In this document: positions 1 through 32,237 of the stretch, piece after piece
Layout: the number at the start of each line of letters is the position of its first letter
Numbering within the stretch: position 1 is the first letter of the stretch
Assembly (NCBI GenBank): GCA_015066975.1
Contig: SVNI01000014.1
Location: 1-32,237 of the forward strand
From: Ruminococcus sp.
GTDB taxonomy: Bacteria; Bacillota; Clostridia; Oscillospirales; Ruminococcaceae
DNA length: 32,237 nucleotides
Reading direction: 5' to 3'
Made by a program: the position numbers and the translations under genes
Notes under the pieces: generated by a model
The model's input: the letters and a program-made list of their open reading frames with translations, nothing else
What the model was told of the DNA's origin: nothing
Database searches by the model: none

Positions 1-1061
1 AAGACCCCCTCGGACGTGTTGCCTGCGAAACTGTGACCACAACAGGCTTAGTCATGTGCATGGGCGAAATTTCTACCAAGGCAGATATTGATATTGCCAA
101 AATCGCCCGTCAGGTCGTTGTGGATATCGGCTATGACAGAGCAAAATTCGGCTTTGACGGCCATACCTGCAATGTCATGATTGCTATGGATGAACAGTCC
201 CCTGATATTGCAATGGGTGTCAATGAATCCTATGACACACAGGAAACCGGTGCTGGTGACCAAGGTCTGATGTTCGGCTATGCCTGCAATGAAACTCCCG
301 AACTCATGCCAATGCCGATTTCTCTGGCACATAAGCTCGCTATCAAGCTGACCGAAATCCGCAAGAACGGTACACTCCGTTATTTAAGACCGGACGGAAA
401 AACACAGGTAACTGTTGAATATGATGAAAATAACAAGCCTGTCCGCGTGGATGCTGTTGTTGTTTCCACACAGCACGCTCCCGAAGTTACTACCCAGCAG
501 ATTCGTGATGATATCAAGGAACTTGTCATTGATGCTGTCATTCCGGCTGAACTCATGGATGAAGAAACTAAAATCTTCATTAATCCGACAGGCCGTTTCG
601 TAGTCGGAGGGCCTCAGGGTGACAGCGGTCTGACCGGCAGAAAGATTATTGTCGATACTTACGGCGGATATGCCCGTCACGGCGGTGGTGCATTCTCTGG
701 TAAAGACCCGACAAAGGTTGACAGAAGTGCCGCTTATGCTGCAAGATATATCGCCAAAAATATCGTTGCTGCCGGACTCGCTGACAAGTGCGAAATTCAG
801 CTTGCTTATGCTATCGGTGTAGCAAAGCCGGTTTCTGTCAGAGTAGATACATTCGGCACAGGCAAAGTCGAAGAAGCTAAACTCGAAAAGGCTGTTACTG
901 AAATCTTCAGTCTGACACCGGATGGCATTATCGAAATGCTTGACCTCAGAAAGCCTCAGTATCGTAAAGTAGCGGCTTACGGTCATTTCGGACGTGAAAA
1001 TCTCAATGTTGCATGGGAAAAGACCGATAAAGTTCAGGCTCTGCTTGATGCTGTAAAGTAA
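1..1061 (+). CDS. metK: S-adenosylmethionine synthase, 5' end cut by window edge
   Basis: Makes S-adenosylmethionine from methionine and ATP in the cytoplasm. The reading frame is already open at base 3 and reads [17 protein letters not shown], so the gene begins outside the window; a start at base 33 would cut into the family's conserved N-terminal domain. About 45 N-terminal residues are missing compared with the usual length near 395. Visible hallmarks are the glycine-rich [13 protein letters not shown], then [18 protein letters not shown] and KVDRSAAY, which build the active site and the phosphate and metal sites. The TAA stop overlaps the ATG of the next gene by one base (TAATG), which suggests translational coupling. 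Identification is certain; regulation, for example by a SAM riboswitch, cannot be judged because the upstream region is absent. Confidence 0.97.
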
Positions 1062-1735
1062 TGCAGGAAAAATTCTTAAAAATCCAGAATGAATTAAAAT
1101 CACAAATCACCTGTGTGGACAGCTTTCAGATGCAGAATCTGAAAACTGTCGCCGGGGTGGATTTGGCATACTGGAAACAGGATAATCAGGAATTTGCCGT
1201 CTGCTGTATTGTCATTCTGGATTATCAGACGGGTGAAGTTATCGAGAAACAGCAGTTTCATGATGCAATCAGAGTTCCGTACATGCCGGGTTTTCTGGCA
1301 TTCCGGGAACTGCCCCTGATTCTCGAAACGGTAAAGTTATTGCAGAATCAGCCTGATTTGTATATCTTTGACGGAAACGGCTATCTGCATCCCAGACATA
1401 TGGGGAGTGCTTCTCATGCCGGACTGCTCCTGAAAAAGCCTTCCATTGGTGTGGCGAAAACGTATTACAGGGTATTCGATGCCGAATATACCGAACCGGA
1501 ACAATCCGCCGGAAGCTATTCGGATATTGTTATCAACGGCGAAGTCTACGGCAGAGTACTCCGGACACATGAAAATGTCAAGCCGGTGTTTCTGTCTGTC
1601 GGGACGGGGATTTCTCTCGATACGGCGACGGAAATTATTCAGCATTTTGTGACAAAAGAAAGCCATATTCCTGCGCCGACCAGATTAGCCGATTTGGAAA
1701 CGCATCTTGCAAGAAAAGTGCTTACTGAAAGTTAA
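1061..1735 (+). CDS. nfi: Endonuclease V (deoxyinosine 3' endonuclease)
   Basis: Repair nuclease that cuts DNA at the second phosphodiester bond 3' to deoxyinosine. The 224-residue protein has the whole family signature: VAGVDLAY near residues 30-37 with Asp34, PYMPGFLAFRE at 73-83 with Glu83, and FDGNGYLHPRHMG at 103-115 with Asp104. These match the metal-binding acids known in the family. SASHAGLLL follows, and the length is normal. The ATG overlaps the metK stop by one base, so the two genes are probably co-transcribed. The 3' end overlaps the oppositely oriented lipoprotein gene by four bases, and the likely terminator lies inside that neighbour. Confidence 0.95.
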   Translation: MQEKFLKIQNELKSQITCVDSFQMQNLKTVAGVDLAYWKQDNQEFAVCCIVILDYQTGEVIEKQQFHDAIRVPYMPGFLAFRELPLILETVKLLQNQPDLYIFDGNGYLHPRHMGSASHAGLLLKKPSIGVAKTYYRVFDAEYTEPEQSAGSYSDIVINGEVYGRVLRTHENVKPVFLSVGTGISLDTATEIIQHFVTKESHIPAPTRLADLETHLARKVLTES

Positions 1736-2982
1736 GATACTGCTTCGGTTTCTGCCGGAGCAGTATTTTTGTGAAGAAGCTCGGAAATCTGTTCTTTTTC
1801 GGCATTGACCAGCGCGGAAACCTGCTGTTCCGGCTCGAAAATAGAAGTATAGCTGTAAAGGGCGATGCCGGAGATGTTGTCCAGTTCGGAAACGAATTCG
1901 ACTTCTCTGGAGATAACAGTGCTGTCAGTCAGAAATTCCGATTGTCCTGAACCAGCCCACTGGTCAGAATAGCCGATTTTATAAGCACCCAAGCCGATAA
2001 CCAGCTTCGGAACAGTGACGGTTTCTGCCCATAGCTGAATGGTTTCCGCAAAAGGACAGGTATCGTTCCGGAAGCCGTAGTAAATCTGCGGAATGATGAT
2101 ATCACAATAGCCGGGTTCTGATGACCAGAGTCTGACATCAGCATAAAGCTGATTGTAATTGATGTCAAAATTGCCCTGCGGACTGATGCTGAACGGGATT
2201 TCCGGATTGTTTTCTTTTACAGTCTGATATAATAATTTTATCAGTTCGTTGCAGTTGTTTCTGCGCCATTCAGCCAAATCGGGAGCAGAGCTTTCTGAAA
2301 AGGCTTGTCTGTCGAATTCCGGATCTGGAGTCGGATAGAAGTAATCATCAATATGAATACCGTCAATATCATAATTCTGCATGATTTCGGTGATGCCGTC
2401 CGCGATAAGCTGACGTACTTCCGGATAGGCAGGATTCAGATAATATCTGCCGTCATAATTGACAAGATATGAGCCGTTTTTTGTGTCATACCACTGCCGG
2501 AGAAGATATTTTTCATCCAGAGAAGCCATTTTTTGAACACTCTGTGCTCGCATGGGGTTAATCCATGCATGGATGGACAAACCGAGCTGATGGCCTTCTT
2601 CGAGCATGATTTTCAGAGGGTCATAATCACCGGTCAGATAACTTCCAGACGGAAAAAGTTCAGATGGATAATAGGCATCACAATAGGCTCTGACATGAAC
2701 AAAGACAGTATTCAGGCCTAAATCCGTACAGTTCTGGAATGCGTTGTGAACGTTTTCACGGAACTGGGTTTCAGATTTGTTTTCCATCCAGTTTTCATAA
2801 ATCATGACGGGAATCCAGACAGCGCGGATTTCGGTATCTTCTGGGAGATTCTGCACAACATCTTCCAGATGCAGATGCGCTAATTCCTGAAGATAATAAT
2901 CTTCAGTCTGTTCTGTCGGCTGACTGCATCCGCAAAAGATGAATAAAATAAATACTGCTGATAATAAAATTTTAAAATACAT
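1732..2982 (-). CDS. Lipoprotein of glycosyl hydrolase-like family 10 (GHL10, PF02638-type)
   Basis: Predicted membrane-anchored extracellular protein of 416 residues. The N-terminus is a hydrophobic signal ending in IFCGCSQ, a lipobox-like site with Cys19 as probable lipidation residue (the -3 position is Phe instead of Leu). The mature part has the GHL10 pattern: IRAVWIPVMIYENW, LGLNTVFVHVRAY, GLSIHAWINPMR, DIDGIHIDDYFYP and FSISPQGN, consistent with a TIM-barrel hydrolase fold. The family is usually linked to cell-wall or glycan work, but the substrate here is not known. It starts ATG at 2982 behind a GGAGG on the minus strand. It converges on nfi with a four-base overlap, and no separate minus-strand terminator was seen. 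Confidence 0.85.
   Translation of the reverse strand: MYFKILLSAVFILFIFCGCSQPTEQTEDYYLQELAHLHLEDVVQNLPEDTEIRAVWIPVMIYENWMENKSETQFRENVHNAFQNCTDLGLNTVFVHVRAYCDAYYPSELFPSGSYLTGDYDPLKIMLEEGHQLGLSIHAWINPMRAQSVQKMASLDEKYLLRQWYDTKNGSYLVNYDGRYYLNPAYPEVRQLIADGITEIMQNYDIDGIHIDDYFYPTPDPEFDRQAFSESSAPDLAEWRRNNCNELIKLLYQTVKENNPEIPFSISPQGNFDINYNQLYADVRLWSSEPGYCDIIIPQIYYGFRNDTCPFAETIQLWAETVTVPKLVIGLGAYKIGYSDQWAGSGQSEFLTDSTVISREVEFVSELDNISGIALYSYTSIFEPEQQVSALVNAEKEQISELLHKNTAPAETEAVS
1737..1770 (+). terminator. Intrinsic terminator for metK-nfi inside the opposing gene
   Basis: A 12-bp stem (1737-1748 pairing with 1755-1766) with a six-base loop is followed by five T residues on the plus strand, starting just after the nfi stop. 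It lies within the last codons of the minus-strand lipoprotein gene, so the same bases are both coding and terminator. Confidence 0.75.
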
Positions 2983-3042
2983 AAAAGCATCCCTCCTGGT
3001 TAAAACTAGTTTATGCAGGGAGAAAATTTCTCATGCAGTGAA

Positions 3043-3071
3043 TATTTAAAAAAAAATTGAAGAAAATGCAA
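3043..3071 (-). promoter_or_regulatory. Possible promoter of the lipoprotein gene
   Basis: On the minus strand TTGCAT (3071-3066) and TAAATA (3048-3043) are 17 bases apart, upstream of the ATG at 2982. The region is very A/T-rich, so chance matches are likely. Confidence 0.3.
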
Positions 3072-3079
3072 AAAAAGAC

Positions 3080-3108
3080 TTTCTTTTTTTTTTTATTTGT
3101 GCTATAAT
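3080..3108 (+). promoter_or_regulatory. Probable promoter of the VanY-type gene
   Basis: A perfect TATAAT at 3103-3108 is preceded by a TGC extension. The -35 candidate TTTCTT at 3080 is poor and sits at a long T tract. The ATG follows at 3157. Confidence 0.45.
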
Positions 3109-3156
3109 AATACTGTATGAGCAAAATACTGTGCAAGGCAGAAAGGAAGAGATGAC

Positions 3157-4230
3157 ATGGGAGATAAGAAAAAGAAAAAAAACAGTGGAATCGCACGTTT
3201 TTTTGATGTGATTTTTTCGCTCGCTCTCCTGGCCGGAGTAGGCTGGGGCGGTTATTATATCGTCACACACGGCACGGCTGTCGAGCAGAAAACCAATTAT
3301 ACAGATAATATCACAGAAGAAACAACCGAAGAAACAACCGAACCGGGTACGGTTTATAACAGTATCGAAATTTCAAATCAGGAAGTTTACAACGGTTCTC
3401 TGATTCTTGTCAACAGCGAATACCCGTTTCAGGGCAGTGAAGAAAACCTTGTCAGTCTCTATCAGGTCATGCTGGAAAAAGACTGTCACAGCTTCGGCGG
3501 TGCAAACAGCGCAGAAGTCAAGGTACAGCAGGAATATGCAGAAAAGCTGATTGAAATGTTCGACGCCTTCTATAATGCAACTTATGATAATAATGTGATT
3601 GTACAGAGCGGTTATCGTTCTGCGGAACGTCAGCAGGAATTGTATGATGCCGATTTGCAGAAAAATAACCGTGATTATTCTGATACCGTTGCCAAGGCGG
3701 GTTACAGTGAACATCAGACTGGATGGGGCGTTGACCTGACTCTGTATCAGGCAGACTATGACGGCACGGGCATCTATAGCTGGATTGGCGAACACTGTGC
3801 AGAATTCGGCATCATTCTCCGCTATCCGGAAGATAAAACCAGTGTGACAAATATCATATTCGAGCCGTGGCATTATCGCTATGTTGGTCAGCCACATTCT
3901 GATTATATCACAGCAAGCGGTCTTTGTCTGGAAGAGTATATTACTCTGCTTTACGGCTATCCCTATGAGGGAGAGCATCTTATTATCTCAGCCGAAAAAA
4001 ATGGCATTTATGAAACTTATGAAGTTTACTATTATCCCGCGGATACTTCGGCAGATACTACCATGCTCCCCGTTCCTGCTGATAAAGAATATACCGTTTC
4101 CGGAAATAATATCGACGGCTTTATTGTAGCAGTGGATACCGGAGAAACCGCTGTTCCAGCAACGGAAACAAACGACACTCCGGAAGACGAGCCTAACGAG
4201 ACGGAAACTGTTGAAGAAGTGACAGAGTAA
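3157..4230 (+). CDS. Membrane-anchored D-alanyl-D-alanine carboxypeptidase, VanY family
   Basis: Likely trims the terminal D-Ala from peptidoglycan stem peptides outside the cell. The 357-residue protein starts with a Lys-rich cytoplasmic tip and one membrane span (about 12-36), then an acidic Thr/Glu linker. The peptidase domain (about 80-255) has SGYRSAERQ at 151-159, SEHQTGWGVDL with His186 and Asp193, and EPWHYRYVG with Glu236 and His239, the zinc and catalytic residues of the VanY/DacB peptidase family. The C-terminus is an acidic Thr/Glu-rich tail of about 40 residues with no recognised domain. Start chosen at 3157 behind GGAAGAG. There is no sign of a van regulatory cluster, so a housekeeping wall role is more likely than glycopeptide resistance. 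Confidence 0.9.
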   Translation: MGDKKKKKNSGIARFFDVIFSLALLAGVGWGGYYIVTHGTAVEQKTNYTDNITEETTEETTEPGTVYNSIEISNQEVYNGSLILVNSEYPFQGSEENLVSLYQVMLEKDCHSFGGANSAEVKVQQEYAEKLIEMFDAFYNATYDNNVIVQSGYRSAERQQELYDADLQKNNRDYSDTVAKAGYSEHQTGWGVDLTLYQADYDGTGIYSWIGEHCAEFGIILRYPEDKTSVTNIIFEPWHYRYVGQPHSDYITASGLCLEEYITLLYGYPYEGEHLIISAEKNGIYETYEVYYYPADTSADTTMLPVPADKEYTVSGNNIDGFIVAVDTGETAVPATETNDTPEDEPNETETVEEVTE

Positions 4231-4299
4231 ACGGATTCGTTAAAATATACAGATTCTGAATGCGTTTTGTGATGATAATAAACAAATTTCAAAAATGCC

Positions 4300-4328
4300 T
4301 TGCTATTTCTCAGATACTATGTTATAAT
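4300..4328 (+). promoter_or_regulatory. Promoter upstream of the zinc-ribbon protein
   Basis: TTGCTA at 4300-4305 and TATAAT at 4323-4328 are separated by exactly 17 bases, with the start codon 46 bases further on. No clear terminator for the preceding gene was seen in 4231-4373. Confidence 0.65.
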
Positions 4329-4373
4329 AAGAGTAACATCAAAAATATGTACTCAGAAAGTTGGTGAATCCGT

Positions 4374-5828
4374 ATGATTTGTCCGAATTGTCAGATGCAG
4401 CAGCCGCAGAATAATTTAGCCTATTGTGTCCGGTGCAATTATCCTTTGCAGTCGAGACCACAGGGCTTTTTTGCAAAATCGAGTCAGACAGGTTATTCCA
4501 GAGCGGATGTATATTCCGCCGCAAGACGGGGACAGCCTGTCGCCCAGCAGTATACTCAGGTTTCTTACCCTGCACAACAGCAGAATACGGGCAATGTACA
4601 GATAATGTATGATGCAAACGGAAATCAGATTTATGTCCAAGTGATGTATGACAGGACAGGAAAGCCTGTCTATGTACAGATGATTCCCAAAATAGTGGGT
4701 CAGGATGCCAACGGAAAACCAGTCTACACAATGGTTCCTGCATCACAGGTCAGTGTATCACTGCCGCAGTCGTCCCAGCAGATTTCTCAGCCACCACAGT
4801 CACAGCAAGTTCCGCTTCAGCCGGCAGCATCGCCGCCACAGAAAAAAACGGTTTCTTTTCTGGATACTGTCTCAGAAACTTCATCCAGAGAAAATGCAGA
4901 GTTTATTCCCCGGAATGATGTCAAGCCGCCGCCTGTTCCGGTTATGCCCCGTCCAGGAGAACAGCCCTCTGCTCCGACAGTTTCTATTCCGGACAGACCT
5001 GCTATCCGCGCTTCTACACTCGCAGCTTCCATGTATAGTGCTTCCCAGCCCCAGAGAGTCTCCGGAACTGGTTCATTCTTTGCCAGAATGCAGCAGCAGA
5101 AACTACAGCAGGACTCTATTTATGATGTTCCTGTCAATGCAGAAGAACTGCTCCGCGAAGAAGCCAAAACGGCTTTTGTCCCGGATGCCCCTCCTGATGA
5201 AAATGCTGTCTTGAAACGCATTTTTGAAAGCAAATCTAAAGAATATGAAATGAATACCGGCAGGGGGAATTCTACTTTTGCTGTGGATGTCGAGCCGGAT
5301 GAAGTGGCAAGCGTTTCTGAAAAGACTCTGTATAAACCGCCGCAGAAATCCGTTCCCAAACCTTTGGTTCAGAAACCTGTTAAAAAATCTGAACCTAAAC
5401 CCGAACCTAAGCCAGAGCCGAAACCAGAACCAAAAGAACAGAAATCAGAAGGTCTGAAATTGTTCAGAAGCAAAAAACAGAAAGAAAAACCTAAGCATAA
5501 AACAATTATCGTTGACCCAGATGAAATCTTCGGCGACAGCAAAAAACATAAAGTCGAAATGCTTGGCGTTTCGATTGACGGCGACGACAAGGCTGTTGAT
5601 GATAAACTCAAAGAAATCAAAAACAGCGGGAAAAAATCTACCCGCTCCATGATTGCTGCGGATGTCAGTATTGAGTCTATGGTAGATGACCCACTTTCCG
5701 GAGATGCCGCCAGACGTGCCCTTACAGATGAAGTAGTTCAGCAAGCTTATGATTCTGTGGAATCTGCCGAAATCGCAAAAGCACTGGAACAGCTCAATCA
5801 GGGAATTTTCCCGAAAAGCACAAAATAA
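4374..5828 (+). CDS. Zinc-ribbon, proline/glutamine-rich protein of unknown function
   Basis: A 484-residue protein I cannot assign to a named family. It opens with a short zinc ribbon, CPNC at 3-6 and CVRC at 18-21. A Gln/Tyr-rich stretch follows with an imperfect repeat built on DANG.QIYVQ, RTGKPVYVQM and DANGKPVYTM. The centre is Pro/Gln/Ser-rich and looks disordered. A run of alternating Pro-Glu/Lys (PKPEPKPEPKPEPK) sits around residues 340-355, followed by a charged, more folded-looking C-terminus of about 130 residues. There is no signal peptide or membrane span, so it is probably cytoplasmic. Codon use resembles the neighbours. It has its own promoter and precedes mscL by 83 bases. Confidence 0.75.
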   Translation: MICPNCQMQQPQNNLAYCVRCNYPLQSRPQGFFAKSSQTGYSRADVYSAARRGQPVAQQYTQVSYPAQQQNTGNVQIMYDANGNQIYVQVMYDRTGKPVYVQMIPKIVGQDANGKPVYTMVPASQVSVSLPQSSQQISQPPQSQQVPLQPAASPPQKKTVSFLDTVSETSSRENAEFIPRNDVKPPPVPVMPRPGEQPSAPTVSIPDRPAIRASTLAASMYSASQPQRVSGTGSFFARMQQQKLQQDSIYDVPVNAEELLREEAKTAFVPDAPPDENAVLKRIFESKSKEYEMNTGRGNSTFAVDVEPDEVASVSEKTLYKPPQKSVPKPLVQKPVKKSEPKPEPKPEPKPEPKEQKSEGLKLFRSKKQKEKPKHKTIIVDPDEIFGDSKKHKVEMLGVSIDGDDKAVDDKLKEIKNSGKKSTRSMIAADVSIESMVDDPLSGDAARRALTDEVVQQAYDSVESAEIAKALEQLNQGIFPKSTK

Positions 5829-5911
5829 TTATCTGATTCTGAAACAGCCTTGACTGTTCTGAATATAAAAACCAAAATTTTTAAATTAAATCAAGAAGGA
5901 GAATCTTACTT

Positions 5912-6364
5912 ATGGCAAACGAAAACAAAGCGAAAGACTTAGCCGCTGTGGGTGTAGAAAAAGCAGGCGGTTTCCTGACAGAATTCAAAGAATTTGCTCT
6001 CAAAGGCAATGTAATGGACATGGCTATCGGTGTTATCATCGGTGGTGCATTTCAGAATATTGTCACAGCTCTGACAGAAAATTTCATCAACCCGATTATC
6101 GGCTGTATCGGTGGTGCAGAAGTAGAAGGAAAAATCCATCTGATTGGCAATCAGTATATTAATTATGGTGCGTTTCTCACTGCGGTAATTAACTTTCTGA
6201 TTATGGCTTTTGTTCTGTTTCTGATGATGAAAGGTGTAAAATCCATTATGGAACTCGGCAAGAAAAAAGAAGCCGAAGAAGCCGCTGCTCCTGCTGAACC
6301 CAGCAAGGAAGAAGTATTGCTGACAGAAATCCGTGACCTCCTCGCAGAACAGAATAAAAAATAA
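5912..6364 (+). CDS. mscL: Large-conductance mechanosensitive channel
   Basis: Stretch-gated pore that releases solutes on hypo-osmotic shock. The 150-residue protein has FKEFALKGNVMDMAIGVIIG at about 25-44, the MscL N-terminal helix and start of TM1. TM1 runs to NFINPIIG near 57-64, there is a short extracellular loop, TM2 lies at about 87-108, and an acidic cytoplasmic helix ends in LLTEIRDLL. The N-terminus is about 20 residues longer than in many homologues but has a good ribosome site (AGAAGGAG) before the ATG at 5912. A possible promoter (TTGACT at 5850-5855, CAAAAT at 5873-5878, 17-base spacing) lies in the upstream gap. Confidence 0.97.
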   Translation: MANENKAKDLAAVGVEKAGGFLTEFKEFALKGNVMDMAIGVIIGGAFQNIVTALTENFINPIIGCIGGAEVEGKIHLIGNQYINYGAFLTAVINFLIMAFVLFLMMKGVKSIMELGKKKEAEEAAAPAEPSKEEVLLTEIRDLLAEQNKK

Positions 6365-6391
6365 GACAGTTTCAGAAAATAAGTTTATTGT

Positions 6392-6433
6392 CAGCCGTTC
6401 GGGATAAATTTTCCGGACGGCTGTTATTTTTTA
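6392..6433 (+). terminator. Intrinsic terminator after mscL
   Basis: An 11-bp stem (6392-6402 with 6413-6423, one G-T pair) and a 10-base loop are followed by a T-rich tail, 28 bases after the mscL stop. Confidence 0.8.
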
Positions 6434-6549
6434 AGCTTTTTTTCAGGTTTTGCTGCTATAGTAAAATTGAATATTAAGAATCGGAACGGAATACATTACC
6501 AAAATTGTATAGAAGAATTTGTATTTTTTTACAAAATTTATGAAAACGA

Positions 6550-6578
6550 TTGATTTTTTTAGAGAAAAATGCTAAAAT
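6550..6578 (+). promoter_or_regulatory. Promoter of the transglutaminase-dockerin gene
   Basis: TTGATT at 6550-6555 and TAAAAT at 6573-6578 have a 17-base spacer and a TGC extension before the -10. The rest of the 180-base gap (6434-6614) is A/T-rich and shows no other feature I can support. Confidence 0.65.
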
Positions 6579-6614
6579 AAATTTAACAACAATCGTTCAG
6601 AAAGGGGAATTTTT

Positions 6615-8525
6615 ATGTGGAAATTTATGAAAAAATATGCTGTTGCTGCCGCTGCCGGAATCTTGTTGACACAGGCTTCTCTCCTGCCTGCCCGCGCAGA
6701 AGAAACATTTGATTTTTCCTATCTTGGTGCAGTCGGCGATTTTACCGCAGAACAGACACAGAATATCGCAAAGCAGATTTATGACGGACTTTCGGCACAT
6801 CAAACTTCAATCACTGTCGGCGACAGCAAGAATAATTATATTCAAAGCTCTACAAGTGCCATGGAAGCTGTCATGACAATTTACCGCGGTGTCATCAGCG
6901 GATGGGATGTCGGCATTTTGGCTTCCAGACGGACAATCAGCTATCAAGTGCCTAAGAAAGGAAGCATGAAGCTTGTGCCGGCTTACCTAGAAACAAGTAA
7001 TTATAATTCTGTTTATCAGGATTTAATGAATCAGATTGATGAAATTGTCTCCGGTGTGGACGAAAGCTGGTCGGATGCTGAAAAAGCTCTGTATCTGCAT
7101 GAATATATGGCTGTGCATTTTGATTATGACCATGATGAGTACAGCGATTCTACACTTATGGAATTACAGCATACCGCTTATGGAATGCTCAAAAACGGCA
7201 AGGCAGTATGTGAAGGCTATGCATGGTTATATGATATTCTTCTGCACCGTGTCGGCGTGGATGCCATGCTTCTGGAAAGTGTTGAAATCGGTCATGGCTG
7301 GAATCTTGTCAAAATTGATGATAAATGGTATCATGTAGATGTTACATGGGATGATTCTTATGATACACATCCCGGCATGGTCAAGCATGATTATTTCCTG
7401 AAAGATAACGATACTATGCTGAATTCTTATCATACTTCAACGGACTGGGTACTGACTTCCGGGCAGTCCGTCTATGATTTGAACGTTTCAGATGATTACA
7501 ATGACGGCTTCTGGAATAACTGCAACTCTTTGATTCAGCAGTATCAGGGCAAATGGTTTGCAATTCACGGCGAAAAAAGCACAACAGCATGGTTTGACCT
7601 GTGTGATTTCAATGCCAAAACACATACTTATGAACTGATTCATCTGAATTCACTGGATGCCAAATGGGCAAGATGGTATGTATTTGAAAACGAAAGCTAT
7701 TACTACACAGATACTTATATCACTCCTGCGGTTGTGAATGGTATTCTGTATTATACAACACCTTCTGCGATATTCTCCTTACAAGATGGACAGGTGACAT
7801 GGCTTCTCGATTTGACCAGCGAACAGAAACAGCAGGGTTATATCTACGGTATGTATGCGGAAGAAAATCTGCTTCATTATTATGTGGCAACTGCTCCGAA
7901 TGAGACTTCTCAGGAATATGTGGTAGAAGTTTCGGCTTCTGAAGAAGAAACAGAAACGACTACAGAAGAAACAACAACTACTACCACTACTACAGAAACG
8001 ACAGCTACGACAACGACATCTACCACTCCGGAAACGACAACCACGACAACGACATCTACCACTCCGGAAACAACCACTACGACAACGACATCTACCACTC
8101 CGGAAACAACCACTACGACAACGACATCTACCACTCCGGAAACAACCACTACGACAACGACATCTACCACTCCGGAAACGACAACCACGACAACGACATC
8201 TACCACTCCGGAAACGACAACTACGACAACAACATCTACCACTCCGGAAACCACCACCACGACAACGACATCTACTACTCCGGAAACTACTACCTCAACA
8301 ACTGAGCCTGAAACAATTCCCGAAGAAACAGAACTTCCCGTTCTTATCGGCGATATTGACGGCGATAATGAAATTTCTGTAAAGGACATCATCACGGTGC
8401 AAAAATATCTGCTTGGCAAAGAACCTCTTTCGGAAGAAGAATATCTCCTCGCGGATTTGACAGATGACCAGATTGTAAATATTTTCGATTTTATCGCTAT
8501 GAAACGGCTTGTTCTGAATTCCTGA
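6615..8525 (+). CDS. Secreted transglutaminase-like protein with Thr-rich repeats and dockerin
   Basis: A 636-residue extracellular protein. Residues 1-28 are a signal peptide (MWKFMKKYAV, Ala-rich core, cleavage near ARA-EE). The transglutaminase-like core has KAVCEGYAWLYDILL with Cys199, GHGWN with His227 and WYHVDVTWDD with Asp242, the expected Cys-His-Asp triad; bacterial members of this superfamily are often proteases or crosslinkers. A Thr-rich linker from about residue 440 contains eight 12-residue repeats. Residues 579-636 form a dockerin: GDIDGDNEISVKD and ADLTDDQIVNIFD are the two calcium loops, so the protein probably docks to a cohesin scaffold. SD AAAGGGG before ATG 6615. It is not a carbohydrase by sequence, so its role in the cellulosome is open. 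Confidence 0.88.
   Translation: MWKFMKKYAVAAAAGILLTQASLLPARAEETFDFSYLGAVGDFTAEQTQNIAKQIYDGLSAHQTSITVGDSKNNYIQSSTSAMEAVMTIYRGVISGWDVGILASRRTISYQVPKKGSMKLVPAYLETSNYNSVYQDLMNQIDEIVSGVDESWSDAEKALYLHEYMAVHFDYDHDEYSDSTLMELQHTAYGMLKNGKAVCEGYAWLYDILLHRVGVDAMLLESVEIGHGWNLVKIDDKWYHVDVTWDDSYDTHPGMVKHDYFLKDNDTMLNSYHTSTDWVLTSGQSVYDLNVSDDYNDGFWNNCNSLIQQYQGKWFAIHGEKSTTAWFDLCDFNAKTHTYELIHLNSLDAKWARWYVFENESYYYTDTYITPAVVNGILYYTTPSAIFSLQDGQVTWLLDLTSEQKQQGYIYGMYAEENLLHYYVATAPNETSQEYVVEVSASEEETETTTEETTTTTTTTETTATTTTSTTPETTTTTTTSTTPETTTTTTTSTTPETTTTTTTSTTPETTTTTTTSTTPETTTTTTTSTTPETTTTTTTSTTPETTTTTTTSTTPETTTSTTEPETIPEETELPVLIGDIDGDNEISVKDIITVQKYLLGKEPLSEEEYLLADLTDDQIVNIFDFIAMKRLVLNS
7995..8282 (+). repeat. Eight tandem 36-bp repeats coding a Thr-rich linker
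   Basis: Exactly eight in-frame 36-base units encode E-T-T-[T/A]-T-T-T-T-S-T-T-P. Units differ only at synonymous or near-synonymous sites (ACA, ACG, ACC and ACT for Thr), except the first, which has one Ala. Such linkers in cellulosomal proteins are usually O-glycosylated spacers before a dockerin. Copy number is likely to vary between strains by slippage. Confidence 0.95.
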
Positions 8526-8538
8526 ATCCTAAAAAAAT

Positions 8539-8580
8539 AGCAGTCCGGCAGATTTTCCTGCCGGACTGCTTGCTTTTTCT
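8539..8580. terminator. Bidirectional intrinsic terminator
   Basis: A perfect 13-bp stem (8539-8551 with 8558-8570) with a six-base loop has a T-rich tail on the plus strand (TGCTTTTTCTTTC) and seven T residues on the minus strand. It serves both the transglutaminase gene and the converging XRE gene. Confidence 0.9.
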
Positions 8581-8600
8581 TTCAGAATATGCTAAAATAA

Positions 8601-9293
8601 TTATGCGTTGCGTTTCTTGTGAATGCTGTCTTCACTGATTTTTATCAAATTTAGAAGTGAGGAAGAATATTCCGGATATGTCTGGGACAAAATAGCAGTA
8701 GTCAAATATAATACTTCTGCATCCTGTACACAGTCATTTTCACCGATGCGAATACCACTGGAGGCGGCTTTGATGTTGGCTTCATTCATGCTGACAATAG
8801 CACTGGCATCATCATTGGCAACAACTTTTGGAACAGAAAATAATTTCTGGTCATTGTGCGGATTGGCATTATAAACAATACGGAATAATTTATAGACATT
8901 CAGCATCAAATAAGAAGAAATTTCTTTAATCAGCGTGATGCTGTTGGCTTTTTGTGCCAGAGAAAACAGCAGACTGATGGAGTTATTGACGATTTTTCTG
9001 TTAAATGCCACAACTTCCGGGCTGGGCATACTGTTATTGCCATCATCATCAGGAATATCTTCAATAGAGATGATTTTGCCTTCCGGTTCGGGGGTTCTTC
9101 CAAGCAGATAATCGCAGGAAACGTTATAATAATCTGCAATTTTCACAAGAAAATCCAGACCACATTCACGGATTCCCTTTTCGTAATGGGAAAGCAGAGC
9201 CTGCGAAATTCCTAAATCTGCGGCGGCTTGTTTCTGGCTGATATGTCTTTCTTTTCGCTGTAAAGCAATAATTCTGGGAAAATCGGAATTCAT
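8601..9293 (-). CDS. XRE-family DNA-binding transcriptional regulator
   Basis: A 230-residue cytoplasmic regulator. Residues 6-62 are a classic Cro/C1-type helix-turn-helix: ALQRKERHISQKQAAADLGI, then QALLSHYEKGIRECGL and KIADYYNVSCDYLLGR. The remaining 165 residues are helical with no recognised sensor domain. It starts at ATG 9293 behind AAGGAG on the minus strand. The promoter region holds palindromes overlapping -10 and -35, so negative autoregulation is likely. It is transcribed away from the histidine-phosphatase gene, which could also be a target. Nothing nearby marks it as a phage repressor. Confidence 0.88.
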   Translation of the reverse strand: MNSDFPRIIALQRKERHISQKQAAADLGISQALLSHYEKGIRECGLDFLVKIADYYNVSCDYLLGRTPEPEGKIISIEDIPDDDGNNSMPSPEVVAFNRKIVNNSISLLFSLAQKANSITLIKEISSYLMLNVYKLFRIVYNANPHNDQKLFSVPKVVANDDASAIVSMNEANIKAASSGIRIGENDCVQDAEVLYLTTAILSQTYPEYSSSLLNLIKISEDSIHKKRNA

Positions 9294-9336
9294 GAGTTTT
9301 AATAGCTCCTTTCTGAATAGTATGTTACTTTATCAC

Positions 9337-9367
9337 ACTATTAATATTATAGTACAAATTATACTAT
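9337..9367. promoter_or_regulatory. Palindromic operator candidate for the XRE regulator
   Basis: ATAGTA (9349-9354) and TACTAT (9362-9367) form an inverted repeat with a 7-base centre. ACTAT (9337-9341) with ATAGT (9349-9353) forms a second, overlapping one. Another ATAGTAT occurs at 9317-9323. The sites cover the XRE promoter, as expected for autorepression. Confidence 0.5.
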
Positions 9368-9374
9368 TTGTAAA
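9346..9374 (-). promoter_or_regulatory. Promoter of the XRE gene
   Basis: On the minus strand TTTACA (9374-9369) and TATAAT (9351-9346) are 17 bases apart. The operator palindrome described separately fills the spacer. Confidence 0.7.
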
Positions 9375-9448
9375 GCGGTTTGGACGTGGAAATTTTAGTA
9401 ATTTTTTTAAAAAAAATTGTGCAAAAAATCAAGGAGAACAAAAATGAA

Positions 9449-9477
9449 TTGAAATTCAGCTTGATTTTTGATATAAT
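9449..9477 (+). promoter_or_regulatory. Promoter of the histidine phosphatase gene
   Basis: TTGAAA at 9449-9454 and TATAAT at 9472-9477 have a 17-base spacer, 38 bases before the start codon. Confidence 0.65.
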
Positions 9478-9514
9478 TGATAAAGATTATTAAAATCATA
9501 AGGAGGATTTTTTC

Positions 9515-10138
9515 ATGAAAGGTTATCGTCTCAGCCTGTACCGTCACGGTCAGACAAAAGCAAATGAAGAAGGAATTTATATCGGAAGTACAGATTTTCC
9601 GCTTTCCGACAGGGGGGCTGTCGAACTTACTGGGAAAATGGATTTGTATGAATATCCCAGAGTCCAGAGAGTTTACAGCAGTCCGCTGTTAAGATGCACT
9701 GAAACAGCAGAGATTCTCTTTCCAGATGTGCCAATGTTCGTCGCAGAAGAACTAAGGGAACTCAATTTCGGCGATTTCGAGGGAAAACATGCCGTCGATT
9801 TGATTGGCCGTGAGGATTACCGGGCGTGGCTCAAAGGCGGTTCACCTGACCTCCGCCCTCCGAATGGCGAAAGCGTTGAGGAACTCTGCATCAGAAGCTA
9901 CAGGGTATTATACAGAATCCTGATGGATATGATGGAGAATGATTTGTCTCACTGTGCCGCGATTACTCATGCAGGAGTTATCAGTAATATGCTGACTTGC
10001 TTCGGACTTCCGAAGATTTCGCCAAAAGAACTGCACTGTGAACCCGGTGAAGGCTTTGAAATCCTGTTCAATGCACAGATGTGGCAGAATTCGCAGGCAT
10101 TCGAGATTTTAGGCATAACTCCCTATTCCAGAAACTGA
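9515..10138 (+). CDS. Histidine phosphatase (phosphoglycerate mutase-like)
   Basis: A 207-residue cytoplasmic phosphatase using a phosphohistidine intermediate. The catalytic motif YRHGQTKAN gives Arg10 and His11. SSPLLRCTETAEI near 55-67 holds the second conserved Arg, Glu82 in RELNFGDFEG is the probable acid, and AITHAG gives His152. The pattern resembles alpha-ribazole phosphatase (CobC) and related small-molecule phosphatases, but no cobalamin genes are nearby, so the substrate is left open. SD AAGGAGG before ATG 9515. The next gene starts 34 bases downstream, with a small hairpin between them, suggesting an operon of two. Confidence 0.88.
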   Translation: MKGYRLSLYRHGQTKANEEGIYIGSTDFPLSDRGAVELTGKMDLYEYPRVQRVYSSPLLRCTETAEILFPDVPMFVAEELRELNFGDFEGKHAVDLIGREDYRAWLKGGSPDLRPPNGESVEELCIRSYRVLYRILMDMMENDLSHCAAITHAGVISNMLTCFGLPKISPKELHCEPGEGFEILFNAQMWQNSQAFEILGITPYSRN

Positions 10139-10157
10139 GATTACATATTCTGTAATC
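10139..10157 (+). other. Small hairpin between the phosphatase and membrane-protein genes
   Basis: GATTACA (10139-10145) and TGTAATC (10151-10157) pair perfectly around a five-base loop, just ahead of the AAGGGGG ribosome site of the next gene. There is no T tract, so it is not a terminator. It may stabilise or tune translation of the second gene. Confidence 0.4.
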
Positions 10158-10171
10158 AAGGGGGATCTTCT

Positions 10172-10927
10172 ATGAAATTGCAGGAAATCAGCGCGTTTGC
10201 AGGGTATTCGCTGAAAGGTCAGCGAAAAACAGCCAGGTTTATGGCTTTCAGCTATCTCGCTGTATGGCTGATGATGAAGACAATTCCGGATTTGACAGCA
10301 GGTGCGCTGATATTCCGGGAAGAAATACTTCCGGCGGATATCTTTTTCAGCCGGAATATGTTCTGGATGGCATTTATCATACTTTGGAATATGCTGAATT
10401 TCTGCATTCTGACTCCGATGCTGTGTGCTGTCTGCGGATGGTTTTCAGAGCAATTGGGTTTCGGCCGGAAGAAATGCTTTTTCGGGCGCGGAAAGCTTTA
10501 CTGGAAATCACTGTGGTTTTTTGGAAAAATCGCTGTCATACGGTTTCTGATGCTGTTTCCATTCGTGCTGGCCTGCTGGCTTGCCGAAAAAACTTTTGAA
10601 AAATCTGCTTTCATGGAAGATGCCGGAATCTGGCTGTTTCTAACGACACAATGTATTGTTGTAGCGGCCTGGACGGGGATTTTGTATCTTCGGTTTTGCA
10701 GCAATTTGATGGCTGTGCCGTTTTTGTTTCTAGAAAATTCGGATATTTCCGCTTTGAAAGCTCTGAAGTATTCCGGCCGGATTCTGGAAGGACGTCACAG
10801 GAAGCTGTTTTTGATTCTCTGCACAGGCTTGACTCTGCCGCGGACTGTCACTATGATGACTCTGTATCTGCAAATCAGGATAAGGGAATATTTTCAGGAG
10901 CAGGAAAAATGCTTGACTTTTTCGTAA
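10172..10927 (+). CDS. Integral membrane protein, possibly DUF975-like
   Basis: A 251-residue protein with about five hydrophobic spans (near 21-48, 63-90, 112-138, 153-178 and 211-233). I do not recognise it with certainty. The motif ALKYSGRILEGRHRKLFLI near residues 197-215, a basic stretch just before the last span, resembles the conserved part of DUF975-type clostridial membrane proteins. ATG 10172 follows AAGGGGG. The last 15 bases of the gene contain the -35 element of the promoter for the downstream RNA array, so coding and promoter sequence overlap there. Confidence 0.7.
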   Translation: MKLQEISAFAGYSLKGQRKTARFMAFSYLAVWLMMKTIPDLTAGALIFREEILPADIFFSRNMFWMAFIILWNMLNFCILTPMLCAVCGWFSEQLGFGRKKCFFGRGKLYWKSLWFFGKIAVIRFLMLFPFVLACWLAEKTFEKSAFMEDAGIWLFLTTQCIVVAAWTGILYLRFCSNLMAVPFLFLENSDISALKALKYSGRILEGRHRKLFLILCTGLTLPRTVTMMTLYLQIRIREYFQEQEKCLTFS

Positions 10928-10941
10928 ATTTATGTTATAAT
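10913..10941 (+). promoter_or_regulatory. Consensus promoter of the tRNA-like RNA array
   Basis: TTGACT at 10913-10918, a 17-base spacer and a perfect TATAAT at 10936-10941. A start about seven bases downstream would fall near 10948, right at the first base of the outer helix of unit 1 (10951). The -35 lies inside the upstream coding sequence. Confidence 0.8.
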
Positions 10942-10950
10942 CAGAAAAAA

Positions 10951-11081
10951 TCCGCCTGATGCAGAGCATTCAGATACTTCGACTTCTAATCGGCGTGTCA
11001 CCGGTTCGACTCCGGTCTGTGCTTGCACAGTAGCTCAGTGGGTAGAGCAGCATAATTCTGGTGCTGATATTCTCAGGCGGA
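10951..11081 (+). ncRNA. Unit 1: permuted tRNA-Arg(UCU)-like element
   Basis: Outer helix 10951-10959 with 11073-11081 (9 bp); second helix 10965-10974 with 11057-11065 (one bulge). In tRNA numbering, the anticodon-like loop CTTCTAA is at 10983-10989 with UCU at 10985-10987. The variable loop is 10995-10999. The T-arm is ACCGG-TTCGACT-CCGGT (11000-11016). The acceptor 3' strand (11017-11023) is followed at once by the acceptor 5' strand (11024-11030, 6 bp plus a T-T mismatch). TA is at 8-9, and the D-arm is GCTC-AGTGGGTA-GAGC (11033-11048). T-loop and D-loop bases needed for the tRNA elbow (GG, TTC) are intact. No CCA is encoded. Confidence 0.75.
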
Positions 11082-11084
11082 ATG

Positions 11085-11183
11085 TATCTGATGCAGTGTA
11101 TCGGTTACTTCGTGGGCGCATATGAGTAATGTTTACAGGGTTCGACTCCCTGCGCCTTGTTCCGGTGCGAGGATTCTCAGATA
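11085..11183 (+). ncRNA. Unit 2: reduced unit with a T-arm only
   Basis: Outer helix 11085-11091 with 11177-11183 (7 bp). Second helix 11097-11104 with 11162-11169 (8 bp including G-U pairs). TACTTC is at 11106-11111. The T-arm CAGGG-TTCGACT-CCCTG (11136-11152) has the same loop as unit 1. GGCG at 11115-11118 can pair with CGCC at 11153-11156, stacking on the T-arm like an acceptor. Acceptor hairpin and D-arm are missing; only nine bases separate the T-arm from the second helix. Confidence 0.65.
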
Positions 11184-11198
11184 ATAATCATGTCAGAA

Positions 11199-11338
11199 TC
11201 TGCCTGATGCAGGGTAGCAGTTACTTCATATAGTCCACGGCGGAGGTTATCGGTTTCAGTCCGGTCTGCTTTAAAAGCAGTAGTTCAATCCAGAACGCCG
11301 CCATTTGAAACATACTGCTGCTGATATTCTCAGGCAGA
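11199..11338 (+). ncRNA. Unit 3: permuted tRNA-Gly-like element with full acceptor stem
   Basis: Outer helix 11199-11207 with 11330-11338 (9 bp); second helix 11213-11221 with 11314-11322 (9 bp with wobbles). In tRNA numbering, positions 39-43 are GGCGG (11239-11243) and the variable loop is 11244-11248. The T-arm is ATCGG-TTTCAGT-CCGGT (11249-11265). The acceptor 3' strand CTGCTTT (11266-11272), a single A (11273) and the acceptor 5' strand AAAGCAG (11274-11280) give a perfect 7-bp stem. TA is at 8-9, and the D-arm is GTTC-AATCCA-GAAC (11283-11296). Positions 27-31 CCGCC (11298-11302) pair with 39-43. The D-arm resembles that of tRNA-Gly. T-loop and D-loop have lost elbow bases. Confidence 0.7.
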
Positions 11339-11405
11339 AAATTAAAAAATTTAATTTTGTTTACAGAAAATTAAGAAAATATTTTCATAAAATTCAGAAT
11401 AACAC

Positions 11406-11434
11406 TTGACATTTTCCGGATTTTATGCTAAAAT
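11406..11434 (+). promoter_or_regulatory. Main promoter of the S10-spc-alpha operon
   Basis: TTGACA at 11406-11411 is perfect, the spacer is 17 bases, and TAAAAT at 11429-11434 carries a TGC extension. The combination predicts very strong transcription, fitting a ribosomal-protein operon. The transcript would start near 11441 and have a leader of about 320 bases. Confidence 0.85.
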
Positions 11435-11440
11435 ATATAA

Positions 11441-11762
11441 AGTCCAAGAAAATTGGATAACTAATATGCGCAGAAGCGGAAGGTTGCTGACGGTTTGTCA
11501 GGGAATTTCCGTGGAGTATGTCCGGTCATCAGAACCGGTCGGCAAGAAATGATGACACAGTATGTGCTACAGGAAGATAGTATTTCCTTTGTGAAATATT
11601 CTCCCTTTAGGTGTGACTGTGTGCCCGTTTGCCGGAATCTGCCAAAGATTGCCGGTTTTTGTATTGCTTAACCCACGATACACACGGAAACGGGAAAAAG
11701 CATCATCTCTGAAAACTGCGCCCCCAATTTTGATTTTTTTAAATTAAGGAGGCGAATTTGAA
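11441..11762 (+). promoter_or_regulatory. Structured leader of the S10 operon, probable regulatory element
   Basis: The untranslated region before rpsJ holds nested helices. CGGAA (11477-11481) pairs with TTCCG (11507-11511), enclosing CTGAC/GTCAG (11487-11491 with 11497-11501). CCGGT/ACCGG is at 11522-11526 and 11534-11538, in competition with GTCATCA/TGATGAC (11525-11531, 11550-11556). An 8-bp hairpin lies at 11579-11600, followed by a terminator-like hairpin. CGGCAA at 11540-11545 can pair with TTGCCG in either arm of that terminator, so a switch is possible. Known r-protein operons are often controlled by their own products through such leaders; which protein would bind here is not shown. 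Confidence 0.6.
11632..11660 (+). terminator. Attenuator in the rpsJ leader
   Basis: CCGGAATC (11632-11639) pairs with GATT and CCGG (11647-11655, one bulged G) and is followed by TTTTT at 11656-11660, about 100 bases before rpsJ. Because it lies between promoter and first gene, it would act as a conditional terminator. Confidence 0.55.
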
Positions 11763-12077
11763 ATGGCAGTAAGCGAAAAAATCAGAATCAAAATCAAAGG
11801 TTATGAACACGCTACAGTAGACGCAGCAGCAGCTAAGATTGTAGAAGCTGCTAAGAGAAGCGGCGCAAGTGTTTCCGGCCCCATTCCGCTCCCCACTGAG
11901 AAGGAAATCGTTACCATTCTCCGTGCGGTTCACAAGTATAAGGACAGCCGCGAACAGTTTGAACAGCGCACACACAAGAGACTGATTGATGTCATCCGTC
12001 CTACAGCAAAGACTACTGATGCTCTTCAGAAACTCGAACTTCCCGCAGGCGTGGATATCGTAATGGAAGTAAAATAA
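11763..12077 (+). CDS. rpsJ: Ribosomal protein S10
   Basis: 30S head protein, 104 residues, also a partner in Nus-dependent antitermination in other bacteria. [18 protein letters not shown] at the start, [10 protein letters not shown] and [19 protein letters not shown] are standard S10 segments. First gene of the operon, with AAGGAGG ahead of ATG 11763. No tuf or fusA lies directly upstream, so the operon starts here. The 83-base gap to rplC contains two small hairpins (12092-12110 and 12120-12135). Confidence 0.98.
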
Positions 12078-12160
12078 TCACGCTTTCCCGGCTGTTTTGA
12101 TAAGAAACAGTCAGGTCATGTCGGAATCTTCCGACCAATAACCATAAGGAGGAATTTTTC

Positions 12161-12790
12161 ATGCAGAAAGGCATTATCGGCAAAAAAGTCGGTATGACTC
12201 AGATTTTTGACGAAAACGGCAAAATGATTCCTGTTACTGTTGTAGAAGCAGGTCCGTGTCAGGTCGTTCAGGTCAAGACAGAAGAAAATGACGGCTATAA
12301 CGCTGTTCAGCTCGGTTTTGGTGACAAGAAAGCCAACAGAGTGAACAAGCCTGAAAAAGGTCATTTTGACAAAGCAAATGCTGGCTATAAGAAAACCCTG
12401 AAAGAATTCAAGCTGGATGACTGCAATCTTGAAACAGGCAGTCTCGTGAAAGCTGATGTCTTTGCAGTCGGCGACATTGTGGATGTCTGCGGTATCAGCA
12501 AAGGTAAAGGCTATCAGGGTGCTATCAAGCGTCACAATCAGCACAGACTGAAAGAAACCCACGGTACAGGCCCTGTACATCGTCAGGCTGGTTCTATGGG
12601 TGCATGTTCTTCTCCGTCCAGAATTTACAAGGGCAAGGGCATGGCTGGTCACATGGGTGCTGAAAGAGTTACTGTTCAGAACCTCGAAATTGTAAAGGTT
12701 GACGCTGAAAATAATCTGATTGCTATCAAGGGTGCAATTCCTGGTCCTAAGGGCGGTATTGTGACCATCGTTGACAGCGTAAAGGCATAA
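12161..12790 (+). CDS. rplC: Ribosomal protein L3
   Basis: Early-assembling 50S protein near the peptidyl transferase centre, 209 residues. The start [18 protein letters not shown] and the loop segment [20 protein letters not shown], followed by [10 protein letters not shown], are typical of L3, whose extension reaches toward the A-site. ATG 12161 follows AAGGAGG. Confidence 0.98.
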
Positions 12791-12808
12791 GGAAGGAGGA
12801 AACTGAAA

Positions 12809-13432
12809 ATGGCAACTGTAAAAGTATTTGATATGACTGGCAGTGAAGTTTCTCAGACAGAACTTTCCGATGCAGTATTTGGTATTGAACCGAATGTTTC
12901 CGTAATGCATGCTGTCGTTGTCAATTATCTCGCTAACCAGCGTCAGGGCACACAGTCTACTCTTACTCGTACAGAAGTAAGAGGTGGCGGCAGAAAACCC
13001 TGGAGACAGAAAGGCACAGGTAACGCCAGACAGGGTTCTATCCGCGCTCCTCAGTGGAGACACGGCGGTGTGGCTATCGGTCCGAAACCCAGAAGCTATA
13101 GATATACTCTGAATAAGAAAGTTCGCAGACTTGCTATGAAATCTGCTCTTTCTCAGAAAGTTCTGGAGGGTAATCTGATTGTTCTGGATACTCTCACAAT
13201 GGACGAGTACAAGACAAAGACAATCGTAGCAATGCTTAAGGCACTTGGTGTGGAAAAGAAAGCTCTGATTGTTACAGCAGATGCTGACCAGAAGGTTTAT
13301 AAGAGTGCAGCTAACATTCCTGGTGTAAAAACCGCTCATGTAGGTACTCTGAATGTATATGATATTCTCAACGGCGGTAAATTCATCGTTGCGAAGAATG
13401 CCATTGCAAAAATCGAGGAGGTGTTCGCATAA
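12809..13432 (+). CDS. rplD: Ribosomal protein L4
   Basis: 50S protein lining the peptide exit tunnel; in enterobacteria it represses its own operon. 207 residues. The tunnel loop is visible as [20 protein letters not shown] followed by [14 protein letters not shown]. The C-terminal part ends in [21 protein letters not shown] before ATG 12809. The stop overlaps the rplW start by one base. L4 is one candidate ligand for the structured leader, but nothing in the sequence proves it. Confidence 0.98.
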
Positions 13433-13764
13433 TGAAAGCACCGCAGGATATTATTATCAAGCCGATTATCACAGAACAGTCCATGGACGGACTGCCGAAC
13501 GGCAAGTATACTTTTAAAGTAGCAAAAGATGCTAACAAGCTGGAAATCAAGAACGCTGTGGAAGAACTGTTCAATGTAGAAGTAACTAAGGTTAATACAG
13601 TGAACTGCCGCGGCAGAGAAAAAAGAGTGGGCAGATTTGCTGGTACAACTGCTGCTTACAAGAAGGCAATTGTTACTGTAAATCCTGAACCTGCAAACGA
13701 AAAAGGCACTAAGAAAGCCGATAAGAAGAAGGGTACTATCGAATTCTTCGACGGCATGTATTAA
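13432..13764 (+). CDS. rplW: Ribosomal protein L23
   Basis: 50S protein at the tunnel exit, docking site for trigger factor and SRP. 110 residues, slightly long for the family because of a Lys-rich loop ([11 protein letters not shown]) before the final [23 protein letters not shown] and [19 protein letters not shown] mark the fold. ATG shares a base with the rplD stop; the ribosome site GAGGAGG lies inside rplD. A small hairpin (CCCAT/ATGGG) sits in the gap before rplB. Confidence 0.97.
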
Positions 13765-13827
13765 TAAGCCCATTCGTTCCGTATGGGATATACTCCCGCA
13801 AAAGTATGAATTAAGGAGAGAAATCAA

Positions 13828-14661
13828 ATGGCAATTAAAAGCTATAAGCCGACTTCTCCTTCCCGCCGTCAGATGACAGTCACAGATTATTCTGTACTGA
13901 GCAAGGACGGTCCGGAAAAGAGTCTGCTTGAACCGCTTAAGAAAAAGAGCGGCAGAAACAGCTACGGCCGCATCACTGTTCGTCACAGAGGCGGCGGCAA
14001 CAGAAGAAAGTACCGTGTAATCGACTTCAAGCGTGATAAAGAAGCTATGGACGCTAAGGTTCTGACTCTGGAATATGACCCGAACAGAAGTGCCTTCATC
14101 GCTCTGGTAGAATACGAAGACGGCGAAAAGCGTTATATCCTCGCTCCTCACGGTCTGAAAGTCGGCGACAAGGTTCGTTCCGGTGAAGATGCTGATATCA
14201 AGCCCGGTAATGCACTCAAGCTCACTGATATTCCGGTTGGTACATTCATCCATGCAATTGAACTGTATCCCGGCAAGGGCGCACAGCTCGTAAGAAGTGC
14301 CGGTAATATGGCACAGCTCATGGGTAAAGAAGGTGGCTATGCCCTCATTCGTCTGCCCAGCGGTGAAATGAGAAAAGTTCCGATTAGCTGCAAGGCTTCT
14401 ATCGGTCAGGTTTCCAATATCGACCACGAAAACGTAAATTACGGCAAAGCCGGCAGAAAACGTCACATGGGCTGGAGACCTACAGTCCGCGGTTCTGTTA
14501 TGAACCCCTGCGACCATCCGCACGGTGGTGGTGAAGGTAAGTCCCCTGTTGGTCGTCCCGGACCTGTTACCCCGTGGGGCAAGCCTGCTCTTGGTTATAA
14601 AACCAGAAAGAAGCACAACCGTACTGATAAATATATCGTAAAGCGCCGCAACGGCAAGTAA
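13828..14661 (+). CDS. rplB: Ribosomal protein L2
   Basis: Core 50S protein needed for subunit joining and peptidyl transferase assembly. 277 residues, standard length. Recognised by [30 protein letters not shown], and [19 protein letters not shown], with the conserved histidine of the GGG loop. ATG 13828 after AAGGAGAG. Confidence 0.98.
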
Positions 14662-14682
14662 TCGGAAAGGAGGAACTAAATC

Positions 14683-14967
14683 ATGAGCAGAAGTATCAAA
14701 AAAGGTCCTTATGTGCAGGAAGTTCTCCTCAAGAGAGTCGTTGCCATGAACGAGGCCGGCGAGAAGAAAGTGCTCAAGACATGGAGCCGTTCTTCTACTA
14801 TCTTTCCGGATTTTGTCGGACATACCTTCGCTGTGCATGACGGCAGAAAACATGTGCCGGTTTATGTGACAGAAGATATGGTTGGTCACAAGCTCGGCGA
14901 ATTTGCACCCACAAGAACTTTCAAGGGTCACGCAGGTTCTAAGACATCCAACAACGGCAAGAAGTAA
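14683..14967 (+). CDS. rpsS: Ribosomal protein S19
   Basis: 30S head protein contacting S13 and the A-site finger. 94 residues. [39 protein letters not shown] and [14 protein letters not shown] are the family core. SD GGAAAGGAGG before ATG 14683. Confidence 0.98.
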
Positions 14968-14989
14968 TAGCGGAAGGAGGAACTAAAGA

Positions 14990-15328
14990 ATGGAAGCTAG
15001 AGCAACTCTGAGCAATGTCCGCATCTCCCCGAGAAAAGTACAGATTGTACTGGACTTAATCAGAAATCAGTCTACAGAAAAAGCACTGGCAACACTTCGC
15101 CTCACACCTAAGGCAGCAAGTCCGATTCTGGAAAAGCTTTTGAAGTCCGCTATTGCAAATGCAGACAATAATCACAGCATGAACAAGAACAATCTCTATG
15201 TTTCTGAATGCTATGTGACGCCCGGTCCTATCATGAAGCGCATTATGCCGAGAGCACAGGGCAGAGCTTACCGGATTCTGAAAAGAACATCTCATATCAC
15301 AATCGTGGTAGCAGAAAAAGAAGACTAA
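14990..15328 (+). CDS. rplV: Ribosomal protein L22
   Basis: 50S protein whose hairpin lines the exit tunnel, 112 residues. ISPRKVQIVLDLIRNQSTEK, the helical middle ILEKLLKSAIANADNNH, and the tunnel hairpin PGPIMKRIMPRAQGRAYRI identify it. SD GGAAGGAGG before ATG 14990. Confidence 0.98.
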   Translation: MEARATLSNVRISPRKVQIVLDLIRNQSTEKALATLRLTPKAASPILEKLLKSAIANADNNHSMNKNNLYVSECYVTPGPIMKRIMPRAQGRAYRILKRTSHITIVVAEKED

Positions 15329-15347
15329 TCCCCAAGGAGGTTAAGTA

Positions 15348-16151
15348 ATGGGCCAGAAGGTTAATCCGCACGGTCTCCGTGTCGGTGTAATTAAAGACTG
15401 GGATTCCCGCTGGTATGCCAAAAAGGCTGACTTCGGTGATATGCTGGTAGAAGACTACAACATCAGAAATTTCATCCTGAAAACTCTGAAGCCGATGGGC
15501 GTACCGCGTGTAGAAATCGAACGCTTTGCAGAAGATAAAGTGAGAATCCACATCCACTGTGCAAAACCCGGCCTGGTAATCGGCAAGGGCGGCACAGAAA
15601 TCGAAAAGCTGAGACTCCAGCTTGAAAAAATGATGAAGAAGCAGGTTGCTATCAATATTCTCGAAATCAAGCAGCCTGATATGGACGCACAGCTCGTTGC
15701 TGAAAAAATCGCTCTCGATTTAGAGAACCGTGTTTCTTTCAGACGTGCTATGAAACAGTCCATCAGCAGAGCCATGAGACTCAATGCAAAGGGTATCAAG
15801 GTTATGGTTTCCGGCAGACTGGCTGGTGCTGAAATCGCTCGTTCTGAAAGCTATCATGAAGGTACTATCCCGCTCCAGACAATCAGAGCTGATATTGACT
15901 ATGGTTTTGCGGAAGCAGATACCACTTATGGTAAGCTCGGTGTAAAAGTTTGGATTTACAAGGGCGAAGTCCTCAAGGGCGATGCTGCCAAGGCTATGGC
16001 CGCAAGAGAAAAGTCCGAAAAGAAACCTCGCAGAGATTTCAAAAACGGCGACAAGAAACAGCGTGACAACCGCAACAATGGTTCCCGTGGCGAAAACAGA
16101 CGTGCTTACAATAACGCACGCAGCGCAAAAAGAGAAGGAGGTAACAAGTAA
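15348..16151 (+). CDS. rpsC: Ribosomal protein S3
   Basis: 30S protein at the mRNA entry tunnel with helicase function. 267 residues. [20 protein letters not shown] starts it, the KH domain has [17 protein letters not shown], and the C-terminal domain has [14 protein letters not shown] and [14 protein letters not shown]. After about residue 220 there is a basic, Asn/Arg-rich extension not essential to the fold. SD AAGGAGG; the stop overlaps the rplP start by one base. Confidence 0.98.
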
Positions 16152-16579
16152 TGCTGCTTCCCAAGAGAGTGAAATACAGACGTGTTCACAGAGGCCGTCT
16201 GACTGGTAAAGCCTACAGAGGCAACACCGTAACATATGGTGATTTCGGTCTTCAGGCACTCGAACCGGCTTGGATTACTTCCAACCAGATTGAGTCCGCC
16301 CGTATCGCTATGACAAGATATATCAAGAGAGGCGGTCAGGTTTGGATCAAGATTTTCCCTGACAAGCCTATCACTGAAAAGCCTGCTGAAACCCGAATGG
16401 GTTCCGGTAAAGGTTCTCCGGAATACTGGGTTGCTGTTGTAAAACCCGGCAGAGTGCTGTTTGAAATCAAGGGCGTTCCGGAAGAAACTGCAAGAGAAGC
16501 TATGCGTCTTGCTATGCATAAGCTGCCTATCAAGTGCAAGTTTGTTGTAAAAGAAACCCAAACCGCTGACGCAGAATAA
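16151..16579 (+). CDS. rplP: Ribosomal protein L16
   Basis: 50S protein near the A-site, 142 residues. [40 protein letters not shown] and [20 protein letters not shown] are its signature. The ribosome site GAAGGAGG is inside rpsC, and ATG 16151 shares a base with its stop, so the pair is coupled. Confidence 0.98.
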
Positions 16580-16594
16580 GGAGGGGAGTTACGC

Positions 16595-16798
16595 ATGAAA
16601 GCAACAGAAATCAAAGAGATGACTGTCGAAGAAATGAACCAGAAGCTTGTCAGCCTCAAGGAAGAGCTTTTTGCGCTCCGCTTCCAGCTTGCTGTCAATC
16701 AGCTGGAAAATACAGCGAAAGTCAAGGCTGTCAAGAAGGACATTGCACGTGTGAAAACCTGTCTGCGTGAAGCAGAGCTCGCACAGAGCGCAAAGTAA
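16595..16798 (+). CDS. rpmC: Ribosomal protein L29
   Basis: Small two-helix 50S protein beside the tunnel exit, 67 residues. [17 protein letters not shown] and [19 protein letters not shown] followed by KKDIARVKT are typical. SD AAGGAGGGG before ATG 16595. Confidence 0.97.
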
Positions 16799-16815
16799 GA
16801 TAGGAGGATAACGCT

Positions 16816-17073
16816 GTGGCAGAAAGAAATCTGAGAAAGACAAGAACCGGTCTGGTTGTCAGCGACAAGATGGACAAAACTGTTGTTGTTGCCATCATCG
16901 ACAACGTAAAGCATCCGCTGTACAAGAAAATCATCAAGAGAACTGTAAAGCTCAAGGCTCATGATGAAAACAATGAATGCAGAATCGGTGACCGCGTGTC
17001 TGTTATGGAAACACGTCCGCTTTCCAAAGACAAGAGATGGCGTGTTGTCAACATCATCGAAAAGGCTAAGTAA
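16816..17073 (+). CDS. rpsQ: Ribosomal protein S17
   Basis: Primary 16S-binding 30S protein, OB fold, 85 residues. [37 protein letters not shown] and [19 protein letters not shown] mark it. It starts with GTG at 16816 behind ATAGGAGG, one of the few non-ATG starts in the operon. Confidence 0.97.
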
Positions 17074-17103
17074 TCAAGCAATACTGAGAGGAGGAAGCAT
17101 CCC

Positions 17104-17472
17104 ATGATTCAGATGCAGACTTATCTGAAGGTTGCAGACAACACCGGCGCAAAAGAGCTGATGTGTATCAGAGTATTAGGCGGTACACGCAGAAGATATG
17201 CCAATATCGGTGATGTTGTCGTAGCATCCGTTAAGAAAGCAACACCCGGCGGTGTGGTAAAAAAAGGCGATGTCGTCAAGGCTGTTATCGTTCGTTCCGC
17301 TAAGGGTCTGAGAAGAGAAGACGGCACTTATATTCGTTTTGACGAAAATGCTGCTGTCATCATCAGAGAAGACAAAAACCCCAGAGGTACCCGTATCTTT
17401 GGGCCGGTGGCAAGAGAACTTCGTGAAAAAGACTACATGAAGATTTTATCTCTCGCTCCGGAAGTTCTGTAA
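17104..17472 (+). CDS. rplN: Ribosomal protein L14
   Basis: 50S interface protein contacting 16S helix 44 and RsfS. 122 residues. [39 protein letters not shown] and [16 protein letters not shown] are diagnostic. SD GAGAGGAGG before ATG 17104. Confidence 0.98.
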
Positions 17473-17485
17473 GGAGGTGCAGAAG

Positions 17486-17842
17486 ATGAGTGCAAAGCTT
17501 CATGTAAGAAAAGGCGATACCGTCATTCTGCGCACCGGTGCAGATGACTACAAATATAAGAACCCGGATGACAAGGGCGCAGGCCGCCTGACTTCCAAAG
17601 TAGTAGAAGTCAGCCCCAAGGAAGGCAAAGTTATCGTAGAAAATGTCAACATGGTAACCAAGCACCTCAAGCCCCAGGCAATGGGTCAGTCCGGCAATAT
17701 CGTAAGAGCAGAAGCCCCGATTTATGCTTCTAAAGTACAGCTCGTTTGCCCGAAGTGCGGCAAGCCTACTAGAGTAGGCCATGTTGTGGAAGACGGCAAG
17801 AAGCTCCGCCAGTGCAAGAAGTGCGGCAAGTCTTTCGAGTAA
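17486..17842 (+). CDS. rplX: Ribosomal protein L24 with C-terminal zinc ribbon
   Basis: 50S assembly-initiator protein, 118 residues from ATG 17486. An earlier in-frame GTG at 17477 overlaps the AAGGAGGTG ribosome site, so 17486 is preferred (eight bases after AGGAGG). The KOW fold is seen in [17 protein letters not shown] and [14 protein letters not shown]. The C-terminal end carries CPKC (88-91) and CKKC (110-113), a zinc ribbon lacking in many L24 proteins but common in Clostridia. This could allow variation with zinc supply. Confidence 0.96.
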
Positions 17843-17855
17843 AGGAGAAACGCAA

Positions 17856-18395
17856 ATGGCAAGATTAAAAGAACAGTATGCCAATACCGTTGCGCCCGCT
17901 CTGATGCAGAAATTCGGCTACAAGAGTACAATGCAGATTCCGAAGCTGGATAAGGTTGTTATCAATGTCGGCGCAGGCGAGGCAAAGGAAAATTCCAAAG
18001 TCATTGATGCTATCATGAATGACCTCGCAGCTATTACAGGCCAGAAACCGGTTGTATGCCGTGCCAAGAAGTCTGTTGCTAACTTCAAGCTGCGTGAAGG
18101 TATGCCTATCGGTGTCAAGGTCACACTGCGCGGTGAAAGAATGTATGATTTCGTAGACAAGTTATTCAATGTTGCTTTCCCCCGTGTCCGTGACTTCCGC
18201 GGCATTAACGGCAATTCTTTTGACGGCAGAGGCAACTACTCTACCGGTATTAAAGAACAGCTTATTTTCCCTGAAATCGAATATGATAAAATTGACAAAG
18301 TGCGCGGCATGGACATCAATTTCATCACAACCGCACAGACTGACGAAGAAGCAAAAGAGCTGCTTAAGCTTTTAGGCGCACCGTTCGCTGACTGA
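17856..18395 (+). CDS. rplE: Ribosomal protein L5
   Basis: 50S central protuberance protein that binds 5S rRNA and contacts P-site tRNA. 179 residues from ATG 17856, chosen because AAAGGAG precedes it and the protein starts at MARLKEQY as in homologues; the frame remains open further upstream inside rpl[37 protein letters not shown] and [18 protein letters not shown] are standard. Confidence 0.97.
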
Positions 18396-18411
18396 GGGAG
18401 GGAAAAATCAA

Positions 18412-18597
18412 ATGGCTAAAAAAGCAATGATTAACAAGCAGCAGAGAACACCGAAGTACTCTACCAGAGCTTACACCAGATGCAAAATCTGCGGCAGACC
18501 TCATGCATATCTGAGAAAGTACGGCATCTGCCGTATCTGCTTCAGAGAACTGGCAAATGACGGTCAGATTCCGGGTGTTAAAAAGGCAAGCTGGTAA
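18412..18597 (+). CDS. rpsZ: Ribosomal protein S14, zinc-binding short type
   Basis: 30S head protein, 61 residues, the short zinc form. Four cysteines at 24, 27, 40 and 43 (CKIC and CRIC) bind zinc. [18 protein letters not shown] and the end PGVKKASW are typical. SD GAGGGAGGG before ATG 18412. No zinc-independent copy is seen in this window. Confidence 0.97.
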
Positions 18598-18621
18598 TAT
18601 TAAGAAGGAGGTCTCATAGGC

Positions 18622-19020
18622 ATGCAAATTTCAGATACAATCGCAGATTTGCTTACAAGAATCCGTAATGCAAGCACTGCAAAGCACGCCACGGTTGACA
18701 TTCCTGCGTCCAACGTGAAGAAGGCTATTACACAGATTCTCGCAGACGAGGGTTATATCAAGGGCTTTCAGATTGTGGATGACGGCAAACAGGGCGTTAT
18801 CAGAGTGACTCTGAAATATACAGAGGACAGAACTCCGGTAATTTCCGGTCTGCGCAGGGTTTCCAAGCCGGGCTTGCGTATTTATTCAAGCTGTGAAGAT
18901 ATGCCCAAGGTTCGTAAGGGCTTAGGCATTGCAATCGTATCCACATCCAAGGGCATCATGACCGACAAGAAGGCAAGAGCACTGAATGTCGGCGGTGAAG
19001 TTCTCGCATACATCTGGTAA
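18622..19020 (+). CDS. rpsH: Ribosomal protein S8
   Basis: Central-domain 30S protein; in E. coli it is the repressor of the spc genes. 132 residues. [36 protein letters not shown] and [19 protein letters not shown] identify it. SD GAAGGAGG before ATG 18622. Confidence 0.98.
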
Positions 19021-19033
19021 GGAGGAAGTTATT

Positions 19034-19579
19034 ATGTCAAGAATTGGCAGAATGCCGATTACTGTTCCTGCCGGTGTAGATGTCAAAGTTGCAGACAATC
19101 TGGTAACAGTAAAAGGTCCGAAAGGCGAATTAAGCCAGCAGTTCAGCAAGGAACTGGGTATTGAAATAAAAGACGGCGTGATTAGTGTCACAAGACCGTC
19201 TGACGATAAGAAGCACAGAAGCCTGCACGGCCTGACAAGAACTCTGATTCACAATATGGTGGAAGGTGTTGTCAATGGCTACAGCAAGACTCTGGAAATC
19301 GACGGCGTTGGTTACCGTGCTGCAAAGCAGGGTAAGAACCTTGTCATGAACCTGGGCTTCTCCCATCAGGTAATCGTTTCGGAAACTGACGAAATTTCTA
19401 TCGAAGTTCCGCAGCCGAACCAAATTATCATCAAGGGTATTGATAAGCAGAAAGTCGGCCAGTTCGCTGCCGAAGTCCGCGAAAAGAGACTGCCTGAACC
19501 GTACAAGGGCAAGGGTATCCACTACCTCGGCGAACGCATTATCCGCAAGGAAGGCAAGGCCGGTAAGGGCAAGAAGTAA
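19034..19579 (+). CDS. rplF: Ribosomal protein L6
   Basis: 50S protein at the sarcin-ricin loop, 181 residues. Start set at ATG 19034 because AAGGAGG precedes it and homologues begin MSRIGRMPITVPAGV; the open frame extends upstream into rpsH. The two repeated L6 domains are visible, ending in PYKGKGIHYLGERIIRKEGK. The ribosome site overlaps the rpsH stop. Confidence 0.97.
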   Translation: MSRIGRMPITVPAGVDVKVADNLVTVKGPKGELSQQFSKELGIEIKDGVISVTRPSDDKKHRSLHGLTRTLIHNMVEGVVNGYSKTLEIDGVGYRAAKQGKNLVMNLGFSHQVIVSETDEISIEVPQPNQIIIKGIDKQKVGQFAAEVREKRLPEPYKGKGIHYLGERIIRKEGKAGKGKK

Positions 19580-19599
19580 ACAGAAAGGAGTAAACGGTT

Positions 19600-19959
19600 A
19601 TGATTAAAAAGTTTGACAGCAAAAAAGCTCGTCTCAAGAGACACGCTCGTGTCCGCAATAAGATTTCCGGAACTCCTGAAGTTCCGCGTCTGTGTGTATT
19701 CCGCAGTGCAAAGCACATCTATGCGCAGATTATTGATGACGTAAACGGTGTCACACTTGCAAGTGCGTCTAGTCTGACTAAAGATTTCGGCGAAAACGGC
19801 GGCAATATCGAAGGTGCTAAGAAGGTTGGCGAACTGGTGGCAAAGGCTGCTGCTGACAAGGGCATCAAGGACGTTGTATTTGACAGAGGCGGTTATCTGT
19901 ATCACGGCAGAGTTCAGGCTCTCGCAGAAGCTGCCCGTGAAAACGGTCTGAATTTCTAA
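19600..19959 (+). CDS. rplR: Ribosomal protein L18
   Basis: 50S protein binding 5S rRNA with L5. 119 residues. [38 protein letters not shown] and [20 protein letters not shown] are the family core. SD AAAGGAG before ATG 19600. Confidence 0.98.
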
Positions 19960-19977
19960 TAAGAGGAGGGAACACGA

Positions 19978-20478
19978 TTGGCTAATTTTGAGGCAAAGGA
20001 TACAGAATATCTCGAAAAAGTCGTGCATATCAACAGAGTATCCAAAACCGTAAAGGGCGGACGTATCATGAAGTTTTCTGCTCTTGTAGTTGTCGGTGAC
20101 GGCAACGGCACAGTCGGATTCGGCATGGGTAAATCCAGCGAAGTTCCGGATGCTATCCGCAAAGGTATTGAGGATGCAAAGAAGAATATGGTAAAAGTTC
20201 CGCTGAAAGGCACTACCATTCCGCACGAAATTGTCGGCAAATTCGGTGCAGGCGAAGTCCTGATGCGTCCGGCTGCTCCTGGTACCGGCGTTATCGCAGG
20301 CGGTCCTGTTCGTGCTGTCATCGAAGTGGCAGGCATCAAGGACATCAGAACCAAGTCCCTGCGTTCCAATAATCCCTGCAATGTTGTAAGAGCAACTATC
20401 GCAGGCCTGACAGGCTGTACCACAGCAGAAGAAGTTGCTGCAAAGCGCGGCAAGACAATCAAAGAAATCTTAGGCTAA
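19978..20478 (+). CDS. rpsE: Ribosomal protein S5
   Basis: 30S accuracy protein near the decoding site, 166 residues. [40 protein letters not shown] and [17 protein letters not shown] mark the two domains. It starts with TTG at 19978 behind AGAGGAGGG; no ATG or GTG nearby gives the full N-terminus. Confidence 0.97.
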
Positions 20479-20492
20479 GGAGGGGCATATTT

Positions 20493-20666
20493 ATGAAGAA
20501 AATCACACTCGTAAAGAGCCTCATTGGCTGCAAGAAAGACCAGATTGCGACTGCAAATGCACTCGGCCTGAAGAAAATCGGTGATGTGACAACTCAGCCG
20601 GACAACCCCTGCACAGCAGGCAAAATCCACAAGATTGTTCATCTGATTAAAGTAGAAGAAGCGTAA
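20493..20666 (+). CDS. rpmD: Ribosomal protein L30
   Basis: Small 50S protein of 57 residues, present in many but not all bacteria. Read from ATG 20493: [20 protein letters not shown], then [36 protein letters not shown]. Position between rpsE and rplO agrees with the usual order. Confidence 0.95.
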
Positions 20667-20684
20667 GCGGGAAGGAGCAGCACT

Positions 20685-21125
20685 ATGCAAATTCATGAAC
20701 TCGTACCAGCTCCGGATTCTAACAAGCCTGTCAAGCGCGTAGGCCGTGGTCACGGCTCCGGCAACGGCAAGACCGCAGGCAAGGGACACAAGGGTCAGAA
20801 AGCCCGTTCCGGCGGCGGTGTCAGAATCGGATTTGAAGGCGGTCAGATGCCGCTTGCAAGAAGAATTCCGAAAAGAGGATTCAACAATATTTTTGCAAAA
20901 ACTTATGCAACTGTCAATGTCAGCGACCTGAACAAGTTCACAGAAGGTACTGTTGTTGACACAGAACTGCTGGTAGCAAGCGGACTTATCAAGAAAGTTT
21001 GCGACGGCGTAAAAATTCTGGGCGATGGAGAACTGAATGTGAAGCTGACTGTAAAGGCAGCGAAATTCACAAAATCTGCGTCTGAGAAGATTGAAAAGGC
21101 AGGCGGGAAAGCCGAGGTGATCTGA
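20685..21125 (+). CDS. rplO: Ribosomal protein L15
   Basis: Late-assembling 50S protein, 146 residues. The extended N-terminal segment is clear: [62 protein letters not shown] before ATG 20685. It ends one base before the secY start; the last codons contain the secY ribosome site. Confidence 0.98.
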
Positions 21126-21126
21126 C

Positions 21127-22461
21127 TTGTTTCAGACACTGAAAAATGCCTGGAGTGTACCGGAGATTCGTAAAAAGTTTATCTATACACTCATCATGAT
21201 TATTATATTCCGCATTGGCGGTGCGATTACAGTTCCGTTCCTGTCACTGTCAGCAGTACAGGAATGGATGAGCACAAATGCCACGGACGGCAATTTTCTG
21301 GAGTATCTGAATATTTTGACCGGTGGCCAGTTATCAAAAGCGACTGTATTTTCACTGTCGATTACACCGTATATCAACTCATCTATTATTATACAGCTTC
21401 TGACTTATGCACTGCCTCCTCTGGAGCGTTTGCAGGAAGAAGGCGAGGAAGGCCGTAAGGTACTGAATAAGATTACGGCATATGTGGCACTGCTGCTGGC
21501 AGTTTTCATGTCTGTGGCATATTACCTGACTTTGCGCAACAGCGCAGGTGCGGTGCAGTACACTTCCGGTGCTTACGGCTGGTTTGCTGCAATTGTTATC
21601 ATTGCATGTTTTACAGCCGGCGCAAGCTTTGTTGTATGGATGGGCAACCGCATCAATGACAAGGGTATCGGCAACGGCATTTCTATTCTGCTGTTTGCTG
21701 GTATCGTAGCCAGATTCCCTACCGATTTGGGAACTCTCTGGGCACTGTTCCAGATGGACAAGGCAAAGTATTTCTTCGTGGATATTGCAATTCTGCTGTT
21801 ATTTGCAGCTATGATTGTCTTTATCGTATTTATGAATGAAGCAGAACGCCGGATTCCGATTCAGTACGCTAAGCGCGTTGTCGGAAGAAAGCAGTACGGC
21901 GGCCAGAATACACATATTCCGGTGAAAGTATGCATGAGTGGTGTTATGCCGATTATCTTTGCAATGTCCTTTATGTCCCTGCCGAGTACTATCAGCTTGT
22001 TCGTGAAGCCGATTGAAGCTTCTGAACTGGAAACAGCCACCGGCGGACAGAAATTCTACTATCATTTTATCGAATTTTTCAAAACAACGAGCTGGGGCTA
22101 TGCAGTACTTTATCTGATACTGATTATCGCATTCAATTATTTTTATGTTGCAATGCAATATGACCCCGTAACGATTGCAAACAACCTGCGTCAGAGCAAC
22201 GGCGGCATTCCGGGTATCCGTCCCGGCAAACCCACTTCGGATTATATCCAGAGAGTGCTTTCTAAAATCACCCTCGTGGGTGCTGTCTTCTTAGGCATCA
22301 TTGCCATTTTCCCGATTGCACTGGGCTGGTTTGACAGCAGTCTTCGTTCCCTTTCCATGGGCGGTACTTCTATCTTGATTGTAGTCAGCGTCGCTCTGGA
22401 AACTGCAAGAACTCTGGAGTCTCAGTTGATGATGCGTCATCACAAGGGCTTCTTAGGATAA
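21127..22461 (+). CDS. secY: Protein translocase subunit SecY
   Basis: Channel subunit of the Sec translocon, 444 residues with ten predicted membrane spans. Recognised by the N-terminal [53 protein letters not shown] and [19 protein letters not shown]. It starts with TTG 21127 behind GAGGTGATC, a near-perfect anti-SD match lying in the end of rplO; this supports translational coupling. Confidence 0.98.
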
Positions 22462-22474
22462 AGGAGGCATGTAT

Positions 22475-23116
22475 ATGAATCTGATTTTACTTGGTGCGCC
22501 CGGCGCAGGCAAGGGCACACAGGCAGAGGCTATTTCTGAAGCACTCAACATTCCGCAGATTTCTACCGGCAATATGCTGAGAGAAGCGGTCAAGAACGGC
22601 ACAGAATACGGCCTGAAAGCAAAAGCTGTCATGGAAGCCGGCGGTCTGGTTTCCGATGATATCGTAATCGGCATCCTGAAAGACCGTATCGCTCAGGATG
22701 ATGCTAAGAACGGCTTTATTCTCGATGGTTTTCCGAGAACTGTCCCGCAGGCAGAAGCACTCGACAAAATGGGTGTGCGCATTGATAAAGTTGTTGAAAT
22801 TTTTGTTCCTGACGAAACGATTAAGGAACGTGTTTCCGGCAGACGCGTCTGCGAAGGCTGTGGAGCATCCTATCACATTCAGTACAAGCCTTCCAAGGTT
22901 GAGGGCGTGTGCGACAAGTGTGGGGCTAAAACCATTATCCGCAAGGACGATGAACCTGCTACTGTGATTTCCCGTCTGGAAACTTATCATGAACAGACTG
23001 AGCCTATCAAGGCTTATTATGAACAGCAAGGCAAACTCGAAACTGTCATCGGACAGGAAGAAGTTGCTGACACGAAAAAGCTGACACTGAAAGCAGTGGG
23101 GGCTGAAATCGAATGA
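22475..23116 (+). CDS. adk: Adenylate kinase with zinc LID
   Basis: Interconverts ATP + AMP and 2 ADP. 213 residues from ATG 22475, chosen over the ATG at 22469 because AGGAGG ends one base before the earlier ATG but seven before the later one. P-loop GAPGAGKGT at 7-15, AMP-site STGNMLR, and LDGFPRT at 83-89. The LID carries CEGC (126-129) and CDKC (146-149), the zinc form found in Gram-positive bacteria. Overlaps map by four bases (ATGA). Confidence 0.97.
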
Positions 23117-23871
23117 GTATTACAATTAAATCTAAGACAGATTTAGAAAAAATGCGCATTGCCGGCCGCATTGCCGGCACTGCCTGCCATGTGGCAGGAC
23201 GCGCGCTCGAACCGGGCATGACAACAAAGGATGTAGACAAAATTGTGCATGACTATATTGTCAGTCAAGGGGCTGTGCCGTCTTTCTTAGGATACGGTGG
23301 TTTTCCCGGCAGTGCCTGCGTTTCTGTGAATGAAGAAGTCATTCACGGCATTCCGGGTTCGCGCAAACTGAAGACAGGCGATATTGTCAGCATTGACGTA
23401 GGCGCTTATATTAATGGCTTCCATGGTGATACCTGCTATACATTCCCGGTCGGTAAAATTTCACAGGAAGCACAGGAATTGCTGGATGTCACAAATGCTT
23501 CCCTCTATGAAGGCATCAAAGCCGCTGTCGTCGGCGCAAGACTGGGCGAGGTTTCCGGTGCAGTCGAAAAATACTGTGCTTCGAGAGGCTATGGTATTGT
23601 CCGCGAGTACTGCGGTCACGGCATCGGAAGAGATTTGCATGAATCTCCCGAAGTTCCCAACTATGTACAGGGCGGCAGAATGGGTATTAGGCTTCAGGCC
23701 GGTATGTGCATCTGCATCGAACCAATGATTAATGTCAAAGGTGATGCTATCCGCGTATGCAAGGACGGCTGGACAGTCCGCACAAAGAGCGGCAGTCTTT
23801 CTGCCCATTTTGAACATGCAATCGCAATTACACAGGACGGTCCTGTGATTCTCACAGAACCAGATTTATAA
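23113..23871 (+). CDS. map: Methionine aminopeptidase, type I
   Basis: Removes the initiator methionine from new proteins. 252 residues. The dinuclear metal ligands are all visible: Asp95 (SIDVGAY), Asp106 (HGDTCYTF), His169 ([11 protein letters not shown]), Glu203 (CIEPM) and Glu234 (FEHAIAIT), plus His79 in EVIHGIPG. The start overlaps adk by four bases and the stop overlaps the next gene by one. Confidence 0.97.
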
Positions 23872-24122
23872 TGCAGTTGCAAACTGGTATGGTTGTCCGT
23901 GCCGTCGCCGGAAAAGAACAGGATAATTTCTATCTGATTGTAAAAATGGATACAAAATATGTCTGGCTCTCTGACGGTCGTCACAGGACACTACAGAATC
24001 CAAAGCGCAAAAATCCAAAACATGTCCGTCCTACAAAGACTATCTGGAATCTGGACAGCATGACGGATAACAGCCTTCACAAAAAACTGCGCCTGTTTAA
24101 GGAGGGAAACAAATTTGTCTAA
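23871..24122 (+). CDS. Small KOW-domain protein, L14e-like, probable RNA binder
   Basis: An 83-residue basic protein starting on the last base of the map stop (TAATG) with no ribosome site of its own, so coupled translation is likely. [20 protein letters not shown] is a KOW-like opening, followed by [19 protein letters not shown] and a Lys-rich stretch. Clostridial genomes often carry such a gene between map and infA, annotated as KOW-domain or L14e-like RNA-binding protein; a ribosomal or translational role is inferred from this place only. Its 3' end overlaps the infA start by eight bases. Confidence 0.8.
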
Positions 24123-24333
24123 AGAAGATTTGATTGAAGTAGAGGGTGTTGTGCTCGAAGCACTCCCGAATGCGAATTTTCGCGTGGAGCTTCCCAACAA
24201 GCACGTCATTCTCGCACATGTGTCAGGTAAACTGCGAATGAATTACATCCGCATTGTGCCCGGAGACAAAGTGAAAATTGAAATGTCTCCCTATGACCTG
24301 ACAAAAGGCCGGATTACCTGGCGCGCCAAGTAA
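24115..24333 (+). CDS. infA: Translation initiation factor IF-1
   Basis: OB-fold factor blocking the A-site in initiation, 72 residues. [37 protein letters not shown] and the end [11 protein letters not shown] are near-universal. It starts with TTG 24115 behind AAGGAGGG within the upstream gene. Confidence 0.97.
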
Positions 24334-24507
<174 letters not shown>

Positions 24508-24537
24508 TTCTGACAGCACAGGAGGTGTATTCATAAC

Positions 24538-24906
24538 ATGGCAAGAATTTCAGGTGTTGACCTGCCCAAGGAAAAAAGAGTCGAAATTGGCCTGACCTAT
24601 ATCTATGGTATCGGCCGTCCGACCGCTGACAAGATTCTGGCTGCTACCGGTATTAACCCGGATACCAGAGTCAAAGACCTCACAGAAAAAGACGTTGCAA
24701 AACTGCGTGACTATATCGACGCAAATGTAACTGTAGAAGGCGACCTGCGCCGCGAAGTAGCTCTTAATATTAAGAGACTGATTGAAATCGGCTGCTACAG
24801 AGGGGTGCGCCACAGAAAGGGTCTCCCGGTAAGAGGTCAGCGTACAAAGACAAACGCCAGAACCCGCAAGGGTCCGGTTAAGACGATTGCAAACAAGAAG
24901 AAGTAA
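24538..24906 (+). CDS. rpsM: Ribosomal protein S13
   Basis: 30S head protein forming bridges to L5, 122 residues. [32 protein letters not shown] and [19 protein letters not shown] followed by NARTRKGP are standard. SD AGGAGGTG before ATG 24538. Confidence 0.98.
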
Positions 24907-24921
24907 GGAGGGCGAATTCTT

Positions 24922-25326
24922 TTGGCACAACAGAAGGGTAAAAAGGTAACTGCTGTACGCCGCCGCAGAGAACGCAAGAATATCGAAAGCGGTGCAGTAC
25001 ACATTCAGTCTACTTTCAATAACACAATCGTGACAATCACAGATACACAGGGCAATGCGATTTCGTGGGCAAGCGCCGGCGGTCTTGGTTTCCGCGGTTC
25101 CAGAAAATCCACACCGTTCGCAGCACAGACCGCTGCTGAAACAGCCGCAAAAGCTGCTATGGAACACGGCCTGAAAACTGTGGAAGTTTACGTCAAAGGT
25201 CCGGGCAGCGGACGCGAAGCTGCTATCCGCGCATTACAGACTGTTGGTCTGGAAGTACGCATGATTAAAGATGTAACACCGATTCCGCACAACGGCTGCC
25301 GTCCGCCCAAGAGAAGACGTGTCTAA
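24922..25326 (+). CDS. rpsK: Ribosomal protein S11
   Basis: 30S platform protein at the E-site, 134 residues. [39 protein letters not shown] and the end [15 protein letters not shown] are diagnostic. Starts with TTG 24922 after AAGGAGGG. Confidence 0.98.
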
Positions 25327-25342
25327 TTAGGAGGTTAGCAAT

Positions 25343-25957
25343 ATGGCAGTAAATAAAGACCCGATTCTGAAAAGATGCAGATACTTAGGTATCAGCCCCG
25401 CTGTCATGGGCATTGACAAGAAGTCCAATCGTAATCCGAATGCAAATAACCGTAAGAAGATTTCTGAATACGGCACACAGCTCAAGGAAAAGCAGAAGCT
25501 CAAGTTCATCTATGGTGTCATGGAAAAGCCGTTCCGTCACTATTTTGAACTCGCTGAAAAAATGGAAGGCAAAGCCGGTGATAACTTAATCACAGTTCTG
25601 GAATCCAGACTGGATAATGTTGCTTTCCGCATGGGTTTGGCTTCTACCAGACGCGAAGCAAGAGAACTGGTAACTCACGGTCATTTCACAGTAAACGGCC
25701 AGAGGGTAGATATTCCTTCTTATCGTGTATCTGTCGGTGATGAAATCGCGCTCGGCGAAAAGAGCAGAAGCAGCGTTCTGTTCAAGGGCAGCGAACAGAC
25801 TGTAGGCATCCTGGAAAAAACACAGGGCAGAACTGTTCCGCTTTGGCTGGAAGTCAGCAATGACAAGTTCTCCGCAAAAGTCACCAGACTGCCGAATCCG
25901 TCCGATATTGACTACGAAGCAGAAACACACCTGATTGTCGAGCTGTACTCCAAGTAA
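25343..25957 (+). CDS. rpsD: Ribosomal protein S4
   Basis: Primary 16S-binding assembly protein; represses its own synthesis in E. coli and Bacillus. 204 residues. The S4 RNA-binding domain reads LESRLDNVAFRMGLASTRRE, ARELVTHGHFTVNGQRVDIP. The N-terminal zinc cysteines found in some S4 forms are absent (single Cys). In Bacillus rpsD stands alone; here it sits in the alpha cluster. An 11-bp hairpin follows in the gap to rpoA. Confidence 0.98.
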   Translation: MAVNKDPILKRCRYLGISPAVMGIDKKSNRNPNANNRKKISEYGTQLKEKQKLKFIYGVMEKPFRHYFELAEKMEGKAGDNLITVLESRLDNVAFRMGLASTRREARELVTHGHFTVNGQRVDIPSYRVSVGDEIALGEKSRSSVLFKGSEQTVGILEKTQGRTVPLWLEVSNDKFSAKVTRLPNPSDIDYEAETHLIVELYSK

Positions 25958-25959
25958 TA

Positions 25960-26007
25960 TGTAATTGCTTGCGGACGCTTCACGATTCACAGATACAAGT
26001 AATTACA
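25960..26007 (+). other. Long-range hairpin between rpsD and rpoA
   Basis: TGTAATTGCTT (25960-25970) and AAGTAATTACA (25997-26007) pair over 11 bp with one G-T, closing a 26-base loop, eight bases before the rpoA ribosome site. There is no T tract. It could mark an mRNA processing or translational control point between ribosomal-protein and polymerase genes. Confidence 0.45.
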
Positions 26008-26023
26008 AAATAGGAGGGTTTAT

Positions 26024-26980
26024 ATGCTTGAAAAAATTGAAAAGCCGGAAATTGTTCCCGAAGATTTAAGACCGGACGGAAAGTATGGCAAGTTCGTTCT
26101 GTCCCCGCTGGAACGCGGCTACGGAACTACCCTTGGCAATAGTCTCAGACGCGTTCTTCTTTCCTCGATTCCCGGCGTTGCTGTCAATTTTGTGAAGATT
26201 GACGGAGTGCATCACGAGCTTTCCACAATTCCGGGCGTTAAAGAAGATGTGACAGAAATTATTCTGAGCCTGAAAGGCCTGACTGCCAAACTTTACGGCG
26301 ACGGCCCAAAGACACTTCTGATTGACGCTGAGGGCGAATGCGAAGTCACAGCGGGCGATATTGAAGCAGATTCTGAAGTGACGATTCTGCACCCTGAGAT
26401 GCATATTGCAACTTTGGGCAAGGACGCAAAGCTTCATATGGAAATTACTATTGACAAGGGCAGAGGTTATGTATCCGCTGAAAGAAACAAACAGCAGACA
26501 CAGGACATGCCGCTTGATGTAATTGCCGTAGACAGCATTTATACTCCTGTTTTAAAGGTGAACTATACCGTGGAGAATACACGTCTCGGACAGGTCACCG
26601 ACTATGACAAGCTCACGATGGAGGTATGGACAGACGGTACTATCTCTGCAAAAGAGGCTCTGTCACAGGCAGCCAATCTCCTCAACGAGCATCTGAAACT
26701 GTTCGTCGATTTGTCAGACGAAGCGTGCATTCCCGAAGTTCTCGTAGAGAAAGACGACAAGGGCAAGGAAAAAATCCTTGAGATGACCATTGAGGAACTT
26801 GACTTGTCGGTACGTTCTTTTAATTGCCTGAAACGTGCCGGCATCAATACGGTAGATGACTTGATTAACAAGTCCGAGGAAGAAATGATGAAAGTGCGTA
26901 ATCTCGGCAAGAAGTCTTTTGATGAAGTAAAGGAAAAGCTCCAGTCTCTGGGATTTGACCTTTCTTCGGAAGAAGACTGA
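26024..26980 (+). CDS. rpoA: RNA polymerase alpha subunit
   Basis: Assembly platform of RNA polymerase; its C-terminal domain contacts promoter UP elements and activators. 318 residues. N-terminal domain: [31 protein letters not shown]. Acidic linker around 235-245, then the C-terminal domain with [48 protein letters not shown] before ATG 26024. Confidence 0.98.
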
Positions 26981-27024
26981 GAGAACGCAAGATGAATGAA
27001 TTTTCGCAAAGGAGTTGAATACTA

Positions 27025-27369
27025 ATGCCGGGTACAAGAAAACTGGGCAGAACGACTGCACACAGAACTGCTATGCTCAGAGCAATGGTAACTTTCCTGC
27101 TGGAAAACGGTCAGGTAGAAACGACTGTAACAAGAGCAAAGGAAGTTCGCAGCGTAGCTGAAAAGATGATTACACTGGGTAAGAACACAGACTTGCACAG
27201 CAAGAGACAGGTGTATTCTTATGTGACCAAAGAAGCTGTTGCGAAGAAGCTGTTTGATGAGATTTCTCCGAAATATGCTGACCGCAAAGGCGGTTATACA
27301 CAGATTATCAAGACAGGTCCACGCCGTGGTGATGCTGCTGAAATGGCAATCATCAAGCTGGTTGACTGA
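27025..27369 (+). CDS. rplQ: Ribosomal protein L17
   Basis: 50S protein near the tunnel exit, 114 residues, last gene of the operon. [39 protein letters not shown] and [19 protein letters not shown] identify it. SD AAAGGAG before ATG 27025. A strong terminator follows 16 bases after the stop. Confidence 0.98.
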
Positions 27370-27384
27370 TGATAAAAATAATTG

Positions 27385-27418
27385 CAGCACAGCAGGAAAA
27401 CTGCTGTGCTGTTTTTAT
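27385..27418 (+). terminator. Terminator of the S10-spc-alpha operon
   Basis: A perfect 11-bp stem (27385-27395 with 27401-27411), loop GAAAA, then TTTTTATT. Confidence 0.92.
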
Positions 27419-27439
27419 TATGCCAAAATGAGATTCTGA

Positions 27440-27468
27440 AAAAAATTCCCCGTCCGGACGGACAGGGG
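27440..27468 (-). terminator. Terminator of the vWA gene
   Basis: On the minus strand an 8-bp stem with one bulge (CCCC-T-GTCC / GGAC-GGGG, 27468-27448) and loop GTCC is followed by AATTTTTTT, eight bases beyond the stop codon. Confidence 0.75.
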
Positions 27469-27475
27469 ATTTGTG

Positions 27476-28123
27476 TTATTTTCCTCGTTTTTTCTTGTCA
27501 GCATCAATGGATTTGCGCCATGCGTTGGAAAGTTTCTTTCCGCTGCGCATTTCGGAAACAGAGGCAGACATTGCATGGAACAGAACGTCAGTTCCTTTAC
27601 TGTCAGCCAGATAATCAACGGAACGTTCTGCTGAAATACCGAGCTTTGCGCCTTCGGTAACGGCATCAATATTCGCACCGATAAAGACGAATTCCCAGCC
27701 GAGTTTTTTCTTTTCTTCAATCAAAGACTTGATTTTCGCATAGTTGAATTCTCGGCTTGCGTTCTCCATGCCATCCGTTGTGATGATGAACATAGTATGT
27801 TCCGGCACATCTTCCGGACGGGCATATTTATGGATATTGCTGATATGATTGATAGTACTGCCGACTGCATCCAGAAGCGCGGTCATTCCGCGAACAGTAT
27901 AATCTTTGCCAGTAAGCGTTTTGATTTCCTGCAAATCCAGACGGTCATGAAGCGTTTCAATTTTGTCATCAAACAGAATTGTTGTAACGAATGCCTTGCC
28001 GTCTTCTTTTTTCTGTTTTTCAATCATGCCGTTGAAACCGCCGATAGTATCTTTTTCCAGGCCGCTCATAGAACCGCTTCGGTCAAGAATGAATACAAGT
28101 TCAGTCGAATTGTTTCCAGCCAT
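27476..28123 (-). CDS. von Willebrand factor A domain protein
   Basis: A 215-residue cytoplasmic protein that is almost entirely one vWA domain. The metal-ion-dependent adhesion site is complete: DRSGSMS (Asp14, Ser16, Ser18), Thr81 in RGMTALLDAV, and Asp117 in ITTDGMENAS. There is no signal peptide, membrane span or partner AAA ATPase next to it. Such stand-alone vWA proteins bind protein partners, but the partner is not known here. ATG 28123 follows AAGGAGG on the minus strand. The C-terminal tail is Lys-rich. Confidence 0.88.
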   Translation of the reverse strand: MAGNNSTELVFILDRSGSMSGLEKDTIGGFNGMIEKQKKEDGKAFVTTILFDDKIETLHDRLDLQEIKTLTGKDYTVRGMTALLDAVGSTINHISNIHKYARPEDVPEHTMFIITTDGMENASREFNYAKIKSLIEEKKKLGWEFVFIGANIDAVTEGAKLGISAERSVDYLADSKGTDVLFHAMSASVSEMRSGKKLSNAWRKSIDADKKKRGK

Positions 28124-28164
28124 GGGAAATTCCTCCTTTTTGAAGAAATAAAATATTACTATTT

Positions 28165-28192
28165 ATTATAACAGAATTTCAACAGAAATCAA
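28165..28192 (-). promoter_or_regulatory. Promoter of the vWA gene
   Basis: On the minus strand TTGATT (28192-28187) and TATAAT (28170-28165) are spaced by 16 bases, about 40 bases before the start codon. Confidence 0.5.
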
Positions 28193-28242
28193 GAAGATTT
28201 TCTGAAAAAACTATGAATTTTTTCTGTATTTCTGTCCGGGGC

Positions 28243-28271
28243 TTGACTTTTTGCCGGAAAAGTTCTATAAT
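28243..28271 (+). promoter_or_regulatory. Promoter of the Nudix-HAD gene
   Basis: TTGACT at 28243-28248 and TATAAT at 28266-28271 with a 17-base spacer, 29 bases before the ATG. It stands back to back with the vWA promoter. Confidence 0.75.
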
Positions 28272-28300
28272 AAAAAAAATTATGAAAAGAGGTTTTGACA

Positions 28301-29488
28301 ATGCCGGAATATCAGGATATTTATGACATTCACAGAAATCTGACAGGCAGAACTGTCCAGAGAGGAAAGCCCAGAAAAAAAGATGAATTCATTCTCGTGA
28401 TTCATCTGCTACTATTCGATAAGCAAGGGCGGTTTCTGGTGCAGAAACGCGTGAAAAATAAGGCAAGCTGGCCGGATATGTGGGATATATCTCTTGGAGG
28501 AATCGCCCAGTCCGGTGATAACAGCCGCTCTGCTGTGACAAGAGAAGCCGAAGAAGAACTCGGTCTGCATCTCGATTTTACCGATACAGAGCCGATTTTT
28601 TCATTCCGAAACTATAATATCTGGGATGATTACTGGATTGCACAGATTGATTCAGAACATCTGGAATTAAAGCTTCAGCCGGAAGAAGTTGCCGAAGCAA
28701 AATGGGTGACTAAACCCGAATGGGAAGCACTTCTGTATACACATCAGGTGATTCCGTACATGTTTCAGTGGACGCTGTTTGAACTCTATGAAAAGCATTT
28801 CCCCGGCACAAGAATTTTCCCATTTGGCAATCCGGCGGAAATCAAGGGTGCATTGTTCGATATGGATGGTCTGCTTCTGGATACAGAGCGTGTCTGCTCT
28901 GAAACGTGGGACAAAGCCGCTGAACTTGTGGGCTTTGCAGATGTCCAGAGAGCAAAAATGGCTTGTATCGGCTTGAATCGTGAAAGTACTATTGCTTTTT
29001 TTGAAAAGACTTACGGCAAAAAATTCGATTATCAGAATTTTCTGGATACTGCCCGGAAACTTACTAAAGAAGCCCTTGCAGAACATGTGCCTGTCAAGGA
29101 GGGTGCGCCTGAAATTCTGCAATTCCTGAAAGAAAAGGACGTAAAGCTTGCGCTGGCAAGCTCTACCAGAGAAGTCACCGTCCGGAAACAGCTCGAAAGA
29201 GCCGGATTACTGCAATATTTTGATGCCGTCATCACGGGCGATATGGTGCAGAACGGCAAGCCGCATCCGGAAATTTTTCAGAAAGCCTGTCATGCCTTGA
29301 ATCTCGAACCGGAAACCAGCATTACGTTTGAGGATTCTATTAATGGCATCCGTAGTGCTTACAGAGCGAAAACTTATCCGATTCATATTCCGGATATTCA
29401 GCCAGAAAATCAGGAGACTGTCGCTTTAAGCTGGAAAAAATTTCCGTCTCTGACAGAAGCTAAGAAATTTCTTGAAAAATTATTATGA
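28301..29488 (+). CDS. Nudix hydrolase - HAD phosphatase fusion protein
   Basis: A 395-residue two-domain enzyme. Residues 1-170 are a Nudix domain of the isopentenyl-diphosphate isomerase-like type (WDISLGGIAQ, YTHQVIPYMF). The Nudix box at 67-89 ends in REAEEELGL, but the first box Glu is Asp73. Residues 180-395 are a HAD domain of the beta-phosphoglucomutase type: DMDGLLLDTE (Asp187, Asp189), LASSTR (motif II), GKPHPEIF (Lys320), TFEDSINGI (motif IV). The join suggests sequential hydrolysis of a pyrophosphate compound, then its monophosphate; the substrate is unknown. Start at ATG 28301, eight bases after AAAAGAGG; an in-frame TTG lies six bases upstream. The stop overlaps a short ATGA start. 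Confidence 0.87.
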   Translation: MPEYQDIYDIHRNLTGRTVQRGKPRKKDEFILVIHLLLFDKQGRFLVQKRVKNKASWPDMWDISLGGIAQSGDNSRSAVTREAEEELGLHLDFTDTEPIFSFRNYNIWDDYWIAQIDSEHLELKLQPEEVAEAKWVTKPEWEALLYTHQVIPYMFQWTLFELYEKHFPGTRIFPFGNPAEIKGALFDMDGLLLDTERVCSETWDKAAELVGFADVQRAKMACIGLNRESTIAFFEKTYGKKFDYQNFLDTARKLTKEALAEHVPVKEGAPEILQFLKEKDVKLALASSTREVTVRKQLERAGLLQYFDAVITGDMVQNGKPHPEIFQKACHALNLEPETSITFEDSINGIRSAYRAKTYPIHIPDIQPENQETVALSWKKFPSLTEAKKFLEKLL

Positions 29489-29607
29489 TAGACTATAGCG
29501 GAGAGACGGCAAAATATCTGCCTTTGATGATGAACGGTTTCTATCTTGTACGATTAGGATGGATAATCAGCAATCAAAAAAAGCAGACTGGAATCGTTTG
29601 CTTCTGA
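29485..29607 (+). CDS. Possible short ORF coupled to the Nudix-HAD gene
   Basis: A 40-codon frame begins ATGATAGAC at 29485, overlapping the previous stop by four bases (ATGA), and runs past the start of the next gene in a different frame. It reads MIDYSGETAKYLPLMMNGFY and ends GIVCF. No family is recognised. It may be a leader for coupled translation, a remnant of a longer gene, or chance. Confidence 0.25.
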   Translation: MIDYSGETAKYLPLMMNGFYLVRLGWIISNQKKQTGIVCF

Positions 29608-29996
29608 AAATTTTTCATGAACGTTATATTGAAAAATATAACGAAATTGAAAACGAATTGACTCCGCAGGAGATACAGGAATCAGAACAATATATTTTAG
29701 AGACAGAACGGGAAATCATGCAGACCGTTTCTGAATTTGAACAGAAAGTGCAAAGATATATTCAAATGATTTTAAGAGATAAAGAAAAATATTTAGAAAA
29801 TGAAAAAATTCTCTATGAAATTGGCGAATTAGAACTTATTTATTACAAAAAATTTGGTCAACATTATGGTTATTCTATGTTCGATAAACCTTCGGCAGAA
29901 GAAACATTTGCAGGTTTAAAAGACTGTATCGAAAATAATCATATTCAGAGATTTAAGCCTATCCCCGAAGATGGGAAGGACTACTGGCAGGATTAA
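29559..29996 (+). CDS. Uncharacterised 145-residue coiled-coil protein
   Basis: No family recognised. The protein is strongly charged and helical. Residues about 15-100 have heptad-like spacing (LLLKIFHERYIEKYNEIENE, ILETEREIMQTVSEFEQKVQ), pointing to a coiled coil, and the C-terminal 45 residues look like a small compact tail ending KDYWQD. No signal or membrane segment. ATG 29559 has only AGG directly before it, a poor ribosome site, so its translation may depend on the upstream frame. The gene's A/T-richer codons differ from the ribosomal operon, in line with low expression. A terminator follows. Confidence 0.6.
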   Translation: MDNQQSKKADWNRLLLKIFHERYIEKYNEIENELTPQEIQESEQYILETEREIMQTVSEFEQKVQRYIQMILRDKEKYLENEKILYEIGELELIYYKKFGQHYGYSMFDKPSAEETFAGLKDCIENNHIQRFKPIPEDGKDYWQD

Positions 29997-30008
29997 TATT
30001 TTTATCGG

Positions 30009-30036
30009 AAAGTCCGGCGACGCACCGGACTTTTTG
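30009..30036 (+). terminator. Intrinsic terminator after the coiled-coil gene
   Basis: A 9-bp stem (30009-30017 with 30025-30033) with a seven-base loop runs into TTTTT. Confidence 0.85.
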
Positions 30037-30118
30037 TATAAATTATGAATTGATTCGCTATCACGTTTCTTTGTAAAAAAATTTACATAATTTTTGTGCA
30101 AAAATTACATAAAAATTC

Positions 30119-30147
30119 TTGACTTTTTGTCATTTTAATTATATAAT
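30119..30147 (+). promoter_or_regulatory. Promoter of the GH5 gene
   Basis: TTGACT at 30119-30124 and TATAAT at 30142-30147 with a 17-base spacer; the start codon is about 68 bases on, leaving a short leader. Confidence 0.8.
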
Positions 30148-30214
30148 GAAATCACAAAGAGAAAACATGCGTTTTCATAAAGAGGTAAAATTTCAAGTTT
30201 GGGGGAAACTAACT

Positions 30215-32089
30215 ATGAAGAATCATAACAAAATGAGCAGATTCGCTGCTATCGCTGCTGTTGCTGCACTGACAGTCACCGGTTTAAGCATTCTGCCAGA
30301 ATCCGCAATCGAGACAAAAGCCGCTTCTCTGACTGGTCAGAATGCACAGAGCATTACTTCACAGATGACTATCGGCTGGAATCTCGGAAACACGCTCGAT
30401 GTCGCTACTACCGGACTGAAAAGCACAACTGCTCCGGGAAAATTCGTTACAAAATGGGGCAATCCCGAACCGACTCAGGAACTGTTCGATACTGTCAAGG
30501 CAGGCGGTTTCAATACCGTCAGAATCCCGACAACTTGGTATGAACATCTTGAATATGATGAATCCAGCCAGATGTATGTTGTCAATGAAAGCTGGATGGA
30601 TTATGTCAAGCAGACTGTCGATTATGCCTATAATCAGGATATGTTTGTCATTCTGAATGTTCATCATGAAGATTTCATCAATGAGAAAGTATTCACAGAT
30701 GAAACTTACGCAGTCGCTGCTAAGAAATTAGGCGACATCTGGACACAGGTTTCTGAAACATTCGCAGATTATGACCAGCATCTGATTTTTGAGGGTATGA
30801 ACGAACCTCGTCAGACCGGAAATCCCAGTGTCAATGAATGGGGCAACGGAACAGGCGATAACGGTTATACAACACAGTATATCAACAATCTGAATGCTGT
30901 TTTCGTGAACACTGTCAGAAGTCAGGGGTCTTCCGCCAATCAGGAAAGACTGCTGATGCTTCCGGGCTATTGTGCTTCTTCTGATTCCACAGCTATCAGA
31001 AATATTGAAATTCCTGCAAATGCCGGAAATGTAGCACTTTCTGTACATGCCTATCTGCCGTATTATTTCACAATGGCAACAGATAGCAAAGCTGTTCACG
31101 AATTCCCCGGTAAGAGCGGATGGGGAGAGGATTATGAATATTCTCTGACAACATTCTTCAACAACATGAAGCAGATTTCTGCTGAAAAGAATACGCCTAT
31201 TATTATCGGTGAATTCAGTGCATCTGATTTTGATAATACAGAATCTCGTGTCAACTGGGCGAAATCCTATCTTTCCAAGGCAAAAGATGCCGGCATTCCG
31301 TGCGTTCTGTGGGATAACAATGTAGTTTCCGTCAATAACGGCGAAGCGCATGGCTATGTATACAGATTAACCAATACATGGTATACACAGTCCGCACCGG
31401 TTATCGAAGCTATGATGGGCGTTTATGGCATTACTCCGACACTTCCGGCTTATGAAGAATATGTTTCTCCGGAATTTTCATGGGATAAAGTGCCGAAGGA
31501 TGAAACATGGGTAGAATTGTTCCGTTCAGCCAAGGGACTCGACCTCGAAGCGTGGAAGCCCTCCGCTCTGGGTCAGTGGAAACAGTATGCCAATGAAAAT
31601 TATGATTTTGTCATGATTTATGAAACCGCAGGCGAACCTGCTCTTGTACTTCAGGACGAAGCCAAGGAAACATGGAATTATGTAAGCGCATCTGATACAG
31701 ATACTCCGTTCTTAGCATATTTCACTTATGAAGATTTGCTTTCTGCAATTGAAGGTACAGACGTTACACTCGAAGAAGAAGATAATCTCTACATGAGTGC
31801 AATGGCACAGGATTTGAAAGTTTACGGTGTGTATGCCGTTCCGAAAAACGGTGCAGAAGTACCTACAGAAACCGAGACTGATACAGAAAGCGAACCCCTG
31901 CCCATTGAAACAGGAGATGTCAATCAGGATGGAACAGTTTCCCTTCTGGATATTATCACACTCCAGAAATTCCTGCTCGGCAAGCCTACAGGGCAGCAGG
32001 TAATGCTCAATGCAGATATGAATCATGACAGCATTCTCAATATCTATGACCTGATTCTGCTGAAAAAACAGCTTCTCAAAGTTCGGTAA
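30215..32089 (+). CDS. GH5 endoglucanase with unassigned module and dockerin
   Basis: Secreted beta-glycanase, 624 residues from ATG 30215 (preceded by GGGGGAAA; the frame runs upstream through the promoter but that part cannot be translated from this transcript). Signal peptide 1-36 (MKNHNKMSRF, Ala-rich core, TKA-AS). The GH5 catalytic domain (about 40-405) has GWNLGNTLD at 54-62, NVHHE, MNEP with acid/base Glu197, HAY near 278-280 and IGEF with nucleophile Glu333. Residues about 415-545 are a separate, unassigned module. An acidic Thr/Glu linker leads to the dockerin at 567-624 with calcium loops GDVNQDGTVSLLD and ADMNHDSILNIYD. The protein should attach to a cohesin scaffold and cut cellulose or related beta-glucans. 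Confidence 0.94.
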   Translation: MKNHNKMSRFAAIAAVAALTVTGLSILPESAIETKAASLTGQNAQSITSQMTIGWNLGNTLDVATTGLKSTTAPGKFVTKWGNPEPTQELFDTVKAGGFNTVRIPTTWYEHLEYDESSQMYVVNESWMDYVKQTVDYAYNQDMFVILNVHHEDFINEKVFTDETYAVAAKKLGDIWTQVSETFADYDQHLIFEGMNEPRQTGNPSVNEWGNGTGDNGYTTQYINNLNAVFVNTVRSQGSSANQERLLMLPGYCASSDSTAIRNIEIPANAGNVALSVHAYLPYYFTMATDSKAVHEFPGKSGWGEDYEYSLTTFFNNMKQISAEKNTPIIIGEFSASDFDNTESRVNWAKSYLSKAKDAGIPCVLWDNNVVSVNNGEAHGYVYRLTNTWYTQSAPVIEAMMGVYGITPTLPAYEEYVSPEFSWDKVPKDETWVELFRSAKGLDLEAWKPSALGQWKQYANENYDFVMIYETAGEPALVLQDEAKETWNYVSASDTDTPFLAYFTYEDLLSAIEGTDVTLEEEDNLYMSAMAQDLKVYGVYAVPKNGAEVPTETETDTESEPLPIETGDVNQDGTVSLLDIITLQKFLLGKPTGQQVMLNADMNHDSILNIYDLILLKKQLLKVR

Positions 32090-32116
32090 GAAAAATACCT
32101 CCATATAATAAATCAT

Positions 32117-32155
32117 AAAATTCCCCTGTATTCTGGTGAGTACAGGGGATTTTTC
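32117..32155 (+). terminator. Intrinsic terminator after the GH5 gene
   Basis: TCCCCTGTA (32122-32130) pairs with TACAGGGGA (32141-32149), with a 10-base loop, then TTTTT. The remaining 80 bases to the window end show nothing I can support. Confidence 0.85.
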
Positions 32156-32237
32156 AATAGAACCTGATTCCGCAAAACTCAAAACGATTCAGCGACTCTG
32201 AGAAAGGTATAAATCCAGCCATTACAATGTCCGAGCG

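What the first reader, a model, noticed from the sequence alone, without database searches (positions are those of the whole stretch)
10945..11345. Three tandem inside-out tRNA-like RNA units between a membrane-protein gene and the S10 operon
Seen directly: three units, each closed by its own helix, with canonical tRNA T-arms in all three and D-arms in two, but in the order T-arm, acceptor, D-arm. The acceptor strands are joined almost directly, and the chain ends emerge on the anticodon side. Circularly permuted tRNA genes are established for some algae and archaea, but I know of no described bacterial family with this scaffold or in tandem array. Inference: either a source of permuted tRNAs, or a non-aminoacylated tRNA mimic that binds a tRNA-handling factor (RNase P, EF-Tu, a modification enzyme, a synthetase or the ribosome).
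Basis: partly seen in the sequence, partly recalled or inferred. Interest (0 to 1): 0.92.

Follow-up and report, generated by a model that had tools for sequence, protein, structure and literature searches.

The report
Tandem bacterial Y RNAs mimicking tRNA
The three "inside-out tRNAs" are a tandem set of bacterial Y RNAs, a known kind of small RNA that binds the ring-shaped protein Ro60 and carries a circularly permuted tRNA look-alike, but here they lie away from the Ro60 gene and some relatives also copy a specific tRNA's anticodon hairpin, which may be new.

Summary
Unit 1 matches Rfam YrlA (bacterial Y RNA) at E=2e-8, below Rfam's cut-off; YrlA is already known as a circularly permuted tRNA mimic (PDB 6CU1). 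All three units share a Ro-type lower-stem module (TGATGCAG...TACTTC / ATTCTCA). Covariation supports the terminal stem, Ro stem, T-stem and acceptor stem (15 of 28 pairs with two-sided changes, 0/500 shuffles). The genome encodes a Ro60 homologue (predicted fold: the 13 best PDB hits are all Ro60/TROVE proteins), with further Y RNAs directly behind it. In 38 same-genus genomes, Y RNA hits occur in all 10 with Ro60 and in 1 of 28 without (Fisher 2e-8); that one is an incomplete assembly. Ruminococcus-like relatives carry arrays of 3-4 units, usually before the S10 operon, with the same promoter; large phages with their own Ro60 carry longer ones. Units 1 and 3 are T-arm/acceptor/D-arm permuted; unit 2 is a non-permuted minihelix. 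New here: unit 1 and relatives also carry an anticodon-stem-loop mimic (10 of 73 units, 0.4 expected), whose loops mostly equal real tRNA loops. Best label: a divergent YrlA-like variant of a known kind.

The parts
10913..10941 (+). sigma-70 promoter TTGACT-17-TATAAT; conserved in front of the array in all 7 array-bearing genomes
10951..11081 (+). Y RNA unit 1 (YrlA-like, permuted tRNA domain plus anticodon-like hairpin)
   Evidence: Rfam YrlA 43.6 bits, E=2e-8; covariation
10957..10980 (+). unit 1, 5' side of the Ro-type lower-stem module TGATGCAG...TACTTC (3' side TGCTGATATTC 11062-11072)
10979..10993 (+). unit 1 anticodon-stem-loop mimic UCGA-CU[UCU]AA-UCGG, loop 10983-10989
11000..11016 (+). 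unit 1 T-arm ACCGG-TTCGACT-CCGGT
11017..11030 (+). unit 1 acceptor-like stem closed by a short loop (CTGTG/CACAG)
11033..11048 (+). unit 1 D-arm GCTC-AGTGGGTA-GAGC
11085..11183 (+). Y RNA unit 2: Ro-type module plus non-permuted minihelix (GGCG ... T-arm ... CGCC), no D-arm
   Evidence: custom model 40.2 bits
11136..11152 (+). unit 2 T-arm CAGGG-TTCGACT-CCCTG
11199..11338 (+). Y RNA unit 3: Ro-type module plus permuted tRNA domain
11249..11265 (+). unit 3 T-arm ATCGG-TTTCAGT-CCGGT
11266..11280 (+). unit 3 acceptor-like stem CTGCTT/AAGCAG
11283..11296 (+). unit 3 D-arm-like hairpin GTTC/GAAC
11406..11434 (+). separate promoter of the S10 operon (not part of the array; shows the array is not needed as its leader)
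11463..11545 (+). S10-Clostridia ribosomal protein leader RF03136 (neighbour, not part)

Best explanation
The locus is a tandem array of three Ro60-associated bacterial Y RNAs of a divergent YrlA-like type. SHOWN by computation: each unit has a terminal stem and a conserved internal-loop module that it shares with the Y RNAs directly downstream of the genome's Ro60 gene; units 1 and 3 carry a permuted tRNA-like head (T-arm, closed acceptor stem, D-arm), unit 2 a T-arm minihelix; occurrence across the genus follows Ro60. INFERRED: one transcript from the promoter at 10913-10941 is processed into separate Y RNAs; the lower stem binds the outer rim of the Ro60 ring; the tRNA-like head tethers or gates a partner that recognises tRNA, such as PNPase (as in the RYPER complex) or tRNA-modifying enzymes, for structured-RNA turnover or tRNA surveillance. 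Several heads of different design in one array would let one Ro60 be equipped with several adaptors. The anticodon hairpin in unit 1 would add specificity for a partner that reads the anticodon loop.
For: YrlA match E=2e-8, with the Rfam consensus lining up T-arm, acceptor and D-arm in this order. Ro60 homologue in the same genome: TROVE above cut-off, sequence match to solved TROVE proteins E=1e-8, intact DxSGS motif, model pLDDT 82 whose 13 best PDB hits are all Ro60/TROVE proteins including D. radiodurans Rsr. More Y RNAs with the same module directly behind Ro60 in this genome and next to every Ro60 found in 11 named relatives. Y RNA hits in 10 of 10 Ro60-bearing genomes of the genus and 1 of 28 others. 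Covariation in all four helices, 0/500 shuffles. PNPase present in the own genome. Large phage contigs with Y RNA arrays and Ro60.
Against: The Rfam score is below the gathering cut-off (43.6 against 69). The array is on a different contig from Ro60, unlike the operon arrangement described for Salmonella. For unit 1 the minimum-energy fold (-49.8) re-pairs the Ro stem and D-arm and beats the Y-type fold (-39.1 kcal/mol). No transcript, binding or processing data. G211 has the array but no Ro60 was found (77% complete; a full PNPase and RtcB are also missing there). The partner of the tRNA-like head is unknown in any of these bacteria.
Confidence: 0.88

Rival explanations
1. Permuted tRNA genes: the units are precursors that are cut and circularised or religated into working tRNAs, as in some algae and archaea.
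For: Unit 1 and phage relatives have a complete set of tRNA arms including an anticodon arm with a real tRNA loop; RtcB ligase is in the genome.
Against: No CCA or free acceptor end: acceptor strands are joined by a few bases; the ends form a conserved Ro60-type stem; many units lack D-arm or anticodon arm; occurrence follows Ro60; ARAGORN finds no tRNA here.
Confidence: 0.03
2. A cis-regulatory leader of the S10 operon that senses tRNA or translation state.
For: Same position before the S10 leader in 5 of 7 genomes.
Against: The S10 operon has its own promoter (11406) and its own known leader (11463-11545); in G211 and G198 the array lies before another gene; other relatives have an array next to Ro60.
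Confidence: 0.04
3. A tRNA mimic array that acts without Ro60, for example as a sponge for tRNA-modifying enzymes or nucleases.
For: The tRNA-like head of unit 1 resembles tRNA more closely than the Rfam YrlA consensus in having an anticodon-like hairpin.
Against: Invariant Ro-type module in all units and strict co-occurrence with Ro60.
Confidence: 0.05

Closest known systems
YrlA bacterial Y RNAs (Rfam RF02553; Salmonella YrlA, PDB 6CU1)
   Same: Lower stem for Rsr/Ro60, circularly permuted tRNA-like head with T-arm, closed acceptor stem and D-arm.
   Different: Below Rfam cut-off; array of three units unlinked to Ro60; one unit is a minihelix without D-arm; unit 1 carries an additional anticodon-like hairpin absent from the Rfam consensus.
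Deinococcus Rsr / Y RNA / PNPase (RYPER)
   Same: Ro60 homologue plus Y RNA; PNPase present in the genome.
   Different: Tethering to PNPase untested here; several Y RNAs of different head design.
rsr-yrlBA-rtcBA RNA repair operon (Salmonella)
   Same: Tandem Y RNAs with Ro60; RtcB in the genome (PMC7790460).
   Different: In the own genome the array (C7), Ro60 (C4) and RtcB (C176) are on three different contigs.
Phage Ro60 and Y RNAs
   Same: Large phage contigs with tandem Y RNAs and TROVE protein; TROVE proteins are reported in jumbo phages (PMC7824862) and Y RNAs proposed in a Listeria phage (PMC12282133).
   Different: Longer arrays (up to seven units in L250) and dedicated anticodon-hairpin units.

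Membership tests
YrlA (Rfam RF02553) | Score at or above the curated gathering threshold (69 bits) | tested here: not met
   43.6 bits, E=2e-8 for unit 1; units 2 and 3 not reported. Hence filed as YrlA-like, not as an Rfam YrlA member.
YrlA (Rfam RF02553) | Permuted tRNA-like head: T-arm, closed acceptor stem, D-arm | tested here: met
   Units 1 and 3; T-stem and acceptor stem covary. Unit 2 does not have it.
YrlA (Rfam RF02553) | Substrate of TruB and DusA (modified T- and D-loop) | not testable with these tools
   reported for YrlA in PMC8394870; needs RNA modification mapping
Bacterial Y RNA (Ro60-associated) | Terminal and lower stem with conserved internal loop | tested here: met
   Invariant module in all units, stems covary; same module next to Ro60 genes
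Bacterial Y RNA (Ro60-associated) | Genome encodes a Ro60/Rsr protein | tested here: met
Bacterial Y RNA (Ro60-associated) | Gene near the Ro60 gene (usual, not required by function) | tested here: not met
   Array on contig C7, Ro60 on C4; but three further Y RNAs lie directly behind Ro60, and in L104 a tandem array lies just upstream of Ro60
Bacterial Y RNA (Ro60-associated) | Physical binding to Ro60 | not testable with these tools
   needs pull-down
Circularly permuted tRNA gene | Acceptor ends that mature to a free 3' end | tested here: not met
   acceptor strands joined by a short closed loop, no CCA

The most novel reading that the evidence does not exclude
In Ruminococcus-like gut bacteria and in large phages, Ro60 Y RNAs carry a faithful copy of the anticodon stem-loop of particular tRNAs (Asn, Lys, Arg, Ile, Asp, Ser, Met types), alone or within a complete permuted tRNA. 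They would act as interchangeable baits that direct Ro60, or a partner, to enzymes that read the anticodon loop: for example as decoys for anticodon nucleases, or as targets of the t6A pathway, since most loops have U36-A37-A38.
Probability: 0.35. Interest if true: 0.85.

Novelty: new variant of a known kind. Interest (0 to 1): 0.6.

Why it matters
It corrects a 'new scaffold' claim to a known one, and extends that known one: a divergent YrlA-like branch that Rfam's cut-off misses, arrayed and uncoupled from Ro60, and in part with an anticodon-loop copy whose sequence names the tRNA imitated. What bacterial Y RNA heads bind outside Deinococcus is, as far as I know, an open question; a head that imitates a named tRNA's anticodon loop makes the partner searchable.

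Tried and rejected
Plain Rfam YrlA search over the family: most hits were adjacent ordinary tRNA genes, so it cannot be used without the Ro module. G103 (L004) looked like a YrlA array next to RtcB, but no Ro60 was found in that genome and its stems use a different motif (ACAGCAA), so it was not used as support. L008 was also put aside. The first Ro60 model (8 close sequences) was poor and was replaced. Key Y RNA papers (PMC4201824, PMC6281776, PMC6047535, PMC10870794) are not held, so prior description of anticodon-like Y RNA heads could not be excluded. Phage loci L251 and L358 show anticodon-like hairpins but no model hit and were left out.

Full report
WHAT IS THERE. Between a 251-aa membrane-protein gene and the S10 operon lie three tandem RNA units at 10951-11081, 11085-11183 and 11199-11338. 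Each is closed by its own helix. The motif TGATGCAGnnn(1-6)CnGnTACTTC occurs exactly once per unit and nowhere else in the window, none expected by shuffling. A strong promoter (TTGACT-17-TATAAT, 10913-10941) stands just before unit 1, none before units 2 and 3, and no terminator was found on this strand between units. The S10 operon has its own promoter and its own known leader.

IDENTITY. Rfam YrlA (bacterial Y RNA) matches unit 1 with 43.6 bits, E=2e-8, below its gathering score of 69. In that alignment T-arm, acceptor and D-arm fall on the same elements in the same permuted order. YrlA is described as a tRNA mimic bound by Rsr, the bacterial Ro60 (PMC8394870), and PDB 6CU1 is described as a circular permutation of tRNA (PMC11472068). 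The scaffold is therefore not new.

COMPARATIVE EVIDENCE. In 38 genomes of the genus, DNA search found arrays in seven, with 3-4 full units each, plus a further variant unit in G198. All seven have the same promoter in front. Five lie before the S10 operon, two before another gene. Sixteen D-arm-bearing units align with 28 base pairs, 15 of which show changes on both sides; no shuffle of 500 reaches that, and sliding the partner destroys it. The D-arm was not part of that consensus structure. A model built from them finds hits in 11 of 38 genomes: all 10 that have Ro60 and one without, G211 (Fisher 2.3e-8). G211 is 77% complete and also lacks a full PNPase and RtcB, so its missing Ro60 is probably an assembly gap. 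The model was built from array units, so their own scores are circular, but the hits next to Ro60 genes are independent.

RO60. The own genome has one TROVE protein on another contig (C4), 546 aa, just above Pfam's cut-off. It matches solved TROVE proteins at 1e-8 and has the DxSGS motif. A model from 17 aligned relatives has pLDDT 82; its 13 best PDB matches are all Ro60/TROVE proteins: Thermus phage Ro60, Xenopus and human Ro60, D. radiodurans Rsr. Directly behind this gene lie three more Y RNAs with the same module but other heads. All 11 named relatives, mostly rumen Ruminococcus-like MAGs, also have model hits close to Ro60; in L104 four tandem units lie just upstream of Ro60.

UNIT DESIGN. 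Units 1 and 3 have T-arm, closed acceptor stem and D-arm in permuted order. Unit 2 has an acceptor-like strand before the T-arm and its partner after it: a minihelix, not permuted. By energy alone unit 2 is not significant (z=-0.95; units 1 and 3 have -3.2 and -4.0). For unit 1 the minimum-energy fold keeps the terminal stem, T-arm and acceptor but re-pairs other parts; the Y-type fold is 10.7 kcal/mol less stable in isolation. The Ro60-bound form rests on covariation, not on energy.

ANTICODON-LIKE HAIRPIN. Unit 1 has UCGA-CUUCUAA-UCGG, then a short stretch, then the T-arm. In the six other type-1 units the flanks stay and the three 'anticodon' bases vary (UCU, CCU, GUC, GUU; G201 has an 8-base loop). 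Phage units L234, L244 and L271 have a 5-bp stem, the loop CUGUUAA of tRNA-Asn, a 5-base variable loop, T-arm, acceptor and D-arm: a complete permuted tRNA. The pair closing the loop is A-U in five rows, C-G in two and G-C in one (the outermost pair is unpaired in the host rows). L104, L105 and phages L115, L157, L182, L322 have a stand-alone hairpin of this kind. Test: among 73 non-redundant units defined only by the Ro module, 10 have a stem of at least 5 bp with a 7-base loop of tRNA type (Y32 U33, R37), against 0.41 (sd 0.63) in dinucleotide shuffles, 0 of 500 reaching it. Two of those ten (L002, L056) have loops unlike tRNA. Of 21 loops from confirmed Y RNA loci, 17 equal the loop of a real tRNA with that anticodon found in the same set of contigs, including CUGUCAC for Asp; two have no reference and two differ. 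Of 26 distinct hairpins with at least 5 bp, 16 have U36, against 102 of 342 background loops. Caveat: phage examples were partly collected with patterns requiring CU...AA, so only stem and positions 34-36 are independent there; counts include relatives.

PHAGES. Four of the phage contigs with model-confirmed arrays (L115, L182, L164, L157) also carry a TROVE protein, and Y RNA hits lie next to it. L250 and L254 have seven units in tandem.

MECHANISM. Most likely: a precursor transcript processed into three Y RNAs that bind Ro60 by the lower stem and offer different heads to partners that recognise tRNA. PNPase (RYPER) is the precedent for tethering (PMC8394870, PMC4726728), and PNPase is present here. 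Hughes et al. suggest YrlA may act as a competitive inhibitor of an anticodon nuclease (PMC7790460); anticodon-bearing heads would fit that idea, but it is inference.

VERDICT. Known kind, new variant: divergent YrlA-like Y RNAs in tandem, uncoupled from Ro60, some with anticodon-loop mimicry also found in phages. Prior description of the last point could not be checked because the core Y RNA papers are not held.

Noticed in passing
L250:4954-5827 (170-kb phage contig; same array in L254): Seven tandem Y RNA units in a phage contig, including an anticodon-hairpin unit and two permuted-tRNA units.
   Followed up: partly
L182:5626-6308: A phage contig with Y RNA array, Ro60 and many tRNAs also carries a ROOL RNA (281.9 bits).
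   Followed up: no
L004 (G103), reverse strand, downstream of RtcB ORF 1954-3042: Series of hairpin units with a different motif (ACAGCAA) directly after RtcB, one of them with a permuted tRNA-like head; no TROVE protein found in that genome.
   Followed up: partly
L048, L049 (G199, G202): A second, more Rsr-like Ro60 type (26-27% identity to the window genome's Ro60) in two genomes of the same genus, in one with Y RNA hits upstream of it.
   Followed up: partly
window:6615-8525: Secreted transglutaminase-like protein with Thr/Pro-rich repeats and a type I dockerin, typical of cellulosome-type ruminococci.
   Followed up: no
window:11463-11545: S10-Clostridia ribosomal protein leader (RF03136, 44.5 bits).
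   Followed up: yes

Follow-up and report, generated by a model that had tools for sequence, protein, structure and literature searches.

Anatomy of unit 1

The window analysed here, a stretch of 32,237 nucleotides from Ruminococcus sp., carries upstream of the S10 operon a unit in which the arms of a tRNA follow one another in permuted order, and the question is what kind of RNA this unit encodes. Judged from the sequence, we consider with a probability of about 0.82 that unit 1 is, in identity and architecture, a Ro60-type bacterial Y RNA into which an entire tRNA is built, permuted and sealed. The features referred to below are the following.

10913..10941, plus strand: sigma-70 promoter TTGACT-17-TATAAT (11/12 matches, TG before the −10)
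10949..11082, plus strand: unit 1, probable Y RNA that contains a full tRNA mimic in permuted, sealed form (Rfam, pair conservation, ARAGORN)
10952..10959, plus strand: 5′ strand of the outer stem, CCGCCTGA, presumed to bind Ro; pairs with TCAGGCGG at 11073-11080
10960..10964, plus strand: TGCAG, 5′ side of the internal loop, opposite GATATTC at 11066-11072 (conservation)
10965..10974, plus strand: second stem, AGCA..CAGA; pairs with 11057-11065 (TCTG.TGCT), with two compensatory pairs
10975..10980, plus strand: TACTTC motif, common to this group's Y units, both bacterial and phage
10978..10994, plus strand: anticodon arm TTCGA-CTTCTAA-TCGGC; triplet TCT at 10985-10987; the stem covaries in phage and bacterial units
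10995..10999, plus strand: variable region GTGTC, tRNA positions 44-48 (from sequence; a single change, otherwise invariant)
11000..11016, plus strand: T-arm ACCGG-TTCGACT-CCGGT, T-loop at 11005-11011 (Rfam match, covariation)
11017..11030, plus strand: sealed acceptor hairpin CTGTGC-TT-GCACAG without CCA (pair conservation, sequence)
11031..11049, plus strand: U8-A9, D-arm GCTC-AGTGGGTA-GAGC and A26; D-loop at 11037-11044 (Rfam match, ortholog alignment)
11057..11080, plus strand: 3′ strands of the second and outer stems with the internal loop GATATTC (pair conservation)
11081..11186, plus strand: unit 2, Ro-type stem with a T-arm/acceptor minihelix and no D-arm (alignment)
11197..11339, plus strand: unit 3, opened as in canonical Y RNAs, with an anticodon stem that pairs across the module (folding, alignment)
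11406..11434, plus strand: the S10 operon's own, separate promoter, 3′ of the array (promoter scan)
11463..11545, plus strand: S10-Clostridia ribosomal protein leader, a neighbour outside the array

From 5′ to 3′, we observed in unit 1 an outer-stem strand, TGCAG, a strand of the second stem, TACTTC, an anticodon-like hairpin, the T-arm, the sealed acceptor, the D-arm and the closing strands. Its 5′ and 3′ ends pair and the resulting stem contains a conserved internal loop, as in a Ro module, while the tRNA-like module is complete with T-arm, closed acceptor and D-arm. The anticodon stem begins at the TTC of the TACTTC motif. The transcription start is expected about 7 nt 3′ of the sigma-70 promoter, which coincides with the 5′ end of unit 1, and the same promoter was recognised by eye ahead of unit 1 in five other genomes (G019, G026, G028, G034 and G037). 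Unit 1 would be transcribed from this promoter of its own as the first of an array of three units; in those relatives that were checked, the array precedes the S10 operon.

The tRNA-like module

ARAGORN called neither a tRNA nor a tmRNA in the window in its native order, which removes tmRNA from the candidate identities. When the two halves of unit 1, cut by hand, were swapped, the program returned a complete tRNA-Arg(tct), and automatic rotation of the unit gave the same answer (0/114 in the shuffle control). No call was obtained from 2000 dinucleotide shuffles or from 4524 half-swapped stretches of the window. Considered as a tRNA gene, unit 1 has a sealed acceptor and lacks a linear cloverleaf with a free end; considered as a permuted tRNA gene, it has a loop of 2 nt between the halves and no CCA. 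Given the seal of 2-4 nt and the absence of CCA, one would expect neither charging by ArgRS nor decoding.

In seven orthologs of unit 1, standard pairs occupied 99.2% of the pair cells. Compensatory changes were observed in the outer stem, the second stem and the T-stem, the outer stem being 100% paired with two compensatory pairs; this set is neutral on the anticodon hairpin and on the D-stem because neither varies there. The elbow residues U8, A14, G15, G18-G19, A21, C48 and T54-T55-C56-R57-A58 are kept in all seven (alignment, by eye). The original prediction that the T-loop TTCGACT and the D-loop AGTGGGTA retain the residues of an intact tRNA elbow was borne out, and its sealed acceptor end, its local anticodon hairpin CGA-CTTCTAA-TCG at 10980-10992 and its opening between tRNA positions 26 and 27 were recovered as well. 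Folding of the single sequence does not favour the D-arm of the window copy (pair probability 0.12), whose strand is engaged by the GAGC in the second stem instead; the support for this arm is comparative, from the aligned sequences, and single-sequence folding alone would miss it.

Covariation of the anticodon stem was observed among 12 distinct bacterial and phage hairpins taken from the genus, from rsr-flanking loci and from array neighbours of pattern matches, a set that leans towards hairpins because 7-nt loops were picked by eye (score 0.527 versus 0.164±0.046 in shuffles). In these hairpins, pair 31-39 is CG, AU or GC and pair 30-40 is GC, UA or CG. The triplet itself changes across the seven orthologs: three have UCU, the others CCU, GUC, GUU or an 8-nt loop. 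Within the anticodon-arm region 20 of 24 columns are invariant, and three of the four variable ones form the triplet, with a p value of 0.002 that is indicative since the seven sequences are related. The Arg(UCU) identity of unit 1 is not conserved. The emphasis first laid on an Arg(UCU)-like loop was therefore misplaced, as UCU is found in three of the seven orthologs and the others differ. The genomic tRNA-Arg(UCU) (L007) shares with unit 1 the triplet and the CU-UCU-AA loop, but the comparison proposed with it was unfavourable: it is not among the genomic tRNAs closest to the body of unit 1, and descent from this tRNA is unsupported. Descent from tRNA-Asn, a guess from the copy in G008, is unsupported for the other copies. 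When 394 genomes of the order were scanned for the hairpin, a single additional match turned up (G065); it was not confirmed with the R1 model.

Relation to bacterial Y RNAs and to Rsr

The Rfam YrlA model (RF02553) matched unit 1 over its full length (1-114) with 43.6 bits, at an E-value of 1.8e-8 in a 501-base stretch and of 2.2e-8 in a genome-wide search. Because this score is below the gathering cut-off of 69, unit 1 is treated here as a Y RNA variant and not as a member of RF02553; the cut-off is a database threshold and no biological feature. This group of Y RNAs falls short of the YrlA cut-off and escapes tRNA finders, and routine annotation may miss it. Unit 1 shares with YrlA the outer stem with its conserved internal loop, the permuted T-arm, sealed acceptor and D-arm, and the presence of rsr in the genome. 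It differs from YrlA by an extra local anticodon arm, by its opening between positions 26 and 27 and not in the anticodon loop, by its score under the curated cut-off, and by an array on another contig than rsr. Unit 1 is a variant of a known bacterial Y RNA; its binding and function we infer. The original reading of the unit is partly supported, and it had missed the Ro60-type Y RNA identity.

The two other units of the array are built differently. Unit 3 has a degenerate elbow, with the T-loop TTTCAGT and a D-loop without GG. In this unit and its relatives the two strands of the anticodon stem flank the module and pair across it (CCGCC/GGCGG, TCTGT/ACAGA and CCTGT/ACAGG), the opening being in the anticodon loop as in canonical YrlA; unit 1 has its opening between 26 and 27, so that the predicted difference between units 1 and 3 holds. 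The unit 2 type was seen in two unrelated-looking versions (window 11081-11186; L040:1630-1747; L037:1607-1725).

A TROVE protein of 546 amino acids is encoded in the genome (L001:787-2424); it exceeds the cut-off of Pfam PF05731 and, at the sequence level, resembles TROVE chains of the PDB. It carries a DNSGS MIDAS-like motif and has the TROVE plus vWA-like domains of Ro60/Rsr. The sequence of this Rsr is divergent and its predicted model reached a mean pLDDT of just 66; with this model, Foldseek retrieved the Ro60 of the Thermus phage phiLo (9l5y, E 1e-16), Deinococcus radiodurans Rsr (2nvo, E 9e-13) and Xenopus Ro (1yvp, E 2e-12). The genome also encodes PNPase. TROVE is rare in the family (3/396).

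The array and rsr are on separate contigs (C7 and C4). Three more Y-like units lie directly 3′ of rsr (L001:2431-2918), two delimited by an automatic scan with the ATTCTC closing strand and the third by eye, and they share the TGATGCAG..TACTTC motif. The TGCAG/ATTCTC internal loop recurs in these flanking units, and its TGCAG side is nearly invariant in every unit type and in the rsr-flanking units. Units were also found 3′ of rsr in G008, G024, G026, G028, G034 and G037, and several precede a canonical rsr in G025; none was found beside the rsr of G035. Among 38 genomes of the genus, we observed both array and rsr in 8, one or the other alone in 1 and 2, and neither in 27 (p=8e-6). In G019, a genome 77% complete, the array is present and no rsr was detected. 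After the three rsr-flanking units of the Ruminococcus genome come two tandem tRNA-Leu genes on the opposite strand.

Anticodon-armed units in phages

A hairpin-only DNA pattern, TACTTCGACTNNNAATCG, which fixed U33, A37 and A38 and left the triplet free, matched 79 IMG/VR contigs, and a covariance model found full units in 41 of them. An Rsr-like ORF was present in the stretch examined in 33 of the 41 viral loci with a unit and in 7 of the 38 without (p=2e-8). Sixteen triplets occur in the viral hairpins, with U36 in 35/41. A protein search for Rsr returned 32 viral loci; many of these lie on contigs of 80-386 kb and show 53-65% identity, and Y units of the unit 1 group adjoin many of them. 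The gp540 protein of Bacillus phage G is 48.5% identical over 99%, and Y units were found in the Rsr regions of Bacillus phage G, Caulobacter phage CcrColossus and Streptomyces phage BRock. The anticodon-armed form of Y RNA is widespread in phages.

These phage Ro60/Y RNA loci have in common with the bacterial system an Rsr gene, TACTTC units and tRNA modules, some of them anticodon-armed. They differ in that the units stand beside rsr, often among tRNA genes, and in that two are unsealed with CCA. Short loops seal the acceptor in almost every unit; the two exceptions, in phage G (L268:1776-1938) and CcrColossus (L272:1958-2129), encode a discriminator and CCA with a loop from about 20 nt upwards, as in a permuted pre-tRNA.

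Two further observations concern the viral units. Where U36 precedes A37-A38, in 35 of 41 triplets (loci L155-L233), the loop frame is the one found in ANN-decoding, t6A37-type tRNAs. An annotated tRNA-Gln, which was not called by ARAGORN, overlaps the CcrColossus unit.

tRNA mimicry by bacterial Y RNAs is already known (PMC8394870), and Ro60/TROVE genes in phages are already in the literature. A complete anticodon arm in a Y RNA and its spread in phages were not found in the literature searched, whose incomplete coverage of central Y RNA papers limits the claim of novelty. A form that includes the anticodon, present in bacteria and in cultured phages such as Bacillus phage G, makes the role of this mimicry testable. 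The whole-tRNA form asks which tRNA-binding enzyme is captured and whether the anticodon loop matters.

Possible function and alternative explanations

The outer stem and internal loop of unit 1 would constitute the module that binds Rsr, and its effector module would be a whole tRNA, circularly permuted and opened between 26 and 27. As the acceptor is sealed, the elbow and the anticodon loop would be presented and charging would be impossible. The tRNA module may then show a tRNA surface to a partner that recognises tRNA. Rsr sits on the outer stem of Y RNA and PNPase docks on the tRNA-like domain (PMC8394870); the candidate partners here include PNPase, which would dock as it does in the RYPER complex, enzymes that modify tRNA, and anticodon nucleases that would be titrated, each of which, if named singly, is a doubtful choice. 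With positions 34-35 variable, U33 and A37 fixed and U36 mostly kept, a role that reads the loop frame is favoured over one that depends on codon identity.

In the permuted tRNA genes of Cyanidioschyzon and Thermofilum and in two-piece tmRNA, the 3′ half of the tRNA is encoded before the 5′ half. Unit 1 likewise has its 3′ half first, as these systems are described, and once re-ordered it reads as a complete tRNA. It could on these grounds be a permuted tRNA gene of the red-algal type, from which a circularised precursor would give a working tRNA-Arg(UCU); the phage G and CcrColossus units, with discriminator, CCA and long intervening loop, fit such a gene. However, unit 1 is sealed by a tight loop, has neither CCA nor a tag frame, and lies within a Ro-type stem. 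The 2-nt seal in the window leaves no room for CCA, an ordinary tRNA-Arg(tct) is already present in the genome, the anticodons of the orthologs change, once to an 8-nt loop, and units 2 and 3 combine the same Ro-type stem with no usable tRNA. We hold this origin to be very improbable. A chance tRNA-like similarity, or the junction of tandem tRNA genes that is the usual false YrlA match, deserves practically no credence: tandem tRNA genes elsewhere do attract matches to the YrlA and R1 models, and many matches in the genus and family were discarded as such artefacts, but for unit 1 this is refuted by the absence of tRNA genes from the window (ARAGORN), by an outer stem that is present and covaries, and by the shuffles (0/2000 called).

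The reading of unit 1 as a Y RNA with a complete tRNA leaves several roles for the anticodon arm. The arm could be a passive relic with a drifting triplet, the module serving only, through its elbow and sealed acceptor, as a handle for PNPase or modification enzymes. Canonical Y RNAs, described as mimics of the D-arm, T-arm and acceptor only, are reported to work (PMC8394870) and the triplet differs among orthologs, but the rest of the arm is unchanged in the seven orthologs, its stem covaries across phages and U36 recurs in the viral hairpins; we hold this explanation to be rather unlikely. Alternatively, an uncharged tRNA face held by Ro might soak up anticodon nucleases or other loop enzymes, with arrays of mixed triplets widening the cover. 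A decoy or competitive-inhibitor role has been proposed for YrlA (PMC7790460), and many triplets occur in phages, where anticodon cleavage is a common defence (PMC7824862). Against this, Salmonella YrlA was not cut by the nuclease (PMC7790460) and the bacterial copies have no obvious attacker. We regard such a decoy as rather improbable. Of similarly low probability, and offered tentatively, is a broader proposal: a phage-spread class of Y RNAs containing whole permuted tRNAs with the loop frame U33-N-N-U36-A37-A38 and variable positions 34-35, which, held by Ro60, would serve as anticodon-loop mimics to counter enzymes that target tRNA. Within it, processing of the phage G and CcrColossus units might yield two-piece tRNA-Y RNA hybrids that can be charged, because their acceptors are unsealed and CCA is encoded.

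Other features of the window and genome

Elsewhere in the genome (L012:1500-2290, contig C34), six tRNA genes follow each other about 140 bases apart, several of them low-scoring, and may represent a mobile or phage tRNA array. In the window, two ORFs (6615-8525 and 30119-32089) carry terminal dockerin-like repeats, one with a long Thr/Ser/Pro linker and one resembling a glycoside hydrolase; this pair suggests a rumen bacterium of the cellulosome type. A small von Willebrand A-like ORF, distinct from Rsr, is found at 27476-28123 on the minus strand, and the ORF at 28295-29488 resembles a NUDIX hydrolase fused to a HAD phosphatase.

Follow-up and report, generated by a model that had tools for sequence, protein, structure and literature searches.

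A probable tandem array of divergent bacterial Y RNAs with permuted tRNA mimics, set apart from the Ro60 gene in Ruminococcus sp.

The bacterial Y RNA YrlA mimics the D-, T- and acceptor arms of tRNA on top of a stem that tethers Ro60 (Rsr), with PNPase as a partner (PMC8394870), and its crystal structure superposes on tRNA given a circular permutation (PMC11472068). In D. radiodurans there is a precedent for Ro60 and a partner acting jointly on structured RNA (PMC8394870, PMC7790460), and the suggestion has been made that YrlA may inhibit an anticodon nuclease (PMC7790460).

We analysed a stretch of 32,237 nucleotides from the draft genome of Ruminococcus sp. (the window), in which an array of three tandem units is flanked by a 251-aa reading frame and the S10 operon. 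The features of this array and of the adjoining operon are as follows:

10913 to 10941, + strand: promoter-like site of the array, TTGACT-17-TATAAT (consensus scan, 11/12; kept in relatives)
10951 to 11081, + strand: unit 1, predicted Y RNA with a permuted tRNA mimic and, within it, an anticodon-arm-like hairpin (YrlA match, basal element)
11085 to 11183, + strand: unit 2, predicted Y unit lacking a D-arm, with a T-arm on an acceptor-like stem as its head (same basal element)
11199 to 11338, + strand: unit 3, predicted Y RNA with a YrlA-like permuted tRNA mimic (YrlA match, basal element)
11406 to 11434, + strand: promoter-like site of the S10 operon, separate from the array (consensus scan)
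11463 to 11545, + strand: S10-Clostridia leader (RF03136), separate from the array (Rfam, gathering level)

We read unit 3, with high confidence, as a bacterial Y RNA, the last of three in tandem, with paired ends that form the predicted Ro60 (Rsr)-binding stem and a YrlA-type circularly permuted tRNA mimic at its centre. This kind of RNA is known; here it occurs as a divergent array separate from the Ro60 gene. The evidence for this reading consists of the geometry, the covariation, the similarity to YrlA, the shared basal element and the co-occurrence with Ro60.

At the Rfam gathering level, the S10-Clostridia leader was the only match and the array had none. With a permissive threshold, unit 1 matched YrlA (RF02553) over the whole model (43.6 bits, E 3e-8), and unit 3 gave the second-best match of the whole genome (34.1 bits, E 1.1e-5). 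As both of these top matches remain below the YrlA gathering score of 69 bits, we call the units YrlA-like Y RNAs rather than members of RF02553. Their tRNA-like domains have T, acceptor and D arms in permuted order, and the succession of stem, T-arm, capped acceptor, D-arm and stem is that of RF02553 and of the Salmonella structure (PDB 6CU1). In the alignment, the internal loop of the basal stem is likewise of the AUGC type and contains UU, and the anticodon stem of unit 3 is formed, as in YrlA, by distant strands and continues into the Y stem. In contrast with YrlA, the array comprises three tandem units distant from Ro60, unit 1 has 17 inserted nt, resembling an anticodon arm and missing from the Rfam model, and unit 2 has no D-arm. 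In unit 2 (11115-11156), an acceptor-like stem surrounds the T-arm, and a 16-nt linker takes the place of the D and anticodon arms. Relatives of this unit are present in five genomes (G019, G026, G028, G034 and G061), and its resemblance to mascRNA is at chance level (15.9 bits, E 3.4).

Unit 3 has the following parts:

11199 to 11207, + strand: 5' strand of basal stem 1, pairing with 11330-11338 (9 bp; covariation, 44 units)
11208 to 11212, + strand: TGCAG, conserved across 44 units
11213 to 11221, + strand: 5' strand of stem 2, pairing with 11314-11322 (9 bp)
11222 to 11227, + strand: TACTTC, conserved across 44 units
11239 to 11243, + strand: GGCGG, 3' strand of the anticodon stem, pairing with 11298-11302
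11249 to 11265, + strand: T-arm ATCGG-TTTCAGT-CCGGT (covariation)
11266 to 11280, + strand: acceptor hairpin CTGCTTTAAAAGCAG, 6 bp closed by UAA (covariation)
11283 to 11296, + strand: D-arm GTTC-AATCCA-GAAC (covariation)
11298 to 11302, + strand: CCGCC, 5' strand of the anticodon stem, pairing with 11239-11243
11323 to 11329, + strand: GATATTC, between the 3' strands of stem 2 and stem 1

When we scanned the window on both strands, the full permuted tRNA geometry turned up in unit 3 only (11239-11302), against a chance expectation of 0.03 per strand (60 Markov windows of equal length). Related units show compensatory changes in all four helices, namely the acceptor, T, D and anticodon stems, the last at five of five pairs in nine units. 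This covariation indicates that the fold is kept, as a mimic. The complete tRNA-like geometry in permuted order described in an earlier note on this DNA is therefore confirmed for the T-arm, the acceptor, the D-arm and the 5-bp CCGCC/GGCGG stem. Its perfect 7-bp acceptor counts too many pairs, since the 1-nt loop left over could not close; the hairpin has at most 6 bp and a UAA loop. In G026, the acceptor of the unit 3 ortholog has a GCAA tetraloop on 6 bp; the tips in related units are GAAA or GGAA, and the acceptor in G019 has 4 bp with a 6-nt loop. The 9-bp outer stem and the second 9-bp stem of unit 3 are not explained by a cloverleaf.

These outer parts belong to an element, stem - TGATGCAG - stem - TACTTC ... 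ATTCTCA - stem, found both in the array and directly downstream of Ro60, in this genome and seven relatives. Among 44 units from both kinds of loci, base pairing of the 5' and 3' ends gives a stem interrupted by a conserved internal loop (TGCAG/TACTTC/ATTC), and the basal stem covaries at seven of its nine pairs, the two innermost being invariant. The genome codes for a TROVE/Ro60 protein (546 aa, DNSGSA motif; 26.4 bits for a cut-off of 23), which matches a PDB TROVE chain with an E value of 1.4e-8. This Ro60 is divergent, and its AlphaFold model is poor (pLDDT 54). The array itself does not adjoin the Ro60 gene, which lies on another contig of the draft genome with basal-element units directly downstream. 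Within the genus, Ro60 occurs in 10 of 38 genomes and YrlA matches (E<=1e-4) in eight, seven genomes having both (p 7e-5, a nominal value because the genomes are related); in the wider class Ro60 is rare (5/291). One genome that is 77% complete (G019) has the array and no Ro60 that we could find, and two others (G014 and G024) have Ro60 and basal units and no YrlA match. In G025, a permuted unit lies directly upstream of a canonical Ro60 gene.

Similar associations were found further afield. The pattern of unit 1 matched 24 records of Paenibacillus, Cohnella and Gordonibacillus, one of Kineosporia and five of rumen Oscillospiraceae/Ruminococcus. A Ro60 frame is located beside the match in 22 of the 25 non-rumen loci, and the other three sequences end soon after it. 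The consensus of the loop from this search was excluded as evidence, as the pattern itself fixed those bases. Like the Ro60-adjacent Y RNAs of Paenibacillus, Cohnella, Kineosporia and viral contigs, unit 1 has TACTTCGACTNNNAATCGGCNTGTC and the permuted T/acceptor/D order; those units, however, are directly upstream of Ro60, whereas here Ro60 is on another contig.

The Ro60 loci of the genus have features of their own. Eight genus members share a strongly conserved Ro60 gene leader (CAGTTGTGGAATG ... AATATTTGTCAGTGTACGCCGTGAATGCTTTAA; L065:3355-3568, homologs L057-L063). It had no Rfam match in this genome and is possibly a cis-regulatory RNA. Downstream of Ro60, four loci (L058, L060, L062 and L063) harbour large Y-like units (200-330 nt), in which multi-hairpin heads top the same basal element.

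The occurrence of the same basal units at Ro60 speaks against the idea that the array acts in cis, as a tRNA-like leader, to control the S10 operon. The array is directly upstream of the S10 leader in five genomes (G000, G026, G028, G034 and G061), but it precedes a different gene in two others (G019 and G008), and a promoter-like site and RF03136 leader belonging to the operon itself follow the array. We consider control of the S10 operon highly unlikely.

Still less probable is a circularly permuted tRNA gene, the transcript of which would be cleaved at the acceptor and religated within the anticodon loop into a functional tRNA. Such genes have precedents in algae and archaea (PMC3978253, PMC3218864), and unit 3 resembles them in the order of the tRNA halves. 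In favour of this reading are its full geometry in permuted order, unique in the window, and a core very near tRNA-Asp(GUC). Unit 3 differs from the algal and archaeal genes in its capped acceptor, the lack of CCA and the conserved outer stem. The acceptor strands are closed by tips of 3-4 nt here and in related units, so that the ends are not free for the addition of CCA. The T-loop, UUUCAGU, is altered, and ARAGORN gave no match at the array. In addition, the conserved basal stem occupies the would-be intron. The earlier note had proposed a rejoining after U33 into a glycine tRNA, which is not borne out: the capped acceptor leaves no room for CCA, and the proposed splice stretches enter the conserved basal stem, which is common to the units adjoining the Ro60 gene. 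Its caution that unit 3 may be no working tRNA was well placed.

We compared unit 3 with the tRNA genes that could be retrieved from the genome (30 loci plus neighbours, of 45 in total), the assignments being best matches and not proof of origin. From the D-arm to the variable loop, the core of unit 3 is nearest to tRNA-Asp(GUC), with a score of 20.0 against 12.7 for the best tRNA-Gly, and the two are identical at GAACGCCGCC and CACGGCGGAGGT. The D-arm by itself, thought earlier to be the usual one of tRNA-Gly, is nearest to tRNA-Ala(CGC) (12 against 9 for Gly-UCC). The assignment to tRNA-Gly by sequence was thus rejected. Among the tRNAs of this genome, other units with the topology of unit 3 come nearest to those for Met, Val, Pro, Ala or Gln; that related units resemble various tRNAs or are devoid of a D-arm also argues against a permuted gene. 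Unit 3, though tRNA-like and permuted, is almost certainly no tRNA gene.

Equally improbable is debris of a tandem tRNA cluster, that is, the T-arm and 3' acceptor strand of one gene followed by the 5' acceptor strand and D-arm of the next: weak YrlA matches in G035 (C41), G015 and G023 do fall at ordinary tRNA genes, but the acceptor strands of unit 3 pair with each other and covary, a covarying stem encloses the whole, and no tRNA genes were found at the array or its relatives. Because some of the weaker matches lie at ordinary tRNA genes, we did not base the main test on the looser YrlA count.

Among these Y RNAs, unit 1 is distinguished by a hairpin in the anticodon register:

10978 to 10994, + strand: anticodon-arm-like hairpin UUCGA-CUUCUAA-UCGGC (tRNA register, 4 pairs)
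11000 to 11016, + strand: T-arm (YrlA alignment)
11017 to 11030, + strand: capped acceptor (YrlA alignment)
11033 to 11048, + strand: D-arm (YrlA alignment)

This hairpin is at the exact position of a tRNA anticodon arm, separated from the T-stem by a 5-nt variable loop. We surveyed Ro60-encoding viral contigs and a few genomes of the class, collecting units with the permuted T/acceptor/D order without using the loop sequence. This gave 79 distinct units with the TACT motif, the removal of near-identical units being the sole correction for relatedness. As in unit 1, a stem of at least three pairs is present in the anticodon register in 50 of these 79 Ro60-linked units, the TTC of the TACTTC motif contributing to the stem. 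U33 is found in 48 of the 50 hairpins and A38 in 40, and positions 34-36 make up 23 different triplets. Stem, U33 and A38 are combined in 38 units, compared with a mean of 1.1 and a maximum of five in 1000 shuffles. The topology of unit 3 occurs in 11 of the 79 units, and no unit has both topologies. In the literature searched, which stops short of the primary YrlA papers, we found descriptions of the D, T and acceptor arms only, and none of the anticodon-register hairpin or of two permutations.

We tentatively propose that many Ro60-linked Y RNAs are complete tRNA mimics with an anticodon arm, in two alternative circular permutations that never coincide. The cut would be between the D and anticodon arms in the first, as in unit 1, and in the anticodon loop in the second, as in unit 3. 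The retention of C32-U33-NNN-R37-A38 with variable positions 34-36 suggests that varied 'anticodons' may be presented to anticodon-recognising proteins, candidate readers being anticodon nucleases, modifying enzymes and synthetases.

Two further observations concern the loops. Half of them (25/50) terminate in U36-A37-A38, as in ANN-decoding tRNAs that carry t6A. In viral loci such as L313, L192 and L154, the type of D-arm may track the triplet, with Gln-like D-arms accompanying CUG or UUG, as judged by eye only; such a match would point to the repeated capture of whole tRNAs.

By analogy with described Y RNAs, we infer that the units are transcribed, bind Ro60 and dock PNPase or tRNA-recognising proteins through the mimic. 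The array would be transcribed from its own promoter-like site upstream of the S10 operon, although TTGACT-17-TATAAT in itself is not significant (three found for 2.1 expected in the consensus scan). Ro60 would bind the basal stems, and the tRNA-like heads would recruit or occupy tRNA-recognising proteins, or else PNPase as in D. radiodurans. Ro60 and the docked partner might then act jointly on structured RNA. With three different heads, i.e. an anticodon-bearing mimic, an acceptor/T minihelix and a YrlA-like mimic, a single Ro60 could form several complexes.

A puzzling permuted tRNA is thus explained as a member of a known RNA class. That class appears to be richer than the Rfam model: some arrays stand alone, remote from Ro60, a single conserved basal stem carries heads of several kinds, and anticodon arms persist in the exact register of tRNA. 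If the anticodon loops are functional, the suggestion of an anticodon nuclease as a target (PMC7790460) would become directly testable.
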